Part shown: one piece after another, positions 1 through 64,000 of the stretch
Numbering within the stretch: position 1 is the first letter of the stretch
Layout: each line of letters begins with the position of its first letter
Assembly: GCA_945879625.1 (NCBI GenBank)
Contig: CAMCVA010000005.1
Span: 96,038 to 160,037 of the forward strand
Direction: 5' to 3'
DNA: 64,000 nt
Source: Flavobacterium psychrophilum
GTDB lineage: Bacteria; Bacteroidota; Bacteroidia; Flavobacteriales; Flavobacteriaceae
The notes under the pieces: generated by a model
Databases searched by the model: none
What the model was told of the DNA's origin: nothing
The model's input: the letters and a program-made list of their open reading frames with translations, nothing else
Translations under genes and position numbers: made by a program

Positions 1-1051
1 AGATTTTTTTCACAGCACCGTCGGCTTGCAAATACGAGCGCGATACGTTTAATGGAATGTCTGGCGAATCAATTACCCCTTTGAGCATGGTTAAAAATTC
101 GGGTACAATTCCCTCCACATTATCCGTCACATACACCTGATTTTGGTACAATTGAATCTTGTCCTTTTGCATTTGCATGTCGGATCCCAATTTGGGGAAA
201 TATAAAATCCCAGTCAAATTAAACGGATAATCTACATTTAAATGAATATGAAATAAAGGCTCCTCAAACTGCATCGGATACAATTCGTGGTAGAATTCTT
301 TGTAGTCTTCGTCAGCTAGTTCAGTTGGTTGTTTGGTCCACGCCGGATTGGGATTGTTGATGATGTTGTCTACCTCAATGGTCTCGGCTTTGTAGTCTTC
401 GGGCGCATCTTCTGGTTTAGGAAGCGTCTCGGTTTTGGTGCCAAATTTGATGGGAATAGGCATAAACTTGTTGTATTTATTCAACAAGGTTTTGATGCGA
501 CTTTCTTCCAAAAATTCTACTGAATCTTCGGCGATGTGCAAAATAATTTCGGTGCCACGGCTGGTTTTGTCATGGGCTTCCAAGGTAAACTCAGGGCTGC
601 CGTCGCACGTCCAGTGGGCTGCCGGCTCGTCTTTGAACGATTTGGTGATGATTTCCACTTTCTCGGCCACCATAAATGCCGAGTAAAAACCCAATCCAAA
701 ATGCCCAATAATACCAGAGTCTTTGGCCGAATCTTTGTATTTATCCAAGAATTCTTCGGCACCAGAAAAGGCGACTTGGTTGATGTATTTCTCCACTTCA
801 TCGGCTGTCATTCCTAATCCTTGATCGGAGATGTGCAATTTTTTGCCTTCTTTGTCAATTTTGATTTCAATTTGCGGTTGGCCATATTCTACATTGGTTT
901 CGCCAATACTGCAAAGGTGTTTCATTTTTAGAGTCGCATCTGTTCCGTTTGAAACCAACTCCCGCAAGAAAATTTCGTGGTCGCTATATAAAAATTTCTT
1001 GATTAATGGAAAGATGTTCTCTACTGATACATTAATTTTTCCGGTACTCAT
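1..1051 (-). CDS. htpG: Molecular chaperone HtpG (Hsp90 family), C-terminus cut by window edge
   Basis: ATP-dependent cytosolic chaperone of the Hsp90 family. About 350 N-terminal residues are visible, reading MSTGKINVSVENIF from the ATG at 1051. The GHKL ATPase signatures are present: the E-loop LRELVSNGTDA (an unusual G where most family members have A/C-S-D), the DQGLGM motif and IGHFGLGFYSAFMV. The middle domain follows. Bacterial HtpG is usually 610-630 residues, so roughly 270 residues lie to the left of the window. It is transcribed alone on the minus strand, divergent from the TetR-like gene. A promoter-like stretch upstream shares a motif with the one before grpE. Identification is firm; the remaining length is not visible. 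Confidence 0.97.
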   Translation of the reverse strand, partial: MSTGKINVSVENIFPLIKKFLYSDHEIFLRELVSNGTDATLKMKHLCSIGETNVEYGQPQIEIKIDKEGKKLHISDQGLGMTADEVEKYINQVAFSGAEEFLDKYKDSAKDSGIIGHFGLGFYSAFMVAEKVEIITKSFKDEPAAHWTCDGSPEFTLEAHDKTSRGTEIILHIAEDSVEFLEESRIKTLLNKYNKFMPIPIKFGTKTETLPKPEDAPEDYKAETIEVDNIINNPNPAWTKQPTELADEDYKEFYHELYPMQFEEPLFHIHLNVDYPFNLTGILYFPKLGSDMQMQKDKIQLYQNQVYVTDNVEGIVPEFLTMLKGVIDSPDIPLNVSRSYLQADGAVKKI

Positions 1052-1089
1052 AGTGCTATAAATTTTAGTGTTTGTCTTTTGCTTGACAA

Positions 1090-1124
1090 ATAAAGTACCA
1101 ATTTTAAAAAGGTGACAAATTGTC
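1090..1124 (-). promoter_or_regulatory. Putative htpG promoter with palindromic GACAA-A-TTGTC
   Basis: Read on the minus strand, a TTTG (forward CAAA 1116-1119) is followed after 18 bases by TACTTTAT (1097-1090), a 6/8 match to the flavobacterial -7 box TAnnTTTG. The -33 region is inside an 11-bp palindrome at 1114-1124. The core GACAATTTG is found in the same orientation and place before grpE. This is inferred from spacing and similarity only. Confidence 0.45.
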
Positions 1125-1252
1125 GCATTCTCAGTTGAAAACCCAATTAAGTGTGCTGGTTTTTGCTGCAAAGAATTAACAAATATTTTGTTTAATAAAT
1201 TATGTAAATAGTTAAACAATAATTAGTTTTACACCCAAAAAAAAACACAAAA

Positions 1253-1921
1253 ATGGCCACAACCAAAAAAGCAAAAGCTACCACAGCACCTGATGATATG
1301 CAGTTGATCAGCTTGTACATGCAAGCAGTTTTAGAACACAATCAAACCCCCAAAAATGTATTTTCGTTTTGCAAACAGCAGCAGTTGGAGGAAACGGCGT
1401 TTTATGCGCACTTCAATTCATTAGACGCCTTACGCAAAGCGATCTGGGTGAAATTTTTTGAAAATGCAGTGGCTACCGTAGAAAAAGAAACTGCCTTTGC
1501 AGGCTATTCCGACAAGAATAAATTACTCACGTTATTCTTCACTTTGTTTGAAATCCTTACACTCAACCGCAGTTATGTTTGCTTTGCCTTGGTAGAAAAC
1601 AAAGAAGGATTAAAAAACCTAAAAAGCCTATCTGATTTTAGACAGCACTTTAAAAAATACCTTTCGGAAGTGGTTATTTCTACCGCCGCCCAACCCATCG
1701 AAAAACTGTCCAATGTTACCCAAACAATCTATGCCGAAGGCGCCTGGATACAGTTTCTATTTTTACTCAAATTTTGGTTGGACGATACCTCAAAAGGATT
1801 TGAAAAAACCGACATATTAATCGAAAAATCAGTGAATACAGTTGTTGATTTGGCTGATACCAAGCCGTTGGAAAGTTTGTTTGATTTGGGCAAATTTCTT
1901 TGGAAAGAAAAAATGCAATAA
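1253..1921 (+). CDS. TetR-like transcriptional regulator paired with ABC1 kinase
   Basis: A 222-residue protein. An N-terminal helix-turn-helix of TetR type is suggested by residues about 35-70 (PKNVFSFCKQQQLEETAFYAHF then SLDALRKAI), which matches the pattern of short recognition helix, FY-x-x-F and a following amphipathic helix. The rest is all-helical, as expected for a TetR ligand-binding/dimer domain. The stop is 3 bases before the next ATG, so it is almost certainly co-transcribed with the ABC1-family kinase. I recall the same pair in other flavobacteria. The ligand is unknown. The HTH is weaker than in classical TetR, so it may be a regulator-like partner protein instead. Confidence 0.7.
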   Translation: MATTKKAKATTAPDDMQLISLYMQAVLEHNQTPKNVFSFCKQQQLEETAFYAHFNSLDALRKAIWVKFFENAVATVEKETAFAGYSDKNKLLTLFFTLFEILTLNRSYVCFALVENKEGLKNLKSLSDFRQHFKKYLSEVVISTAAQPIEKLSNVTQTIYAEGAWIQFLFLLKFWLDDTSKGFEKTDILIEKSVNTVVDLADTKPLESLFDLGKFLWKEKMQ

Positions 1922-1924
1922 CCC

Positions 1925-3238
1925 ATGAAAACACTCGATAAAATTCCGACTTCAAAAATAGAACGAGCCGGACAATTGGTGAAAACTGGGTTTAAAGTGG
2001 GGGGAAATTACATGGCCTATTACGGAGAAAAAATAGTCAATCCCTCGCTCAATCGCGATAAATTAAACGAAAACAACGCTGAGGATATCTATGACGGACT
2101 AAAAAACCTGAAAGGCAGCGCTCTCAAAGTGGCGCAGATGTTGAGCATGGACAAAAGCATCATGCCCCAAGCCTACGTCGATAAATTTTCGTTGTCGCAG
2201 TTTTCGGTTCCGCCTTTATCAGCGCCTTTGGTGCGTAAAACCTTTAAAAAATACTTGGGCAAATTCCCCGAAGAAATCTACGACACCTTCACACCCGATG
2301 CGTTACATGCCGCTAGTATTGGTCAGGTGCACCAAGCCACCAAAGGGTCAACCGTTTTTGCAGTAAAAATTCAATACCCAGGCGTGGCCAAAAGCATCAG
2401 CTCCGATTTGGCGATGGTAAAGCCCATTGCCTTGCGCATGTTTAACATTAAGGGAAAAGATTCAGACAAGTATTTTCAGGAAGTAGAAAATAAACTGCTA
2501 GAAGAAACCGATTATACCTTAGAGTTAAAACAAAGTTTAGCCATTTCTGAATACTGCATTCAGCTCGAAAATTTGCGTTTCCCCAAGTATTACCCCAGCT
2601 ATTCCTCGGCTCAAATTTTAACTATGGAATGGATTGATGGTTTGCATCTTACTGAATTTGTAGCGCAAAATAAATCTCGAGCAACTGCCGATAAAATAGG
2701 GCAGGCCTTGTGGGATTTTTACATGTTTCAAATTCATTATCTGAAACAAGTACACGCCGATCCGCATCCGGGTAATTTTCTTGTCGATCAAGATGAAAAC
2801 CTCATCGCCATTGACTTTGGTTGTATCAAACAAATTCCCGAATCCTTTTATGTGCCTTATTTTGAACTGGCCAAACCCGAAGTAATTTCAAACCCGAGCC
2901 TGTTTACAGAAAAATTGTACGAACTTGAGATTTTGCGACTGGACGACAGCCCCGCAGAGATTACCTATTTTACGGCTCTTTTTTACGAGTTGCTTTGCCT
3001 ATTCACCAAGCCGTTTCACGCAGATACCTTTGATTTTTCGGACGACGATTTCTTCGGAAAAATCGCCAAAATGGGGGAGGAGTTTGCCAAAGACCCGCAG
3101 CTACGCAAGATGAATGGCAATCGCGGTTCAAAGCACTTTTTATACATCAACCGTACTTTTTTTGGCTTGTATAATTTACTCCACGACCTGCGTGCGCGAA
3201 TCGATACCAGGACTTTTGAAAAATACAAGCCCAGCTAA
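1925..3238 (+). CDS. ABC1/AarF/UbiB-family atypical kinase
   Basis: A 437-residue protein of the UbiB/COQ8 atypical kinase family, whose members act in isoprenoid lipid and quinone biology. The visible motifs in order are: KxGQ-like motif at residues 68-71 reading KVAQ (A in place of the usual G); the A-rich nucleotide loop HAASIGQVH at about 125-133; the lysine of FAVKIQ; the catalytic loop HADPHPGNF; and the metal-binding IDFG. There is no evident C-terminal membrane segment. It lies 3 bases after a TetR-like gene. Kinase-fold assignment is firm; substrate and pathway are unknown, and nothing nearby makes menaquinone. Confidence 0.88.
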   Translation: MKTLDKIPTSKIERAGQLVKTGFKVGGNYMAYYGEKIVNPSLNRDKLNENNAEDIYDGLKNLKGSALKVAQMLSMDKSIMPQAYVDKFSLSQFSVPPLSAPLVRKTFKKYLGKFPEEIYDTFTPDALHAASIGQVHQATKGSTVFAVKIQYPGVAKSISSDLAMVKPIALRMFNIKGKDSDKYFQEVENKLLEETDYTLELKQSLAISEYCIQLENLRFPKYYPSYSSAQILTMEWIDGLHLTEFVAQNKSRATADKIGQALWDFYMFQIHYLKQVHADPHPGNFLVDQDENLIAIDFGCIKQIPESFYVPYFELAKPEVISNPSLFTEKLYELEILRLDDSPAEITYFTALFYELLCLFTKPFHADTFDFSDDDFFGKIAKMGEEFAKDPQLRKMNGNRGSKHFLYINRTFFGLYNLLHDLRARIDTRTFEKYKPS

Positions 3239-3304
3239 GTCTTTGTATTCTTATGTTTAATGGATATAAACGAATGGTTCGGGCGTTGGTTTTAGTAAAG
3301 TTTG

Positions 3305-3312
3305 TAAGTTTG
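3305..3312 (+). promoter_or_regulatory. -7 element TAAGTTTG before ABC ATPase gene
   Basis: TAAGTTTG fits TAnnTTTG exactly and ends 17 bases before the ATG at 3330. A TTGG about 16 bases further upstream may serve as the -33 element. A separate promoter here would detach the ABC gene from the ABC1-kinase gene. Confidence 0.5.
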
Positions 3313-3329
3313 TTTTTCAGAATCCACCG

Positions 3330-4280
3330 ATGCTACACGTACACCAGTTGTTTTTTTCTTATCTGCAAAAACCTACTCTGCAACAGCTTTCTTTTTCTGT
3401 AGAAAAAGGACAAAACCTGGCTGTAATTGGTGAAAGCGGTTGTGGAAAAAGCACCTTGCTCAAACTTATTTATGGTCTTCATGATTTGGATTCTGGACAA
3501 ATTTTTTGGCAGAATCAAGAAGTATTGGGTCCAAAGTTTCACCTGATACTGGGCATGTCCTACATGAAGTTTTTGGCCCAAGATTTCGATCTGATGCCGT
3601 TTACCACCGTTGCCGAAAATGTGGGTGCTTTTTTGTCGAATGCACACAAAGCAAAAAAAAATGACCGAATTGCTACTTTACTTGAAACAGTCGAAATGAC
3701 AGAGTTTGCCCACGAAAAAGTAAAGAATTTAAGCGGTGGTCAGATGCAACGCGTGGCCTTAGCCAAAGTCTTGGCCTTGGAACCAGAACTATTGTTGCTT
3801 GACGAACCATTTAGCCACATTGATAATTTTAGAAAAAATAGTTTGCGCCGCAAGTTATTTGCCTACCTCAAAACCCAAGGCATAAGCTGTGTGTTTGCCA
3901 CCCATGATGTGCAGGATATTTTGGGTTTTGCAGATGCTGCTTTGGTGCTCAAAGACGGCCAACAAATTGCCCATGCCAGCGCGCAGGATTTGTACAATCA
4001 GCCACCCAATTTTTATACCGCTTCTTTATTTGGAGATGTGAATGCCATACCTTGTAATTGGTTTGAAAAATCAGCTAATACGGATTTGCGTTTAATTTAT
4101 CCACATCAACTCTATGTTGATCCAGCTGGACCACTGGCTGTTGAGGTGGTGAATACTTTTTTTCAGGGCACCCATTTCTTGATTGAAAGTCGATGTGGAG
4201 ATTTAGCTATTTTCTTTACACATCCCGAAGTATTGGCTAATGGACTTCAACTTAATTTGGCTTTGTGCAATGGAGCATAA
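3330..4280 (+). CDS. Orphan ABC transporter ATP-binding protein (PotA/FbpC-like)
   Basis: A 316-residue ABC ATPase. Walker A GESGCGKST is at about residues 34-42, the Q-loop is in FLAQDF, the signature is LSGGQMQRVALA, Walker B is LLLLDEPFSHID and the switch histidine is in ATHDVQD. About 75 residues after the nucleotide-binding domain resemble the small TOBE-like tail of polyamine, iron or sulfate import ATPases. No permease or binding-protein gene is adjacent: the neighbours are an ABC1-family kinase and a secreted T9SS protein. The transported substrate cannot be told; it may pair with a distant permease. Confidence 0.85.
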   Translation: MLHVHQLFFSYLQKPTLQQLSFSVEKGQNLAVIGESGCGKSTLLKLIYGLHDLDSGQIFWQNQEVLGPKFHLILGMSYMKFLAQDFDLMPFTTVAENVGAFLSNAHKAKKNDRIATLLETVEMTEFAHEKVKNLSGGQMQRVALAKVLALEPELLLLDEPFSHIDNFRKNSLRRKLFAYLKTQGISCVFATHDVQDILGFADAALVLKDGQQIAHASAQDLYNQPPNFYTASLFGDVNAIPCNWFEKSANTDLRLIYPHQLYVDPAGPLAVEVVNTFFQGTHFLIESRCGDLAIFFTHPEVLANGLQLNLALCNGA

Positions 4281-4328
4281 TCTGTACATTTAACCTTTAA
4301 AATAAAGTAGAACATATATTTCCTCAAT

Positions 4329-5603
4329 ATGAAAAAGATAATCAGTTTACTTGTTGTTTTTCAAAGTTTTACCGCTTTGGCTCAGTTGCAATGGGCACCG
4401 CTCAACACTATTGGAGATAACATCAACAACCAGCGTTTTGACGATGTGTTTTTTTTGAACGAAAACTTGGGTTGGGCTGCTAATGGTTATTATGCAGCGA
4501 TATACAAAACCACCGATGGTGGACAAACCTGGGTTACTCAATTGGCCGAATCTACACCGCAGCTTCCACTAAATACATATTTTAGAAATGTAGAATTTCT
4601 GAATGAAAACATTGGCTTTGTGGGCACCTTGAGTGGAATCTTCTTAAAAACTACCGACGGCGGAACCACTTGGAATCCGGTTACGATAACGCCCAATCCA
4701 TCCGCAATTTGTGGCTTGGATGCCGTGGGAACCTCAACAGTATATGGTTGTGGTGCTTATTTTTCTCCCGCATTTATCATTAAATCTACCAACAGTGGAG
4801 AAACTTGGCAATATATAGACATGTCTGCCCATGCAACGGCTTTAGTAGAAGTTTTATTTACAGACGAAAACAACGGCTTGGCTTCGGGCATGAATGAAAT
4901 TGGGGGAGTCGTCTTGCAAACTACTGATGGAGGACAAACTTGGACCACCTTGTACACCACCCCAATTGAAGGAGAATACGTATGGAAGTTGCAGCGTTTG
5001 GCTAGCAATCCGTCTGTGATTTTTGGATCGGTTGAGTCAATTTTCCCCAACACAGGCCAATTAATCAAATCAACCGATAACGGACTCACTTGGAGCAGTA
5101 AACCGGTGCCCGACACCGATATTCAAGCCGTTGGATTCATGACCGAACTGCACGGGTGGATGGGCGGCCACAGTTCGCCGATACTCGAAACTTTTGACGG
5201 AGGAGATACCTGGATAGAAAATACGGTAGGGAGTAACTTGAATCGAATTGTAATCTTGAGTGATCAGTTGGCTTATGCTTCTGGATCAACTATTTATAAA
5301 TTTAGCGAACAAGGCTTAGGTTCAGGCACTTTTATAGAGTCCCCACGCGAAAACCTAAAGGCCACCATTTTTTCTAATCCAATTCAAGATAAACTCACGA
5401 TTGAAATTGAATTTCCCGAAGCCGATCACCTGCGTTTGGAATTGTATGATGCCAGTGGTCGCCGGATTAAACTGTTGATTAAAGCCGACATTGCGGAAAA
5501 ATCGACGCAAAAATACCAATTTGACTTTCCCTATGCGTCCGGTATATATTATGTGAATTTGCACACCAATACCGGGAGACAAACGATGAAAGTTGTCAAA
5601 TAA
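4329..5603 (+). CDS. Secreted YCF48/BNR-like beta-propeller protein with T9SS type-A sorting domain
   Basis: A 424-residue exported protein. An N-terminal signal peptide (MKKIISLLVVFQSFTALAQ) is followed by repeated propeller motifs of the type KTTDGGQTW, seen about six times (TTDGGQTW, TTDGGTTW, STNSGETW, TTDGGQTW, STDNGLTW, TFDGGDTW), as in YCF48/sialidase-type Asp-box repeats. The last ~75 residues have the T9SS type-A layout (SNPIQDKLTIEI, LYDASGRRI, GIYYVNLHTNTG, KVVK end). It should cross the outer membrane by type IX secretion and be released or anchored at the surface. The actual ligand is unknown; the propeller may be structural and not enzymatic. Confidence 0.88.
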   Translation: MKKIISLLVVFQSFTALAQLQWAPLNTIGDNINNQRFDDVFFLNENLGWAANGYYAAIYKTTDGGQTWVTQLAESTPQLPLNTYFRNVEFLNENIGFVGTLSGIFLKTTDGGTTWNPVTITPNPSAICGLDAVGTSTVYGCGAYFSPAFIIKSTNSGETWQYIDMSAHATALVEVLFTDENNGLASGMNEIGGVVLQTTDGGQTWTTLYTTPIEGEYVWKLQRLASNPSVIFGSVESIFPNTGQLIKSTDNGLTWSSKPVPDTDIQAVGFMTELHGWMGGHSSPILETFDGGDTWIENTVGSNLNRIVILSDQLAYASGSTIYKFSEQGLGSGTFIESPRENLKATIFSNPIQDKLTIEIEFPEADHLRLELYDASGRRIKLLIKADIAEKSTQKYQFDFPYASGIYYVNLHTNTGRQTMKVVK

Positions 5604-5604
5604 T

Positions 5605-5639
5605 TTTGCAATAGGGAAACCATTTATTGCGTAAGTTTG
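5605..5639 (+). promoter_or_regulatory. Promoter before FabH-type synthase
   Basis: TTTG at 5605-5608 and TAAGTTTG at 5632-5639 match the flavobacterial -33/-7 pair with a 23-base spacer, at the long end of the allowed range. The predicted start site is about 20 bases before the ATG at 5665. Confidence 0.55.
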
Positions 5640-5664
5640 AAAGGCAATTTTAAATCTACTTTGT

Positions 5665-6675
5665 ATGTATCGTTCAGTATTTTCGGGTTTGGGCTTCTAT
5701 GTTCCATCCCAAGTGGTCACCAATGATGACTTAGCCAAGGTGCTCACAACCTCGGATGCCTGGATCCAAGAGCGCACCGGAATCCAAGAGCGCCGTCATA
5801 TTATAAAAGGCGAAGACACCACCACCAGCATGGGCGTGAAAGCAGCCAAGCAAGCCATTGAACGCGCAAAACTCACTGCTGAAGACATCGATTTTATAAT
5901 TTTTGCTACGTTGAGTCCTGATTATTATTTTCCAGGACCAGGTGTATTGGTGCAACGCGATTTGGGCATGCGCACAGTAGGCGCGCTTGATATTCGCAAC
6001 CAATGTTCGGGCTTTGTCTATGCGGTTTCTATTGCCGATCAGTACATTAAAACGGGCATGTACAAACACATTTTGGTGATTGGTTCTGAAGTGCACTCGG
6101 GCGGACTAGACATGACCGACAGGGGCAGAAATGTGTCCGTGATTTTTGGTGATGGGGCAGGAGCGGCTGTGATTAGTAGAGCTGAGGAAGGTTCTACAAC
6201 TGGTATTTTATCCACCCATTTGCATGCCGAGGGAATTCACGCCGAAGAATTGTGTCTCAAGGCACCCGGTATGGGTGGTCGCTGGGTATCTGATATTGTA
6301 GCCGATAATAACCCCAATGACGAAAGTTATTTGCCCTACATGAATGGCCAATATGTGTTTAAAAATGCCGTGGTTCGTTTTGCCGAGGTAATCCAAGAGG
6401 GACTTCAAGCCAATAACCTAGAAGTTTCAGACATTGATATGCTCATTCCGCACCAAGCCAATTTGCGTATTTCGCAGTTTATCCAACAAAAATTCAAACT
6501 CGCCGACGAGCAGGTATTCAATAACATTCAAAAATACGGAAATACTACGGCGGCCTCTATTCCTATTGCACTCACCGAGGCCTGGGAACAAGGTAAAATC
6601 AAATCGGGTGATTTGGTAGTATTGGCTGCATTTGGTAGCGGCTTTACCTGGGGCAGTGTAGTGATTCGTTGGTAA
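5665..6675 (+). CDS. 3-oxoacyl-ACP synthase III family protein (FabH-like)
   Basis: A 336-residue thiolase-fold enzyme that would condense an acyl-CoA or acyl-ACP starter with malonyl-ACP. The catalytic cysteine is in DIRNQCSGFVYA, the histidine in IPHQANLRI and the asparagine in YGNTTAASIP, so the Cys-His-Asn triad is complete. The glycine-rich C-terminus AAFGSGFTWGSVVIRW is typical. Between the halves is a family insert (about residues 190-230, LKAPGMGGRW onwards) that separates this subgroup from E. coli FabH. Flavobacteria usually carry more than one FabH-like gene, so I leave the symbol open. It has its own promoter and ends in a hairpin. Confidence 0.9.
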   Translation: MYRSVFSGLGFYVPSQVVTNDDLAKVLTTSDAWIQERTGIQERRHIIKGEDTTTSMGVKAAKQAIERAKLTAEDIDFIIFATLSPDYYFPGPGVLVQRDLGMRTVGALDIRNQCSGFVYAVSIADQYIKTGMYKHILVIGSEVHSGGLDMTDRGRNVSVIFGDGAGAAVISRAEEGSTTGILSTHLHAEGIHAEELCLKAPGMGGRWVSDIVADNNPNDESYLPYMNGQYVFKNAVVRFAEVIQEGLQANNLEVSDIDMLIPHQANLRISQFIQQKFKLADEQVFNNIQKYGNTTAASIPIALTEAWEQGKIKSGDLVVLAAFGSGFTWGSVVIRW

Positions 6676-6685
6676 GCATATAAAA

Positions 6686-6718
6686 GCATAAAAACCGGGT
6701 CTCCACCCGGTTCTATGC
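6686..6718. terminator. Strong hairpin between convergent genes
   Basis: Arms AACCGGGT and ACCCGGTT around a CTCC loop, extended by GCATA/TATGC outer arms. It lies between the stops of the FabH-like gene (+) and the large surface-protein gene (-). A clear U-tract is missing on either strand, so it may protect 3' ends as much as terminate. Confidence 0.55.
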
Positions 6719-6780
6719 CAATTAATTAAAATTGCTTGTCAAAAAAAAACTACTCAATTGTCAAAAAAAGTAACTACTAT

Positions 6781-9700
6781 TTATCGTTTTAAGCTAAAGT
6801 GCGCTTTGAATATTTTGTTAATACCATCTTCGGTATAGGTGATGGTGAACCAATAATCATCTGAAGGCAAATTTTCTCCACCAAAGCTTCCGTCCCATCC
6901 TGTTCCACTTGGGGTAATGTCTTTCAACAATCTTCCGTAGCGATCAAAGATGTGAATCAAAGCAGTAGATTGGGCTTGCAAATCGATGATGTTCCAAGTA
7001 TCGTTAAATCCGTCGCCATTTGGCGTAAAGAATTTAGGATAATTTACCAACAACGCTTCTGAATAGGTTTGTCCACAGCCGTTTTTGTCACGCACAGTGA
7101 TGATGTGAGTACCAGACGATACGTTATCAAATACATTGCTATCTTGAAACGCGCCATTGTCTAATTGGTATTCGTAATCGCCACCCACGCCTACAGCTGT
7201 TACTGTAATTACTTGGTTGCTGTCAAATGCATCGCTCACTTCGTAGCTAATAACCGCTGGCATAGAAGGCAATACGCTGATTACTTTGGGTTGAGAATAA
7301 CATCCAGTAAGGGTGCTTTTTACTACTAAAGTATACTCACCAGGCGTTTCAACTACATAATTTCCTTGAGTTCCTACTACGTCACCGGCTTCGTTGTACC
7401 ACTCAAATGTATGAGTAGCAGGATTCAATCCAGAAGTGATGGTATAGGCACTTAATAAGGTATTGGTGTTGCTGTCGTAACATACGGTACCATTGGTAGC
7501 GAATGATTCGGGCGCTTTGTTTACGGTAATGTTAATCGCTTTGATGTCGTAACAAGTCGTGGTCAAGTTGTTGATCACTTTTACATATACGGTATGCAAA
7601 TCGGTTGAGGTGATTGCGTTGATTCCAGCAGCAGCGTCGTTGGCTGAAGCATAGTATGTAACCATAAATTCTTCGCCAATTTGTGAACCCAAAATACTGG
7701 CATTCATGGTAGTTAAATCAAACTGAGTATATCCGTCGTTGATCGCATCGGCATCACAAACCGTAGTTTGCGTAGTACTTACTGGGTAGGCCACTGGAGT
7801 ATCGATGATAGTTACCACAAATGAACTTTGATCGTAACAAGCCGAAGTCAAGTAGGGTGATTGAGCATAGATATATACAGTTTGAGTGTGCGATAAAGTA
7901 TGTCCAGGATACATTCTAATGCCTGATCCGTTAGGTCCAGTGTAGAAGTTTCCAACAGTCAAGGCAGGCAATACAAATGTTTCACAAGTAGTTACATTAG
8001 GTAATTCATCAACATTGAACACATATACGTGAAATTCTTTTTCGTCCGAACAGTTAGGCACCGAGTTGGTTTGAGCATACATATAAACTGTTTGTGAAGC
8101 TGTAATTGCATCTCCCGCTTGGTAAGCAGTTCCAGTTCCGTTTGGTTGTGAGAAGTAGTTTCCTACAGCCAAAGCAGGTAAGATATAGGCGTTACACACT
8201 TTTTCGTCGGCTTTTGGCGCAACTACTGGTGTAGGGTTTACAGTTACAACAAAGCTGTGCTCATCTGTACAGTTAATACGTGCACCCGATTCGATGTATA
8301 CATACAGAGTAGCAGAAGCGGTCAATACATCACCTGCTTGCAATTGGGTATTGCTTGGGTTATGTGGTCCGTTTGGTCCGGTATAGTAATTTCCGTTGGT
8401 TAAGGCAGGTAAGGTATACGAATCACAGTTGGTTACATTGGCAGGTGCATCGGCAGTGATTGAGAAAATCGTGATGGTAAAACTATTTTCAACAGTACAA
8501 AAAGGTGCAGTAGTTGTAGTAGCAAAGATGTAAATGGTTTGCGTTTGTGTAATTACTGTTCCAGCAGCCAATTGAGTACCAGTTCCGTTTGAACCAGTAT
8601 AGTAATTTCCGTTGGTTAATGGTGTCAAGGTGTAGTTGTTGCAAATGTCGATGTCAGAACGAGAGTCAATCAAGGGTTTTGGTGCAATAGTCACAGTAAA
8701 ACTGTCTTGGTTGTAACAAGTAGGTGACGAACGTTTAAAGATGTAAAGCGTTTTATTGCTTGTAATTATATCACCCGCATAATAACGAGTTCCTGTTCCG
8801 GCTACGCCTGAGTAATAGGCACCACTAGTCAAGGTAGGTAAGGTATAGCTTTCGCATACAGCTACGTCTTCCAACTGATCAATTACCGGTTGAGAAACAA
8901 TTACACTGAAGCTCAAGTTTTGAATGCAAGCCGCATTTCCAGCTGAAGGGATGTGAATATATACACGACGTGGAGTCGAGATTACAGTTCCAGCTGGCAA
9001 CTCAGTTCCTGTACCGTTTGGTCCAGTGTAGTACGATCCGATAGGTAAAGCAGGCAAGGTGTACGGGTTACATTGCAATACATTAGCAGGGGCAGTAAAT
9101 CCGATAAACACTTTAAATAATGTTTGAGACACACAGTTGTTTGGCGCACCTGTAGTAGCAAAAATGTAGATAGTTTGCGTTTGTGTGATAACTGTTCCAA
9201 CAGCTAATTGCGTTCCACCTCCGTTTACTTCGGTGTAGTAGTTTCCGCCAGTCAAGGCAGGTAACGTATAAGAAATACAATCAAATACATTGGGTAAAGT
9301 TGGTACTTCTGGTTTTGGAACGATTGTTACCGAAAAGTTGGTACTGATTTGACAAAATGGGGCAACCAACGATTGGTAAAACAAGTGAATGGTTTGTGAT
9401 GTAGTAAGCACCCCGCCAGCATTTAGTCGGGTACCACCACCCAATGTTTGGGTGTAGTAGTTTCCGTAGCTCAAGGTTGGCAAGGTGTAGTTTCCGCAAA
9501 AAGTGCCGCTAGCAGGAGTAATGGTATTGGGGTTAATTACCGTTACTTTAAAGCTGCTTCCTGCTCTACAGCCTTCAGGTCCATCAGGTTGGTTGTAAAT
9601 ATAAATGGTTTGTGTTTCTGTAATCACGGATCCAACGGCCAAAGGGGTTAATGAACCTGTGGTATCAGAAAAATAGCTTCCGTTAGTCAACACAGGTAAC

Positions 9701-11397
9701 GTATAGCTTGCGCAAACCAAAACGTTTGGCAATACATCAACTGCTGGTAATGGGTTTACCGTAATGGTAAAACTACCGGTGATGAAACAGCCCATATCAG
9801 AAATGTTCTGAATGCGAATGTAAATTACTGTATTGTCTGTTGCGGTGTAGCCATTGGTTGGCAAGGAATTTGTTCCTGCATCAGCATAGGCTTGAGAAAT
9901 ATGATAGCTAATTACGTTTAAGCTTGCTGATTGGGCGCCCAAAATAGCAGCATTCTGTGCAGAGAATGAAAAGATGTTGTTGTTTTGGGTAATTGATCGA
10001 GCACACTTTACCATAGCTGGCGCTGCAACTACGAATGGCGCTGGTGCAGTGAGTAATTGAAAGGTTCTTACTGCGTAACAGTTGGTTTCAATGTTGTTTA
10101 CTCTTACATAAACAGTCACTCCAGGAACCGTGTTGTAATTTAATGGCAATGCATTGGTTTGCGCATCGGCATCGGCTTGAGTTGCATAATACGCCACAAC
10201 AGTTGAAGCATCAATAGCAGGATCCAATTGAGCGGCTACTTCTGCTGTATTTTTTGATAAATCATAAGTAAATGTAGTGGCATCCGATTCGCACAAGTAT
10301 AAATTTTTTGGCAATGGAAAACTAAATTCAGGGTAGTATTCTACAATTACCATATCTGTTTCAGGCAAGCAACCTGCCATTGGTTTGATGTAGGTAATGC
10401 TGTATTCGCCAGCTTGTGTAACGAGTAATGTTGGGCCTGAAGCACCAGCAATAGCTACTCCATCTTTTTTCCAAGAAAAAGTATACAAGGCAGGATCTAA
10501 GTGCGAATCCAAAAGAGTTGTAGTTCCAAAACACAATGCTGTTTGGCTAGAAGTAGTTTGGTTGGTTCCCAATACATCTTGTCCAATGCTGAAACTGTCT
10601 GATGCAATGAAGATGGCCGAATCTGATCCGAAATCGCCACGGTCAGCAATAACCAATTTAATGTGGTAGGGCGTGTTTGGGATTAATACAGCTGAAGCAT
10701 TCAATAATTTGGTTTGGCCATTAAAGTTGGTAGCCGATTGGGCTGCAGCCGATCCTCCGTTGTAGGTTCCAAAGTAGGCTGCATTTTGTGAGGGGCAAGA
10801 AGAGTTGTACAAGAAGTCACGAATCGTAACTACAGAAATAGGTAGGTTAGTTCCCGGAACAACTGCTAGGTTTACAGTTTCTCCGGTTAAGGTGTTTGTC
10901 AATAAAAATGCAAAGGCATCTGAAAATTGGCACTGAAAATTTCCGTATTCTTCTGAGGCAAAAAGGAAATCAAAACTAAAGTTTGGGGCAATAGGGGTGA
11001 AATCGAATTCTAAGGCAGTAGCATTGGTAGAATTCATTGGAATTCCTGCTTGAGCCAAGGTGTTTTCTAAAGAGGCATCTCCAGACCAGTTGGTTGTTCC
11101 GTCATTTAGCATCGCTGTGTTAGGTCCAGCAGCATGCGCAACATCACCAGTACTTAAGATTACTCCCGAATTCATTGGGAAGTTCGGATTGGTATTTTGA
11201 AAAAATCCAATTCCATTAGTTGAATTTGCCTGTGTTCCGGTTTTCCAAGTAATGTTACTGGCGGCCACACAAGGCGAGTTGATCAAAACTGCATTCACCA
11301 GTTGGGGAACTGTGTAGGTTGATGTGTTTACAGAAATGGCTTGACCAAATGAAAGTGAGGTAAGACTTAAAGCGAAAATGAGTAGTAGTTTTTTCAT
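6781..11397 (-). CDS. Giant modular surface protein, T9SS type-B (gliding motility-associated) C-terminus
   Basis: A 1538-residue exported protein. It has a signal peptide (MKKLLLIFALSLTSLSFGQ), then a choice-of-anchor-L-like domain at about 20-270 (FASEEYGNFQCQFSDAFAF is diagnostic), an Ig/PKD-like part, and nine related ~70-80-residue modules from about 550 to 1200. Each module starts C-x-x-YTLPALT, continues GNYYTGPNGTGT and ends TQTIYIFA, with a second cysteine near the end, which suggests one disulfide per module. The end (FFTPNGDGFNDTW, IFDRYGRLL, GWDG) is the CHU_C type-B sorting domain. Such proteins are secreted by T9SS and act as surface adhesins. The gene stands alone; 267 bp of AT-rich DNA separate it from argS. 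Confidence 0.92.
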   Translation of the reverse strand: MKKLLLIFALSLTSLSFGQAISVNTSTYTVPQLVNAVLINSPCVAASNITWKTGTQANSTNGIGFFQNTNPNFPMNSGVILSTGDVAHAAGPNTAMLNDGTTNWSGDASLENTLAQAGIPMNSTNATALEFDFTPIAPNFSFDFLFASEEYGNFQCQFSDAFAFLLTNTLTGETVNLAVVPGTNLPISVVTIRDFLYNSSCPSQNAAYFGTYNGGSAAAQSATNFNGQTKLLNASAVLIPNTPYHIKLVIADRGDFGSDSAIFIASDSFSIGQDVLGTNQTTSSQTALCFGTTTLLDSHLDPALYTFSWKKDGVAIAGASGPTLLVTQAGEYSITYIKPMAGCLPETDMVIVEYYPEFSFPLPKNLYLCESDATTFTYDLSKNTAEVAAQLDPAIDASTVVAYYATQADADAQTNALPLNYNTVPGVTVYVRVNNIETNCYAVRTFQLLTAPAPFVVAAPAMVKCARSITQNNNIFSFSAQNAAILGAQSASLNVISYHISQAYADAGTNSLPTNGYTATDNTVIYIRIQNISDMGCFITGSFTITVNPLPAVDVLPNVLVCASYTLPVLTNGSYFSDTTGSLTPLAVGSVITETQTIYIYNQPDGPEGCRAGSSFKVTVINPNTITPASGTFCGNYTLPTLSYGNYYTQTLGGGTRLNAGGVLTTSQTIHLFYQSLVAPFCQISTNFSVTIVPKPEVPTLPNVFDCISYTLPALTGGNYYTEVNGGGTQLAVGTVITQTQTIYIFATTGAPNNCVSQTLFKVFIGFTAPANVLQCNPYTLPALPIGSYYTGPNGTGTELPAGTVISTPRRVYIHIPSAGNAACIQNLSFSVIVSQPVIDQLEDVAVCESYTLPTLTSGAYYSGVAGTGTRYYAGDIITSNKTLYIFKRSSPTCYNQDSFTVTIAPKPLIDSRSDIDICNNYTLTPLTNGNYYTGSNGTGTQLAAGTVITQTQTIYIFATTTTAPFCTVENSFTITIFSITADAPANVTNCDSYTLPALTNGNYYTGPNGPHNPSNTQLQAGDVLTASATLYVYIESGARINCTDEHSFVVTVNPTPVVAPKADEKVCNAYILPALAVGNYFSQPNGTGTAYQAGDAITASQTVYMYAQTNSVPNCSDEKEFHVYVFNVDELPNVTTCETFVLPALTVGNFYTGPNGSGIRMYPGHTLSHTQTVYIYAQSPYLTSACYDQSSFVVTIIDTPVAYPVSTTQTTVCDADAINDGYTQFDLTTMNASILGSQIGEEFMVTYYASANDAAAGINAITSTDLHTVYVKVINNLTTTCYDIKAINITVNKAPESFATNGTVCYDSNTNTLLSAYTITSGLNPATHTFEWYNEAGDVVGTQGNYVVETPGEYTLVVKSTLTGCYSQPKVISVLPSMPAVISYEVSDAFDSNQVITVTAVGVGGDYEYQLDNGAFQDSNVFDNVSSGTHIITVRDKNGCGQTYSEALLVNYPKFFTPNGDGFNDTWNIIDLQAQSTALIHIFDRYGRLLKDITPSGTGWDGSFGGENLPSDDYWFTITYTEDGINKIFKAHFSLKR

Positions 11398-11640
11398 AAT
11401 AATTGGAGTGAATTATTTATGCTTATTATTTTTTTTGACCCTCAAATATTTGTTTAATTATCGTTAAAATGCAAAATAAATCGATTAAATGCATAAAATA
11501 GAAAAAAATATAAATAAAAATCTTACAATTAAATTAAATTTAGATTACAAACACAACCAAAACGAGCGGCCAATTTTTAGCATTTCAATCCCTTCAATTG
11601 GTTTGCACAAATTCCTTTTTAGATTTGCTGTTCGAATGGT

Positions 11641-11648
11641 TATATTTG
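11641..11648 (+). promoter_or_regulatory. -7 element TATATTTG before argS
   Basis: A perfect TAnnTTTG at 11641-11648, 16 bases before the argS ATG. No well-spaced TTTG is visible at -33 (the nearest is 13 bases away). The rest of the 11398-11664 gap is very AT-rich and shows no other feature I can support. Confidence 0.5.
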
Positions 11649-11664
11649 CCCAAAATTATTTCCT

Positions 11665-13440
11665 ATGACACTAGCCGAAAGTCTTTCAAATCCTATAGTA
11701 AAAGCGGTAAAAGACCTGTTCTCTATTTCGTTAGAAAAAGTAGAGTTTCAGGCCACGCGCAAAGAATTTGAAGGCGATATTACGGTAGTGTTATTCCCGT
11801 TACTCAAGCACATCAAAAGCAATCCAGCCGAGTTGGGTGCCAAAATTGGCGACTATTTAGTGCAGGAGTTTGATTTTGTTGATCGGTACAATGTGGTTTC
11901 TGGATTTTTAAATGTGGTGATTGCCGATTCCTATTATGTACAAGCATTTCAGTCGATGCAGGAAAACGAACAATTTGGACACGTAAAAACCACTGCCGAG
12001 ATCGAGGTAATTATGGTTGAATATTCATCGCCCAATACCAACAAGCCTTTGCATTTGGGACATGTTCGTAACAATCTATTGGGTTTTTCGGTGGCCGAAA
12101 TCTTGAAAGCTGCCGGAAAAAAAGTATACAAAACTCAAATCATCAACGACCGAGGTATTCACATTTGTAAATCAATGTTGGCTTGGCAAAAATTTGGTAA
12201 CGGAGAAACTCCATCGACCTCCGGCTTGAAAGGCGATAAATTGGTAGGTAAATATTATGTGGCATTTGATAAGGCCTATAAAGAAGAAATTTCTGATCTA
12301 ATGGCTACAGGAAAAACGGAAGACCAAGCCAAAAAAGAGGCACCGATTATCTTGGAAGCGCAACAAATGCTCTTGGATTGGGAGGCTGGAAACGAAAAAG
12401 TAGTTACACTTTGGAAAACCATGAATCAGTGGGTGTATAACGGTTTCAACGCCACCTATACGCGATTGGGCGTCAACTTTGATTTCTATTATTACGAAAG
12501 CAATACCTATTTGTTGGGCAAAGATGTGGTGCAAATGGGCTTGGCAAAAGGCGTGTTTGAACAAGATCCCGATGGTTCGGTTTGGATCGATTTAACCGCC
12601 GAAGGACTCGACAGAAAAATTGTGTTACGCTCCGACGGAACTGCTGTCTACATGACCCAAGATATTGGAACCGCCATTCAACGAGTCAAAGATCATCCCG
12701 ATGTAAACGGCATGGTGTATACGGTGGGTAATGAACAAGATTATCACTTTAAAGTATTGTTTTTAATCCTACAGAAGTTGGGCTTTGATTGGTCTAAGCA
12801 GTTGGTGCATTTGTCCTATGGCATGGTTGATTTGCCTTCGGGAAAAATGAAATCACGCGAAGGAACTGTGGTTGATGCCGATGATTTAATGGACGACATG
12901 ACCCTTACTGCCCAATCCCTTTCAGAAGAGTTGGGTAAATTGGATGGATTTTCAAGCCAAGAAAAGCAAGATTTATACGAAATCATTGGGTTGGGCGCCT
13001 TAAAATATTACATCCTAAAAGTTGATCCTAAAAAACGGATTTTGTTTAATCCCGAAGAATCGGTTGATTTTGCCGGAAATACTGGGCCATTTATTCAGTA
13101 CACCTTTGCCCGCATTCAATCCATTTTGCGCAAAGCTGATTTTGATCTTTCGTTTGTTTCCCTACACAAATTAGATCCCAAAGAAAAAGAACTCATCAAG
13201 CAGTTGGCTATGTATCCGGAAGTGATACAACAAGCGGCAGCCCAACATAGTCCAGCATTAATTGCCAATTACACCTATGATTTGGTTAAAGAATACAATT
13301 CGTTTTACCAAACGGTATCTATTTTAGGGGAAGCCAATCTAGAGACCAAAGTGTTTCGGGTATTGCTTTCGGCCAAAGTTGCTGCTGTAATTCAATCGGC
13401 ATTTTCCTTGCTCGGAATAGCGGTTCCCAACAGAATGTAA
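11665..13440 (+). CDS. argS: Arginyl-tRNA synthetase
   Basis: A 591-residue class I aminoacyl-tRNA synthetase charging tRNA-Arg. The HIGH motif appears as SPNTNKPLHLGHVRNNLLG, and the KMSKS region is GKMKSREGTVVDADDLM, the degenerate form usual in ArgRS. The N-terminal Add-1 domain (residues 1-105) and the C-terminal anticodon-binding DALR domain (IQYTFARIQSILRK onward, ending in PNRM) are both complete. Length fits the bacterial family. Single-gene unit. Confidence 0.98.
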   Translation: MTLAESLSNPIVKAVKDLFSISLEKVEFQATRKEFEGDITVVLFPLLKHIKSNPAELGAKIGDYLVQEFDFVDRYNVVSGFLNVVIADSYYVQAFQSMQENEQFGHVKTTAEIEVIMVEYSSPNTNKPLHLGHVRNNLLGFSVAEILKAAGKKVYKTQIINDRGIHICKSMLAWQKFGNGETPSTSGLKGDKLVGKYYVAFDKAYKEEISDLMATGKTEDQAKKEAPIILEAQQMLLDWEAGNEKVVTLWKTMNQWVYNGFNATYTRLGVNFDFYYYESNTYLLGKDVVQMGLAKGVFEQDPDGSVWIDLTAEGLDRKIVLRSDGTAVYMTQDIGTAIQRVKDHPDVNGMVYTVGNEQDYHFKVLFLILQKLGFDWSKQLVHLSYGMVDLPSGKMKSREGTVVDADDLMDDMTLTAQSLSEELGKLDGFSSQEKQDLYEIIGLGALKYYILKVDPKKRILFNPEESVDFAGNTGPFIQYTFARIQSILRKADFDLSFVSLHKLDPKEKELIKQLAMYPEVIQQAAAQHSPALIANYTYDLVKEYNSFYQTVSILGEANLETKVFRVLLSAKVAAVIQSAFSLLGIAVPNRM

Positions 13441-13451
13441 GTAGTGCGCGT

Positions 13452-13481
13452 TTTGATTTTTCAAAATTTACAATATCTTTA
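13452..13481 (+). promoter_or_regulatory. Promoter before duplicated-domain lipoprotein
   Basis: TTTG at 13452-13455, an 18-base spacer and TATCTTTA at 13474-13481 (7/8 to TAnnTTTG), 24 bases before the ATG at 13506. Confidence 0.5.
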
Positions 13482-13505
13482 CATTAAATTTACACCCCAA
13501 ATTGT

Positions 13506-14393
13506 ATGAAAAATTACCTAATTCTTGCAGCTATAACCCTGTTCTACAGTGTTTTTACTTCCTGTACTGCCGACAAAGCACAGCCCAAAGTAACTTCCGA
13601 ACTAAGCGATATTATTACTTCAGGTACGTGGAAAGTTACCCATTATTCCGATCATGGTGATATTGAAACTTCCCATTTTTACGACTACACATTTACCTTT
13701 ACTACCGATGGTCGAATTGTAGCCAACGATGGACAATCTCCTATAAATGGATTTTGGATTGTAACCACAAACAACGATAGTCCATTATATACTGCTCCAG
13801 CAACAGGAGACGATTCTCCCAATGATCCTCTAGATTTTAATATTGCATTTAGCAGTCCACTTGATTTTAATGATATTCAAGACGATTGGGATGTTGTTTC
13901 AAAATCAGAAAATGTAATTGTTTTAATTGACGAAAACCTAATTGATCCCACTCGAACGGATTACTTGACCTTTGAAAAAATTCGTCCTTTTGAACTGGGG
14001 TCGGTACTGCAAGACGGAACTTGGGAAGTGGCTCATTATTCAGACCGAGGCGATAATGAAACCATTAATTTTGCTGGCTATTTATTTACATTTAGTGCCG
14101 ATGGAACCGTATTGGCAAATCTAAATAATGTACCTGTCTCAGGTAATTGGTCTATAACGACTAACCACAATAGCCCATTGTATACTGCTCCTGCAACGGC
14201 AGACGATTCACCAACTGATCCTGTAGATTTTAATTTGATGTTTCCAATGCCACCAAACTCTTTACTATTCAATGACATCGAAGACGATTGGGATGTTGCA
14301 TTTGTATCAGATTCAACCATCATGCTTAAAGATGTGGTTGCCGCAAATCGGTTGTTGGACGATTACCTCGTACTCCGAAAAAAACAAAATTAA
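13506..14393 (+). CDS. Putative lipoprotein with two tandem copies of an unrecognised ~125-residue domain
   Basis: A 295-residue protein. The N-terminal signal has a plausible lipobox ending at Cys20 (FYSVFTSCTAD). Two repeats follow, about 33-160 and 165-290. Each has GTW(K/E)V(T/A)HYSD, then a (T/L)FTF(T/S)(T/A)DG(R/T) strand, then NxSPLYTAPAT, DDSP and finally NDI(Q/E)DDWDV. The layout resembles the small lipocalin-like lipoproteins of flavobacteria, but I do not recognise a named family. It is a single gene closed by a strong terminator. Probably exported and membrane-anchored; function unknown. Confidence 0.75.
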   Translation: MKNYLILAAITLFYSVFTSCTADKAQPKVTSELSDIITSGTWKVTHYSDHGDIETSHFYDYTFTFTTDGRIVANDGQSPINGFWIVTTNNDSPLYTAPATGDDSPNDPLDFNIAFSSPLDFNDIQDDWDVVSKSENVIVLIDENLIDPTRTDYLTFEKIRPFELGSVLQDGTWEVAHYSDRGDNETINFAGYLFTFSADGTVLANLNNVPVSGNWSITTNHNSPLYTAPATADDSPTDPVDFNLMFPMPPNSLLFNDIEDDWDVAFVSDSTIMLKDVVAANRLLDDYLVLRKKQN

Positions 14394-14410
14394 TTTCAAT
14401 ACAACGCACA

Positions 14411-14439
14411 AAAAAGCCAGTAGTATCTACTGGCTTTTT
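14411..14439. terminator. Bidirectional rho-independent terminator
   Basis: A perfect 13-bp inverted repeat AAAAAGCCAGTAG / CTACTGGCTTTTT with a three-base TAT loop. It serves both the lipoprotein gene (+) and the six-gene minus-strand operon that ends at yceI (14452). Confidence 0.92.
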
Positions 14440-14451
14440 GCTTTTAAGTCG

Positions 14452-14994
14452 TTATTTGCTTTGTAATTCGCCTGCAAAAATCACCTTAATGTTTTCGGCA
14501 AATTTTTCTTTCACCAACGAAGGGATTTCAATTTTATAATCTTGGGCATGCACGGTAAAAGTGCAATTGGCATTTACTTTTACACCTGCCAAAACCAAAG
14601 TCATTTTGGTTTTCACTTTTTTGGTTACGCCGTGTATGGTCAAATCACCTTCCACTTCATAGGTTCCTTTGCTGGCTAATTTAGCGGCATCAAAATTGGC
14701 TATTTGTCCACTAAATTTTGCATTGGGGAATTTGGAGGTTTCCATGTAGTTTTCGTTGTAATGCTCTTCCATCAAAGGCACTTTAAACTGAAACTCATTG
14801 ATTAGTGCGTTCACTGCAAATTTTCCGGTAGTGGCATCCAAAATAGCCGAAACCTTTTTGTTTTTGGCCGCTATTTCTACCATATTGGCTACCGAGGCAT
14901 CAAATTTTAATTCGGCAGTACGCGACAGGTATTTTTGTGACCAACCAAAATGGGTCAACACAAGACAGAGACACAGCAAAAATGAATTTTTCAT
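14452..14994 (-). CDS. YceI-family periplasmic protein
   Basis: A 180-residue protein with a signal peptide (MKNSFLLCLCLVLTHFGWSQ). It is a YceI-like lipocalin-fold domain: SRTAELKFDA, FKVPLMEEHYNENYMETSKFPNAKF split around a typical MxxxHxxENYM core, GTYEVEGDLTIHGVTKKV and a C-terminal IKVIFAGEL. YceI proteins bind polyisoprenoids or amphiphiles in the periplasm, and in E. coli yceI sits beside a cytochrome b561 gene. Here it is the last gene of a six-gene envelope operon, 6 bases after the cytochrome gene and in front of a strong terminator. Confidence 0.9.
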   Translation of the reverse strand: MKNSFLLCLCLVLTHFGWSQKYLSRTAELKFDASVANMVEIAAKNKKVSAILDATTGKFAVNALINEFQFKVPLMEEHYNENYMETSKFPNAKFSGQIANFDAAKLASKGTYEVEGDLTIHGVTKKVKTKMTLVLAGVKVNANCTFTVHAQDYKIEIPSLVKEKFAENIKVIFAGELQSK

Positions 14995-15000
14995 ACCCGT

Positions 15001-15357
15001 TTAATTTTCAAGATAGCCCTGAAATTTCCAGTCTTCAATAATTTTTATGGTTACTGACGGCATACGGCCAGATGTTGGCATAACGTCACCACAACTACCC
15101 TGTATTCTACAAATTAGGTTTTTATTCCCAGGAGCATCACAGGCGTTTTTAACTTCGTTGTAGGTTTCAAGATAGGGTTCTTGATTGTCAGTTGCATTGT
15201 GGCAGCTCACACAATTGTTTTGCATAATTCCTTTTACATTGGCATTGTAGGTTGGGTTGGCCACCTCTCCTACAAGCTCTGAATACGTTTTTGATTCACA
15301 CGAAAACATCAACATTCCAAGCAAAACAAAAATACTTAAGTGATATACTTTTTTCAT
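15001..15357 (-). CDS. Small c-type cytochrome, probable lipoprotein
   Basis: A 118-residue exported protein. The signal sequence ends near FSC at residue 20, a possible lipobox. A single heme-attachment site CVSCH is at 49-53, and the candidate sixth ligand is Met93 or Met99 in VMPTSGRMP, the usual place for a distal Met. Three further cysteines (73, 83, 89) may form a disulfide. It should be a one-electron carrier attached to a membrane facing the periplasm or cell surface. The gene is 2 bases from the beta-barrel gene upstream and 6 bases from yceI downstream, so it belongs to the same message. Confidence 0.87.
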   Translation of the reverse strand: MKKVYHLSIFVLLGMLMFSCESKTYSELVGEVANPTYNANVKGIMQNNCVSCHNATDNQEPYLETYNEVKNACDAPGNKNLICRIQGSCGDVMPTSGRMPSVTIKIIEDWKFQGYLEN

Positions 15358-15359
15358 AA

Positions 15360-16223
15360 TTAAAATACTCTATACATGTTAAATCCAAAATACAATCCTT
15401 TTGTGCGATCAGTCCAACTGCCTGATCCATTGGTGTAATACCCCACATCATTCATGGGTTGGCTGGTGGCAAACAACATCTGAAATACGTGCCCACCGGT
15501 TTCAATATCTAAGCCCAACGCCAAGGGATTGTCATAAGTGCTGTTTACAGGGTTTGTTCGTGCGGCATATTCTACATTCACACTCAAGCGCTTGCTTACT
15601 TTGCATCTTCCGCCCGTAGCAATCAAATATTCATTATTTCGCTCTCTTTCTGGGTCATATAAATTTTTATGCACGTAAATTCCATTGATTTCCAATGAGA
15701 TTCGTTCGTTTATTTTTCTAGACACTAAAAGTTGGGTTGTAAACGCCAATCGGTCCTTGAATTGAATGGATGGAAACTGTTCTTTTTTCAATTCAGTATT
15801 GATTTCCATGCTGTTATAAGCTACAATAGTTACTGGAAACCCATCCACCTCTTGATTGGCTAATTTTACTTTTGATGTGAGTTCATACAATTTATCATAT
15901 GTATGACGAGAAGCCGAGAGTGTCCACCACTTGGTTGCCCCATATACTCCACCAATTTTGGCATAGGCGTTATCCAAGCCAAAAAAATTATTTGTGCCTT
16001 CTTTGAGGTTGCCAAAACGGTGAGAAACTACAAAGTACCATTCGCCTTTTGCAGCTAGTTTAGTAGATTGCATGTTGCAAATTTGTAGCCCCTTGAATGC
16101 TGCTATTTCAATTTGCTTTTCTGCAGGTCCCGCCGATTTTTCTAATTCGTTAAGTAAATCGTCTTGGGCGTATACTTGTCCTAATGCAAATAGAGCAAAC
16201 AAGGAAATAGTGAGTTGTTTCAT
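15360..16223 (-). CDS. DUF5777-type outer-membrane beta-barrel protein
   Basis: A 287-residue protein with a signal peptide (MKQLTISLFALFALGQVYAQ). The body is alternating aromatic and polar strands with an early WYFVVSHRFGNLKEGTNNFFGLDNAYAKIG-type block (split here: FVVSHRFGNL, FFGLDNAYAKIG) and the C-terminal FGFNMYRVF ending in an aromatic residue, as in outer-membrane barrels. I recall this family as DUF5777, uncharacterised and mostly Bacteroidetes. Its place between a cytochrome and an OB-fold protein suggests it carries or docks the electron- or ligand-transfer parts at the outer membrane; that is inference. Confidence 0.8.
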   Translation of the reverse strand: MKQLTISLFALFALGQVYAQDDLLNELEKSAGPAEKQIEIAAFKGLQICNMQSTKLAAKGEWYFVVSHRFGNLKEGTNNFFGLDNAYAKIGGVYGATKWWTLSASRHTYDKLYELTSKVKLANQEVDGFPVTIVAYNSMEINTELKKEQFPSIQFKDRLAFTTQLLVSRKINERISLEINGIYVHKNLYDPERERNNEYLIATGGRCKVSKRLSVNVEYAARTNPVNSTYDNPLALGLDIETGGHVFQMLFATSQPMNDVGYYTNGSGSWTDRTKGLYFGFNMYRVF

Positions 16224-16229
16224 GGTGAA

Positions 16230-16628
16230 CTAATTATCGGTTTTTAATAGCGTGCATTGATCAAATTTAAATTCGCCAAACAACTCGTCATAGCCTACAA
16301 ATCGCCCTTTTATGGTGGTTTTTTTGTTGGCAACAACCGGTAGCGTAGCAGTTTGAAACGAGCAGATTACTTGGTCATCCAACTTTATTTCTGTTGGCGA
16401 AACAACTGTTGCGACACCTATTATAGTGATTGTTTTGCTGTTGTATTTGGCGTTGGCTTTCGGGGTATCGGCGTTAAATTCATTGACCAAATCGGAAGTG
16501 CTCAGGGTATAAACAGCTTCTTCGGTTGCTACATTTCTTTTGCCACCATAAAACACATAATTATAAACTACTACAGCGGCAACAACACCTAAAACCAGCA
16601 GGATCAGGCCACTTTTTTTAATTAACAT
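16230..16628 (-). CDS. Membrane-anchored OB-fold (tRNA_anti-like) protein
   Basis: A 132-residue protein. One N-terminal transmembrane segment (residues about 8-27) is followed by a basic GGKRN and then an OB-fold-like domain: LVNEFNADTPKANAKYNSKTI (split L-x-x-EF, A-x-AKY, K-T-I-T-I-I-G), VVSPTEIKLDD and TTIKGRFVGYDELFGEFKFDQC. This matches the bacterial tRNA_anti-like family that sits outside the cytoplasm and is not known to bind tRNA. Function unknown. It is 3 bases after the DOMON gene and 6 before the barrel gene. Confidence 0.75.
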   Translation of the reverse strand: MLIKKSGLILLVLGVVAAVVVYNYVFYGGKRNVATEEAVYTLSTSDLVNEFNADTPKANAKYNSKTITIIGVATVVSPTEIKLDDQVICSFQTATLPVVANKKTTIKGRFVGYDELFGEFKFDQCTLLKTDN

Positions 16629-16631
16629 GAG

Positions 16632-17399
16632 TTAGTTCAGTATAATTTTTTTCACCGTTTTGTCAGAATCAGCGTTCACTTCAAGGTAATATACCCCTTT
16701 TGTAAGGTCACTCAAATCGAGTGTGTTGCTGCTAAAATTATCGTCGGTGTAGTTCCAAGTTTTAATTAGCTTCGCTTGGTTGTCAAAAAGACGAATAGTT
16801 TCAATAGTAAAATTTGCTGAATTTTTCAAAGTAATTAGTCCATTAGTAGGATTAGGGCTCACGCTTAGTGAGTTGTCTAAGGTGTACGTTTCGGTACCCA
16901 AGGTGGTAAAAGTGAGTGTTACAATTCCTTTGGAGCTGTGTTTAACGCTCAAATCTAAGGCCGGTCCTACACTCCAAACGATATTCAAGGAACTGGCATT
17001 GAAATCAAACACATGATCGTTGGCATCACCCGTATTAAATGGTCGAGAAATAACCAAGGTTCTGGTAGTTCCAGCTACCGTATTGCTCTCTAGTGTTAAA
17101 TTGTTTTGCGCATCAGTAATGGGTTGCACGTGCGTGGTAGTAGAAAAGGAACGATCAAGCAATGTGGTGCTAAAGCTAATGACGTCTTTATTTCCCTGCA
17201 TAGATGAACAATCTAAACCGAGAGACATCCAACGCGTAGACGGACCAGTTAGGGTAATGGTTGCCAAGGATGTCGCTTGGTTTAAACTCATTTTAACGGT
17301 CATCGTTCCAATTGTAGTTACTGCAGTTTCTTTAATTTGTGCGCTGGCTGAAAGGCAAGAGGCCAAGGCAATGAGTAAAAAGGTGTAATTTTTTTTCAT
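16632..17399 (-). CDS. DOMON-domain protein with T9SS type-A sorting domain
   Basis: A 255-residue exported protein: signal peptide 1-20, a DOMON-like domain about 25-165 and a T9SS type-A tail about 178-255 (LSVSPNPTNGLITL, IRLFDNQAKL, KGVYYLEV, KKIILN). DOMON hallmarks are WMSLGLD, the DR after a strand (82-83), and SRPFNTGDANDHVFDF followed by IVWSVGPA. Met67 (CSSMQGN) and His154 (VKHSSKG) occupy the places where cytochrome DOMON domains such as that of cellobiose dehydrogenase hold heme b. So this is a candidate surface-exposed b-type cytochrome or sugar/heme binder. Part of the six-gene envelope operon. Confidence 0.8.
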   Translation of the reverse strand: MKKNYTFLLIALASCLSASAQIKETAVTTIGTMTVKMSLNQATSLATITLTGPSTRWMSLGLDCSSMQGNKDVISFSTTLLDRSFSTTTHVQPITDAQNNLTLESNTVAGTTRTLVISRPFNTGDANDHVFDFNASSLNIVWSVGPALDLSVKHSSKGIVTLTFTTLGTETYTLDNSLSVSPNPTNGLITLKNSANFTIETIRLFDNQAKLIKTWNYTDDNFSSNTLDLSDLTKGVYYLEVNADSDKTVKKIILN

Positions 17400-17411
17400 A
17401 AAGTTGGTTGT

Positions 17412-17957
17412 TTAATTTGATAGATAGATGATTGATTCTGTATTTTTAGAAAAGGTGGCGTAATCCAATGCTGTTCGGCTGTCTACGTCTTTGATGTTGC
17501 GGTTTGCACCGGCGTCGACCAATAATTTTACTATTGGATTCCGGTTAAAAAATGCGGCATAAATGAGGGCTGATTTTCCTCCTTTATCCACCTGATCCAA
17601 ATCGGCTTTTTTGGCAATAAAGTTGGCCACTAAGTTGCTATTGTTGGCCATCACAGCAGCCATCAAGGCAGTTCCCATGCCCGAATTGTGGTTGATATTT
17701 TTGGTGTGATTTAGTAAATACTGGGCAACCGCTTCGTTGTTGCGGTAACAAGCAAGTAATAATGGGGTAGAGCCTCTGTCGTCTATGCTTTCTATTCCAG
17801 ATGGATTTTTTTGGTGTAACGCCTCTATTTCCTGCAGCGAACCATTGCGAGCTATATCAAATACAGTTCGTTCTTGCGCCAAAGTTGAAGTCCAAGAAAA
17901 GCTTAAACTCAAACAAAAGAACAATAAAAAAAGCGGGGAAGTTCGCGATGATTTCAT
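17412..17957 (-). CDS. Exported ankyrin-repeat protein, first gene of envelope operon
   Basis: A 181-residue protein with a signal peptide (residues 1-27, ending STLAQ) and about four ankyrin repeats, e.g. DDRGSTPLLLACYRNNEAVAQYLL, split as GSTPLLLACYRN, then GMGTALMAAVMAN, GGKSALIYAAFFNRN and DSRTALDYATFSKN. Periplasmic ankyrin proteins are known to support catalase activity in pseudomonads (AnkB type), so a redox or heme-linked role is possible. It leads the minus-strand operon; the next gene starts 12 bases on. Conserved repeat fold is sure, partner unknown. Confidence 0.85.
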   Translation of the reverse strand: MKSSRTSPLFLLFFCLSLSFSWTSTLAQERTVFDIARNGSLQEIEALHQKNPSGIESIDDRGSTPLLLACYRNNEAVAQYLLNHTKNINHNSGMGTALMAAVMANNSNLVANFIAKKADLDQVDKGGKSALIYAAFFNRNPIVKLLVDAGANRNIKDVDSRTALDYATFSKNTESIIYLSN

Positions 17958-17998
17958 AAAAAAAGCAATTAAACGTTCGGCTTTAGCGATTAGGTGGT

Positions 17999-18006
17999 CA
18001 AATATA
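17999..18006 (-). promoter_or_regulatory. -7 element TATATTTG of the envelope redox operon
   Basis: Forward CAAATATA, i.e. a perfect TATATTTG on the minus strand, 41 bases upstream of the ankyrin-protein ATG at 17957. No convincing -33 TTTG lies 17-23 bases further. It is the only good promoter candidate seen for genes 17957 to 14452. Confidence 0.45.
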
Positions 18007-18081
18007 AAATATTTTATTTTTAAAGCCCTATATTTCCTTTATTTTCAATCTGATTTAGTGCAAAATTAACAATCAAATGTT

Positions 18082-18089
18082 TAAATTTG
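18082..18089 (+). promoter_or_regulatory. -7 element TAAATTTG before ffh
   Basis: A perfect TAnnTTTG at 18082-18089, 49 bases before the ffh ATG. No clear -33 match. Confidence 0.4.
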
Positions 18090-18138
18090 CTCCTCGTTTT
18101 TACAACAACAATAATCATTAATTAATCCCACTATAGCG

Positions 18139-19497
18139 ATGTTTGATAATTTAAGTGATAAGTTAGACAAGGCCTTTCATATTCTAAAAGGTCACGGAAA
18201 AATCACCGAAATTAACGTGGCCGAAACGCTAAAAGAAGTGCGTCGTGCCCTATTGGATGCCGACGTCAATTTCAAAATAGCCAAAGAGTTCACCACCAAA
18301 GTAAAAGACAAAGCGATTGGTCAAAATGTATTGACCACCCTTCAACCAGGGCAATTATTGATCAAATTGGTCAAAGATGAATTGACTGAGTTGATGGGGG
18401 GAGAAGTAGCTGGAATTAATCTATCGGGTAATCCAGCTGTAATTTTAATGTCGGGTTTGCAAGGATCGGGTAAAACCACTTTTTCAGGTAAACTGGCCAA
18501 TTTCCTCAAAACTAAAAAAGGAAAAAACCCCTTGTTGGTTGCCTGTGATGTCTATCGTCCTGCGGCAATTAATCAGCTGCATGTAGTGGGCGACCAAATT
18601 GGCGTAGAAGTCTATTCGGAGTTGGGCAACAACAATCCGGTAGAGATTGCACAAAATGCAGTAAAATACGCCAAAGAAAAAGGATACAACGTAGTAATTG
18701 TCGATACCGCGGGTCGTTTGGCCGTGGACGAGCAAATGATGACCGAAATTGCCAATGTACATAAGGCCCTACAACCGCAAGAAACTTTGTTTGTGGTAGA
18801 TGCCATGACAGGACAAGACGCGGTAAATACAGCCAAAGCCTTCAACGACCGCTTGAATTTTGACGGGGTAATCCTCACCAAATTAGATGGAGATACACGC
18901 GGTGGAGCAGCCATTTCTATTAAATCGGTGGTCAACAAACCCATTAAGTTTGTAGGAACTGGCGAGAAAATGGAGGCCATTGACGTGTTCTATCCCGAGC
19001 GTATGGCCGAACGTATTTTGGGCATGGGCGATGTAATTTCCTTGGTAGAACGTGCACAAGAACAATACAACGAAGAAGAAGCCCGAAAAATCCAAAAGAA
19101 AATTGCCAAAAACGAATTTGGTTTTGACGATTTCTTGGCCCAAATTCAGCAGGTGAAAAAAATGGGGAATATGAAAGACTTGGTAGGTATGATTCCCGGC
19201 GCATCCAAAGCGATGAAAGATGTAGAAATTGAGGACGACGCCTTCAAACACATCGAAGCCATTATCCATTCGATGACACCCACTGAGCGCTCGCGTCCGT
19301 CCATAATCGACATGAAACGCAAAACTCGAATTGCCAGAGGTGCCGGTCGAAAAATAGAAGAAGTAAATCAACTCATGAAACAGTTTGAACAAATGAGCAA
19401 GATGATGAAAATGATGCAAGGCCCAGGCGGAAAAAATCTCATGAAAATGATGGGTGGCATGAAAGGTGGAATGCCTGGAATGCCCGGTATGCGCTAA
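18139..19497 (+). CDS. ffh: Signal recognition particle protein Ffh (SRP54)
   Basis: A 452-residue SRP GTPase that binds signal sequences of nascent membrane and secreted proteins together with SRP RNA. The N domain covers 1-95; the G domain has P-loop GLQGSGKTTFSGKL, DVYRPAA, DTAGRL and TKLDGDTRGG. The M domain (about 300-452) is methionine-rich at its end (MMKMMQGPGGKNLMKMMGG split, MPGMPGMR). Length and order are standard. A hairpin follows, separating it from folD. Confidence 0.98.
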   Translation: MFDNLSDKLDKAFHILKGHGKITEINVAETLKEVRRALLDADVNFKIAKEFTTKVKDKAIGQNVLTTLQPGQLLIKLVKDELTELMGGEVAGINLSGNPAVILMSGLQGSGKTTFSGKLANFLKTKKGKNPLLVACDVYRPAAINQLHVVGDQIGVEVYSELGNNNPVEIAQNAVKYAKEKGYNVVIVDTAGRLAVDEQMMTEIANVHKALQPQETLFVVDAMTGQDAVNTAKAFNDRLNFDGVILTKLDGDTRGGAAISIKSVVNKPIKFVGTGEKMEAIDVFYPERMAERILGMGDVISLVERAQEQYNEEEARKIQKKIAKNEFGFDDFLAQIQQVKKMGNMKDLVGMIPGASKAMKDVEIEDDAFKHIEAIIHSMTPTERSRPSIIDMKRKTRIARGAGRKIEEVNQLMKQFEQMSKMMKMMQGPGGKNLMKMMGGMKGGMPGMPGMR

Positions 19498-19505
19498 TAC
19501 ACATT

Positions 19506-19540
19506 AAGGTCCAGCGGGGAAATACGGTTTGGGCCTTTTT
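19506..19540 (+). terminator. Rho-independent terminator after ffh
   Basis: AAGGTCCA (19506-19513) pairs with TGGGCCTT (19530-19537, one G-U pair), followed by a short U run. Confidence 0.65.
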
Positions 19541-19568
19541 AATACAATCTAACTACAACACAACGATC

Positions 19569-20450
19569 ATGCAACTACTCAACGGAAAACAAGTAAGCGA
19601 AGACATCAAAAATGAAATTGCGGCCGAAGTGGCCATAATGAAACAAAACAACGAAAAGGTGCCCCATTTGGCGGCAATTATCGTGGGTAATGACGGAGCG
19701 AGTTTAACCTATGTAGGAAGCAAAGTTAAAGCCTGCGAGCGCGTAGGTTTTGAATCGACTTTGGTGAAAATGCCCAGCACGACATCAGAATCCGAGTTGC
19801 TCAAAAAAATCAATGAACTCAACGCAAATGACGACATCGACGGTTTTATTGTGCAATTGCCTTTGCCCGATCAAATTGATACCCAACGCGTGATCATGGC
19901 AATTGATCCTAGCAAAGACGTTGATGGGTTTCATCCGGAGAATTTCGGAAAAATGGCCTTGGACATGTCTACCTTTATTCCCGCGACGCCTTTTGGAATT
20001 TTGGAATTGTTGGAGCGCTATAACGTAGAAACCAAAGGAAAACACACCGTTGTAATTGGTCGTTCGCACATTGTGGGCAGACCCATGAGTATCTTAATGG
20101 GACGCAAAGGATTTCCGGGAAATTCTACCGTTACTTTAACCCATTCGTACACCAAAAATATTGCACAAATTACTACGCAAGCTGATATTATCATTACCGC
20201 ATTGGGCGTGCCGAATTATTTAAAAGCCGAGATGGTCAAAGATGGCGCGGTGATTATTGATGTGGGCATCACGCGTGTTGAAGATAAAACGACCGAGAAA
20301 GGCTACCGCATTACCGGCGATGTCGATTTTGATTTGGTGAGCAAAAAAGCGTCACATATTACCCCAGTTCCAGGCGGTGTTGGCCCAATGACCATTGCCA
20401 TGTTGCTCAAAAACACCTTGTTGGCTCGCGAACAACGCAGAGCAAAATAA
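19569..20450 (+). CDS. folD: Bifunctional methylenetetrahydrofolate dehydrogenase/cyclohydrolase
   Basis: A 293-residue cytosolic enzyme interconverting 5,10-methylene-, methenyl- and 10-formyl-THF. Signatures: SLTYVGSKVKACERVG with the catalytic lysine, DGFIVQLPLPDQID, DVDGFHPENFG, the NADP loop GRSHIVGRPMSILM and the end HITPVPGGVGPMTIAMLL. Full family length. It is convergent with rluF, whose stop is only 2 bases away, with no terminator between. Confidence 0.98.
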   Translation: MQLLNGKQVSEDIKNEIAAEVAIMKQNNEKVPHLAAIIVGNDGASLTYVGSKVKACERVGFESTLVKMPSTTSESELLKKINELNANDDIDGFIVQLPLPDQIDTQRVIMAIDPSKDVDGFHPENFGKMALDMSTFIPATPFGILELLERYNVETKGKHTVVIGRSHIVGRPMSILMGRKGFPGNSTVTLTHSYTKNIAQITTQADIIITALGVPNYLKAEMVKDGAVIIDVGITRVEDKTTEKGYRITGDVDFDLVSKKASHITPVPGGVGPMTIAMLLKNTLLAREQRRAK

Positions 20451-20452
20451 GT

Positions 20453-21199
20453 TTATTTTTTAGGCAAATAACTGGCTTCTTCGGTCTTGCTTGAAGGAGC
20501 GATCAACTGATTTAATTCTTGAATTTCGGCTGCCGTCAATTCGCGGTAACGCCCTACTGGTACATCTAGCGATATGTTGATGATGCGTATGCGTTTGAGT
20601 GCGGTCACTTCGTAGTCAAAATGCTCACACATTCTACGTATTTGCCGATTTAAACCCTGAGTTAAGATAATCTTGAAGGTGAACTTACTTATTTGCTCCA
20701 CCTTGCAGTTGCGCGTCACGGTATCCAATATCGGAACACCATTGCCCATGCGGTTGATGAAGCGGTCGGTGATGGGTTTGTTTACTGTAACCGTATATTC
20801 TTTTTCGTGGTTGTTTCGGGCCCGCAAAATTTTATTCACGATATCGCCGTCATTAGTCAAGAAAATTAAGCCTTCGCTGGCTTTGTCGAGTCGACCAATG
20901 GGGAAAATGCGTTTGGGATAATTGAGGTACTCAATAATGTTGTTGCGCACCTCAAGATTGGTGGTGCATTCTATTCCCACGGGTTTATTGAATGCCAAAT
21001 AAATGAGCTTTTCAGTTTTGTCTACAATTAACCGTCCGTCAATTCGTATTTCGTCGCGGTCACTCACTTTGGTCCCCATTTCGGGCACCACACCATTCAA
21101 GGTTACACGTCCATCTTCGATGAGTTTGTCGGCCTCTCTTCGCGAACAATAGCCGGTATCGCTGATAAATTTATTTAAACGTTTTACCGATTCTTCCAT
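20453..21199 (-). CDS. rluF: RluB/RluF-type 23S rRNA pseudouridine synthase
   Basis: A 248-residue enzyme of the RsuA/RluB/E/F family. An S4 RNA-binding domain (about 6-55: LNKFISDTGYCSRREADKLI) precedes the synthase domain. The catalytic aspartate lies in PIGRLDKASEGLIFLTNDG, and the family C-terminal motif is LTQGLNRQIRRMCEHFDYEV. The last motif fits RluF more than RluB, so the symbol is a reasonable guess. It would modify U2604 or a neighbouring position of 23S rRNA. Confidence 0.85.
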   Translation of the reverse strand: MEESVKRLNKFISDTGYCSRREADKLIEDGRVTLNGVVPEMGTKVSDRDEIRIDGRLIVDKTEKLIYLAFNKPVGIECTTNLEVRNNIIEYLNYPKRIFPIGRLDKASEGLIFLTNDGDIVNKILRARNNHEKEYTVTVNKPITDRFINRMGNGVPILDTVTRNCKVEQISKFTFKIILTQGLNRQIRRMCEHFDYEVTALKRIRIINISLDVPVGRYRELTAAEIQELNQLIAPSSKTEEASYLPKK

Positions 21200-21238
21200 G
21201 GGGCTAAGATAGTATTTTTCGCTAGTAAACGGGTTGAA

Positions 21239-22087
21239 TTAGGAGGTGGTAAAGGTGGTAATCTGTTCGTAGAGGTGTTCGTCGTGCATGCTGTGACCTA
21301 AATTTTCGGTCGCTATAAACTGTGCCGAAGTCCAGGCATTCGCCAATTTTTTTCCTTCTGCAAAAGGCACTACCGGATCGGTGCTGTCGTGGGCAATCAA
21401 TCCTTGCAACGAAAAACTATTCGTGAAATGTGCGGTGGTAAATTCGGGAATATGTATGCTAAAATTACTGGAAAAAAAATCAAACAATAGGCGTGCCATT
21501 CGCTTGTTCATTGACAGTATGTTTACGTATTCGTCAATCAGTAATTTAATTTCAGATGGGGCGCCCAACACAACCATTTTTTGCAATTGGGTATACGATT
21601 TTGGATAATTGTGGTACGAATACACACAGGCCGATCCGCCTATGGAATGCCCCATGATAATGGTGGGTTGAAACGACTGTGCTACTTGTTGTAAAATGTC
21701 AGCATAGATCAGCATAGTAAATTCGTTTCCGTTGGATTGGCCGTGCCCGGGTGCATCAATGGCCATAATGGTGGCGCCGGTTTTGCTGAGTTTGCGAAAT
21801 AATTTTGACCAACGCGCGGAGTTGCTTTCCCAGCCGTGCGCCAACAAAATGCGCGTATCATTGCCGGGCCACAGGTAGGTGTGGATTTCGTGCTGCCGGA
21901 GGGTGATTTTTTTGGTTTGTGCTTTTTGTAAAAAGTAGGGCAGCCGTTCTGGATACAATCGGCCTCTGCGCGGCTTGCTAAACAGCCGATAGGCTAATGC
22001 TACAGCTTGCGCAGGCAACACATAACTCAGTACATTCAAGTACAAGCCAATCGATTTGGTGAGTAGGATGCGTTGCATTTTTTTCAT
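21239..22087 (-). CDS. Alpha/beta-hydrolase family protein
   Basis: A 282-residue alpha/beta hydrolase. The oxyanion region is LLAHGWESNSARW, the nucleophile elbow GHSIGGSACV gives the Ser, the acid is the Asp of HDSTDPVVPF and the His is in NLGHSMHDEHL, so the triad is complete. An N-terminal hydrophobic stretch (YLNVLSYVLPAQAVALAYRLF) may touch the membrane. Substrate unknown. The ATG at 22087 directly follows the U-run of a terminator; the second Met (22078) is an alternative start. Confidence 0.85.
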   Translation of the reverse strand: MKKMQRILLTKSIGLYLNVLSYVLPAQAVALAYRLFSKPRRGRLYPERLPYFLQKAQTKKITLRQHEIHTYLWPGNDTRILLAHGWESNSARWSKLFRKLSKTGATIMAIDAPGHGQSNGNEFTMLIYADILQQVAQSFQPTIIMGHSIGGSACVYSYHNYPKSYTQLQKMVVLGAPSEIKLLIDEYVNILSMNKRMARLLFDFFSSNFSIHIPEFTTAHFTNSFSLQGLIAHDSTDPVVPFAEGKKLANAWTSAQFIATENLGHSMHDEHLYEQITTFTTS

Positions 22088-22112
22088 AAAAAAAGCCCCA
22101 GTGTTTGGGGCT
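22088..22112 (-). terminator. Terminator of the hypothetical-Nif3-DUF164 operon, touching the next ATG
   Basis: On the minus strand AGCCCCAAACACTGGGGCT forms a hairpin (arms forward 94-100 and 106-112 of block 22000), followed by seven U. The U-run ends exactly one base before the hydrolase ATG. Confidence 0.85.
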
Positions 22113-22120
22113 CGGTATGT

Positions 22121-22900
22121 TTAGATGGTGGCAAATAATTGGTCCATCTTGTCTTTTTCTTCTTTGGCCAGTTCGGCGTCAATTAAAATTCTACCCGAGT
22201 GTTCGTCGGTTAAGATTTTCTTTCTACCGGCAATTTCTACTTGGGTTTGAGGTGGAATAGTAAAGAACGATCCTGCCGAAGCACCACGCTCAATAGATAC
22301 AACCGCCAAACCGTTGCGCACGCTGCTGCGAATTCTTTTGTAGGCAACCAACAAACGCTCTTCTATTAAGGCTTCAAATTCAGTGGCTTTTTTGGTCAAG
22401 AAACCTTCTTCTTTTTCGGTCTCGGCCATGATGTCACTCAATTCCGATTTTTTATGTTTCAGGTGATTGGTTTTGCCGTCTAATTTGTCTTTAGAATCAG
22501 CAATCACTTGTTTTTTGTGCTCCATCGAAGCGCGCAATTCGCGAATGTGTTTTTCGGCCAATTGAATTTCCAATTCTTGGAACTCAACTTCTTTGGCTAA
22601 AGAGTTGAACTCTCTATTGTTACGCACGTTTTCTTGTTGCTTGCTGTATTTTTTTATCGCTACTTGGTGGTCTTCTATGGCGATTTTTTTCTCTTTGATT
22701 TGCTCTTCTATTACATCCAAATCGGCTTTCAGTTTTTCAGAACGAGCAGAAAGTCCTGTCACTTCGTCTTCTAAATCTTCTACTTCTAAAGGAAGCTCTC
22801 CTCGTACGTTTCTGATCTCATCAATACGGGTGTGAATCAATTGCAAGTCGTATAATGCTCTTAATTTTTCTTCTACACTGAGTTCTTTTGTATTCGCCAT
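22121..22900 (-). CDS. C4-type zinc-ribbon family protein (DUF164-like) that has lost all its cysteines
   Basis: A 259-residue protein. Residues 10-180 are a long antiparallel coiled coil rich in Glu, Lys and Leu. The C-terminal segment 200-245 aligns with the zf-RING_7/DUF164 ribbon (RGxCxGCxxxIPPQ ... CxxCGRIL), but the four Cys positions are replaced: RGASAGSFFTIPPQ and TDEHSGRILID. The whole protein contains no Cys. From memory, other flavobacteria have the same replacement. Family members are linked to RNA or nucleic-acid handling and to Nif3-like neighbours. It is 5 bases downstream of the Nif3-like gene, in one operon, with a terminator behind. Confidence 0.88.
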   Translation of the reverse strand: MANTKELSVEEKLRALYDLQLIHTRIDEIRNVRGELPLEVEDLEDEVTGLSARSEKLKADLDVIEEQIKEKKIAIEDHQVAIKKYSKQQENVRNNREFNSLAKEVEFQELEIQLAEKHIRELRASMEHKKQVIADSKDKLDGKTNHLKHKKSELSDIMAETEKEEGFLTKKATEFEALIEERLLVAYKRIRSSVRNGLAVVSIERGASAGSFFTIPPQTQVEIAGRKKILTDEHSGRILIDAELAKEEKDKMDQLFATI

Positions 22901-22905
22901 AATAA

Positions 22906-24000
22906 TTATAAGTACTTAACAGGATTGGTATTTGCTTCTGATAAAATGATTGCAAAACTAAGAATTTTTTTCCGAAGAAAATCAACAATGTAATTTTTTG
23001 TATAGCGCTCACTTTCATAATGTCCAATATCAGCCAATAACAACTGATTTTCAGCTTCATAGAAATTGTGGTACTTCAAATCGGCGGTCAAAAAAGCATC
23101 GGCTCCAGCCTGAATGGCATTTTTAATAGCAAAACTACCGGCACCGCCTAGTACGGCTACTTTGTGTATGGGTTTATTGCGAAATTCCGTGTGTCGAATG
23201 AGCGGCGTTTGCATTGTTTTTTTTACGTGCATTAAAAAGTCCTGTTCGTCCATGGGTTGTGGTAAACTGCCGATCATGCCCAGGCCAATATTTTGGTGGG
23301 TGTTTTCGAGTTCATACAATTCGTAAGCTACTTCTTCGTAAACGTGCGTCGCCAAAAGCGCTTGCAATATGGCTTGTTTTTTATTTTTTTCAAAAACCAC
23401 TTCGATTTTGGTTTCTTCGACTTCTATAAAATACTCCGGACTGCCTATTACCGGTTTGCTTTGAGCATTTCCCTTAAAGGTGCCTAATCCAATCGTATTA
23501 AAACTGCATCGTTCGTAATTGCCAATGTTTCCTGCGCCGGCTGCAAACAGCGCTTCTCTCAATTTTTCGGCTTGATCAGAAGGCGTATACACCACCATTT
23601 TGGTGATAAACTGCGATTTTGGAATCAAGATGTTGCATTTTTCTAGTCCCAAGGCAGAACAAAAAATCCGGTTGACGCCTTCGTGGTGATTGTCGAGTGC
23701 CGTGTGTACGGCATAAATGGCAATTTGGTGCTGAATGGCTTTTATCACCACTCGTTCTACGTAGGTGCTTCCGGTAATTTTTTTGAGTCCAGTAAATACG
23801 ATGGGATGAAAACAAACCACCAAGTTGCACTGTTTAGCAATGGCTTCATCTATCACTACTTCAAGCGCATCATGACACACCAAGATTCCGGTTACAACTT
23901 GTTCTTTATCGCCCACCAATAAACCCACATTGTCAAAATCTTCAGCATAGGCTAGGGGAGCCATTTCTTCGAGTATCGGGAGTATTTCTTTAATTTTCAT
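22906..24000 (-). CDS. Nif3-like dinuclear metal-centre protein
   Basis: A 364-residue member of the Nif3/YqfO family (GTP cyclohydrolase I type 2-like fold). Metal-binding motifs are LLVGDKEQVV upstream, NLVVCFHPIVFTGLK, AVHTALDNHHEGVN and the C-terminal TADLKYHNFYEA / LLLADIGHYESE. The central insert (about 135-230) is the PII-like domain seen in the long YqfO subgroup, which explains the length. Cellular role is not established in the family. Operon with the following DUF164-like gene and the preceding small exported protein. Confidence 0.92.
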   Translation of the reverse strand: MKIKEILPILEEMAPLAYAEDFDNVGLLVGDKEQVVTGILVCHDALEVVIDEAIAKQCNLVVCFHPIVFTGLKKITGSTYVERVVIKAIQHQIAIYAVHTALDNHHEGVNRIFCSALGLEKCNILIPKSQFITKMVVYTPSDQAEKLREALFAAGAGNIGNYERCSFNTIGLGTFKGNAQSKPVIGSPEYFIEVEETKIEVVFEKNKKQAILQALLATHVYEEVAYELYELENTHQNIGLGMIGSLPQPMDEQDFLMHVKKTMQTPLIRHTEFRNKPIHKVAVLGGAGSFAIKNAIQAGADAFLTADLKYHNFYEAENQLLLADIGHYESERYTKNYIVDFLRKKILSFAIILSEANTNPVKYL

Positions 24001-24010
24001 AGGGTGTAAA

Positions 24011-24592
24011 TTAGGTGGACCATTCGTTTAGGAGCTGTGTAATATACCAATTCCCTTCGGTTTTTTCGAGCAAAAGTATGGCGCCGCTGTTGTGCTCAAT
24101 GCTGCGGTAAAAAACCACCTTTACCAACACGGTGTTTTGCTTCGTATAAAATATAGGCTCAGTAATGATGAGCAGTTGCTGGTTGTTGAGCTGCAAGCGG
24201 TTTCGAATTTCTTGAAATTTTTCTAAAGAAACACAGCTGTTTATCTTTTTCTTGAGTAAGGACGGGTCTTTGTCGGGCAGTTGTTTGAACTCGTATGTCC
24301 AATCTTTGGTTGGGCCTGAGACAGCAATTTTTTGTTTGATTTCTTTTCTAAAATCCTGGGGTAGATTGGCGGTTTTTAGCGCTTCAAGTAATTCTTCATT
24401 GGGCTTGGCTTGGGTGCAAAACAAATAGAGCAATTGGGCGCGGCCTTTGTATACCGGTTTTTCGTTTTTGTAGTAGTAATTCAGCACAGTTTGAAACACA
24501 GCAGCGGTCTCGGCATTTTGGCCATAGGCAGCCAATACTGGTGTTCCCAATAGCGCAACAAGTAGAAAGTAAGGGGCTAAAAAATGCTTCAA
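24011..24592 (-). CDS. Exported hypothetical protein with non-ATG start
   Basis: No recognised domain. The frame contains no Met codon at all, so it must start at TTG or similar. The TTG at 24592 gives (M)KHFLAPYFLLVALLGTPVLAAYGQ, a clean signal peptide, and a 193-residue product; the TTG at 24640 would add 16 polar residues and lie 25 bases from lpxK. The mature part is alpha/beta with a YYYKNEKPVYKGRAQLLY motif and the end NWYITQLLNEW, reminiscent of small NTF2-like or immunity-type folds, though I cannot prove this. Its stop is 10 bases before the Nif3-like gene. Reading frame intact and without frameshift. Confidence 0.65.
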   Translation of the reverse strand: MKHFLAPYFLLVALLGTPVLAAYGQNAETAAVFQTVLNYYYKNEKPVYKGRAQLLYLFCTQAKPNEELLEALKTANLPQDFRKEIKQKIAVSGPTKDWTYEFKQLPDKDPSLLKKKINSCVSLEKFQEIRNRLQLNNQQLLIITEPIFYTKQNTVLVKVVFYRSIEHNSGAILLLEKTEGNWYITQLLNEWST

Positions 24593-24630
24593 AATACGAT
24601 TGGATATGGCCGAATTAGTAGAGGTAAATT

Positions 24631-24661
24631 TTCGTTTCAAAGATAAAATATTATACTTTCG
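24631..24661 (+). promoter_or_regulatory. Possible lpxK promoter with almost no leader
   Basis: TTCG at 24631-24634, a 19-base spacer and TACTTTCG at 24654-24661 (7/8 to TAnnTTTG). The start site would fall about at the ATG (24666), so the message would be leaderless or nearly so. Confidence 0.35.
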
Positions 24662-24665
24662 TGCT

Positions 24666-25667
24666 ATGAAATTTCTCAGAAAATTGCTGTTTCCATTTGC
24701 ACTAATTTACTGTGGGGTTATGCATATCCGCAATTTTCTCTACGAAAACGCTTTTTTTAAATCTTCAGCACCTTCCATTCCGGTCATTGCAGTAGGAAAT
24801 CTCAGCGTGGGTGGCACCGGAAAAACCCCGATGATCGAATATTTAATTCGGTTATTGGAATCGCAGTATGCCGTTGCCGTTTTGAGTAGAGGCTACAAAC
24901 GAAAATCAACCGGATTTGTGATGGCCAATGAAAGCACTTCCGTGCAGGAATTGGGCGACGAGCCGTTTCAGTTTCACCAGAAATTTCCCAACATCACCGT
25001 GGCTGTTGATGCCAATCGAACCCAAGGCATTCAACACATTTTAGCACAAAAACCCAACACCCAAGTAATCCTACTCGACGATGCGTTTCAGCACCGCAAA
25101 GTAAAAGCCGGACTATACATTTTGCTCACCGCCTACAACGACCTCTTTTGCGACGACTATGTGTTGCCTATGGGCAATTTGCGGGAAGCGCGTTCGGGCA
25201 AAAAAAGAGCCCATCTTGTGGTTGTTACCAAATGCCCACCGGCACTTTCTGCGGCCGAGCAAGCCAATATCAAAGCCAAATTGGGTGTTACACAGCCCGT
25301 TTTTTTTACTAGCATTGACTACGACGAACAGGTGTACAGCAGCAACAAACAATTGTCGGTTGCGGAAATAAAACCCAAACAAAAAGTGCTATTAGCTGGC
25401 ATTGCCAAACCCAAACCCTTTTTCCAGGCGCTGCAATCGGGACAAGACCAAGAATTGATCTATCCCGATCACCATAATTTCACTTCGGCAGAATTGGCAG
25501 AAATAAAAGCCCTAACAGCGCAACAATTGGTCATCACCACCGAGAAAGATTATGTGCGTCTGCAACACCAACTGCCCGAAAACAGCCTGTATTATTTACC
25601 CATACAAACGCAATTTATAGCTGAAGAAGCGGCGTTTATTCAATTCATCCAATCCCATGTGGAATAA
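24666..25667 (+). CDS. lpxK: Tetraacyldisaccharide 4'-kinase
   Basis: A 333-residue inner-membrane enzyme that phosphorylates the lipid A disaccharide at the 4' position. The start MKFLRKLLFPFALIY is chosen because it matches the N-terminal membrane anchor of the family; an ATG at 24600 would add 22 unrelated residues. The P-loop is VGNLSVGGTGKTPMIEYL and the second key block LSRGYKRKS ... LGDEPFQF ... VILLDDAFQHRKV contains the DDxxQHR catalytic motif. The C-terminus overlaps the PNP gene by 11 bases. Confidence 0.95.
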   Translation: MKFLRKLLFPFALIYCGVMHIRNFLYENAFFKSSAPSIPVIAVGNLSVGGTGKTPMIEYLIRLLESQYAVAVLSRGYKRKSTGFVMANESTSVQELGDEPFQFHQKFPNITVAVDANRTQGIQHILAQKPNTQVILLDDAFQHRKVKAGLYILLTAYNDLFCDDYVLPMGNLREARSGKKRAHLVVVTKCPPALSAAEQANIKAKLGVTQPVFFTSIDYDEQVYSSNKQLSVAEIKPKQKVLLAGIAKPKPFFQALQSGQDQELIYPDHHNFTSAELAEIKALTAQQLVITTEKDYVRLQHQLPENSLYYLPIQTQFIAEEAAFIQFIQSHVE

Positions 25668-26466
25668 AGTACAAGAAACCGTTAGTTACCTGCAAAACAG
25701 AACCGGATTTTCACCTGAGTACGGCGTAATTTTGGGTTCGGGCTTGGGCAGTTTTACCGACGATATTCGCATCGAGCACCGCATTCCATATAGCGAAATT
25801 CCCCATTTCCCGGTTTCAACCGTGCAAGGACACGCTGGGGCTTTGGTGTTTGGCACCATTGGCAGCAAAAAAGTGGTGGCCATGCAAGGTCGGTTTCATT
25901 TCTACGAAGGCTACGGCATGCAACAAGTAACCTTTCCGGTGCGGGTCATGAAGTACTTGGGCGTATCCAAATTGATTGTATCCAATGCTTCGGGTGGAGT
26001 GAATCCAAATTACCAAGTGGGATCTATTGTACTCATTACCGACCACATCAACCTAATGCCCGAACATCCGCTGCACGGACCCAACGACGAACGATTTGGT
26101 CCGCGTTTTCTCAATATGAGCGAAGCCTACAGTAAAAAGATGTTGGCTACTGCACACCAAGTAGCTTTAGACTTTGCCATTCCTGTTCAAGAGGGAATTT
26201 ACTTGGCACTTCAAGGCCCAACCTTCGAAACTCCAGCCGAATATACGATGGTCAAAAATATGGGCGCCGACTGTGTGGGCATGTCAACTGTGCCCGAAGT
26301 AATTGTGGCCCGACACATGGGCATGGAAGTGTTTGGTTTATCCGTAATTACCGATATTTCTACGGATGCATCAATAGAAACAGTAAGTCATACCGGAGTT
26401 TTGGCTGCAGCCCACAAAGCCGAGCCGAATGTGAGAAAATTGATAAAAGGATTGATCGAAAACTAG
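25657..26466 (+). CDS. Purine nucleoside phosphorylase (type I PNP)
   Basis: A 269-residue trimeric-type PNP of the PunA/DeoD-II family that splits purine nucleosides with phosphate. Motifs: ILGSGLGSF (phosphate loop), VQGHAGALVFG, GRFHFYEGYGM, NASGGVN, LALQGPTFETPAEYTM with the base-binding Glu, and GMSTVPEVIVARHMG. The start overlaps the lpxK stop region by 11 bases, so the two are translationally coupled. Convergent with the hybrid kinase gene, 8 bases away. Confidence 0.95.
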   Translation: MWNKVQETVSYLQNRTGFSPEYGVILGSGLGSFTDDIRIEHRIPYSEIPHFPVSTVQGHAGALVFGTIGSKKVVAMQGRFHFYEGYGMQQVTFPVRVMKYLGVSKLIVSNASGGVNPNYQVGSIVLITDHINLMPEHPLHGPNDERFGPRFLNMSEAYSKKMLATAHQVALDFAIPVQEGIYLALQGPTFETPAEYTMVKNMGADCVGMSTVPEVIVARHMGMEVFGLSVITDISTDASIETVSHTGVLAAAHKAEPNVRKLIKGLIEN

Positions 26467-26474
26467 TAGTTGCG

Positions 26475-28655
26475 TTAGGCTTCTATGTTCTTGCAAATAA
26501 TGTGGTAGAATTCCTCGGGATTAAACGGCTTGGTAATTACATCATTCATTCCGTAGGAGAGAAGCATTCCTCTGTTTTCGTTGAGTGAAATCGCCGTCAA
26601 GGCTATAATTTTTGTTTTTGGGTCAAAGGTGCGAATGGTCTGGGTGGCAATTGTCCCATTTATACCCGGCAAATGCACGTCCATCAAAACCAAATCATAG
26701 CGGTTGTTTTTCACTGCCTGAATAGCATCTTCACCATTGTCAATTACTTCGCATATCATCGCTTTGTTTTCGACCATTTTTTTGGTAATCATTTGGTTGA
26801 TTTTATTGTCTTCTATCAACAAGACTTTTTTGCCTTTTAATACCTGGTCGTTGTAGGCAAATGGATTGTGTTGTATGTCGTTATCCGTACTAATTTTAAA
26901 TGGTAAAACCACAGTAAATGTAGATCCGATTCCTACTTGACTCTCCAAAGACAGCGTTCCGCCCAGAATTTCGGTGAGTCGTTTCACTATAGACAGGCCC
27001 AAGCCGGTTCCGCCGTATTTTCTATTAATCTCAATAGAACCTTGCGAAAAACTATCAAACACCGATTCCAATTTTTCTTCGGGGATTCCAATGCCGGTAT
27101 CGGCTACATTAAATTCAATGTTTATTATATCCCCAGCGGTTTCAAGCACTTTTGTAGTAACTTGAACTTCGCCATTTGTGGTAAATTTTAGTGCGTTATT
27201 GATCAGGTTGAGTAAAATTTGTGACAGTTTGGTGGGATCACTTACCACCTGATTGGGCATCTCAGGATCGAGTTGTATGGTAAAGCGATTGTTGTTGTTA
27301 ATGGCCAACTCTTTGAGCGAATTTTGCAAATTCTCGGTGAGTTCTTTCAAGTTAAAACGCAATTGTTCAACCTCAATGCCCTCTGATTCGATGCGGTTTA
27401 TTTCTAAAATCTCGTTGATAAAAGTGAGCAAATAATTTCCAGAAAATTTCAAGGAATTCAAATAATCCAATTGGGAAGGTTTGGGTTGTTCTTGCAGCAG
27501 CAAGTGGGTAATTCCGTTGATGGCGTTGAGCGGGGTGCGCAACTCATGACTCACGGTCGACAAGAAATCGGCGCGGGCCTTGTTGGCTTTTTCTGCTTTG
27601 GTTTTGGCCAGTTCAAGCTCTTGGTTTTTATCTTCCAACAACACATTCGATTTTTTTCGAATGAGGTTGTTTTTGTATAAGGAAATACTCAGCAAAGAGA
27701 GAATCAAAATAAAGGCAATCGAAAGGATAATAATAATGTTGGCTACACGACTTGCCTTTTGTTGCGCTTTATTTTCTTTGTCTAGTTTTTCAATGGTTTT
27801 TAGCCGTTCATTTTCTTGAAACTGATCAAAATCACGTGGACCAAATTTTCGCCGATTTTGATTGATTAGCGAATCTTCGAGCTGCATATGAAGTTTCAAA
27901 TTGGCATAGGCCTGTGGCATATCAATTGATTTTTCATAGGCTTTACTTAGCGCCAACAGAATTTTTGTTCGGAGAATTAGGTTGTTATTTCCATTTGTTT
28001 TTTCGGCTTTGTTTAAATAATATAAAGCCAGTCGATACCTAAAACTTTGCAGTTCGATATTGCCTAAGTGGTAAAGGGCTTTAGAGGTAATGCTCAAAGG
28101 ATCTTTTTTGCTCTCTTGTACAATGAGTTGATTAAATACGAGCTTTGCCGCTTCAAAATCGCCTTTTGCTTCTTTTACGATTCCCATTTGCAATTGAACC
28201 AGCGTAATGGCGTCAGAAATGCGCAAAAAGCTATAGATGTTTTTTGCATTCTCTAAATTTAATTCCGCATTGAGGTATTGTTTGAGTTCAATCTGACAGA
28301 GCGCCAATTGAAAATAGGAATATGCTTGGTCGTTGGTTGCCGGATAGGCATTAGCAATTTCTAGACATTTACTGTACTGATTGGCTGCCTCTACAAATTT
28401 GTTTAGGTTAAAATATATAGCCCCCATCGCCGCATAGGATTGGGCCATTTTTTTTGGATTTCGAATCCCTTTAGAATAGTCGAATGCTTTTTGCGCATAG
28501 TCTAACGCAGATTTATAATCGTTGGTTTTGTAGTAAAAAGTAGAGAGCTCTAAATAACTTCCCACACTATCCAATTCTATTTGGGAAGGTTTAGGTTGTT
28601 GTGCCCATGAGGGTACAATCCATAAATAGAGTAGTAGTATATAAAAGTAATTCAT
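26475..28655 (-). CDS. Hybrid sensor histidine kinase with TPR sensor region and receiver domain
   Basis: A 726-residue membrane protein. Signal or first TM at 1-18, then six to seven TPR-like repeats in the periplasm (about 30-270), a TM segment about 305-328 (VANIIIILSIAFILILSLLSI split), a coiled coil, HisKA with the phospho-His in FLSTVSHELRTPLNAI, HATPase_c with NLINNALKFT, DTGIGIP and GGTGLGLSI, and a C-terminal receiver with the phospho-Asp in LVLMDVHLPG and a conserved Lys in ITKPFNPEEF. No response regulator is adjacent. It lies 32 bases downstream of the gap gene. Confidence 0.93.
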   Translation of the reverse strand: MNYFYILLLYLWIVPSWAQQPKPSQIELDSVGSYLELSTFYYKTNDYKSALDYAQKAFDYSKGIRNPKKMAQSYAAMGAIYFNLNKFVEAANQYSKCLEIANAYPATNDQAYSYFQLALCQIELKQYLNAELNLENAKNIYSFLRISDAITLVQLQMGIVKEAKGDFEAAKLVFNQLIVQESKKDPLSITSKALYHLGNIELQSFRYRLALYYLNKAEKTNGNNNLILRTKILLALSKAYEKSIDMPQAYANLKLHMQLEDSLINQNRRKFGPRDFDQFQENERLKTIEKLDKENKAQQKASRVANIIIILSIAFILILSLLSISLYKNNLIRKKSNVLLEDKNQELELAKTKAEKANKARADFLSTVSHELRTPLNAINGITHLLLQEQPKPSQLDYLNSLKFSGNYLLTFINEILEINRIESEGIEVEQLRFNLKELTENLQNSLKELAINNNNRFTIQLDPEMPNQVVSDPTKLSQILLNLINNALKFTTNGEVQVTTKVLETAGDIINIEFNVADTGIGIPEEKLESVFDSFSQGSIEINRKYGGTGLGLSIVKRLTEILGGTLSLESQVGIGSTFTVVLPFKISTDNDIQHNPFAYNDQVLKGKKVLLIEDNKINQMITKKMVENKAMICEVIDNGEDAIQAVKNNRYDLVLMDVHLPGINGTIATQTIRTFDPKTKIIALTAISLNENRGMLLSYGMNDVITKPFNPEEFYHIICKNIEA

Positions 28656-28687
28656 GCACTTGCGCTTATGCGTTGTAATACAGACCC

Positions 28688-29704
28688 TTAAAAGTAGTTT
28701 TTTTTCGGATACAGCAGCCTAATTAAGTCAATTAATCGAGAGGAATACCCTATTTCGTTGTCATACCACCCCACTATTTTTACCATTTTACCCAAAACAG
28801 AAGTAAGTTGAGCATCAAACACACAAGAGTGCGGGTTTCCTATCACATCTACCGAGACAATCGGGTCTTCGGTATAGGATAAAATTCCTTGTAAAGAAGT
28901 TTGAGCAGCTGTTGCAAATGCTGCATTAATTTGGTCACGGCCCACGGCATGCAGTACATAGCAAGTGATGTCGGTTAATGAACCGTCGGGAACCGGAACG
29001 CGTATGCCGCTGCCGCCAATTTTACCCTCAAACTCCGGGAAAATTTTGGTCAAGGCTTTGGCTGCGCCGGTTGATGTAGGAACTATTGATTGGCTAGCAC
29101 TGCGGGCTCTGCGCAAATCTTTGTGGGGCTGATCGTGCAAACTCTGATCGGTGGTATACGAATGTACTGTCGTAATGTAGGCCTGTTCAATGCCACACAA
29201 ATCCCGAATCACGGCCAACATAGGCGCCGCGTTATTGGTGGTACAGCTCGCGTTAGATATAATCGTTTCTGTGCCGTCCAGCAGCTGATCGTTCACCCCA
29301 ACCACAATGGTTTTGATGGATTCGTCTTCTGAAGGTGCCGATAGGATTACTTTTTTGGCGCCTGCCTTGATGTGCTCGGCCAATTCTGTTCGTAGTTGTC
29401 GTCTGCCTGTGGCTTCAATTACCACGTCAATGTTGAGGTTTTTCCAAGGAAGGAAAGCAATTTCTTTTTCGCTAAAATAAGCAACCGCCGTTTGGTCTAC
29501 CCACAATTGGTTTATTTCTGCTTTACAAGAGTGCGGAAAAATACCGTGTATGCTGTCGTACTTGAGCAAATGTGCCATGGTTGCGGCCTCGGCCAAGTCA
29601 TTTATGGCCACCACCTCAATTTCAGGATTATCCCAAAGCAACCGAAATACCTGACGGCCAATTCGTCCAAAGCCATTGAGGGCAACACGTATTTTGGGTT
29701 CCAT
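28688..29704 (-). CDS. gap: Type I glyceraldehyde-3-phosphate dehydrogenase
   Basis: A 338-residue NAD(P)-dependent glycolytic or gluconeogenic enzyme. Start chosen at MEPKIRVALNGFGRIGRQV, since longer starts would run into lipA. Rossmann motif NGFGRIGR, catalytic Cys in SNASCTTNNAAP, catalytic His in TVHSYTTDQ, RARSASQSIVPTSTGAAKA and the end WYDNEIGYSSRLIDLI are all present. SNASCTTNN replaces the more common CTTNCLAP. Lies 16 bases after lipA; flavobacteria often have two gap paralogs, and I cannot tell which one this is. Confidence 0.95.
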   Translation of the reverse strand: MEPKIRVALNGFGRIGRQVFRLLWDNPEIEVVAINDLAEAATMAHLLKYDSIHGIFPHSCKAEINQLWVDQTAVAYFSEKEIAFLPWKNLNIDVVIEATGRRQLRTELAEHIKAGAKKVILSAPSEDESIKTIVVGVNDQLLDGTETIISNASCTTNNAAPMLAVIRDLCGIEQAYITTVHSYTTDQSLHDQPHKDLRRARSASQSIVPTSTGAAKALTKIFPEFEGKIGGSGIRVPVPDGSLTDITCYVLHAVGRDQINAAFATAAQTSLQGILSYTEDPIVSVDVIGNPHSCVFDAQLTSVLGKMVKIVGWYDNEIGYSSRLIDLIRLLYPKKNYF

Positions 29705-29720
29705 GTGGGGCGGTTGTAAA

Positions 29721-30599
29721 TTAATGAATATGCTTTTGTGCCTTATAAGACGAACGCACCAAAGGTCCACTTTCAACGTGTTTGAAGCCCAATTTCAATC
29801 CAATTTGTTCGTATTTTTCAAATTGCTCCGGACTGATATATTCTTTTACGGGCAAGTGTTTTTTGCTGGGTTGCAAATATTGACCGATGGTCACTACATC
29901 AACGTTCGCATTTTTTAAATCGTGGAGCGTTTCAATCACTTCGGCTTCGGTTTCGCCCAAGCCCAGCATTATTCCCGATTTGGTTCGGTTGATGCCTTGT
30001 TCTTTTAAGTATTCTAATACCGCCATGCTGCGGTCGTATTTAGCTTGTATGCGCACTTCACGCGTGAGTCTTCGCACGGTTTCAATGTTGTGCGAAACCA
30101 CTTCGGGATTGGCGGCTACAATGCGATCGAGTAGGCGTTCGTTGCCTTGAAAATCGGGAATAAGCGTTTCTAGTGTAGTGGTTGGGTTCATGCGGCGAAT
30201 GGCCTCAATGGTTTCTTCCCAGATAATTGAGCCACCGTCTTTCAAATCGTCGCGATCTACGCTCGTAATTACGGCGTGTTTGATAGACATGATTTTTATC
30301 GAACGCGCTACTTTTTCGGGTTCGTCCCAATCAACGGTTTCGGGACGGCCGGTTTTCACGCCACAAAAGCCACAAGATCGGGTGCAAATGTTACCCAAAA
30401 TCATGAAAGTGGCCGTGCCCTCTCCCCAGCATTCGCCCATGTTTGGACAGCTTCCGGAAGTACAAATGGTGTTCAGTTGATATTTGTCAACCAAGCCCCG
30501 AAGTTCGGTGTATTTTTGACCAATAGGCAGTTTTACCTTGAGCCATTTGGGTTTCCCTACGGGCAGTGTGTTTTCTACTAATGATTCCATAGATTGCAT
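29721..30599 (-). CDS. lipA: Lipoyl synthase
   Basis: A 292-residue radical SAM enzyme that inserts two sulfurs into octanoyl groups on lipoyl domains. The auxiliary-cluster cysteines appear as CTSGSCPNMGEC and the radical SAM cysteines as CTRSCGFC. Further motifs: EPEKVARSI, LIPDFQGN, HNIETVRRLTREVR, SGIMLGLGE and, near the end, GPLVRSSYKA with the serine that ligates the auxiliary cluster. Start could be the ATG at 30599 or 30590. First gene of an apparent lipA-gap-kinase run. Confidence 0.98.
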   Translation of the reverse strand: MQSMESLVENTLPVGKPKWLKVKLPIGQKYTELRGLVDKYQLNTICTSGSCPNMGECWGEGTATFMILGNICTRSCGFCGVKTGRPETVDWDEPEKVARSIKIMSIKHAVITSVDRDDLKDGGSIIWEETIEAIRRMNPTTTLETLIPDFQGNERLLDRIVAANPEVVSHNIETVRRLTREVRIQAKYDRSMAVLEYLKEQGINRTKSGIMLGLGETEAEVIETLHDLKNANVDVVTIGQYLQPSKKHLPVKEYISPEQFEKYEQIGLKLGFKHVESGPLVRSSYKAQKHIH

Positions 30600-30609
30600 T
30601 TTAGCGTCA

Positions 30610-30617
30610 CAAAAATA
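30610..30617 (-). promoter_or_regulatory. -7 element TATTTTTG before lipA
   Basis: Forward CAAAAATA gives TATTTTTG on the minus strand, 10 bases upstream of the ATG at 30599. No well-spaced -33 element was found. Confidence 0.35.
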
Positions 30618-30680
30618 GCGAATGGATTTGGTTTGAGCGGGGGTAAACGCAAACTAATTTTGAATGATTTTGTTTGGCAC

Positions 30681-31937
30681 TTATTCTACAAAATCCAAAT
30701 CTTTTTGGTGGGTTTCGCTACTAGTCCAAGTAGCGTATACACTCAAACCAAAAGCAATTACTCCAATGATAATTACCGAAGTAATTACACCATAAATGGC
30801 TTTAAAATAATCAAATCCAATGAGCATCACAGCCAATAATCCGCGCACCATATTGGGAACGGTTGCTGTAACTGTGCTGCGAATGTTGGTGCCAAATTGT
30901 TCGGCTGCCACGGTAACAAACATGGCCCAATACCCCGTGCCGAGACCTAACCAAAAACAAAAAAAGTAATAGCTGTTTGCAGTAGTTGCAACCCCCGACA
31001 ACAGTAAAACCACGCCCACTAAAGTAAAGGCAAGCATGTATAAAATGGCTTTTTTGCGTGAATGCAAGGCGTGCGAAATAAAACCACTTGCAAAATCACC
31101 TAGTGAAATTCCCAGATAAGCCCACATAATGGCTTCGCCGGGTTGCAAATTAGAAATCCCAAAAACGGGTGCAAACTGGTTACTCATAACCGCTAAGATG
31201 CCAATGCAATACCAAGTAGGAAGCCCAATTGCTATACATTTAAGGTATTTTATAGTTGATTTTTTTGTTTTAAATAGCATCAAAAAATCTCCTTTTTGAA
31301 TACCTGCTTCGTGTTTAATGTGAGAGTACATTCCGCTTTCCAATACCCCAATTCGCAGCAGTAGTAAACACAATCCCATCCCACCACCAATTAGGTAAGC
31401 CACCGACCATCCCGATTCGGCTGGTCCGGCGAGCTCAACGGTGAAATGAGCGACTACAGCACCCATTAAACCAAAACCGGCTACTATTGAGGTGCCTATG
31501 GCGCGCAATTCTTTGGGTAAACTTTCGGCCACCAAGGTGATGCCGGCCCCCAATTCGCCAGCTAAGCCTATACCAGCGATGAAACGCAACCAAGCGTAGA
31601 GTTGAGCTTTGTCGTCGATTGGAATTTCTGGGATATATCCACAGGCAATGTTGGCTAAGGAATACACCAGAATCGATCCAAAAAGCACGGAAAGTCGTCC
31701 GCGTTTATCGCCCATAATCCCCCAAAAAATCCCGCCCAACAACAAACCTGTCATCTGAAAATTCATAATCGTAGTGCCCACGGTATCGGGATCTAAGTGC
31801 AGGGATTTTAAACTGGGCACACGAACAATGCCAAACAAGAGCAGGTCGTAAATGTCCACAAAATAGCCTAAAGCGGCTACAATTACAGGTAAACTAAGTA
31901 AATGGGAGAGTTTTTCTTGGGCGGTAAATGTTTTCAT
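30681..31937 (-). CDS. MFS transporter
   Basis: A 418-residue inner-membrane permease with about 12 transmembrane helices. The loop 2-3 motif GDKRGRLSVLFGS is typical of the major facilitator superfamily, and YAWLRFIAGIGLAGELGAGITLVAE resembles the metabolite:H+ symporter or sugar-porter groups (split here as RFIAGIGLAGELGAG). The substrate is unknown. Ends 81 bases before lipA; both are on the minus strand, but a separate -7 box lies in front of each. Confidence 0.88.
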   Translation of the reverse strand: MKTFTAQEKLSHLLSLPVIVAALGYFVDIYDLLLFGIVRVPSLKSLHLDPDTVGTTIMNFQMTGLLLGGIFWGIMGDKRGRLSVLFGSILVYSLANIACGYIPEIPIDDKAQLYAWLRFIAGIGLAGELGAGITLVAESLPKELRAIGTSIVAGFGLMGAVVAHFTVELAGPAESGWSVAYLIGGGMGLCLLLLRIGVLESGMYSHIKHEAGIQKGDFLMLFKTKKSTIKYLKCIAIGLPTWYCIGILAVMSNQFAPVFGISNLQPGEAIMWAYLGISLGDFASGFISHALHSRKKAILYMLAFTLVGVVLLLSGVATTANSYYFFCFWLGLGTGYWAMFVTVAAEQFGTNIRSTVTATVPNMVRGLLAVMLIGFDYFKAIYGVITSVIIIGVIAFGLSVYATWTSSETHQKDLDFVE

Positions 31938-31956
31938 CGTACTAAAAATAGGCCCC

Positions 31957-31983
31957 CAAATATATTATTTTTACTCATTCAAA
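31957..31983 (-). promoter_or_regulatory. Promoter candidate for MFS gene
   Basis: Minus-strand TATATTTG (forward CAAATATA 31957-31964) with a TTTG (31983-31980) 15 bases upstream, slightly short. The ATG follows 20 bases downstream. Confidence 0.4.
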
Positions 31984-32019
31984 ATTATAAAATATGTCGA
32001 TGAGGCAGCTGTAAAGTTG

Positions 32020-32027
32020 TACTTTTG
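32020..32027 (+). promoter_or_regulatory. -7 element TACTTTTG before PhnA-domain gene
   Basis: A perfect TAnnTTTG, 20 bases before the ATG at 32048, with no clear -33 TTTG. Confidence 0.45.
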
Positions 32028-32047
32028 AGCTCTAAAAATAAACTACT

Positions 32048-32257
32048 ATGGACGTTAAAGACAGCAACGGGAACATCCTACAAGACGGGGATTCGGTAAC
32101 CGTAATTAAAGATTTAAAAGTCCTTGGATCCTCAGACCTGATCAAACGTGGAACGATGGTGAAAAATATACGCCTCACCGACGATCCTGCCGAAATTGAT
32201 TGCCGGGTGAACAAAACCGCGATGGTATTGCGCACGGAGTTTGTGAAGAAAGCGTAA
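32048..32257 (+). CDS. PhnA/YjdM-domain protein lacking the zinc ribbon
   Basis: A 69-residue cytosolic protein equal to the C-terminal PhnA domain: [39 protein letters not shown] and a [10 protein letters not shown] end. The usual E. coli YjdM (about 111 residues) has an N-terminal CxxC zinc ribbon that is absent here; the one Cys sits in the middle (EIDCRVNK). The beta-barrel resembles a small SH3-like fold. Despite its old name, a role in phosphonate use is not established. A repeat tract begins right at its stop. Confidence 0.88.
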
Positions 32258-32460
32258 ACGGTTGTATGTTCTCGGTTGTCGGTTGTCGGTTCCGGTTAAC
32301 TTCCAACTTCCCACTTCCAATGTCTCTCATATCTAAGTCTTTCTTTCTGTTTTCTGTTTTCGGTTGTCGGTTGTCGGTTCCGGTTAACTTCCAACTCCCC
32401 ACTTCCAACTTCACACTCCCCACTTCTCTTATCTTTAAGTATTTATTTTCTATACTATAA
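32257..32460. repeat. Dispersed repeat tract A (purine/pyrimidine-biased)
   Basis: Two 48-bp direct copies at 32273-32320 and 32361-32408, 88 bases apart and differing at one base by my reading. Each is built of tandem TCGGTTG units, then CCGGTTAACTTCCAACT and CCCACTTCCAA. The plus strand is almost free of A and G runs. The tract fills the gap between the PhnA-domain gene and the terminator of the lysine-rich gene. Confidence 0.85.
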
Positions 32461-32475
32461 ACCAATCAGGCAATA

Positions 32476-32504
32476 AAAAAGTCGAAATTTACTTCCGACT
32501 TTTT
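32476..32504. terminator. Rho-independent terminator, mainly for the lysine-rich gene
   Basis: AAAAAGTCG (32476-32484) pairs with CGACTTTTT (32496-32504), a perfect 9-bp arm pair with an 11-base loop and T-runs on both strands. It lies 5 bases past the stop at 32509 on the minus strand. Confidence 0.85.
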
Positions 32505-32508
32505 GATA

Positions 32509-32862
32509 TTACTTTTTTGATTTTTTCTTATTTGCCTTTTTCTTGGCCTTTTTTTCTTTGCGTTTTTTGCTCGCTTTTTCTTTCTTGGCTCTTTCTTTTT
32601 TCTTTTTCTTGGCTTTTTTGGCTTTCTCTTTATGGCCTTCCTTTTTGGCTTTTGCCATTAGTTTACTGCTTATTTTGGCCAATTTTTTGATATTCTTTTT
32701 AGCTAATTTCACCGATTTCACCGCTGGCTCAATGGCAGTGTTTTCAATTGATTCAGTAGCTTGAACAGAAATTTCAGTTGGCTCAACTGTTACAGTGTTT
32801 GTTTCTACTTGTACTGTTTGTTCTTCGTTGGTTGTGTGTGGTGTTGTGCTTTCGTCTCCCAT
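32509..32862 (-). CDS. Lysine-rich histone-H1-like basic protein
   Basis: A 117-residue two-part protein. Residues 1-48 are acidic and rich in Thr, Glu and Val (TTNEEQTVQVETNTVTVEP); residues 49-117 are almost entirely Lys, Ala, Glu and Arg (e.g. KAKKKKKERAKKEKASKKRK), strongly basic, with no aromatic residues. It resembles the low-complexity nucleoid-binding tails of bacterial H1-like proteins, but has no globular domain. A DNA- or RNA-binding role is inferred. It stands alone with its own terminator and is flanked by repeat tracts on both sides. Confidence 0.7.
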   Translation of the reverse strand: MGDESTTPHTTNEEQTVQVETNTVTVEPTEISVQATESIENTAIEPAVKSVKLAKKNIKKLAKISSKLMAKAKKEGHKEKAKKAKKKKKERAKKEKASKKRKEKKAKKKANKKKSKK

Positions 32863-32959
32863 TTCAATGTTTATTTACAGTTAATCTAATGTTAAGCAAA
32901 TGTAAACAAATGAAATATACGCCAATGTTAAGTTTTTAGTTTGAATGAAAACTTAACAT

Positions 32960-33275
32960 TGGAATTTTTTGTCTGTTGTCGGTTCTCAGTTGTCTGTTGT
33001 CTGTTCTCGGTCAACTTCCAACTTCCCACTTCCCACTTCCAACCTCTCTCATCTCTCATCTCTTCGTCGTTCTATCTGTTCTCAGTTGTCTGTTCTCGGT
33101 TAACTTCCAACTTCCCACTTCCCGCTTCCCACTTCCAACTTCCAGCTTCCAACTTCCCACTTCCCACCTCTCTCATCTCTCATCTCTCATCTCTTCGTCG
33201 TTCTGTCTGTTCTCAGTTGTCTGTTCTCGGTTAACTTCCAACTTCCCACTCCCCACTCCCCTCATCTTTCATCTT
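32960..33275. repeat. Dispersed repeat tract B, running into the sigma-factor gene
   Basis: The gap 32863-33261 holds no gene; from about 32960 it is filled by the same repeat family as tract A. Two long copies start at 33043 and 33167: CCTCTCTCATCT(n) then CTTCGTCGTTCT, GTTCTCAGTTGTCTGTTCTC, GGTTAACTTCCAACTTCCCA. The second has one extra CATCT. Short TTCCCACTTCC / TTCCAACTTCC units are amplified between them. 32863-32960 is AT-rich, with nothing else seen. Confidence 0.85.
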
Positions 33276-33828
33276 CTAGTCTAAACTCTCCAATCATCTC
33301 GGCCAATAACTTTTTGGCGCGTAGCAGTTTAATTTTTACGTTATTGAGTGGTTCTTGTGTGTTGTCGGCAATTTCTTGGTAGGAGAGTTCCTGAAAATAC
33401 CGCAGCTGTATCACTTCTTGGTAATGCGGTTTGAGCTGCTTGATGTAATGCAGTAATTTGGATAAATTTTGCTCAGTGATGAGTTGGTCTTCTGCGGTAG
33501 GAGTAGTGTCAGGTAAATTGTAGGTTTTGTAGGTTTCATCAACCGACAAATTCACAAAGACCGATGTTTTTCGCTTGCGCAACAAATCAATGTGTACGTT
33601 TTTGGCAATGGCAATGAGCCAGGTATTAAATTGAAAATCCGATTTATAGGTTGCAATTTTATCAAAAGCTTTAGCAAAGGTTTCGATGCAAATGTCTTCG
33701 GCATCACTTTCGTTTTCGGTGCGTTTCAGCATAAATCCATAGACTTCATTCCAATAATGATCCAACAGGAACGTAAAGGCCACTTGGTCACCAATTTGGG
33801 CTTTTGCTATGTTGGTATTTATTTCCAA
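33262..33828 (-). CDS. ECF-type RNA polymerase sigma factor
   Basis: A 188-residue sigma-70 family protein. Region 2 is about 15-85 (FTFLLDHYWNEVYGFML, DAEDICIETFAKAFDKI); region 4 is about 125-178 (RYFQELSYQEIADNTQEPLNNVKIKLLRAKKLL). No anti-sigma gene lies beside it. The start is TTG at 33828, since no in-frame ATG precedes it; it overlaps the glycosyltransferase gene by 10 bases, so translation is likely coupled. The last few codons (LEDER) lie in repeat-tract sequence. Target promoters unknown. Confidence 0.9.
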   Translation of the reverse strand: MEINTNIAKAQIGDQVAFTFLLDHYWNEVYGFMLKRTENESDAEDICIETFAKAFDKIATYKSDFQFNTWLIAIAKNVHIDLLRKRKTSVFVNLSVDETYKTYNLPDTTPTAEDQLITEQNLSKLLHYIKQLKPHYQEVIQLRYFQELSYQEIADNTQEPLNNVKIKLLRAKKLLAEMIGEFRLEDER

Positions 33829-34925
33829 TGCACCGGTTTTGAAAACAAAGTACTCATATAAATACTAAGTTGACTAAGAATAAGAACGATTTCTATGATT
33901 GGAAACCAATACATCACGTCTTTTTCTTTCAATTTTCCGGCAGCAAATCCCAACGAAATCCATGCAAATAGATACCGAAATCCAACTAAGCTCAGCACCA
34001 CAATCCATTGAAATTGGAACGCCAATAGTAGAATGGCCAAGACAATAAAGGCCAGTTGTAGGCAATAAAATAAACCCAACTGAAATTGGTCAAACCCTTT
34101 GTATAATGAAGCAGTTGATACATGTCTTCGTTTTTGGTTAAACCATTCTTTAAAATTGGTTTTGGGTTTTGAATAAGTAAATGAATCCGCAGCCAAACTC
34201 CAGCTAATATTGCTAGCCGTTGCTGCTTGATTAATAAATAAATCGTCGTCACCCGATCGCACTTTCATGTGGTCCATGAACCCGCGGACATTAAAAAATT
34301 CCTCTTTTTTGTAGGCTAAATTTCGTCCCACACCCATATACGGTTTGCCCAATTTGGCCCAAGAAAAGTAGGAGGTAGCGCTGAGCAAGGTTTCAAATCG
34401 GATTAATTTATTTAAAAATGAATTTTTAATTTTTTCATAGGCGCCATACCCCAAAACAATAGTTTTTTGAGTAGTAAATTGGCTGCTCATTTCTTTGATC
34501 CATTGGGTTGATGCGGGATAACAATCGGCGTCTGTAAATAGAAGGTATTCGTATTTTGCCGCTTTAATCCCCAGGGTAAGTGCAAATTTTTTGTTGCCCC
34601 AAAAGGCTTCGTTGTTTTGCACTTTCACCAATTTGATGTTAGCGTATTGTTTTTCAAAAGCTTCCAATACTTCCAAGGTTTCGTCGCTTGAAGCATCGTC
34701 AATGAGCACCACTTCAAAATCCGGGTAATCTTGTTGCATCAATAAGGGCACAAATGCTTTTACATTTTCCTCTTCGTTTTTGGCGCAGACAATCACCGAA
34801 ATTGGTACGCGTTTTTGAGGCGCCGAAGTCCATTTGCCAAATGAAAAGTTGCCAAAAACAACCACATAATAGATAAATTGTCCCAGTAAAACCGCAATAA
34901 AAAGATAAAATAGAATAGTCAACAT
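33819..34925 (-). CDS. Membrane glycosyltransferase family 2
   Basis: A 368-residue GT-A type transferase. An N-terminal TM (LTILFYLFIAVLLGQFIYYV split) is followed by the GT2 core: PISVIVCAKNEEENV, VVLIDDASSDET, the DxD-like YLLFTDADCYP and the GDDDLFINQ block; QKRRH (the Q/RxxRW-like motif) is near residue 275, then three TM helices at the C-terminus. This is the layout of processive or lipid-linked sugar transferases. ATG at 34925 preferred over a TTG 6 bases upstream. Precedes the sigma-factor gene in one transcript. Confidence 0.9.
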   Translation of the reverse strand: MLTILFYLFIAVLLGQFIYYVVVFGNFSFGKWTSAPQKRVPISVIVCAKNEEENVKAFVPLLMQQDYPDFEVVLIDDASSDETLEVLEAFEKQYANIKLVKVQNNEAFWGNKKFALTLGIKAAKYEYLLFTDADCYPASTQWIKEMSSQFTTQKTIVLGYGAYEKIKNSFLNKLIRFETLLSATSYFSWAKLGKPYMGVGRNLAYKKEEFFNVRGFMDHMKVRSGDDDLFINQAATASNISWSLAADSFTYSKPKTNFKEWFNQKRRHVSTASLYKGFDQFQLGLFYCLQLAFIVLAILLLAFQFQWIVVLSLVGFRYLFAWISLGFAAGKLKEKDVMYWFPIIEIVLILSQLSIYMSTLFSKPVHWK

Positions 34926-34966
34926 AAACAAATTGATACATTAATAGGATTGGCTTCCGCAGCGCG

Positions 34967-34974
34967 CAAATGTA
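34967..34974 (-). promoter_or_regulatory. -7 element TACATTTG before the GT2-sigma operon
   Basis: Forward CAAATGTA is TACATTTG on the minus strand, 41 bases upstream of the ATG at 34925. A TTTG lies 26 bases further, longer than the usual spacer. Confidence 0.35.
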
Positions 34975-35030
34975 CAAATTCCAAGATGAAACGAGAAGGT
35001 CAAAAAAAGCAATTTACAACCTAGCCTAAA

Positions 35031-36044
35031 TTAAATAATATTCACTTCGGCTTCAATAGAAATGCCAAAGGTTTCTAGCACGGTGGCTTGAATCTTTTGG
35101 GCAACTTCAAGAATTTCTTGTCCGGTGGCTTGTCCATAATTCACTAAGACCAAGGCTTGGTTTTTGTGTATACCCGCATCGCCAAATCGTTGGCCTTTAA
35201 ACCCGCATTGTTCAATGAGCCAACCAGCCGGAACTTTTACTTCGGTTGGTGATACCTCAAAGTATTTCATTTCGGGAAATTTTTGGTGAATCGGGGCAAA
35301 ATCGGTTTTGGAAAGCACCGGATTTTTAAAGAAACTACCGCTGTTGCCCAGCTCTTTGGGATCGGGTAATTTGCGTTGACGAATGGCAATTACAGCTTTA
35401 CTCACGTCTTGAATACTGGGATTTGTAATTTGGTTTTCGGCCAATTCGGATTGGATGTCGCCGTAGGCTGTATTAATTTGGTGATTGGTTTTACTGAGGC
35501 AAAAATCAACTGAAACAATAATGTAGTGGTCTTTTACGGTGTTTTTAAAAATGCTTTCGCGGTAGCCAAACGCACAGTCGGCATTGCTGAAAGTTTTCAG
35601 TTCCAAACTCTGCCGATCTAAGGCGATACACGAAATAAAATTGTCTTTGATCTCTTTGCCATAGGCTCCAATATTTTGCACGGGCGTAGTACCTACATTG
35701 CCGGGAATTAAGGACATATTTTCCAGTCCACCATAATTTTGCTCCAGGGTCCACAGTACAAATTCGTGCCAATTTTCACCGGCCATTCCGCGCACAACAA
35801 CTTCATCGGCTGTTTCTGAAACGACTTCTTTCCCTTTGATGTTGAGGTGCACAACTAAGGCCTCGATGTTTTTGGTGAGCAACATATTGCTACCACCTCC
35901 CAAAATAAATTTAGATTCAGCAGGATATTCGATAAATACTTGGCGCAATTCGTCAACCGTTTCTACCGACACAAATTGTTCGGCTTGTGCCGCAATACCA
36001 AATGTATTGTAGGCGAGTAGGGGGAAATTCGCGTGTATTTGCAT
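35031..36044 (-). CDS. murB: UDP-N-acetylenolpyruvoylglucosamine reductase
   Basis: A 337-residue FAD enzyme that makes UDP-MurNAc for peptidoglycan. Features: NTFGIAA near the N-terminus, FAD loop ILGGGSNML, GLENMSLIPGNVGTTPVQNIGAYG, GYRESIFK, and the catalytic serine region LGNSGSFFKNPV. This is type I MurB in length and motif order. Last gene of a five-gene operon starting at 40371, 6 bases after asnB. Confidence 0.97.
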   Translation of the reverse strand: MQIHANFPLLAYNTFGIAAQAEQFVSVETVDELRQVFIEYPAESKFILGGGSNMLLTKNIEALVVHLNIKGKEVVSETADEVVVRGMAGENWHEFVLWTLEQNYGGLENMSLIPGNVGTTPVQNIGAYGKEIKDNFISCIALDRQSLELKTFSNADCAFGYRESIFKNTVKDHYIIVSVDFCLSKTNHQINTAYGDIQSELAENQITNPSIQDVSKAVIAIRQRKLPDPKELGNSGSFFKNPVLSKTDFAPIHQKFPEMKYFEVSPTEVKVPAGWLIEQCGFKGQRFGDAGIHKNQALVLVNYGQATGQEILEVAQKIQATVLETFGISIEAEVNII

Positions 36045-36050
36045 AGTTTT

Positions 36051-37919
36051 TTAAATAATTTCGAGCATCGAATTAAAGGGTTCTACATAGGTTTTGAGCC
36101 AAATGTGCAACATAAACAAAGGCATTACATAGGGCACCATGCGGTGATCGCCTTTTTGAATCCCTTCGACCAATTTTGCCGCATTGATGTGCTGAAAATA
36201 GGGCAAGTCAAAAATACGACTTTTTGTAAACGCCTGAAGTTCTTCTATAAAAGCCGGGCTGTAGGTGAGGTAATCGCCCCAAGGCACACTGAGTCCATTT
36301 TTTTTGTAGTCCAAAACTTCTTTGGGCAAACGCGTGGCCATGGACTTTTTTTGGATGTACTTCCCTTTTTTTCCTTTAAAAAGCATCGCATTGGGTAAGG
36401 TTCCCATACCAATGACTAAGCGTTCATCCAAAAAGGGTTCTCTGCATTCTACCGAGGCGCCCATGGTGCAACGATCGTTTCTGTCGAGCAACGAACACAA
36501 ATAGGTATGCTGATCAAAGTAGAGTGCCTGGCGTTTAGGGTTGTTGGGGTAGAGTTCTTGGGCTTCTTTTAGGATTGCATGGCGGTAGTTGTTTTCTGGA
36601 GCGCCCGAAATCCCGTAATGTTTCAAAATATCCTTTGGAAACATATTGCTTCCGTTATACATGATCAAATCATCAAGCGCTGACAGTTCAGCATAACGCA
36701 CCAATTTGTCTAATCTCGGATTGTGCGAAAACACGCCAGTTTGGCCTATAACGCCAATCGCTTTCAATAAAGAGGGGTTTTTTAACGCCTTGTAGCGCAC
36801 ATACCCGCCCATTAATTCGTCGGCGCCTTCCCCCGACAAAACCACTTTTACCTTCGATTGAGCCATTTCGGCCAAGGCCAACAAATGCGGTTCGCTCAAG
36901 TGCATCAGGGGTTCGTCCTGAAAATAGGTCGCGGCTACCAATTTTTCGAAAAGCTCCCCGTCTTCCAACGTTTTGGTGTGAAAGGAATAGTCAAATTGGG
37001 CTGTCAATCGTTTGGCTATATCGGCTTCGTTGTGTTCGTTTTCTTTAAATCCAATGGTAAACGCCTGTATGTCTTGCTGTTTTTGTTCATGTAGAGTGGC
37101 CAAAATAGACGACGAATCTAATCCTGCACTCAAAAATACGCCCACCGGCACATCGCTCACCATGCGCAATCGCATCGATTCGTCAAATATTTCGGTATAC
37201 CATGCAATCGGATTGGTGATGGTAGGGTGGTTTTCTATTTCGGCTTTCAAATCCCACCATTTTTCAACGCTGCAGTTCCCTGCTTGGTCGAGGGTCATGA
37301 CATGGCCGGGCACAATTTTTTTGATGTGTTTAAACAAGGTGTTTTCACCGGCTACAAATCGATTAAAAATGTATTCCTCCAAACCTGCTTGGGAAATTTG
37401 CAGCGGAATTCCGGCAGTAAAAAGTGCTTTTTGTTCAGAAGCAAAGTAAAATGTTTCTTTATGAAAAGTATAATACAACGGTTTTACGCCCATGCGGTCG
37501 CGCACCATGGTCAATTTTCGGAGTACTTTGTCCCAAATGGCAAAGGCAAACATGCCCTGCAAACGACTCAGCATTTGCGTGCCATACAATTCAAATAAGT
37601 ACAACAACACTTCGGTGTCAGATTGCGTATTGATGGTATATCCCTTGGCAATAAGTTCGGGATAAAAATCCTTAAAATTGTAAATTTCTCCATTGTACAC
37701 CAGCGCATAGCGACCATCAGCCGAGACAAACGGTTGGTGTCCCGCGCTGCTCACGTCGAGTATAGAAAGGCGACGATGGCCCAATCCTAAATTTTCATCT
37801 ACGTAAAGGCCTTGGTCATCAGGACCTCGGTGCGCCAAACTGTCTCGCATAGCCACCAGGACGGTTTCGTCAACGGTTTGTGTGGGTTGTAAATGAAAAA
37901 TTCCGTTAATTCCGCACAT
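36051..37919 (-). CDS. asnB: Asparagine synthase (glutamine-hydrolysing) family protein
   Basis: A 622-residue two-domain enzyme. After the start Met comes Cys2 (MCGINGIFHL), the nucleophile of the class II glutamine amidotransferase; RGPDDQGL, GHRRLSILD and YNGEIYNF follow. The synthase half has the PP-loop SAGLDSSSI and SGEGADELMGGY. This longer subgroup often works in surface polysaccharide loci instead of general Asn supply, which fits its position between two sugar-related genes. Its start overlaps the glycosyltransferase stop by 14 bases. Confidence 0.92.
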   Translation of the reverse strand: MCGINGIFHLQPTQTVDETVLVAMRDSLAHRGPDDQGLYVDENLGLGHRRLSILDVSSAGHQPFVSADGRYALVYNGEIYNFKDFYPELIAKGYTINTQSDTEVLLYLFELYGTQMLSRLQGMFAFAIWDKVLRKLTMVRDRMGVKPLYYTFHKETFYFASEQKALFTAGIPLQISQAGLEEYIFNRFVAGENTLFKHIKKIVPGHVMTLDQAGNCSVEKWWDLKAEIENHPTITNPIAWYTEIFDESMRLRMVSDVPVGVFLSAGLDSSSILATLHEQKQQDIQAFTIGFKENEHNEADIAKRLTAQFDYSFHTKTLEDGELFEKLVAATYFQDEPLMHLSEPHLLALAEMAQSKVKVVLSGEGADELMGGYVRYKALKNPSLLKAIGVIGQTGVFSHNPRLDKLVRYAELSALDDLIMYNGSNMFPKDILKHYGISGAPENNYRHAILKEAQELYPNNPKRQALYFDQHTYLCSLLDRNDRCTMGASVECREPFLDERLVIGMGTLPNAMLFKGKKGKYIQKKSMATRLPKEVLDYKKNGLSVPWGDYLTYSPAFIEELQAFTKSRIFDLPYFQHINAAKLVEGIQKGDHRMVPYVMPLFMLHIWLKTYVEPFNSMLEII

Positions 37920-38988
37920 TTTTTGTTTTGTATTTAGTATCAAGTAAGGCGTGGTAACGCACTGCTATTAGAGTCATGTTCGTTTGGTAATGCGCTTGAT
38001 GCACTACAAATTTTCGATTTACTGTCCTTGCTTTTTTGCGGATTTCAGGATGTGCGATTGCCCATTCTAGCGCATTGACTAGGGCTTTTGGGTCTTGTAA
38101 CGAAACCAATTGGCCATTCTCTTGGTGGCTGATCCAGGAGCGGTTTCCGGGTAAATCAGAGACAATAGGGTAGCAGCCGCAGGCCATCGCCTCAAACAAG
38201 GAGGCCGAGACACCTTCGGTTTCGGGCATACTCAAGTAGTAATTGTGTTGTGCCAACAAGGCAGGCAATTCAGTATTGGGCACACGACCAGTAAAATTCA
38301 CCTGATTGTTGATTTGCAGTTGGTTGCACATTTTTTGCAAGCGGTTTTTTTCCAGTCCATCACCCACTATAGTCAATTCAAACTCAATTCCTTTTTGTTT
38401 GAGTTGATGAAAGGCCATCAAAATTAGGGTATGTCCGTATTCGGGTTCGAGTGCACGGGTAACAATTGCTTTTATTTTTTGAGGTTCTACATCGGCACCG
38501 CATGTAAAAGTTATTGTATTTATGCCTTTTGGTAAAACTAAAATTTTGCTTGAATCTACCCCCACTTTAGCCATCGATTCGGCCATAATGGGCCCCCAAG
38601 CATGCACTAAATCAGCTTTTTGAAAAGCATACCGTTGCATCTGTTTTTTGATGGGCAACAACAACGACGACGAAGGCCACAAATCGGTAATGCCTTGCTG
38701 GGCAATAACTACGGGCCGAATGCCGGTGTGGGCCGCCAGAAATCCATAACTGGTGGTGCGCTCGGCAATGACCATATCGGGTTGTTCTTCCCGAATAAAT
38801 TTGCGCAAACTAAACCAAGCCATCGCATACTCAAGCAACCTAAACAACCGATTGATTCCCCCATAACTGGGTGTTTTTAATTCCCAGCTCACCAGCTCAA
38901 AATCGCCAAATTCCCGCAACCCATTCATCCAGGTTTGGGCATCGGCTCGGTAGGTTTCGCCAAGAAAAAGAATCTTCTTTTTTTTCAT
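37906..38988 (-). CDS. Glycosyltransferase family 1 / GT4-like
   Basis: A 360-residue GT-B fold transferase. The C-terminal nucleotide-sugar site is clear: VTRALEPEYGHTLILMAF, IVGDGLEKNRL, VNFTGRVPNTELPALLAQ, and the E-x7-E-type motif SMPETEGVSASLFEAMACGCYPIVS (split here). A typical role is transfer of a sugar to a lipid-linked or polysaccharide acceptor. Upstream is DUF2461 (8 bases); downstream asnB overlaps it. Confidence 0.9.
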   Translation of the reverse strand: MKKKKILFLGETYRADAQTWMNGLREFGDFELVSWELKTPSYGGINRLFRLLEYAMAWFSLRKFIREEQPDMVIAERTTSYGFLAAHTGIRPVVIAQQGITDLWPSSSLLLPIKKQMQRYAFQKADLVHAWGPIMAESMAKVGVDSSKILVLPKGINTITFTCGADVEPQKIKAIVTRALEPEYGHTLILMAFHQLKQKGIEFELTIVGDGLEKNRLQKMCNQLQINNQVNFTGRVPNTELPALLAQHNYYLSMPETEGVSASLFEAMACGCYPIVSDLPGNRSWISHQENGQLVSLQDPKALVNALEWAIAHPEIRKKARTVNRKFVVHQAHYQTNMTLIAVRYHALLDTKYKTKNVRN

Positions 38989-38996
38989 ATGGGTAA

Positions 38997-39671
38997 TTAC
39001 TCGTCAGTTTCTATTCCGCGGTACAAAAAATCAATCAACGGTTTCATGCTGCCAAATTGTGCGAGCACTTCGGCTATAAAATGCGATGAAAACACTTGTT
39101 CATCTCGCCATTTGTGGCTAAAAGTAAAACTTTTTAGTTTCAAATAATCGGCGGCAGGATGATCTTTGTCATAGTCTTTTGGACCATTTTTTAATTGATT
39201 GGTCTCGTTGCGATCAAATCCATCAAAGTGCGCAGCAAAAGGATTTTCATGCAACAAGTCAGCCAATTCATCGTGAAAAAAAGCTACTTCTCGACGAATT
39301 TTTCGCAATTGAGCAGCTGGAGGAAAATAGATGCCACCCGCTACAAAACTCTTGCCGGGTTCCAAATGCAAGTAATAGCCGGGTGCGTTTTCCCAATTTC
39401 GATTGGTGTTAAGCCAAATGCCCAAATGGGTTTTGTAGGGTATTTTGTCTTTGGAGAAACGCAGATCTTTGTGAATCCGAAAACTGCAGTGTTTTACCGC
39501 CAAGAGCTCCAAATGCGGATCAATCGCTTGCATTTCGCGCAGCAATTCCACAATGAGTGCTTGGTAGTTTTCTTTAAAATATGCATAACGCGGCGCGTTG
39601 GCCAAAAACCAATCCCGAGAATTGTTTTGGGCTAAATCGGTCAAAAATTGCCAAGATGCTGCTGTAATCAT
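38997..39671 (-). CDS. DUF2461-family protein
   Basis: A 224-residue cytosolic protein with the DUF2461 (TIGR02453-like) pattern: FLTDLAQNNSRDWFLANAP at the start, KHCSFRIHKDLRFSKDKIPYKTHLGIWL (split: FRIHKDLRFSKDK, PYKTHLG), GYYLHLEPGKSFVAGGIY and RIRREV. The family is widespread but its activity is unknown. It lies 1 base after the rhodanese-thioredoxin gene. Confidence 0.9.
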   Translation of the reverse strand: MITAASWQFLTDLAQNNSRDWFLANAPRYAYFKENYQALIVELLREMQAIDPHLELLAVKHCSFRIHKDLRFSKDKIPYKTHLGIWLNTNRNWENAPGYYLHLEPGKSFVAGGIYFPPAAQLRKIRREVAFFHDELADLLHENPFAAHFDGFDRNETNQLKNGPKDYDKDHPAADYLKLKSFTFSHKWRDEQVFSSHFIAEVLAQFGSMKPLIDFLYRGIETDE

Positions 39672-39672
39672 A

Positions 39673-40371
39673 CTAATTCAATTTGGCACGCAATTCCGTT
39701 TCGCTCATGAATCCGCTGTGTTTCCAAACTTCTTTTTGGTTGTCGTAGTAAAACAAAGCAGGAAGTTCTTCAATTTTGAGTTGGTTGATGAGCGTTTTGT
39801 GTTCGTCGGCATTGAGGCGAACTATAGCGATTTTTCCGGCCATTTCTTTTTGAATTTGCAACACATAAGACGTCATTTTTTTGCAAGGAGCACACCATTC
39901 GGCATAAAAATTCACCAAAATTTTCGGATTCGCTTTCACGAGTTCCTCATATTCTTGGCTGCACATGCCTACAATTTTACTGTTGGGCTCGGCAAAACCG
40001 GCTGCGTTCCATTTCAAGATGCCGCCGTTGAGTTCGACTATTTTTGAAAAACCCAATTCAGCCAATCTTGCGGCTGCTTTTTTGCTGCGACCACCCGAAA
40101 GACAATACACAAATACCGGTTTCGATTGGTCTAAATCCTTGACTACTGAATCAAAATTTGATCCGTTCCAATCCAGGTTTTGTGCGCCTTCTATATGCTG
40201 ACTGTTGTATTCCTCTTCGGTGCGCACATCGAGCAACTGCGGCTTGGGCGATTGCTTGAGTTCATACGCAAATTGATTGGCCGCAACCGATTCAACTTGA
40301 CTCGCTTGTTGGCTGTGACAAGCCATAATCAAAGTGAGGCACAGCAGGAAAGTGAGGTATTTTAGTTTCAT
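39673..40371 (-). CDS. Rhodanese-thioredoxin fusion lipoprotein
   Basis: A 232-residue exported fusion. A lipoprotein signal with LIMAC at residues 14-18 is followed by a rhodanese domain (about 30-120; active loop YCLSGGRS with the Cys) and a thioredoxin domain (about 125-232; WCAPC redox site and cis-Pro in ELPALF). It would act at the periplasmic face, in sulfur transfer or disulfide chemistry. It is the first gene of the operon ending in murB, a surprising companion for sugar and cell-wall genes. Confidence 0.92.
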   Translation of the reverse strand: MKLKYLTFLLCLTLIMACHSQQASQVESVAANQFAYELKQSPKPQLLDVRTEEEYNSQHIEGAQNLDWNGSNFDSVVKDLDQSKPVFVYCLSGGRSKKAAARLAELGFSKIVELNGGILKWNAAGFAEPNSKIVGMCSQEYEELVKANPKILVNFYAEWCAPCKKMTSYVLQIQKEMAGKIAIVRLNADEHKTLINQLKIEELPALFYYDNQKEVWKHSGFMSETELRAKLN

Positions 40372-40425
40372 AAACTACTTTTTTTAAGGTTGTGCTAAAG
40401 TACGCTTTTCAAGAAAATGAGCGGT

Positions 40426-41505
40426 TTATAAATGGACAATTTTGTACGATTGATTGGTTTGTTTCACCACTTGTTCGGTGCGTTCGGGATGCGTATCCGA
40501 TATAAATAATTGGCCAAAACTGTCATTGTTCACCATGTCAATTATTTTACCCACCCGAATTTCATCCAATTTATCAAACACATCGTCAAACAACAAAATG
40601 GGTTTCACGCCACTTTGCTTTTTGATGAATTCAAATTGAGCCAATTTTAAAGCAATTAAAAATGATTTTTGTTGGCCTTGAGAACCAAATTTTTTGATCG
40701 GGTAGTGGTCAATTTGAAAGGCCAAATCGTCTTTGTGTATGCCCACCGAAGTGTATTGCAGCACCCGGTCGGCGGGAAGTTTTTCCTGCAATAAATCCAA
40801 TAAATTTCCGTCGTGCAAATGGCTTTCGTACACCAACTGAACCGCTTCGGCACTGTTGGTAATGGCTTGGTGGTGTTGGTTGAAAATCGGGATAAACTCG
40901 GCGATAAATTGGGCTCTTTTTTCAAACAGCTGAGGGCCCAATTCGGCCAATTGCGCATCATAGATTTCTAGAGTTGTGGGGTCAAAGGTGCGGTTTAGTG
41001 CAAAATACTTGAGTAGTGCATTGCGTTGGCTGACGGTTTTTTGGTATTGGATGAGTTGGTGCAAATAGCTATTGTCTAGTTGTGAAATCACCGAATCCAT
41101 AAATTTTCGTCGGGTTTCACTTCCTTCTGTAATCAAATCGGCATCGGCGGGAGAAATAATTACCAAGGGAATTTGGCCCACGTGCTCCGAAAATTTTTCG
41201 TAAAGCTTGCCGTTGCGTTTCAGGATTTTCTTTTGTCCTTTTTTTAAGCTGCAATTGATGGTTTCTTTGCGCTTATTTTTTTCAAAAACACCTTCAATCA
41301 CAAAAAAATCTTCCCCGTGTTTGATGTTTTGAACCGACAACGGATTAAAATAACTTTTGCCGTTGGCCAAATGATAAATGGCATCGAGTACATTGGTTTT
41401 ACCTACACCATTTTTGCCTACAAAACAATTTATTTTTGCGTCAAGCTCAAAGCGGGCATCGGCAAAATTCTTGTAGTTAAATAAAGAAATTGATTCTAAA
41501 AACAT
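40426..41505 (-). CDS. recF: DNA replication and repair protein RecF
   Basis: A 359-residue SMC-like ATPase that helps load RecA at gaps via RecOR. Walker [40 protein letters not shown] (split: [15 protein letters not shown]), [16 protein letters not shown] as signature, and Walker [17 protein letters not shown]. Length normal. Divergent from the TPR gene; usually beside it in flavobacteria, as I recall. Confidence 0.97.
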
Positions 41506-41684
41506 GGGTTTTTTTGGGCAGAGAAACGCAAAATTGTCGTTTCTATATGAGGTCGCAAATTATTGAAAATATGGTGATCTACCTAATTTTTTTCGGGCGA
41601 CCGCGGCTCGAATTATTGGGTGTTTGTCTACAGGGACGAGAAGGGCGCAGTTTTGTTGAAATATTTGAATTTAATCGCGTTTTT

Positions 41685-41717
41685 TTTGTGCGAGTTTCAA
41701 TAAAAATTTTATTTTTG
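41685..41717 (+). promoter_or_regulatory. Promoter before TPR membrane protein
   Basis: TTTG at 41685-41688, a 21-base spacer and TATTTTTG at 41710-41717: both elements perfect. The ATG at 41739 lies 21 bases downstream. The rest of the divergent region 41506-41684 shows nothing else. Confidence 0.7.
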
Positions 41718-41738
41718 CGGCTCACTAATTTAAATGAA

Positions 41739-42521
41739 ATGGCAACATATAATAAAAGAGGATACAAATCACCAAAAGAAAAAGCAGAGAAAGATGACAA
41801 TGCCTTTTTGGAAGATGTGAATGTAGAGGAAAAAGACAGTACCACCGCAGGCGTATTCAACACCTTAGATGCCACGGCTTCCAAAACAGAAGAATGGGTT
41901 GCCAGCAACCAGAAATATATTTTTGGTATTGTAGCGGCGATTGCATTGGTTACGGTGAGTTATGTGATGTATGAGAAATTTATAGCACAGCCTAAAGAAG
42001 TAGAAGCGGCCAACGAAATGTATGAAGCCCAACAAAATTTTCAAAAAGCAGTTGACGGCGTTAAAAGTGATTCGCTTTTTGCTTTGTGTTTAAAGGGGTC
42101 TGAAGGCAAATTTGGTTTTGTAGACATCGCCGACAAATACAGTGGAACTGCTGCCGGAAATTTAGCCAATTACTACGCGGGAATTGCCTACTTAAATACC
42201 GGAAAATATACTGAAGCGATTGCTTCTTTAGAAAAATTCAAATCAGATGATGCGGTATTAAGCGTATTGGCCCAAGGTGCAATTGGAGATGCTTTTTCTC
42301 AAAAAAATCAACCCAAAGAAGCCTTGGAATTTTATGCAAAAGCAGCCAAAATGAACCCAAATGATTTCACTACTCCTCGCTATTTATTGAAAGCAGGTCA
42401 AACAGCCTTGGCATTGGGAAAAAAAGCTGAAGCCTTGACCTATTTTACCGAATTAAAAGAGAAATACGAAAACACCGCCGAAGGTTCAACTGTAGATGGG
42501 TTGATCGGATTAGCTCAATAA
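41739..42521 (+). CDS. Single-pass membrane TPR protein (YfgM/BamD-like architecture)
   Basis: A 260-residue protein starting MATYNKRGYKSPKEKAEK. A charged cytoplasmic head (1-50) is followed by one TM (about 63-83, YIFGIVAAIALVTVSYVMY) and, outside, TPR repeats with NLANYYAGIAYLNTGKY and DAFSQKNQPKEALEFYAKA. The layout matches YfgM, an ancillary SecYEG chaperone; the flavobacterial version is conserved beside ribH. The start is set by the promoter at 41710 and the absence of family-like residues upstream. Confidence 0.85.
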   Translation: MATYNKRGYKSPKEKAEKDDNAFLEDVNVEEKDSTTAGVFNTLDATASKTEEWVASNQKYIFGIVAAIALVTVSYVMYEKFIAQPKEVEAANEMYEAQQNFQKAVDGVKSDSLFALCLKGSEGKFGFVDIADKYSGTAAGNLANYYAGIAYLNTGKYTEAIASLEKFKSDDAVLSVLAQGAIGDAFSQKNQPKEALEFYAKAAKMNPNDFTTPRYLLKAGQTALALGKKAEALTYFTELKEKYENTAEGSTVDGLIGLAQ

Positions 42522-42578
42522 TTTAGCCGAGATTTAGGAAGCAATTGTTGTTTTCTAAAATATAAACCCAACCGTTTT

Positions 42579-43061
42579 ATGGCTACAGCAAATAAAAATT
42601 TATCCAATTACGATAAAAACTCAATCCCAAACGCGAAGCAAATTCGGTTTGGGATTGTTGTTTCAGAATGGAACGAAACGGTTACTGAGGGCTTGTTCCA
42701 AGGTGCCGAAGCTGCACTTTTAGATTGTGGAGCATTACCTCAAAATCTCATTCGTTGGAATGTACCCGGCAGTTTTGAGCTCGTGTATGGCGCCAAAAAA
42801 ATGATTGCCACCCAATCGGTTGATGTGGTTATTGTGATTGGCTGTGTGATAAAGGGCGAAACCATGCATTTTGAGTTTGTGTGCGAAGGGGTTACACAAG
42901 GCATTAAAGATCTTAATATTCAGCTGGATGTTCCTGTGATATTTTGTGTGCTCACAGACAATTCGATGCAACAATCGTTGGATCGCAGTGGAGGAATTCA
43001 CGGAAACAAAGGCACCGAAGCCGCAATTGCCGCGATTAAAATGGCGTTTTTAGGCAACTAA
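42579..43061 (+). CDS. ribH: 6,7-dimethyl-8-ribityllumazine synthase
   Basis: A 160-residue enzyme of riboflavin synthesis, forming lumazine from 5-amino-ribitylaminouracil and dihydroxybutanone phosphate. Motifs: FGIVVSEWNETVTEGL, VPGSFEL, IGCVIKGETMHFEFVCEGVTQG (split: GCVIKGETMHFEF) with the catalytic His, and FCVLTDNSMQQSLDR. Ends GNKGTEAAIAAIKM. Single riboflavin gene here; the others lie elsewhere. Followed by a terminator. Confidence 0.97.
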   Translation: MATANKNLSNYDKNSIPNAKQIRFGIVVSEWNETVTEGLFQGAEAALLDCGALPQNLIRWNVPGSFELVYGAKKMIATQSVDVVIVIGCVIKGETMHFEFVCEGVTQGIKDLNIQLDVPVIFCVLTDNSMQQSLDRSGGIHGNKGTEAAIAAIKMAFLGN

Positions 43062-43091
43062 TTTTCAACTGATTTTCATAAAAAACACCAC

Positions 43092-43119
43092 AACCCGCTT
43101 TAAATTTAGTGGGTTTTTT
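43092..43119 (+). terminator. Terminator after ribH
   Basis: AACCCGC (43092-43098) pairs with GTGGGTT (43109-43115, one G-U) and is followed by a T-run. Confidence 0.75.
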
Positions 43120-43155
43120 AGGCTCATTACACACCCAAACCCAACATTATTTTTA

Positions 43156-43163
43156 TAAATTTG
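43156..43163 (+). promoter_or_regulatory. -7 element TAAATTTG before mutL
   Basis: A perfect TAnnTTTG, 33 bases before the ATG at 43197. It supports that ATG over an upstream GTG/TTG start. Confidence 0.45.
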
Positions 43164-43196
43164 TGTGCATCGCAAATCCACACTAAAACCCGTTCT

Positions 43197-45053
43197 ATGT
43201 CAGGTATTATTCAATTGCTTCCCGATCACGTAGCCAATCAAATTGCGGCCGGCGAAGTGGTGCAACGCCCGGCATCAGTGGTAAAAGAGTTGTTGGAAAA
43301 TGCAGTCGATGCCAAAGCAACTGATATCAAATTAATCATAAAAGACGCCGGGAAAACCTTGGTTCAAGTAATTGACAATGGACTGGGCATGAACGAAGAC
43401 GATGCGCTACTTTGTTTTGAGCGACATGCCACCTCCAAAATTCGCCAAGCAGAAGATCTATTTGCCTTACACACCAAAGGATTTCGTGGAGAAGCTTTGG
43501 CCTCGATTGCAGCCATTGCGCATGTAGAACTCAAAACCAAACAAGACCAACAGGAATTGGGTGTGCATCTCATTATTGAAGGCAGTAAATTTATAGCTCA
43601 ATCGGCGGCAGTGTTGCCCAAAGGCACCTCGTTTTTGGTAAAAAATCTGTTTTATAACATTCCGGCTCGACGCAATTTTTTGAAGTCGGATATAGTAGAG
43701 TTCAAACACATCATCGAGGAGTTTCAACGGATAGCGATGGCTCACGCCAATATCCATTTTACCTTGATGCACAACGGCAGTGAATTGTTTAATTTACCAG
43801 CCACCAATTTGCGCCAACGCATTGTAGCTTTGTTTATGGGTAAAACCAACGAAAAATTGGTCCCCGTGCAGGAGGAAACAGATTTGGTTCAAATACACGG
43901 CTTTGTGTCCAAACCCGAATTTGCCAAGAAAACCCGAGGTGAACAGTTCTTTTTTGTGAACGACCGATTCATTAAAAGTGGTTATTTGCATCATGCAGTA
44001 TTGGCCGCCTACGAAGGCTTGTTGACTGACGGAACACAACCCAGCTACTTTTTGTATTTGCAGGTTCCACCCAATACCATTGATATCAACATCCACCCCA
44101 CCAAGACGGAAATTAAATTTGACGACGAACAAGCGCTCTATGCTATACTTCGTGCAACCATTAAACACAGTTTAGGCCAATTTAACGTATCTCCGGTATT
44201 GGATTTTGATCGGGATCCCAATTTGGATACGCCCTACAATTTTAAAGATAAATCTTCGGCAGCCCCTACCATTCAAGTGGATGATACGTTTAATCCTTTT
44301 GGTACACAACCGGCTTCCTATTCACGATCAACAGCCTATTCTTCTATAAAATCAGCTGCTCCCCAATGGGAAAACCTCTATGTGGGTTTGCAGCAGGATA
44401 CCGCAGCTGTCTTTTCATCAGCAGGTCACCGATTTGAAAATGAGGAGATTACAGCCAATCTATTCGAAGAACCCAACCAAGAAACTACAACCTCCAAGCC
44501 CTATCAATTGCAACGCAAATACATTGTGAGCCCCATCAAATCAGGCATTGTAATTATTGACCAACAGCGCGCACACCAACGCATTTTGTACGAGCAACTG
44601 CTCACCAACATGACGGTGCAACAAGCACAAAGTCAGCCGTTGTTGTTTCCCTTAGTGTTCTCGTTTTCTTTACAAGAAATTCAGTTGCTCCACGAATTAA
44701 TGCCCGCCTTGCAAGCCTTGGGTTTTGCATTTGACGAAAGCCAAGCCGATCAATTGGTTATCGCGGCACTTCCCCCTCATATGGAACAAGCTGCGGTTTT
44801 GGCAGTACTGGAGTCCCTACTGCACGATTTGTCGGACGGTATTCCAGCCAGTAGTTTTAGCACCAACGATTCCATTGCCAAATCGATGGCGTGTTCGTTG
44901 GCCGTCAAAACCGGAGCCTATCTCACCGAACTGGAACAAGAACACTTAGTAAATAGTTTGTTTGCTTGCAAAGATTCGGCTGTTTCCCCTTTTCAAAAAC
45001 CAACGTTCACCACCATAAGCCTGAGTGATATCGATAAAAAATTTGCCCTATGA
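43197..45053 (+). CDS. mutL: DNA mismatch repair protein MutL
   Basis: A 618-residue GHKL ATPase linking MutS recognition to downstream repair. The start MSGIIQLLPDHVANQIAAGEVV is the family N-terminus. Motifs: ELLENAVDA, DNGLGM, RHATSKI, GFRGEALASIA, NLFYNIPARR. The C-terminal domain (from about 430) has DQQRAHQRILYE and the end motif CSLAVKTGAYLT. I do not see the DQHAxxER/endonuclease DMHxx(E/H) type motif in classic form: DQQRAHQR replaces DQHAAHER. Overlaps the rhomboid ATG by 4 bases (ATGA). Confidence 0.97.
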   Translation: MSGIIQLLPDHVANQIAAGEVVQRPASVVKELLENAVDAKATDIKLIIKDAGKTLVQVIDNGLGMNEDDALLCFERHATSKIRQAEDLFALHTKGFRGEALASIAAIAHVELKTKQDQQELGVHLIIEGSKFIAQSAAVLPKGTSFLVKNLFYNIPARRNFLKSDIVEFKHIIEEFQRIAMAHANIHFTLMHNGSELFNLPATNLRQRIVALFMGKTNEKLVPVQEETDLVQIHGFVSKPEFAKKTRGEQFFFVNDRFIKSGYLHHAVLAAYEGLLTDGTQPSYFLYLQVPPNTIDINIHPTKTEIKFDDEQALYAILRATIKHSLGQFNVSPVLDFDRDPNLDTPYNFKDKSSAAPTIQVDDTFNPFGTQPASYSRSTAYSSIKSAAPQWENLYVGLQQDTAAVFSSAGHRFENEEITANLFEEPNQETTTSKPYQLQRKYIVSPIKSGIVIIDQQRAHQRILYEQLLTNMTVQQAQSQPLLFPLVFSFSLQEIQLLHELMPALQALGFAFDESQADQLVIAALPPHMEQAAVLAVLESLLHDLSDGIPASSFSTNDSIAKSMACSLAVKTGAYLTELEQEHLVNSLFACKDSAVSPFQKPTFTTISLSDIDKKFAL

Positions 45054-45877
45054 CGCCCATTACACCCACTGTAAAACAATTGTTGATTGTAAATTTTCTG
45101 TTTTTTGCGGGCTCTCAATTGTTGGGTGATGTGGCCTACGAATACTTGTCGTTGTATGACATAGAAAACAATTCGTTTCGTATTTGGCAACCGCTCACCC
45201 ATATGTTTATGCATGCCAGTGTCTACCAAGGTAATTTTTCAAATATCATGCACATCGCATTCAATATGTTTGCCTTGTACTCGTTTGGCAGTATTTTGGA
45301 ACACTATTGGGGAGGGATTAAATTTTTGTTCTTTTATATTTCTTGCGGACTAGGTGCGGCTTTATTGCACAGCTTAGTCAACTATGTGCAAATTCAATTG
45401 TTGCTGTATCAGTTGTCGCAGTTGTCTTTATCGGCTTCTGATTTGCATGTATTATTAAATGCCAATTACAGTACTGTCTTTGACGAAAATGGCCAATTGG
45501 TTGCTGGTCAGGTGAGTTCAATTATGGAAAAAGCCCAGTTTCAACAAGCCGATTTCAATACCTTGATCAAAGCGGTTCAGCTGTGTCAAACCCCAGCCGT
45601 GGGCGCATCAGGTGCTATATACGGCTTGTTGGTAGCTTTTGCCTTTATGGCTCCCAATGCCGAATTGGGCTTGATGTTTATACCAATTCCCATCAAAGCC
45701 AAGTATTTTGTACCCGGACTTTTGGCGGTTGATTTGTTTATGGGTGTTAGCGGTGAATCCATTTTTGGAGGTGCTTCGGGTATTGCCCATTTTGCCCACA
45801 TTGGCGGCGCTTTAGTCGGATTTTTGATGGTGTGGTATTGGAAGAAAAATCAATTTAAATCCAACCGTTGGAATTAA
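45050..45877 (+). CDS. Rhomboid intramembrane serine protease (first of two)
   Basis: A 275-residue polytopic membrane protease. Catalytic Ser187 lies in GASGAIYGLL and His250 in AHFAHIGGALVGF; HIAFNMFAL carries the His and Asn of the oxyanion region. About 70 residues (112-182) between two membrane helices form a polar insert (SASDLHVLLNANYSTVFDEN region) that classic rhomboids lack. ATGA overlap with mutL indicates coupling. Substrate unknown. Confidence 0.93.
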   Translation: MTPITPTVKQLLIVNFLFFAGSQLLGDVAYEYLSLYDIENNSFRIWQPLTHMFMHASVYQGNFSNIMHIAFNMFALYSFGSILEHYWGGIKFLFFYISCGLGAALLHSLVNYVQIQLLLYQLSQLSLSASDLHVLLNANYSTVFDENGQLVAGQVSSIMEKAQFQQADFNTLIKAVQLCQTPAVGASGAIYGLLVAFAFMAPNAELGLMFIPIPIKAKYFVPGLLAVDLFMGVSGESIFGGASGIAHFAHIGGALVGFLMVWYWKKNQFKSNRWN

Positions 45878-45887
45878 GTAGCCGCAC

Positions 45888-46757
45888 ATGAGTATGCTAA
45901 ACGACATCAAAGTAGCCTATAAATTTGGCGGTATGGAACAGAAGCTCATCTTTTGGAATGTGGGAGCTTTTCTTGTTTCGGTAGTGGTTTGGTACCAATT
46001 TCGGTTGGGGGTGTTTCTATTTCCCACAGAAATAAAATTACTTGCCGATTTTAGTCATTTGGCCTACCATCCCTGGACATTATTAACCTATGGCTTTTTT
46101 CACGCGAGTTTTTTTCACCTCCTATTTAATTTGATGGTGTTGAATTTTGCCGGCAAATTGTTTCAAACTTTTTTTACACAAAAACAATTACTTGGCGTCT
46201 ATTTGCTTGGCCTGATCGTGTCAGGATTGGGTTTTGTGTTGGCGTTTCGTTTTTTTAATTTGGGTTTATCCAGCGGTTTGGTGGGTGCCTCAGGGGCAAT
46301 CATGGCCGTGTTGGTTGCTACGGCTACCTATGCTCCCCGCATGAATATTCGCTTGTTGCTCGTGGGCCAGGTGCAACTTTGGCAATTTACCTTGGTCATT
46401 TTGGTTATCGATTTACTGCAGTTGTTCACCGAAAATACCGGTGGGCACATTGCCCATTTGTCTGGGGCATTGTTTGGATTTGTCTACATCAAACTTCTAC
46501 TACAGGGCATTGATCTCAGTAAATTCATTTCCGAATTTTTTGATACATTAGCCCGCTGGTTTGGAAGTAAAAAGAAAAATTCCTTCAAAAAAGTGCATCG
46601 AAATTACCAAGTAAAGCCGCTAAAACCAGTGGCAAAAGTGGTGATCAAAGACAAAACACAGCAGCAAATTGACGACATCTTAGACAAGATTAGCCAATCG
46701 GGTTATGATAGTTTAAGTGTAGACGAAAAAGAATTTTTGTTTAAAGCAGGAAAATAA
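45888..46757 (+). CDS. Rhomboid intramembrane serine protease (second of two)
   Basis: A 289-residue protein with six to seven TM helices. Catalytic Ser is in LVGASGAIMAVL, His in GGHIAHLSGALFGF, and HLLFNLMVL carries the HxxxN motif. A basic cytoplasmic tail (about 220-260, KKKNSFKKVHRNY) ends with a small helical motif DDILDKISQSGYDSLSVDE found in many flavobacterial rhomboids. It does not have the long insert of its neighbour, so the pair is not a recent duplication. Starts 10 bases after the first rhomboid gene. Confidence 0.93.
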   Translation: MSMLNDIKVAYKFGGMEQKLIFWNVGAFLVSVVVWYQFRLGVFLFPTEIKLLADFSHLAYHPWTLLTYGFFHASFFHLLFNLMVLNFAGKLFQTFFTQKQLLGVYLLGLIVSGLGFVLAFRFFNLGLSSGLVGASGAIMAVLVATATYAPRMNIRLLLVGQVQLWQFTLVILVIDLLQLFTENTGGHIAHLSGALFGFVYIKLLLQGIDLSKFISEFFDTLARWFGSKKKNSFKKVHRNYQVKPLKPVAKVVIKDKTQQQIDDILDKISQSGYDSLSVDEKEFLFKAGK

Positions 46758-46773
46758 TCCTTCAAATTTTACA

Positions 46774-47823
46774 ATGAGACGATTATCGTGGTTTAATAAA
46801 GTAGCATTTTTGGCCAATATTGTACTCACAATATTGACTGGGATTGCCTATGTGTTGCCCTTTCTAGCGCCCAAATTGTATCCGATATTTGCAGTTCTCA
46901 CGCTTTTCATGCCCTTGTTTCTGATCCTGAATGCCTTATTCTTTTTGTATTGGCTCGTTCAGATAAAAAGCCAAATGTTGTTGTCGGGCTTGGTGTTGCT
47001 CATCGGAATTACCTTTATAACCAAGTTTTATAAATTTTCTGAAAGTAATTTGCCCGCCACCGAAAATGATTTTGTAGTTATGAGTTATAATGTGCGCCTG
47101 TTTAATTTATTTGACTGGCTGCCCAGCAAAGAGGTCCCCGAAAACATTCGGCAGTTTATCATAGATAAAAACCCTGACATTTTGTGTATTCAGGAATATT
47201 CGGCTGCGGCGCAAATTGATTTGAAAGTATATCCCTATCATTTTATTTTTATGCAAGGCAAACACATCAAAACGGGTCAGGCCATTTTTTCTAAGTTTCC
47301 AATTATTGATCAAGGCAATTTGGAACTACCGGCCAACTCCAACAACAATGTAATTTTTGCCGACATCAAACGTGGTAAGGAGATTTTGCGGGTGTACAAT
47401 ATCCATTTGCAATCGATCAAAATTTCCCCCGATGTGAACGAAATATCCGAAAATATCGACGGAATCAACCAGCAAAAATCGCAACTGCTTTTCAATCGCA
47501 TCAGCAATGCATTTCGCCAGCAACAGCAACAAGCCGAGATTATTCACCAGCATAAAATGAAATGTAAATACCCGATTTTATTGTGTGGAGACATGAACAA
47601 CAGTCCGTTTTCGTTTGTGTACCGCAACATCAAAGGCGATTTCCAAGACTGTTTTGAAGAGGTGGGAAAAGGCTTTGGACAAACCTATAAGTTTAAGTAC
47701 TACCCGGCGCGTATCGACTATATTTTTGCCGATCCAAGTCTGAAAGTAAAAAGTTTTGAGAGCTTTCCTGGCTTTGTCAATTCCGATCATTTTCCCATCA
47801 TGACCCGCTTGGCTTTCGAGTAG
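46774..47823 (+). CDS. Endonuclease/exonuclease/phosphatase (EEP) family membrane protein
   Basis: A 349-residue protein. The N-terminus has two to three TM helices (about 8-95), then an EEP fold: MSYNVRLFNLF, DILCIQEYSA with the metal-binding Glu, LLCGDMNNSPFSFVYRNI, the YPARIDYIFAD motif and NSDHFPIMTRL with the catalytic His. Substrate could be nucleic acid, phospholipid or phosphoinositide-like; not decidable. Ends one base before the WbqC stop on the other strand. Confidence 0.9.
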   Translation: MRRLSWFNKVAFLANIVLTILTGIAYVLPFLAPKLYPIFAVLTLFMPLFLILNALFFLYWLVQIKSQMLLSGLVLLIGITFITKFYKFSESNLPATENDFVVMSYNVRLFNLFDWLPSKEVPENIRQFIIDKNPDILCIQEYSAAAQIDLKVYPYHFIFMQGKHIKTGQAIFSKFPIIDQGNLELPANSNNNVIFADIKRGKEILRVYNIHLQSIKISPDVNEISENIDGINQQKSQLLFNRISNAFRQQQQQAEIIHQHKMKCKYPILLCGDMNNSPFSFVYRNIKGDFQDCFEEVGKGFGQTYKFKYYPARIDYIFADPSLKVKSFESFPGFVNSDHFPIMTRLAFE

Positions 47824-48435
47824 TTAAAGCGTTTGTTGTTTTAGGAAATCTAAGGCAAATCGACCTTCATTAAAGAGCAAATCCAACACACTCAAATTGG
47901 AAATAAAACCATGTTTATCGGCAAATACTTGCGGATATTCCGTTACTGTTGTTTGGTCTTTTTTGCCATTGGCTAAACACCTAAAATCTTTGATATCGCT
48001 GCGTTCTTGAAAATATTCTTCGGTTTTTTCGTAGATAAACGGCAAGCCCAAACAGTCAAATACCAACTCCATTGCCCGAAAGTTTAAGTCGAATAAAAAC
48101 GTTGGCTTATCTATAAATAGCGGCATGAATTTGTCTTCGTAGTATTCAAAAAAAGGCGAAGTGCGGTAAGCTGCTTCCAGCGATTTGAAATGCTGTTTTT
48201 GCCAATCAAAGGCCCATTCTATTTTGACATCTTGGGCTGCTTGATGACGCTCATTGTTGTGTTTAATAGGGATGTTGAGCAATTGAATTCCATTGGGACT
48301 GTAGATGTAGGTTCGGCTGCGGTTAGTCTGTTTCTGAAAATGATCATGAACTTCAAATGTAATTCCGTCGGCTTGTGCCATCGCCGATAAATGGCTGATA
48401 GACGGAAAGTAAGTGGGCAAAAATAACGAGCGCAT
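47824..48435 (-). CDS. WbqC-like family protein
   Basis: A 203-residue protein of the WbqC family (LFLPTYFPSISHLSAMAQA, IYSPNGIQLLNIPIKH, DWQKQHFKSLEAAYRTSPFFEYYED split, FDLNFRAMELV). Members occur in O-antigen loci in some bacteria, but in flavobacteria the gene sits in the parA-lepB cluster. Activity unproven; some relatives are thought to be acyl- or glycan-linked enzymes. Last gene of the parA operon; 9 bases after lepB. Confidence 0.88.
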   Translation of the reverse strand: MRSLFLPTYFPSISHLSAMAQADGITFEVHDHFQKQTNRSRTYIYSPNGIQLLNIPIKHNNERHQAAQDVKIEWAFDWQKQHFKSLEAAYRTSPFFEYYEDKFMPLFIDKPTFLFDLNFRAMELVFDCLGLPFIYEKTEEYFQERSDIKDFRCLANGKKDQTTVTEYPQVFADKHGFISNLSVLDLLFNEGRFALDFLKQQTL

Positions 48436-48444
48436 AGCGGGTGA

Positions 48445-49989
48445 TTAGGCGTTTTGTTTCTTTTTGTTCAAGTAGAAGCTAATGCCAAAATAGGCCGCCA
48501 AGGCCAACAAGAAAAATTTCAAATACGAAAACGGTTCGCCCTCTCCATTTACAGTGGTAAACACGCGTTCCCAGCGAATTTTGTTCAACCCGCGTCCGTT
48601 TGGATCTACACTCAGCCAAATGAAAACTGGTTTTCCTACAATGTGATTTTCAGGCACATAACCCCAAAAACGACTGTCTTCTGAATTGTGTCGGTTGTCT
48701 CCCATCATCCAATAGTAGTTTTGTTTGAAGGTATACGATGTGGCAGTGCTTCCGTTTATTTTGATGCTAGTTCCCTGCAGCTCAAGTGTATTGCCTTCGT
48801 ATTCTTTGATGATGCGTGCATAAAACGGCAAATTGGCTGCGGTAAGTTCTACAGTTTTTCCAGCTTCTGGAATGTAAATGGGTCCGTAATTGTCTCGATT
48901 CCAAGTGGTGTTTTGCGGAAAAACAGACGGATCAGCTTCTTGCATTAGGTTTTTTACAATTGAAACTACAACAGGATTGTTTTTGAGTCGAGCGGCAGAA
49001 TCTGCAGTTAAGGCTGAAAATATGTAGGTGTTGGGTGTGCGGTTATCGATATAAATCGGGTCAGTAATTTGCAATTCTTTTTGCAAATAGGTTTCGTCAA
49101 ATCCACCGCCGTTTGTGGTTACCAAATAGGAATATTGTGGGCGCGCCCGCTGCGGCATAACCAAGGGTTTGTGATTAATATAAACCAATCCCTCTTTAAT
49201 TTCGAGAGTATCTCCCGGAATACCCTGACAGCGTTTCACGTAATTTGACTTTTTGTCTATGGGTTTATTGGCTTTGCGTTTGGAGGTATCAAAAAACTTG
49301 TATACCGTATCTACTGGCCAGTTAAATACCACAATATCGTTGCGGTCTATTTTTTGCAAGCCCGGAAATCTGAAGTAAGGCAACTGTGGATAATTCAAAT
49401 ACGATTTTTTGTGCATTAACGGAATGCTGTCATGTACCATCGGCATCGAAACGGCAGTGAGCGGAGTTCGTGCGCCGTAATGAAATTTACTTACAAATAA
49501 GAAATCGCCAATGAGTAAAGATTTTTCGAGTGAAGCAGTAGGAATTGTAAACGGTTGCATGACATAGGTATGCACCATGGTGGCCACAACGATAGCAAAT
49601 AATAGTGAACTGATGGTATCAGCGGTTTTGTTAACAGGAACTAAACTGCGTTCAGGCAGGTGTTTTAACGGCTTGGTATAGGCCAAATAGGCGCCGTATA
49701 AACCAAAGGTGAAGATGGCCAAAAAGGTATCTTTTGTTGAATTATACCCAAAACTTCGGCAGCTTTCTACCCAAACAACGGGAAACATAATGAGATTTAC
49801 TATAGGCACAAACAACAAGATGGTCCACCAGCTTGGTCGGTTGATGATTTTCATGAAAAGTATGCCGTTATACACCGGTACAAAAGCTTCCCAGCGTTTT
49901 CTGCCGGTGGCTTCATACATTTTCCAAGTGCCAAGTCCGTGTACAATTTGCACGGCAGCAAATAAAATAATCCATTGAATAAGTGTCAT
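48445..49989 (-). CDS. lepB: Signal peptidase I, long Bacteroidetes form
   Basis: A 514-residue inner-membrane peptidase that removes signal peptides. An N-terminal DUF5684-like membrane part (1-110) precedes the S26 domain. Catalytic Ser153 lies in FTIPTASLEKSLLIGD (Leu instead of Met after Ser), the Lys dyad partner is K252 in YVKRCQGIPGD, and box E is YYWMMGDNRHNSEDSRFWGYVP. Between box D and box E is a ~190-residue insert (about 265-455), longer than in E. coli. Part of the par operon; 25 bases after dapB. Confidence 0.96.
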   Translation of the reverse strand: MTLIQWIILFAAVQIVHGLGTWKMYEATGRKRWEAFVPVYNGILFMKIINRPSWWTILLFVPIVNLIMFPVVWVESCRSFGYNSTKDTFLAIFTFGLYGAYLAYTKPLKHLPERSLVPVNKTADTISSLLFAIVVATMVHTYVMQPFTIPTASLEKSLLIGDFLFVSKFHYGARTPLTAVSMPMVHDSIPLMHKKSYLNYPQLPYFRFPGLQKIDRNDIVVFNWPVDTVYKFFDTSKRKANKPIDKKSNYVKRCQGIPGDTLEIKEGLVYINHKPLVMPQRARPQYSYLVTTNGGGFDETYLQKELQITDPIYIDNRTPNTYIFSALTADSAARLKNNPVVVSIVKNLMQEADPSVFPQNTTWNRDNYGPIYIPEAGKTVELTAANLPFYARIIKEYEGNTLELQGTSIKINGSTATSYTFKQNYYWMMGDNRHNSEDSRFWGYVPENHIVGKPVFIWLSVDPNGRGLNKIRWERVFTTVNGEGEPFSYLKFFLLALAAYFGISFYLNKKKQNA

Positions 49990-50014
49990 AATCGTCTGTA
50001 TTTTATAGGTTTAA

Positions 50015-50716
50015 TTATTCCAGTTCGAGTACATTTTTCATGCTAAATACGCCAGTTTTTCCAATAATCCATTCGGCGGCAATTACCGAGCCATAAGCAA
50101 ATCCTTCGCGGGTGTGTGCCGTATGTTTAATTTCAATTTGATCTACCTCAGAATCGTAAAATACTGAATGCGTGCCCGGTACATTTTCTATTCTTTTGGC
50201 TGTTATTTCAATTTCATTGGGTTGCGCTTCGGCCAATGACCACCCGTTGTAATTGGAATTGGCCACAATGTCGTTGGCCAAAGAAATAGCCGTTCCACTA
50301 GGGGCATCCAATTTTTGGGTGTGGTGAATTTCTTCCATGCTCACGCGGTATTGCCCATGCGGAGCCATGAGTTGGGCCAGTTTTCGGTTTAATTCAAAAA
50401 ACAAATTTACCCCCAAACTAAAATTTGATCCGTACAAAAAGGCGCCTTTGTTTTGTTGGCACAATTCGGCCATCTTGTCATAATCCTGTAACCAACCCGT
50501 TGTGCCACATACGATAGGAACGTTGTATTGCAGACAAGCAGTAATATTTTCTACTGCAGAGGCTGGCACACTAAAATCGATGGCCACGTCGGCCAGTTCT
50601 AGCCCGTCAAAAGTAGAACTGCTGCTTTTGCGCAACACAATTTCATGTCCGCGATTGAGCGCCACTTTTTCGATGACTTTACCCATTTTGCCGTAGCCTA
50701 AAAGTGCTAGTTTCAT
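50015..50716 (-). CDS. dapB: 4-hydroxy-tetrahydrodipicolinate reductase
   Basis: A 233-residue NAD(P)H enzyme of lysine and diaminopimelate synthesis. N-terminal LLGYGKMGKVIE is the nucleotide-binding loop; VIDFSVPASAV matches A-I-D-F-S/T; CGTTGW and SNFSLGVNLFF follow. The substrate motif is EIHHTQKLDAPSGTAISLA with catalytic His-His and Lys. Ends typical. The start overlaps the DUF5683 stop by 4 bases. Confidence 0.97.
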   Translation of the reverse strand: MKLALLGYGKMGKVIEKVALNRGHEIVLRKSSSSTFDGLELADVAIDFSVPASAVENITACLQYNVPIVCGTTGWLQDYDKMAELCQQNKGAFLYGSNFSLGVNLFFELNRKLAQLMAPHGQYRVSMEEIHHTQKLDAPSGTAISLANDIVANSNYNGWSLAEAQPNEIEITAKRIENVPGTHSVFYDSEVDQIEIKHTAHTREGFAYGSVIAAEWIIGKTGVFSMKNVLELE

Positions 50717-51264
50717 TTGAATTTGAAGTTGAGGGCTACGCCCATAGTGGGTTTGTAATTTAACCCGTTAGAATAGATTTCGGGTTTAAAACTAAGGTTG
50801 TCGTTCACATTAAATTGTCCCAAATGAGCATCAACATTGGCGTCAATGATATTGAGTACATAGAAGCCAATCGCGCAAAGCAAGGATAAATCGCGGTTGC
50901 GTTGATAAAATTGTTGGGCTTGAATGAGTCGAGCATTATCCAAGTAGTCAAAAGCTTCGTTGGGAATACCTGCCAAGCGATCTTTGTAGGCATTGCGGTA
51001 GGTTTGGTAACGGGCGTTGTTGAGCGTGTAATAATAAATACTTGCGCCAATCGCGCCATAGACCAAGGGAACTTTCCAATATTTTTTGTTGTATACCTGA
51101 CCCAAACCGGGCACTACGGCCGAATAAAAAGCGGCTTTTGCCGGAGCAAGCGGATTAATTTCACGATCGGGTAGGGTGTCTTTGGTGGTAATAATTTGCA
51201 TGGTTTCACCTTGTGCATAGCTGCAGTTTCCTATAAGAAGGAATCCAACCAAAAGGATGTACAT
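50713..51264 (-). CDS. DUF5683-domain protein
   Basis: A 183-residue exported protein. The ATG at 51264 gives MYILLVGFLLIGNCSYAQ as signal peptide; a GTG at 51276 would add four residues and touch the parB stop. Core pattern KAAFYSAVVPGLGQVYNKKYWKVPLVYGAIG (split: PGLGQVYNKKYWK, PLVYGAIGAS) and a second membrane-like segment LLCAIGFYVLNIIDANVDAH are DUF5683 signatures. Role unknown; conserved beside parB and dapB. Confidence 0.88.
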   Translation of the reverse strand: MYILLVGFLLIGNCSYAQGETMQIITTKDTLPDREINPLAPAKAAFYSAVVPGLGQVYNKKYWKVPLVYGAIGASIYYYTLNNARYQTYRNAYKDRLAGIPNEAFDYLDNARLIQAQQFYQRNRDLSLLCAIGFYVLNIIDANVDAHLGQFNVNDNLSFKPEIYSNGLNYKPTMGVALNFKFK

Positions 51265-51275
51265 GCAAACCCGCA

Positions 51276-52175
51276 CTAGCCCTGAATGAGTTTGAGGATG
51301 CGGTTAAAATCTTCTTCCGAATGAAACGGAATATTGATTTTCCCTTTGCCATTTCCGCTTAGTTTCACTTCGACTTTGGTGCCAAAATAGGCGCCAAATG
51401 ATTTGATGTGGGTATCTGCTATAGGGAATGAGCCGGCTTTAGCTGGTTTTTTGACAGCTGGTTTTAAACTTTCTTGGTAGCTTTTTACCAGTGCTTCGGT
51501 TTCACGCACCGACAAGTTTTGGCTCACAATTTTTTGGTAGATGCTGGTTTGTACATCCAAATCCTCAATGTTGATGATGGCTCGGCCGTGTCCCATACTA
51601 ATGAAGCCGTCGCGAATGCCCGTTTGGATAATCGGATCTAATTTTAATAAACGCAAGTAGTTGGCAATGGTAGACCGTTTTTTGCCCACACGTTCACTCA
51701 TTTGTTCTTGCGTAAGTTGAATTTCATCAATTAATCGTTGGTAGGACAAAGCAATTTCTATCGGGTCTAAATCGTGGCGTTGGATGTTTTCTACCAAGGC
51801 CATGGTGAGTGATTCTTGGTCGTTGGCAATGCGAATGTAGGCGGGAATAGTAGTTAATCCGGCTGTTTTAGAAGCTCGTAATCTTCGCTCTCCTGAAATT
51901 AATTGGTATTTATTGAAATCGGTTTTACGCACCGTAATGGGTTGAATCACGCCCAATTCCCGGATAGACGAAGCCAATTCTGTCAAGGTATCTTCGTTAA
52001 AATTGCTGCGGGGTTGAAACGGATTAATTTCAATGGCCTCAATATCCAGTTCTATAATGTTGCCCACCACCTTGTCGGCATTTTTGTCGTGTACCGACTG
52101 AATGTTGTTGTCTGGGTCTTTTAATAAAGCCGATAAACCTCTGCCCATGGCTTGTTTTTTTCCTGCTTGAGCCAT
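51276..52175 (-). CDS. parB: Chromosome partitioning protein ParB
   Basis: A 299-residue CTP-dependent DNA clamp that loads at parS. Start at MAQAGKKQAMGRGLSALL: longer starts would overlap parA by about 95 bases. The ParB/Sulfiredoxin domain has INPFQPRSNF, ELGVIQPITVR and SGERRLRASK (the CTP motif GERRxRA); the HTH region has VGKKRSTIANYLRLLKL. The C-terminal dimer domain follows. One base after parA. Confidence 0.97.
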   Translation of the reverse strand: MAQAGKKQAMGRGLSALLKDPDNNIQSVHDKNADKVVGNIIELDIEAIEINPFQPRSNFNEDTLTELASSIRELGVIQPITVRKTDFNKYQLISGERRLRASKTAGLTTIPAYIRIANDQESLTMALVENIQRHDLDPIEIALSYQRLIDEIQLTQEQMSERVGKKRSTIANYLRLLKLDPIIQTGIRDGFISMGHGRAIINIEDLDVQTSIYQKIVSQNLSVRETEALVKSYQESLKPAVKKPAKAGSFPIADTHIKSFGAYFGTKVEVKLSGNGKGKINIPFHSEEDFNRILKLIQG

Positions 52176-52176
52176 A

Positions 52177-52944
52177 TTAAATACTGTTTTTCTTGATGAT
52201 TTCTTGGGCGAGTTGCAAGTAGTTGGTTGCACCTTTGCTGGTTGCGTCATAGTTGATGATGCTTTCGCCATAACTTGGGGCTTCGCTCAATTTTACTGTG
52301 CGTTGAATAATGGTTTTGAACACCATATCGTTGAAGTGTTTTTGTACCTCTTCGACCACTTGGTTGGATAGGCGCAAGCGAGAATCAAACATGGTGAGCA
52401 ATAAGCCTTCGATATCCAATTGTGGATTGTGTATTTTTTGAACACTTTTGATGGTGTTGAGTAATTTACCTAAGCCTTCCAAAGCATAGTATTCGCATTG
52501 AATGGGAATCACTACCGAATCAGCGGCAGTTAGGGCATTTAACGTGAGCAATCCCAACGAAGGGGCACAGTCAATGAGGATGTAATCGTAATCATCTTTG
52601 ATGGATGCCAAGGCTTGCTTCAGCATGTACTCGCGGTTTTCTTTGTCAACCAATTCAATTTCAATGGCCACCAAATCAATATGGGCCGCAATTACAGATA
52701 CATTTGGAGCAGAGCAGGGCAAAATAGCTTCTTCTGGGCGGTTGCTGTGCTCGAGCACTTGGTAGGTGCCAATGGTTACGTTTTCGACATCGATACCCAA
52801 TCCCGAACTGGCATTGGCTTGCGGATCGGCATCTATGAGCAGCACTTTTTTTTCTAAAACACCCAAGGAGGCCGCTAGGTTTACCGATGTAGTCGTTTTT
52901 CCTACGCCGCCTTTTTGATTTGCTATGGCAATGATTTTACCCAT
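52177..52944 (-). CDS. parA: Chromosome partitioning ATPase ParA
   Basis: A 255-residue deviant Walker A ATPase. Walker A KGGVGKTTTSVNLAASL at about 10-26, Walker A' DADPQANAS, Walker B DYILIDCAPSLGLLTLNAL, and the Y-x-ALEGL block. Lengths and motifs fit chromosomal Soj/ParA. First gene of a six-gene operon parA-parB-DUF5683-dapB-lepB-WbqC. Confidence 0.97.
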   Translation of the reverse strand: MGKIIAIANQKGGVGKTTTSVNLAASLGVLEKKVLLIDADPQANASSGLGIDVENVTIGTYQVLEHSNRPEEAILPCSAPNVSVIAAHIDLVAIEIELVDKENREYMLKQALASIKDDYDYILIDCAPSLGLLTLNALTAADSVVIPIQCEYYALEGLGKLLNTIKSVQKIHNPQLDIEGLLLTMFDSRLRLSNQVVEEVQKHFNDMVFKTIIQRTVKLSEAPSYGESIINYDATSKGATNYLQLAQEIIKKNSI

Positions 52945-52967
52945 TTATTTTTTTGAAATTTGAGCCG

Positions 52968-52997
52968 TAAAAATACTATTTTTTATGGTTCCTTCAA
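52968..52997 (-). promoter_or_regulatory. parA operon promoter
   Basis: Minus-strand TTG (forward CAA 52995-52997), a 19-base spacer and TATTTTTA (forward TAAAAATA 52968-52975, 7/8 to TAnnTTTG), 23 bases upstream of the ATG at 52944. Confidence 0.55.
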
Positions 52998-53073
52998 GCT
53001 TAATTTGTTAACAAAAGTGATTATTTGATAACCAATTCAGTTTAAAATAAATGGGCAAATCAGCCGGCTAATT

Positions 53074-54774
53074 TTACTTGTTTTTTTGGAGATTTACGCG
53101 AACACCCTTTTCGTTTATGGATACTTGGGTTGAGGTGCTGTCTTCGTCTACATTAATAGAAACACCGCCATTTACATCTTCGTTTTCGTTTTCTTCAGGC
53201 GGACAATTCGTACAAACCACTTTTTGGCTTTCTACCCGATACAAATAATCGGCCGAACTGTAATGCAAATTAAAAAAACTATTGTCCGAATCATCGAATT
53301 GCTGCACCGAACTGTCGGTTTTAAAGTGCAAGCCTTCAGGTACATACAAATTGATAATTACCTCTTGGTTACGGAATTTGTTTTTCACATCGGTCAATAA
53401 AAAGTCATTCAATACCAAGTTGTTATTTGAAAAACTGTAGCTGTAATTTATTTTTTCGGCCGCATTTCGCGCTTCAGCTGCTTTTTTACCGCGGGCTTTG
53501 CGCACAATTTCCAAATAGGTCGAGGCATCTGCCGATTTGTACACGTTAAAACGAATGTTATTCGAGTAAATCACCGAATGATTTTGCGCGTCTTCGGTAA
53601 CTAAAAAGGAATTTTCGTCTTCTTCTGTGCCAAAACTTTCGTCGTGTTGAAAGCTTATTTGAATGGTATCTAGTGCTGTGATGGGCAAGGCATCTTTCTG
53701 TATCGATTTTCCGGCCATTTTAAATTCGGATACCTGTTCTACTCCCACATAACTCAGGGCAATGAAGGCGAGTATACACAAGGTAATCAGGGTGTATTTG
53801 GCAGGGTTTCCAATGGAATTGCTGCGGGGTGAAATCAATTTAAAACCAAGTAAAGTCACAAAAAATGCAGGAATTCCTAGGGCAAGCCACATCATCAATC
53901 CAAAAATCCAAGTGGGGTATTCGGCCAAGTTTCCAGCTAATAAATAATTGGTCCAGGGAAATTCTATAAATGTAGTACTACTCAGTGCAAAACTGGCTAG
54001 GGTAAGTGCCACTAAAAACAATATACTGAGCACGACAAGAATAATTCCCGCTATTTTGCCAATCAATTTGATTATAGTATGGATTACTTCGCTCAACGTT
54101 GAACCTGCCTTGCTGGCATTTGATTTTAATTGGTTGCCCAAGGAATCGTAATCTTTGTTTTTTATTTTCTCGGATACGTTGTTAAATTCTTCGCGCACTT
54201 TCTTCTCAATCGACGAAATGTTTACCGGCTCGCCTTTCATTTCTAACTTTTCTGAAGTGGTTTTGGCTTCTGGAATCACGATCCACAAAATGATGTAGGT
54301 TAAAAAACCAAATCCAAAAAACAACAAGGACACCAACAAAATGAGTCTCAAGTACACGCGCTCGATGCCAAAATAATAGCCCAAGCCAGAAAGTACGCCG
54401 CCTATCATGGCATCGTCTTTGTCGCGGTATAGTTTTTTAGATTTGGTTTTGGCTGTATTTGATGCCGTTGTAAAGTCAGTTTTGGGTTGTTCGGCTTCGT
54501 TTGCATCACCTTCAATGCGGTAATCTTCGGGTTGGCCCATTACGGCAATTACTTCATCCAGTTCGGACATGACAATCACTTGTTTTTCGCTGCTGTGTTT
54601 GGCTGATATGAGCTCGGCTATGCGCAATTCAATGTCTTTGATGATTTCGTCTTGTCCATTGGTATTGTTCAACGAACGCTTTATGGCATCCAAATAATTG
54701 GATAATTTTAAGTAGGCTTCTTCGTCAATGTGGAATACGATTCCACCTAAATTGATGTTTACAGTTTTATTCAT
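53074..54774 (-). CDS. PspC-domain membrane protein
   Basis: A 566-residue membrane protein. N-terminal soluble part (1-85, INLGGIVFHIDEEAYLKL), then the PspC domain about 112-185 (KKLYRDKDDAMIGGVLSGLGYYFGI split; LRLILLVSLLFFGFGFLTYI), three further TM helices about 225-345, and a C-terminal beta-rich domain with a CTNC motif and acidic end. Likely an envelope-stress sensor or regulator, as for other PspC proteins. It lies 5 bases after the PadR gene, and the pair recurs in flavobacteria. Confidence 0.9.
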   Translation of the reverse strand: MNKTVNINLGGIVFHIDEEAYLKLSNYLDAIKRSLNNTNGQDEIIKDIELRIAELISAKHSSEKQVIVMSELDEVIAVMGQPEDYRIEGDANEAEQPKTDFTTASNTAKTKSKKLYRDKDDAMIGGVLSGLGYYFGIERVYLRLILLVSLLFFGFGFLTYIILWIVIPEAKTTSEKLEMKGEPVNISSIEKKVREEFNNVSEKIKNKDYDSLGNQLKSNASKAGSTLSEVIHTIIKLIGKIAGIILVVLSILFLVALTLASFALSSTTFIEFPWTNYLLAGNLAEYPTWIFGLMMWLALGIPAFFVTLLGFKLISPRSNSIGNPAKYTLITLCILAFIALSYVGVEQVSEFKMAGKSIQKDALPITALDTIQISFQHDESFGTEEDENSFLVTEDAQNHSVIYSNNIRFNVYKSADASTYLEIVRKARGKKAAEARNAAEKINYSYSFSNNNLVLNDFLLTDVKNKFRNQEVIINLYVPEGLHFKTDSSVQQFDDSDNSFFNLHYSSADYLYRVESQKVVCTNCPPEENENEDVNGGVSINVDEDSTSTQVSINEKGVRVNLQKNK

Positions 54775-54779
54775 GACAG

Positions 54780-55109
54780 TTAGTTTTGGTTTGTGATTAG
54801 TTCTACGGCATCTGATAGTTCTTTCCAGGTGTCGTTGAGTTCGTGTAAAAAAGTTTGGCCAACTTCCGTCAAGCCGTAATATTTACGTGGCGGACCCGAA
54901 GTTGATTCTTCCCAACGGTAGTTCAATAAACCGTCGTTTTTAAGGCGAGTGAGCAACGGATAGACCGTTCCTTCTACAACTAGTAATTTGGCGTTTTTCA
55001 GCGTATCCAAAATTTCTGAAGTGTAGGCGTCTTTCTCTTTTAAGACCGAGAGGATGCAAAACTCCAGCACGCCTTTTCGCATTTGTGCTTTTGTGTTTTC
55101 GATGTTCAT
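54780..55109 (-). CDS. PadR-family transcriptional regulator
   Basis: A 109-residue winged-helix repressor. Motif order: KGVLEFCILSVLKEKDAYTSEIL (split GVLEFCILSVL, DAYTSEI), VEGTVYPLLTRLKNDGLL with the recognition helix and GPPRKYYGLTEVG as the wing. It heads the PadR-PspC operon. A palindrome in its promoter region suggests that it represses itself. Confidence 0.95.
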   Translation of the reverse strand: MNIENTKAQMRKGVLEFCILSVLKEKDAYTSEILDTLKNAKLLVVEGTVYPLLTRLKNDGLLNYRWEESTSGPPRKYYGLTEVGQTFLHELNDTWKELSDAVELITNQN

Positions 55110-55135
55110 AGTAGTATGCTTAGTAATTTCTTATG

Positions 55136-55176
55136 CAAATATATGTTTATTCTAAAGTAATATGTAAAACATAGTA
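55136..55176 (-). promoter_or_regulatory. PadR operon promoter with likely PadR operator
   Basis: Minus-strand -7 box TATATTTG (forward CAAATATA, 55136-55143). Upstream, TAATATGT-AAA-ACATAGTA (55158-55176) is a 19-bp near-perfect palindrome lying over the -33 position. PadR-type regulators bind ATGT...ACAT palindromes, so autoregulation is inferred. Confidence 0.55.
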
Positions 55177-55257
55177 CTAATTTTTTTTTAAAATTTAACA
55201 TTTGATTCCATTTCACTAGGTTTGTAGTAATAGCCATGCTATTTTTTGTTTAACTAA

Positions 55258-55292
55258 TTTGTCGATTTGATTAAACAAAAAGTATATATTTG
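55258..55292 (+). promoter_or_regulatory. Promoter before SDR-family gene
   Basis: TATATTTG at 55285-55292, with TTTG at 55258-55261 (23-base spacer) or 55266-55269 (15-base). The ATG (55302) is only 9 bases past the -7 box, so the leader would be only a few bases long. Confidence 0.5.
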
Positions 55293-55301
55293 TAAAAAAA
55301 A

Positions 55302-56207
55302 ATGGTTGTTTTAGTTACGGGTGCTACAGGATTAATCGGGAAATCATTAGTTGCAGCGCTTTTGCACAAAGGCCATAAGGTACATTACCTTACAACTTCC
55401 CCAAAAAAAATTCAAAATACACCCAACTACAAAGGTTTTTTGTGGAATCCAGCCGAATATTACTTGGACGAAAACGCATTAGAAAATGTTCAAGTAATTT
55501 TTCATTTAGCAGGAGCCACTATTGCCAAGCGATGGACAAGATCCTACAAAGCCGAAATTCTTTCAAGTAGACTCACTCCCGCACAAACTTTACACGATTA
55601 TTTGCGCAAAGTACCCAACCAAGTAAAGCAAGTTATTGCCGCTTCGGGCACCGCGATATACCCTAATAATACCGGGAAATATTACCTTGAAATCGAGACA
55701 AATACAGCCTCTACCTTTTTGGGAAATGTTGTGAAACAATGGGAAGCCAACACCAACCAATTAAAGAGTTTAGGAATACAAGTATGTCTGTTGCGCACTG
55801 GAGTTGTTTTTTCTGCAACCGGTGGCGCATTGCCTCAACTGGTTTTTCCAATCAAAATGGGTTTTGGGTCTTTGATGGGGAATGGAAATCAACTTCTGTC
55901 CTGGATTCACTTGCAAGATATAGTAGGCCTGTATGTGTTTGCGATGGAACACAGTTGGGAAGGAGTCTACAATGCAGTTGCTCCCGAAGTAATTAGCAAC
56001 CGAACCCAAACCCAATTGATAGCCAAAATACTCAAACGCCCATTGTTTCTTCCAGCTACGCCCAAATGGCTCATGCAATTTATATTAGGCGAAATGCATC
56101 AACTGGTATTTACAGACACGCAAATAAGTTGCCAGAAAGCGTTAGATGCTGGCTATGTGTTTCAATTTCCTACAGCCAAGAAAGCCTTGCGCGCCTGCCT
56201 TAAATAA
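55302..56207 (+). CDS. TIGR01777-like NAD(P)-binding epimerase-family protein
   Basis: A 301-residue extended SDR-like protein related to YfcH/SulA-type cell-division-associated epimerases. Rossmann motif LVTGATGLIGKSLV at about 4-17, then FHLAGATIAKRWT (the NAG-like site), SRLTPAQTLHDYL, ASGTAIYP, LRTGVVFSATGGALPQL, and FGSLMGNGNQLLSWIHLQDIVG. The YxxxK active pair is not obvious in the expected place. The role is not established; closest relatives are involved in cell division or nucleotide-sugar changes. Confidence 0.88.
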   Translation: MVVLVTGATGLIGKSLVAALLHKGHKVHYLTTSPKKIQNTPNYKGFLWNPAEYYLDENALENVQVIFHLAGATIAKRWTRSYKAEILSSRLTPAQTLHDYLRKVPNQVKQVIAASGTAIYPNNTGKYYLEIETNTASTFLGNVVKQWEANTNQLKSLGIQVCLLRTGVVFSATGGALPQLVFPIKMGFGSLMGNGNQLLSWIHLQDIVGLYVFAMEHSWEGVYNAVAPEVISNRTQTQLIAKILKRPLFLPATPKWLMQFILGEMHQLVFTDTQISCQKALDAGYVFQFPTAKKALRACLK

Positions 56208-56236
56208 AAAAGCGCCAACAAGAAGTTCGCGCTTTT
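56208..56236 (+). terminator. Terminator after SDR-family gene
   Basis: AAAAGCGC (56208-56215) pairs with GCGCTTTT (56229-56236), with an inner AAC/GTT pairing. The rest of the gap to 56421 is AT-rich and shows no gene. Confidence 0.8.
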
Positions 56237-56421
56237 GGTATAACTAGGTGAATTAATAATTAGAAAATCTGTGTCCCTCACTTTTTTATTTCTCCAAGAA
56301 AAGCGATACAAATCTACCCAGACAAACATACATAAACGTTTGTGTGATCGTAAAATTTCTATCTATTTTTTTGATTTATTTATGAATTTTGTCGTTTTTC
56401 TAGAAAATAAAAAGGTGACAA

Positions 56422-56454
56422 TTTGACATTATTTAAGAATTGGCAATACTTTTG
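56422..56454 (+). promoter_or_regulatory. grpE-dnaJ promoter
   Basis: TTTG at 56422-56425 and TACTTTTG at 56447-56454 with a 21-base spacer. The -33 element sits inside GGTGACAATTTGACA, which shares GACAATTTG with the htpG upstream region. Predicted start site is about 56461. Confidence 0.7.
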
Positions 56455-56475
56455 CAATCCACTAGCAAAAAAATA

Positions 56476-57051
56476 ATGTTTATCAACCGAATTAAAGATA
56501 CGTTCAACATGAATACGGACAAAAAAGAACAGGACGAAGTGGTAGATCCTATACACACCGAACACCCTCATGAAGAGGGAATTGCATCAGCTGATGCGCT
56601 TACGCCAGAACAACAATTACAAGAAGATTTAGCCAGCGAAAAAGACAAGCATTTGCGCTTGTTTGCCGAGTTTGAAAATTTCAAACGCCGCAATACCAAA
56701 GAACGCATCGAATTATTTAAAACAGCCAATCAAGATGTATTGCAATCTTTGTTGCCGGTATTGGATGATTTTGATCGGGCCTTGGTGGAGATTAAAAAAT
56801 CGGACGACGATGTGTTGTTGAAAGGTGTTGAATTGATACACGAAAAATTAAAATCAACCTTGGTTTCCAAAGGATTAGAAGAAGTTGCCATGAAAGCAGG
56901 CGATATTTTTGACGCCGATTATGCCGAAGCCATTACCCAAATACCCGCGCCATCTCCCAATTTAAAGGGTAAAGTGGTTGATGTGATTGAAAAAGGATAC
57001 AAATTGGGCGACAAGATTATTCGTTTCCCTAAAGTGGTTATCGGCCATTAA
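56476..57051 (+). CDS. grpE: GrpE nucleotide exchange factor
   Basis: A 191-residue cochaperone that releases ADP from DnaK. The start [11 protein letters not shown] is chosen because the promoter sits at 56447-56454, so upstream starts would precede the transcript; ATG at 56509 is a possible second start. An acidic disordered head, the long coiled coil ([21 protein letters not shown] split) and a beta-wing with [20 protein letters not shown], then [26 protein letters not shown], are standard. Directly followed by dnaJ (11 bases). Confidence 0.96.
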
Positions 57052-57062
57052 AAAATACAACC

Positions 57063-58178
57063 ATGAAAAAGGATTTCTACGAAATTTTAGGAATTACCAA
57101 ATCAGCTTCGGAGGCCGAAATTAAAAAGGCCTACCGAAAAAAAGCGATTGAGTTCCATCCCGATAAAAACCCAGGCAACAAAGAAGCCGAGGAAAACTTC
57201 AAAAAAGCGGCTGAGGCCTATGAGGTGCTTAGCGACCCCAACAAAAAAGCCAAATACGACCAATACGGACACCAAGCCTTTGAAGGCGGTGGTGGCGGAT
57301 ACAGTGGCGGTGGCATGAATATGGATGACATTTTCAGCCAATTTGGCGACATTTTTGGCGGCGGCGGATTTGGTGGTTTCGGCGGATTTGGCGGCGGCGG
57401 TGGCCAACGTCGGGTGAAGGGCAGTAATTTGCGCATCAAAGTTAAATTGACGCTAGAAGAAATTGCCAACGGCGTAGAGAAAAAAGTAAAAGTAAAACGC
57501 AAAATTCAAGCGGCAGGCGTGAGTTACAAAACCTGCGGGACGTGCAACGGCCAAGGCCAAGTAATGCGCGTAACCAATACCATTTTGGGTAGAATGCAAT
57601 CGGCATCAACTTGTCCAACATGCGGCGGTGCGGGTCAATCCATCGATAAAAAACCAGCCAATGCCGATGCCCAAGGGATGATTTTGGAAGACGAAACCGT
57701 CTCCATTAAAATTCCGGCAGGCGTAGTTGATGGCATGCAACTCAAAGTATCCAACAAAGGAAACGATGCCCCCGGCAATGGAATCCCGGGTGATTTAATT
57801 GTAGCCATTGAAGAAATTGAGCACGAATTCTTGAAACGCGAAGGCGAAAATTTGCACTACGATTTATACATCAGTTTGCCCGAGGCCGTTTTGGGTGTGT
57901 CCAAAGAAATTGAAGCGGTAAACGGAAAAGTGCGGATCAAACTAGAAGAAGGCATTCAGTCCGGTAAAATTTTACGTCTGAAAGGCAAAGGAATTCCAAG
58001 TGTAAACAGTTACGGCACCGGTGATTTATTGGTGCACGTGAATGTATGGACACCCAAAACCTTGTCGAAAGAACAAAAAGATTTTTTCGAAAAAAACCTC
58101 ACCGACGAACATTTCACCCCCAATCCTGAGAAGTCTGACAAGTCCTTTTTTGAGAAAGTAAAAGACATGTTTTCGTAA
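57063..58178 (+). CDS. dnaJ: Chaperone protein DnaJ with only one of two zinc sites
   Basis: A 371-residue Hsp40. J domain 1-70 with HPD at 32-34; Gly/Phe region 72-118; zinc region about 150-195; client domains and C-terminus after 210. Usual DnaJ has four CxxCxGxG motifs. Here only motifs 2 (C158, C161, CGTCNGQG) and 3 (C184, C187, CPTCGGAG) remain. Motif 1 is replaced by QAAGVSYKT and motif 4 by KPANADAQG, so zinc centre I is missing and II is kept. The protein has no other Cys. From memory this is common in flavobacteria. Co-transcribed with grpE; dnaK is not adjacent. Confidence 0.97.
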
Positions 58179-58203
58179 ACACAAAACACAAAATAATTGC
58201 CCC

Positions 58204-58234
58204 AACCCCTCCGTGTTAAAAGAGGGGTTTTTTT
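58204..58234 (+). terminator. Terminator after grpE-dnaJ
   Basis: AACCCCTC (58204-58211) pairs with GAGGGGTT (58222-58229), followed by a T-run. Confidence 0.92.
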
Positions 58235-58246
58235 GTGTTAAAATGG

Positions 58247-58275
58247 TTTGTTTCGCGGCGATTTGTGTATTTTTA
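58247..58275 (+). promoter_or_regulatory. Promoter of ABC exporter genes
   Basis: TTTG at 58247-58250, a 17-base spacer and TATTTTTA at 58268-58275 (7/8). The ATG at 58295 follows 19 bases downstream. Confidence 0.5.
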
Positions 58276-58294
58276 CCGCTTTCAAAAATCACCC

Positions 58295-59218
58295 ATGAAG
58301 AACTTATTGGAAGTTAACGAAGTCTACAAACAATACGGTGACTATGTGGCACTTAACGGCGTTTCGCTGCAGGTTCCCAAAGGAAGTATTTATGGATTGC
58401 TGGGCCCAAATGGTGCAGGAAAAACATCTTTAATTCGCATCATCAATCAAATTACCTTGCCCGATCGTGGTCAAGTGCTGTTGGATGGCGAAATTTTACA
58501 ACCCAAACACGTGCAACACATTGGGTATTTGCCCGAAGAGCGTGGCTTATACAAAACCATGAAAGTGGGGGAGCAGTGTTTGTATTTGGCGCAAATGAAA
58601 GGCTTAACCAAAGCCGAGGCCAAAGTGCAACTGGAATACTGGTTTGATCGCTTGGAAATTCGTGGTTGGTGGGACAAAAAAATCCAAGAATTATCCAAAG
58701 GGATGGCCCAAAAAATACAGTTTGTGGTCTGCGTATTGCACCAACCCAAATTATTGATTTTCGACGAACCTTTTTCGGGCTTTGATCCGGTGAATGCTAA
58801 TTTGATCAAAGATGAAATCTTGGAACTAAAGAAAAAAGGATCGACCATTATATTTTCTACGCACCGCATGGAAAGCGTCGAAGAATTGTGCGACGACATT
58901 GCTTTAATTCACCAATCCAACAAATTACTCGAAGGCCCTTTGCAAGACATCAAGCGTCAATTTCGCAGCCACAATTACGAGGTGGGTATTTTAGCCAACG
59001 ACACCCAAGCCTTGCTGTTGGAACTTGCCAAACAATTTTCGGTGCAACCCACACAGTTCAAATCGTTAAACAACGAACTGCAATTGGAAATTGGCCTCAA
59101 CAATCAAACGCCCAATGCCTTGTTGAATCTGCTCACCCAACGCGGGCAAGTAACCCATTTTATGGAAAAAACCCCAAGCGTTAATGACATCTTTATACAA
59201 ACGGTACAAAACAATTAA
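58295..59218 (+). CDS. ABC-2 type exporter ATP-binding protein (NatA-like)
   Basis: A 307-residue ATPase. Start MKNLLEVNEVYKQYG chosen after the promoter; a longer upstream start has no family-like residues. Walker A GPNGAGKTSLIR, Q-loop in YLPEERGLY, signature ELSKGMAQKIQF (SKGMxQK, the NatA-like form), Walker B LLIFDEPFSGFDP and H-loop STHRM. C-terminal ~90 residues are the DUF4162-like domain. Paired with the ABC-2 permease that follows 9 bases later. Confidence 0.95.
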   Translation: MKNLLEVNEVYKQYGDYVALNGVSLQVPKGSIYGLLGPNGAGKTSLIRIINQITLPDRGQVLLDGEILQPKHVQHIGYLPEERGLYKTMKVGEQCLYLAQMKGLTKAEAKVQLEYWFDRLEIRGWWDKKIQELSKGMAQKIQFVVCVLHQPKLLIFDEPFSGFDPVNANLIKDEILELKKKGSTIIFSTHRMESVEELCDDIALIHQSNKLLEGPLQDIKRQFRSHNYEVGILANDTQALLLELAKQFSVQPTQFKSLNNELQLEIGLNNQTPNALLNLLTQRGQVTHFMEKTPSVNDIFIQTVQNN

Positions 59219-59227
59219 ATCCCAGTT

Positions 59228-60532
59228 ATGCACATTATCTTATTAATCATCCAACGGGAATTTTTGGCCAAAGTGCGCAACAAGTCCTTCATTGTCATGA
59301 CGTTTTTAAGTCCGCTCTTGTTTGTGGGGATTGCCGCTTTTGTAGGGTATTTGAGCTCTATAAAATCAGATGTAAAAACAATTGCCTTGCATGATGCCAC
59401 GGGTTTATTTGCTGCCGATTTCAAAAGTAACGAAGAATACCGCTATGTAGATTTGTCCAAAACAGATCTGGCCATAGTGAAAGACAGTGTGGTGAGCGAA
59501 CAATACGAAGGCGTGTTGGTGATTCCTGCCGCAGTAAAAAACGGAATACACAAAAACCAAGTGCAGTATTTGTCAGCAGACAGTCCCAGTATTTCCTTTT
59601 TGTCCGATATGGAAGCCGTACTTTCCCATCGACTCACCCAGCTTAATTTTCAAACGGCGAAATTGGACACCTTGGCCATCAAAAAAGCAACCGTCGACCT
59701 GTCTATTGGCGTGGCCAAAGCAACTGGCGAATCAACGGTAAAGGGATTAAACGAAATGAAAATTGCCATTGGCGGTGCTTTTGGATACCTGATCATGATG
59801 TTTATTGTAATATACGGCAACATGGTGATGCGTTCGGTGATTGAAGAAAAGACCAACCGCATCATCGAAATCATCATCTCCTCGGTAAAACCATTCCAGT
59901 TGATGATGGGAAAAATCATCGGAACTTCTTTGGCTGGCGTATTGCAATTCATCATCTGGGCCATTTTAGGCTTCACCTTACTGACACTTTCTTCGGTGTT
60001 TTTTGGAAGCCAAGTTACCGCCACACCCGGGCTTTCTCCCGAACTGATGCAATCTGCCCAAAACGAAATGAGTTCGTCGGTATTCCAATACATTCAAGAA
60101 TTATGGAAGCTGCCCATCGCGACAATTTTAATCTCGTTTGTGGTTTATTTTATCGGTGGCTATTTTCTGTATAGTTCCTTTTATGCCGCCATTGGCGCTG
60201 CCGTAGATAACGAAACCGATTCCCAGCAATTTCTATTGCCCATCATTATGCCTTTGATATTAGGCGTGTACATCGGTTTTTTTACCGTAATGAATGACCC
60301 ACATGGGACAATCGCGACGGTCTTTTCCATGATTCCCTTAACCTCGCCCATCGTGATGCTCATGCGTATTCCGTTTGGCGTACCGGCTTGGCAAATTGCC
60401 TTGTCGATGGCTATTTTGTTTGCCACTTTCTTTTTGGTGGTGTGGTTTGCGGCTAAAATTTACCGCATCGGCATCTTGATGTACGGCAAAAAACCAAGTT
60501 GGAAAGAACTGTACCGTTGGTTAAAATACTAA
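59228..60532 (+). CDS. ABC-2 type transporter permease (NatB-like)
   Basis: A 434-residue membrane protein. One N-terminal TM (about 20-40) precedes a ~140-residue external region, then five to six TM helices (GGAFGYLIMMFIVIYGNMVMR split, TSLAGVLQFIIWAILGF, ISFVVYFIGGYFLYSSFYAAIGAAVDNETD split). The motif EEKTNRIIEIIISSVKPFQLMMGKI (split) is the NatB/YhaP hallmark. Substrate unknown; in Bacillus the pair exports sodium. Confidence 0.93.
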   Translation: MHIILLIIQREFLAKVRNKSFIVMTFLSPLLFVGIAAFVGYLSSIKSDVKTIALHDATGLFAADFKSNEEYRYVDLSKTDLAIVKDSVVSEQYEGVLVIPAAVKNGIHKNQVQYLSADSPSISFLSDMEAVLSHRLTQLNFQTAKLDTLAIKKATVDLSIGVAKATGESTVKGLNEMKIAIGGAFGYLIMMFIVIYGNMVMRSVIEEKTNRIIEIIISSVKPFQLMMGKIIGTSLAGVLQFIIWAILGFTLLTLSSVFFGSQVTATPGLSPELMQSAQNEMSSSVFQYIQELWKLPIATILISFVVYFIGGYFLYSSFYAAIGAAVDNETDSQQFLLPIIMPLILGVYIGFFTVMNDPHGTIATVFSMIPLTSPIVMLMRIPFGVPAWQIALSMAILFATFFLVVWFAAKIYRIGILMYGKKPSWKELYRWLKY

Positions 60533-60541
60533 TACACGAGC

Positions 60542-61705
60542 ATGAGTAAAATACTAATCATAGAAGACGAAGCCGCCATTCGCAGGGTATTAACCAAAAT
60601 ACTCTCGGAAGAAAGCAGCGCTTATTTGGTCGAGGAAGCTGCCAATGGATTGGAAGGCCTCGAAAAAGTAAAAGTGTCTGATTATGATTTGATTTTGTGC
60701 GACATTAAAATGCCCAAAATGGATGGCGTTGAGGTGTTGGATGCCGTCAAAAAAATAAAACCCGAGATTCCCATGGTGATGATTTCTGGCCATGGAGATA
60801 TGGAAACAGCCATTCAAACCATGCGCATGGGCGCCTTTGATTACATCTCCAAACCACCCGATTTAAATCGGTTGTTGAATACGGTGCGCAATGCCTTAGA
60901 TAAAAAACAGTTGGTGGTTGAAAACACGATTTTGAAAAAAATGGTGAGCCAACAATTTGACATGATTGGCCATTCGGCACCCATAGAAAACATCAAAAAT
61001 ATTATCGCCAAAGTAGCTCCCACCGAGGCCCGTGTGCTCATCACTGGAGCCAATGGTACCGGAAAAGAATTGGTGGCGCGCCAACTGCATGCACAAAGCG
61101 AACGCGCTGCAGCTCCATTGATTGAAGTAAATTGTGCAGCAATTCCTTCGGAGTTAATCGAAAGCGAATTGTTTGGCCACGTGAAAGGCGCTTTTACCTC
61201 GGCCGTAAAAGACCGAGCCGGAAAATTTGAAGCTGCCGATGGCGGAACTTTATTTTTGGATGAAATTGGCGACATGAGTTTATCGGCCCAAGCCAAAGTG
61301 TTGCGTGCCTTACAAGAAAGTATGATTAGCCGCGTAGGCGCCGACAAAGACATTCGCGTGAATGTACGCGTGGTAGCTGCCACCAATAAAGACTTGAAAA
61401 AAGAAATAGAAGCCGGCCGCTTTCGCGAAGATTTATACCACCGCTTGGCCGTGATTCTCATTCCAGTTCCCACGCTCAATGACCGCCGAGATGATATTCC
61501 GTTACTGCTTTCGCATTTTGCGACCAAGATTGCCCAAGAACAAGGCAATGCGCCAAAGGAATTTTCTGCAGCAGCCATAGAATTGCTTCAGGCCTATGAT
61601 TGGACGGGAAACATCCGAGAATTGCGCAATGTAGTGGAGCGATTAATCATCTTGGGAGGAAACGAAATTTCGGCCGATGACGTTACGCTTTTTGCCGCCA
61701 AATAA
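60542..61705 (+). CDS. NtrC-like response regulator without DNA-binding domain
   Basis: A 387-residue protein: receiver domain 1-120 with phospho-acceptor D54 in LILCDIKMPKMDG, then the AAA+ sigma-54 interaction domain about 140-375 (GANGTGKELVARQLHAQSER with Walker A, GHVKGAFTSAVKDRAGKFE, GGTLFLDEIGDM, ARG finger in REDLYHRLAVILIPVPTLNDRRDDIP split). The GAFTGA loop reads GAFTSA. NtrC-family members normally have about 450 residues; the stop comes right after NIRELRNVVERL...DDVTLFAAK, so no Fis-type HTH follows. No downstream frame encodes one. Nine bases after the exporter permease. Confidence 0.93.
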   Translation: MSKILIIEDEAAIRRVLTKILSEESSAYLVEEAANGLEGLEKVKVSDYDLILCDIKMPKMDGVEVLDAVKKIKPEIPMVMISGHGDMETAIQTMRMGAFDYISKPPDLNRLLNTVRNALDKKQLVVENTILKKMVSQQFDMIGHSAPIENIKNIIAKVAPTEARVLITGANGTGKELVARQLHAQSERAAAPLIEVNCAAIPSELIESELFGHVKGAFTSAVKDRAGKFEAADGGTLFLDEIGDMSLSAQAKVLRALQESMISRVGADKDIRVNVRVVAATNKDLKKEIEAGRFREDLYHRLAVILIPVPTLNDRRDDIPLLLSHFATKIAQEQGNAPKEFSAAAIELLQAYDWTGNIRELRNVVERLIILGGNEISADDVTLFAAK

Positions 61706-61740
61706 AATAATGAGCGGGAATACCTGCACTACAAATTAAA

Positions 61741-62355
61741 ATGAATTTAAAAAAAATACATCCTCAACTGCAACAAGCCCTCATTGAAAATGGCTTGACC
61801 GAAGCCAATGACATGCAGCTCGAAACCTATTCGACCATTAAAAGTGGGGTAGATGCCGTCGTGCAATCGGGACCAGCTTCGGGCAAAACAACAACCTTGG
61901 TGCTTCATGTGTTGCAACGCTTAGACAAAGCCCAAGGCGAAAGTACCCGTGCTTTGGTTTTGGTGCACGACCGTGACCAAGTAATCGAAACAGTCAATCT
62001 GTTTAAAACGCTAGGCAATTATATGGATTTACGGGTCTTTGGCGTACATGAAAAAGGCGACACCGATTTTGATAAAAACCACATTTCGCTGGGAATTGAT
62101 GTCTTGGTGGGCACGCCCAATAAAATCAATCAGTTGTTTTCGTCGGCGGGGTTCAATATGAATACCGTCAAGCTTTTTGTGGTTGATGATGCCGATGTGC
62201 AATTTCGCAACCGCATGGATGCCGTGATTCAGCGTTTGGCGATGAGCATCGAAAAAACACAGAAATTATTTTTTACCACTGTCATTACCGAACGGGTAGA
62301 AGTTTTGGCTGAAAAGATTATGATCGAACCCGTATATTTTGAAACAGAAGATTAA
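61741..62355 (+). CDS. Single-RecA-domain DEAD-box-like protein
   Basis: A 204-residue protein that looks like the N-terminal RecA domain of a DEAD-box helicase only. Q-motif-like DMQLETYSTIKSG at 24-36, motif I SGPASGKT (43-50), motif Ib VGTPNKI (124-130), motif II DDAD at 149-152 instead of DEAD, motif III TTV at 179-181 instead of SAT. RecA domain 2 is absent and no frame next to it supplies one. ATP hydrolysis and unwinding are doubtful. Neighbours: the NtrC-like gene (35 bases upstream) and a DUF2007 gene (13 bases downstream). Confidence 0.82.
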   Translation: MNLKKIHPQLQQALIENGLTEANDMQLETYSTIKSGVDAVVQSGPASGKTTTLVLHVLQRLDKAQGESTRALVLVHDRDQVIETVNLFKTLGNYMDLRVFGVHEKGDTDFDKNHISLGIDVLVGTPNKINQLFSSAGFNMNTVKLFVVDDADVQFRNRMDAVIQRLAMSIEKTQKLFFTTVITERVEVLAEKIMIEPVYFETED

Positions 62356-62368
62356 TTAAATACTAAAA

Positions 62369-62587
62369 ATGGGACGAATTAAAATTTTCTCTGGAAGCGA
62401 AATATTGGCTTACGGATTAAAAGAAAAACTAGAAGAAAAAGAAATTGAAGTAATCATGAAAGACAACATCCAATCGGGCCGTTTGGCTGGCTTTGGCACG
62501 GCTGATTTGGCGGTGGAATTGTTTATTCAAGAAAAAGAATATGGCAAAGCCCATCCGGTGCTCGAAGAATTTCGCCTCAGTATATAA
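62369..62587 (+). CDS. DUF2007-family small protein
   Basis: A 72-residue protein with the DUF2007 (putative signal-transducing, GlnB-like ferredoxin fold) pattern: KIFSGSEILAYGLKEKLEE, EVIMKDNIQSGRLAGFGTA split, VELFIQEKEYGKAHPVLEEF. The function is unknown. It sits between the DEAD-like and ABC-F genes, 16 bases before the latter, probably in the same transcript. Confidence 0.88.
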   Translation: MGRIKIFSGSEILAYGLKEKLEEKEIEVIMKDNIQSGRLAGFGTADLAVELFIQEKEYGKAHPVLEEFRLSI

Positions 62588-62603
62588 CCCCTGAAATCAA
62601 TAC

Positions 62604-64000
62604 ATGATTACTGTAAACGACATATCCGTTCAATTTGGCGGAACTACCCTTTTTAGCGAAGTTTCATTCGCCATCAACGAAAACGACAAAATAGCCCTAA
62701 TGGGCAAAAATGGCGCCGGAAAATCTACGCTTTTAAAGATTATTGCCGGAGAAAGCAAACCGTCTACAGGCGCAATTTCGGCACCCAAAGATGCGGTAAT
62801 TGCCTATTTGCCTCAGCATTTGCTCACCAAAGACAATCTTTCGGTTTTTGACGAAACGGCCAAAGCCTTTGCCGAGATTTTCGAAATGAAAAAAGAGATT
62901 GACGAAATCAACGAGCAGCTCACCATTCGTACCGATTACGAAAGCGATGCCTACATGAAACTCATTGAGCGCGTGTCTGAATTGAGCGAAAAATTTTATG
63001 CCATCGAAGAAATAAACTACGAATCCGAAGTAGAAAAAGTACTCAAAGGATTGGGGTTTGAACGCGAAGATTTTACCCGTCCCACCTCAGAATTTTCCGG
63101 AGGTTGGCGCATGCGCATCGAATTGGCTAAAATATTATTGAAAAAACCCGACCTCATTTTGCTCGATGAGCCCACCAACCACATGGATATTGAGAGTATT
63201 CAATGGTTGGAGGATTTCTTGATCAATTCGGCCAAAGCTGTGGTGGTTATTTCGCACGACCGGGCCTTTGTAGATAACATCACCAACCGCACCATTGAAG
63301 TGACCATGGGCCGCATCTACGATTATAAAGCCAAGTACTCGCATTACCTCGAATTGCGCAAAGACCGCCGAGTTCACCAACAAAAGGCCTATGACGAACA
63401 ACAAAAAATGATTGCTGAAAATATGGAATTTATCGAGCGATTTAAAGGCACCTATTCTAAAACCTTGCAAGTACAATCGCGGGTGAAGATGCTCGAAAAA
63501 CTCACGTTGGTTGAGGTAGATGAAGTAGATACCTCGGCCTTGCGCCTCAAGTTTCCGCCTTCGCCCCGCAGTGGACAATACCCGGTTGTGGTGAACGAAT
63601 TGTCTAAATCCTACGGTGATCATGTGGTGTTTAAAGAAGCCAATATGGTTATCGAACGTGGACAAAAAGTGGCTTTTGTAGGTAAAAATGGCGAAGGAAA
63701 ATCAACCATGATCAAAGCCATGATGGGCGAAATAGATTTTCAAGGCAAACTCGAAGTAGGGCACAACGTGCAAATTGGGTATTTTGCCCAAAACCAAGCG
63801 TCTTTGTTGGACGAAAACATGTCGGTTTTTGAGACCATTGACCAAATTGCTGTAGGTGATATTCGCTCTAAAATTAAAGATTTATTGGGTGCTTTTATGT
63901 TTGGCGGCGATGACGTGACCAAAAAAGTAAAAGTGCTTTCGGGTGGCGAAAAAACGCGTTTGGCCATGATCAAATTGTTATTGGAACCCGTAAACGTGTT
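62604..64000 (+). CDS. ABC-F family ATP-binding protein, C-terminus cut by window edge
   Basis: A cytosolic ABC-F protein with two nucleotide-binding domains and no membrane part; these act on ribosomes as translation factors or antibiotic-protection proteins. 465 residues are visible. NBD1: MGKNGAGKSTLLK, SEFSGGWRMRIELAKIL, ILLDEPTNHMDI, SHDRAF. A coiled linker (about 240-290, HQQKAYDEQQKMIAENMEF split) precedes NBD2: VGKNGEGKSTMIK, VKVLSGGEKTRLAMIK. The second Walker B lies to the right of the window. The frame is open to base 64000. Subgroup resembles housekeeping Uup/YbiT types, so a symbol is not given. Confidence 0.95.
   Translation, partial: MITVNDISVQFGGTTLFSEVSFAINENDKIALMGKNGAGKSTLLKIIAGESKPSTGAISAPKDAVIAYLPQHLLTKDNLSVFDETAKAFAEIFEMKKEIDEINEQLTIRTDYESDAYMKLIERVSELSEKFYAIEEINYESEVEKVLKGLGFEREDFTRPTSEFSGGWRMRIELAKILLKKPDLILLDEPTNHMDIESIQWLEDFLINSAKAVVVISHDRAFVDNITNRTIEVTMGRIYDYKAKYSHYLELRKDRRVHQQKAYDEQQKMIAENMEFIERFKGTYSKTLQVQSRVKMLEKLTLVEVDEVDTSALRLKFPPSPRSGQYPVVVNELSKSYGDHVVFKEANMVIERGQKVAFVGKNGEGKSTMIKAMMGEIDFQGKLEVGHNVQIGYFAQNQASLLDENMSVFETIDQIAVGDIRSKIKDLLGAFMFGGDDVTKKVKVLSGGEKTRLAMIKLLLEPVNV

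What the first reader, a model, noticed from the sequence alone, without database searches (positions are those of the whole stretch)
14452..17957. Six-gene envelope operon combining ankyrin, DOMON/T9SS, OB-fold, DUF5777 barrel, cytochrome c and YceI: candidate new electron or heme transfer system
All six minus-strand genes are separated by 12, 3, 6, 2 and 6 bases, start after a TATATTTG box and end in a perfect 13-bp hairpin. Every product has a signal peptide or TM anchor. Two look like heme proteins (CVSCH cytochrome; DOMON with Met67/His154), one is an outer-membrane barrel, one is a lipid-binding YceI fold (linked to cytochrome b561 in E. coli), one is exported by T9SS. Parts known separately could form a periplasm-to-surface redox chain with a quinone-like carrier (YceI), an electron carrier (cyt c), an outer-membrane port (DUF5777) and a surface acceptor (DOMON). 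I know of no described system with this set. Function is inference.
Basis: partly seen in the sequence, partly recalled or inferred. Interest (0 to 1): 0.78.

Follow-up and report, generated by a model that had tools for sequence, protein, structure and literature searches.

The report
Outer-membrane electron-transfer gene module
Six neighbouring genes of a Flavobacterium-like bacterium belong to a widespread, apparently undescribed set that pairs an outer-membrane barrel with small electron-carrying proteins, and it probably moves electrons at or across the bacterium's outer membrane.

Summary
The operon is real: six ORFs as stated, gaps 12/3/6/2/6, ending at a perfect 13-bp hairpin; the TATATTTG box alone is no better than chance. 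The DUF5777 barrel occurs in 98 of 247 Bacteroidota genomes. Of 111 barrel loci with full flanks, 92 have YceI within 2.5 kb (control zone 3.5-6 kb: 1) and 90 a CX2CH/CX4CH protein (control: 3). The carrier varies: c-type cytochrome, Rieske protein or cupredoxin. Seven genomes encode cytochrome and barrel as one ORF. The DOMON protein models as the cellobiose-dehydrogenase cytochrome fold, keeps Met and His in 102 of 102 relatives, and ends in a T9SS sorting domain. A redox module is thus well supported, but its core is barrel + carrier + YceI; ankyrin, OB and DOMON are additions. The barrel is predicted 12-stranded, probably too narrow to hold a cytochrome. Six of its seven most conserved strand positions (two His, three Phe, one Arg) are inferred to face lipid on adjacent strands 11-12-1. 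I favour a membrane redox station using a YceI-carried prenyl lipid or quinone, extended to the surface by DOMON in Flavobacteriaceae. No electron transfer is shown. My literature searches found no description.

The parts
17412..17957 (-). exported ankyrin-repeat protein, 181 aa (accessory)
   Evidence: Pfam Ank_2 E 9.8e-25; signal peptide by eye; homologues near 5 of 111 sampled barrel loci, directly before DOMON in L071, L075, L084, L086 and L109 as well as in most of the window's close relatives
16632..17399 (-). DOMON heme-b-type cytochrome domain with T9SS type A sorting domain, 255 aa; predicted ligands Met67 (17199-17201) and His154 (16938-16940)
16230..16628 (-). membrane-anchored OB-fold (tRNA_anti-like) protein, 132 aa (accessory)
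   Evidence: Pfam PF12869 E 1.6e-09; anchor by eye; near 25 of 111 sampled barrel loci, control zone 0
15360..16223 (-). DUF5777 12-stranded outer-membrane barrel, 287 aa (core); conserved patch H68 (16020-16022), F70, H245 (15489-15491), F247, F281, R285 (15369-15371)
15001..15357 (-). small monoheme c-type cytochrome lipoprotein, 118 aa (core electron carrier); CVSCH at 15199-15213, lipobox LMFSC by eye
   Evidence: heme motif CX2CH or CX4CH in 122 of 122 family members; near 90 of 111 sampled barrel loci, control zone 0; fused to the barrel in 7 genomes
14452..14994 (-). YceI isoprenoid-binding lipocalin-type protein, 180 aa (core)
   Evidence: Pfam YceI 60.1 bits, cut-off 23.7; near 92 of 111 sampled barrel loci, control zone 1
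14411..14439 (.). 13-bp perfect hairpin, probable terminator shared by convergent genes
   Evidence: the terminator scan lists it on the + strand; on the - strand its 3' arm itself ends in TTTTT and one more T follows
17999..18006 (-). TATATTTG, possible Bacteroidetes -7 box (recalled consensus)
   Evidence: present, but the pattern is not enriched over shuffles
13506..14393 (+). convergent lipocalin-like lipoprotein with two repeats, 295 aa; possible associated gene
   Evidence: Lipocalin_4 E 0.0011, below cut-off; its cluster (c11, 14 proteins in 12 loci, the window included) lies 3-5 genes from the barrel and inside the operon chain in L057, L062 and L067

Best explanation
The operon is the Flavobacteriaceae form of a redox module found across much of Bacteroidota. 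Core, by gene content: a DUF5777 outer-membrane barrel; a small one-electron carrier on its periplasmic side (here a monoheme cytochrome c lipoprotein, elsewhere a Rieske protein or cupredoxin); and YceI, whose family binds isoprenoids including ubiquinone-8. Inferred mechanism: the carrier docks on the barrel (as the natural fusion suggests) and exchanges electrons with a redox-active prenyl lipid, probably menaquinone, that YceI brings and that is bound at the barrel's conserved lipid-facing His/Phe/Arg patch. In Flavobacteriaceae a heme-b DOMON cytochrome exported by T9SS takes or gives electrons on the outer face; OB and ankyrin proteins are accessories. Shown by sequence comparison: gene set, order, fusion, carrier swaps, cofactor motifs, T9SS tail. 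Predicted: 12-strand fold, DOMON fold. Inferred: docking, YceI ligand, the patch being lipid-facing and a binding site, electron flow and its direction, and crossing of the membrane.
For: Barrel in 98 of 247 Bacteroidota genomes, 0 of 14 controls. In 111 loci with full flanks: YceI within 2.5 kb in 92 against 1 at 3.5-6 kb; C-family cytochrome 90 against 0; any CX2CH/CX4CH protein 90 against 3; Rieske 10 against 0; in 43 barrel clusters at 50% identity, a carrier in 39 and YceI in 32. Heme motif in 122 of 122 cytochromes. Rieske, EB_dh, NrfD and 4Fe-4S neighbours and cupredoxins. Cytochrome-barrel fusion with heme motif in 7 of 60 genomes of one order; the six relatives are 51-59% identical to the L167 cytochrome part. 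DOMON fold and ligands. Patch: six of the seven lowest-entropy strand positions among 70 dereplicated barrels are assigned to the outward side of strands 1, 11 and 12. YceI family binding of isoprenoids and ubiquinone-8: PMC9113575 and PMC8981238 (passages).
Against: I found no biochemical datum for any part of this set. 8 of 111 loci show no carrier within 2.5 kb even after counting the L167 fusion, and 19 of 111 no YceI by my profile, one of which (L136) has a YceI that the profile missed. Outward orientation is inferred from strand parity and hydrophobicity; no coordinates could be measured, and part of strand 12's conservation could be a BAM recognition signal. A T9SS-tailed carrier was noted in only 11 of 111 loci, so crossing of the membrane is not general. 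DOMON folds need not bind heme (DBH, recalled). Other YceI ligands are not all redox-active (PMC9113575 passages).
Confidence: 0.5

Rival explanations
1. Antioxidant system: cytochrome (or its substitutes) re-reduces a YceI-bound quinone that quenches lipid peroxyl radicals in the outer membrane, the barrel being the membrane docking point; a functional counterpart of Burkholderia BcnA (YceI) with LcoA (cytochrome b561).
For: BcnA-LcoA precedent for a YceI plus cytochrome pair, with the authors' proposal that LcoA re-reduces BcnA-bound ubiquinone (PMC9113575 passages). YceI core and lipid-facing patch. COX1 is found in all 98 barrel genomes and in 236 of 247 overall, which fits oxygen-using bacteria but is nearly uninformative. 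Lipocalin-like neighbours.
Against: No b561 among the six genes. A T9SS-exported DOMON is not needed for it. Catalase, peroxidase and other stress genes were not searched for.
Confidence: 0.22
2. Direct protein-only electron conduit from periplasm to surface: cytochrome c to barrel to DOMON, for extracellular electron acceptors or donors.
For: Predicted carriers on both sides in Flavobacteriaceae. T9SS-tailed carriers recur in different chemistry: DOMON (L071, L075, L084, L086, L109; tail by alignment, and by Pfam for L075), cupredoxin (L057, L067), heme-c motif proteins (L155, L156 over the T9SS cut-off, L126 under it, L151 by eye). Cytochrome-barrel fusion.
Against: Barrel predicted 12-stranded, so a cytochrome inside is unlikely; monoheme carriers cannot span the membrane; T9SS-tailed carriers noted in only 11 of the 111 loci, by hand.
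Confidence: 0.17
3. Reductive supply for polysaccharide oxidation: DOMON, like the CDH cytochrome, feeds LPMOs at the surface.
For: DOMON matches the CDH cytochrome fold. Cellvibrio Cbp2D joins YceI-like and cytochrome c domains, and its X183 cytochrome activates LPMOs (PMC8981238 passages).
Against: LPMO_10 (PF03067) in 1 of 247 Bacteroidota genomes; other LPMO families were not searched.
Confidence: 0.02
4. The barrel is an ordinary small-solute or metal/heme porin, and the redox proteins and YceI are only co-transcribed.
For: Among the nearest folds are small porins such as KdgM and NanC; heme- and metal-binding partners.
Against: Co-location across barrels down to 20% identity (median 29% to the window), fusion with cytochrome in 7 genomes, and carrier swaps. 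No TonB-dependent receptor among the six genes.
Confidence: 0.09

Closest known systems
BcnA-LcoA (YceI lipocalin plus cytochrome b561), Burkholderia cenocepacia, PMC9113575
   Same: A YceI protein genetically linked to a cytochrome; isoprenoid/quinone proposed as redox cargo.
   Different: Here a cytochrome c, Rieske protein or cupredoxin stands in place of the inner-membrane b561, and an outer-membrane barrel is a regular partner.
Cbp2D/Cbp2E of Cellvibrio japonicus, PMC8981238
   Same: YceI-like (X158, ubiquinone-8) domain, in Cbp2D with two monoheme c domains, in exported proteins.
   Different: Fused to CBM2; no barrel described in the passages read; role in polysaccharide use. LPMO_10 is absent from 246 of 247 genomes sampled here.
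MtrCAB and other porin-cytochrome conduits (recalled)
   Same: Logic of periplasmic cytochrome, barrel, and surface cytochrome.
   Different: Monoheme carriers instead of multiheme wires; 12-strand barrel instead of a very large one; homology of the parts was not searched for directly.
Cellobiose dehydrogenase cytochrome / DOMON b-type cytochromes
   Different: Stand-alone, with a T9SS tail instead of a flavin dehydrogenase.
KdgM/NanC small porins; FapF; LpxR and OMPLA
   Same: Barrel fold; OMPLA and LpxR also place function on the lipid-facing wall (recalled).
   Different: About 10% identity; no shared catalytic motif was tested.

Membership tests
DUF5777 (PF19089) | profile match over the cut-off, full length | tested here: met
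   265.4 bits, cut-off 23.1, profile positions 1-247 of 247
DOMON heme-b cytochrome (CDH type) | DOMON/CDH-cytochrome fold | tested here: met
DOMON heme-b cytochrome (CDH type) | Met and His axial ligands | tested here: met
   M67 102/102; a His in the aligned segment 102/102. That these are the CDH ligand positions (Met65/His163) is recalled; the listing names an M65H mutant
DOMON heme-b cytochrome (CDH type) | binds heme b | not testable with these tools
   needs expression and spectra
T9SS type A cargo | C-terminal sorting domain | tested here: met
c-type cytochrome | heme-c attachment motif conserved | tested here: met
   of 121 family proteins 84 have CX2CH and the other 37 have CX4CH; the L167 fusion has CX4CH
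c-type cytochrome | match to a curated cytochrome c family | tested here: inconclusive
   only sub-threshold Pfam hits, best E 0.034; PDB sequence search gave only weak c3 hits, best E 0.44
YceI | profile match over the cut-off | tested here: met
   60.1 bits, cut-off 23.7; best PDB sequence match is BcnB-type YceI 5ixg, E 0.0037 (identity of 5IXG as BcnB from PMC9113575 passages)
YceI | binds isoprenoid or quinone | not testable with these tools
   known for other members (PMC9113575 passages)
BcnA-LcoA system | linked cytochrome b561 | tested here: not met
   none of the six genes is b561; not searched for elsewhere in the window or in other loci
Porin-cytochrome (Mtr/PCC) conduit | multiheme cytochrome | tested here: not met
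   one heme-c motif in the window cytochrome; among 121 family proteins 83 have one CX2CH, 1 has two, 37 none (these have CX4CH); a few members are multi-motif, for example L095 with three
Porin-cytochrome (Mtr/PCC) conduit | very large barrel (20+ strands, recalled) | tested here: not met
   12 strands predicted, pLDDT 92.6

The most novel reading that the evidence does not exclude
DUF5777 is a new kind of outer-membrane redox protein. Its outer wall, at the seam of strands 11-12-1, holds a membrane quinone or other prenyl lipid at an invariant His/Phe/Arg patch. Interchangeable carriers (cytochrome c, Rieske, cupredoxin) serve it from the periplasm and T9SS-exported heme-b, copper or heme-c proteins from the surface, so that electrons cross the outer membrane through a lipid-soluble carrier and not through a heme wire.
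Probability: 0.2. Interest if true: 0.92.

Novelty: new variant of a known kind. Interest (0 to 1): 0.7.

Why it matters
If right, two fifths of sampled Bacteroidota (98 of 247) carry a redox module at the outer membrane that the paper searches made here found nowhere in print. It would give a role to an unassigned barrel family, explain why YceI sits beside cytochromes, and name specific residues (H68, H245, R285) and a natural fusion with which to test whether electrons are handled at an outer membrane without multiheme wires.

Tried and rejected
LPMO reduction as the general role: LPMO_10 in 1 of 247 genomes. A bis-His heme inside the barrel (note): the two invariant His fall on the lipid-facing parity, and their separation was estimated by hand from the strand register, not measured, to be too large for shared ligation; dropped. 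COX1 co-occurrence: nearly universal (236 of 247), so almost uninformative. My first DOMON count (21 within 2.5 kb) was inflated by T9SS tails and cupredoxins; it was replaced by hand-checked DOMON proteins, giving 5 in the sample. The DOMON, cupredoxin and T9SS heme-c sets were picked by hand near the barrel, so their zero in the control zone is not a test. The C, YceI, OB and ankyrin profiles were trained by iteration on the same ORF set, so they are not independent of it, but they were applied alike to both zones; the Rieske, EB_dh and c28/c37 sets are BLAST clusters of all ORFs, and the CX2CH/CX4CH count is a plain pattern. My YceI profile missed at least one YceI (L136_9, Pfam 34.2 bits), so 92 of 111 is a lower bound. 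Promoter box: not enriched. ANK hits to Legionella Ank models are far below cut-off, shared repeats only. Most chain neighbours (239 proteins outside the six families) were not scanned against Pfam; only chosen representatives were. Rows dropped: of 119 fetched sample loci, L168 (same as L016) and L070, L096, L129 (no barrel found by my script), leaving 115; then 4 edge-truncated loci (L059, L098, L158, L166), leaving 111. The seven weakest barrel matches were not fetched. Paper searches with no relevant hit: DUF5777, PF19089, YceI+DOMON, YceI+Rieske+cytochrome c+Bacteroidetes, DOMON+type IX secretion, YceI+Flavobacteri+cytochrome+operon, EET+Bacteroidetes+T9SS+cytochrome, DOMON+outer membrane+heme+Bacteroid; judged from listings. 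PMC5429918 (passages) only lists a YceI gene in an iron-limitation expression table.
Full report
What is there. The window holds six tightly packed minus-strand genes at 14452-17957, with gaps of 12, 3, 6, 2 and 6 bases: exported ankyrin (A), DOMON with a T9SS tail (D), anchored OB fold (O), DUF5777 barrel (B), small cytochrome c lipoprotein (C), YceI (Y) (export signals by eye). A perfect 13-bp hairpin follows at 14411-14439. The TATATTTG box at 17999-18006 is present but the pattern is no commoner than in shuffles. The genome is Flavobacterium-like: the closest barrel relatives found are in Flavobacterium MAGs.

Is the set conserved? Near relatives: 19 loci. The complete order A-D-O-B-C-Y is in 9 of 19; L018 and L019 show A-D-O-B before the contig ends; L014-L017 lack A; L007, L010, L011 and L013 are partial. 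Across the phylum: DUF5777 is in 98 of 247 genomes and 0 of 14 named controls. I fetched 119 barrel places; 115 were usable and 111 had 2.5 kb on both sides. Within 2.5 kb of the barrel, against a control zone at 3.5-6 kb in the same loci: YceI 92 against 1; C-family cytochrome 90 against 0; any CX2CH/CX4CH protein 90 against 3; Rieske cluster 10 against 0; OB 25 against 0; ankyrin 5 against 0; EB_dh cluster 5 against 0. YceI is a lower bound, since L136 has one that my profile missed. Counting hand-picked cupredoxins, DOMON and T9SS heme-c proteins too, 102 of 111 have a carrier, and the L167 fusion makes 103; eight have none that I found. In 43 barrel clusters at 50% identity, 39 have a carrier and 32 YceI. 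YceI itself is common (213 of 247 genomes), so it is adjacency, not presence, that counts. So the core is barrel + carrier + YceI, and the six-gene set is a Flavobacteriaceae elaboration. L109 carries all six genes in another order (O-B-C-Y-A-D), and L075, L084 and L086 carry B-C-Y-A-D, which suggests that A-D joins the core as a unit, although D also occurs without A.

The carrier is interchangeable. All 121 C-family proteins have a heme-c motif, CX2CH in 84 and CX4CH alone in 37, and so does the fusion of L167. In 11 of 115 loci a Rieske-cluster protein is near the barrel, and in all but L055 of these no C-family protein is within 2.5 kb; one representative was scanned (Pfam Rieske E 4.2e-11). 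Cupredoxins stand in the chain in L057, L067, L118, L128, L133 and L148; all six match PF00127 over its cut-off. In five loci an EB_dh protein (heme-b domain, recalled) precedes C-B, some with NrfD and 4Fe-4S proteins nearby. L001 has a cytochrome only 30% identical to the window's although its other five proteins are 80-92% identical.

Fusion. L167 encodes cytochrome c and barrel in one 421-aa ORF. A search of 60 genomes of its order, with its own among them, found six more such ORFs at 52-56% identity without internal stops; all seven keep a CX4CH motif in the N-terminal domain. As the N-terminus of such barrels is normally periplasmic (recalled), this puts the cytochrome on the periplasmic face.

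Mechanism. I infer that the periplasmic carrier docks on the barrel and exchanges electrons with a prenyl lipid or quinone supplied by YceI at this patch, and that the surface DOMON extends the path in Flavobacteriaceae. YceI proteins have been found with octaprenyl compounds and ubiquinone-8, and a YceI-cytochrome b561 pair protects against lipid peroxyl radicals in Burkholderia (PMC9113575, abstract start in the listing and passages). A YceI-like domain and cytochrome c domains are joined in Cbp2D (PMC8981238, passages). The antioxidant reading and the trans-membrane conduit reading share the core and cannot be separated here. The LPMO reading is unlikely (LPMO_10 in 1 of 247).

Relation to known systems. 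It works like a porin-cytochrome conduit only in outline and fails that family's defining features (monoheme, 12 strands). It resembles BcnA-LcoA in pairing YceI with a cytochrome but lacks b561 among its genes. I file it as a new variant of a known kind (YceI-cytochrome / outer-membrane redox systems), with a more novel reading stated separately. Paper searches in the open-licence PMC library found no description; most subscription papers, and preprints, were not searchable.

Noticed in passing
window 13506-14393 (+): A two-repeat lipocalin-like lipoprotein, convergent with the operon; relatives (cluster c11, 12 loci with the window) lie 3-5 genes from the barrel and inside the operon chain in L057, L062 and L067.
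   Followed up: partly
L061, L074, L077, L105, L115, L118, L128, L133, L135, L143, L147, L148; L075, L084, L086, L156: An ECF-sigma gene (one representative confirmed by Pfam) plus an anti-sigma/OMP-like gene (by eye) stand in the barrel chain in 12 loci, and a Crp-family regulator (Pfam on L084_9; same cluster in the others) in 4; possible regulation of the module.
   Followed up: partly
L124, L127, L130, L131, L136, L141, L142, L145: A variant in which my profile found no YceI (L136 has one by Pfam) places the cytochrome-barrel pair near EB_dh, NrfD-cluster, 4Fe-4S-cluster and second cytochrome c genes in various combinations; L141 also has a COX1-family protein in the chain.
   Followed up: partly
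window 15001-15357 (-): The window cytochrome has three extra cysteines (C73, C83, C89) before the possible Met93 ligand (by eye).
   Followed up: no
L063, L095, L122: Long or multi-motif members of the C family: L095 carries CALSGCH, CSTSGCH and CQGCH in one protein.
   Followed up: no
window 39673-40371 (-): Rhodanese and thioredoxin domains fused in one lipoprotein-like ORF (Pfam 72.4 and 72.8 bits).
   Followed up: partly
window 6781-11397 (-): A 1538-aa exported repeat protein whose C-terminal end resembles a T9SS type B (CHU_C) tail (read by eye).
   Followed up: no
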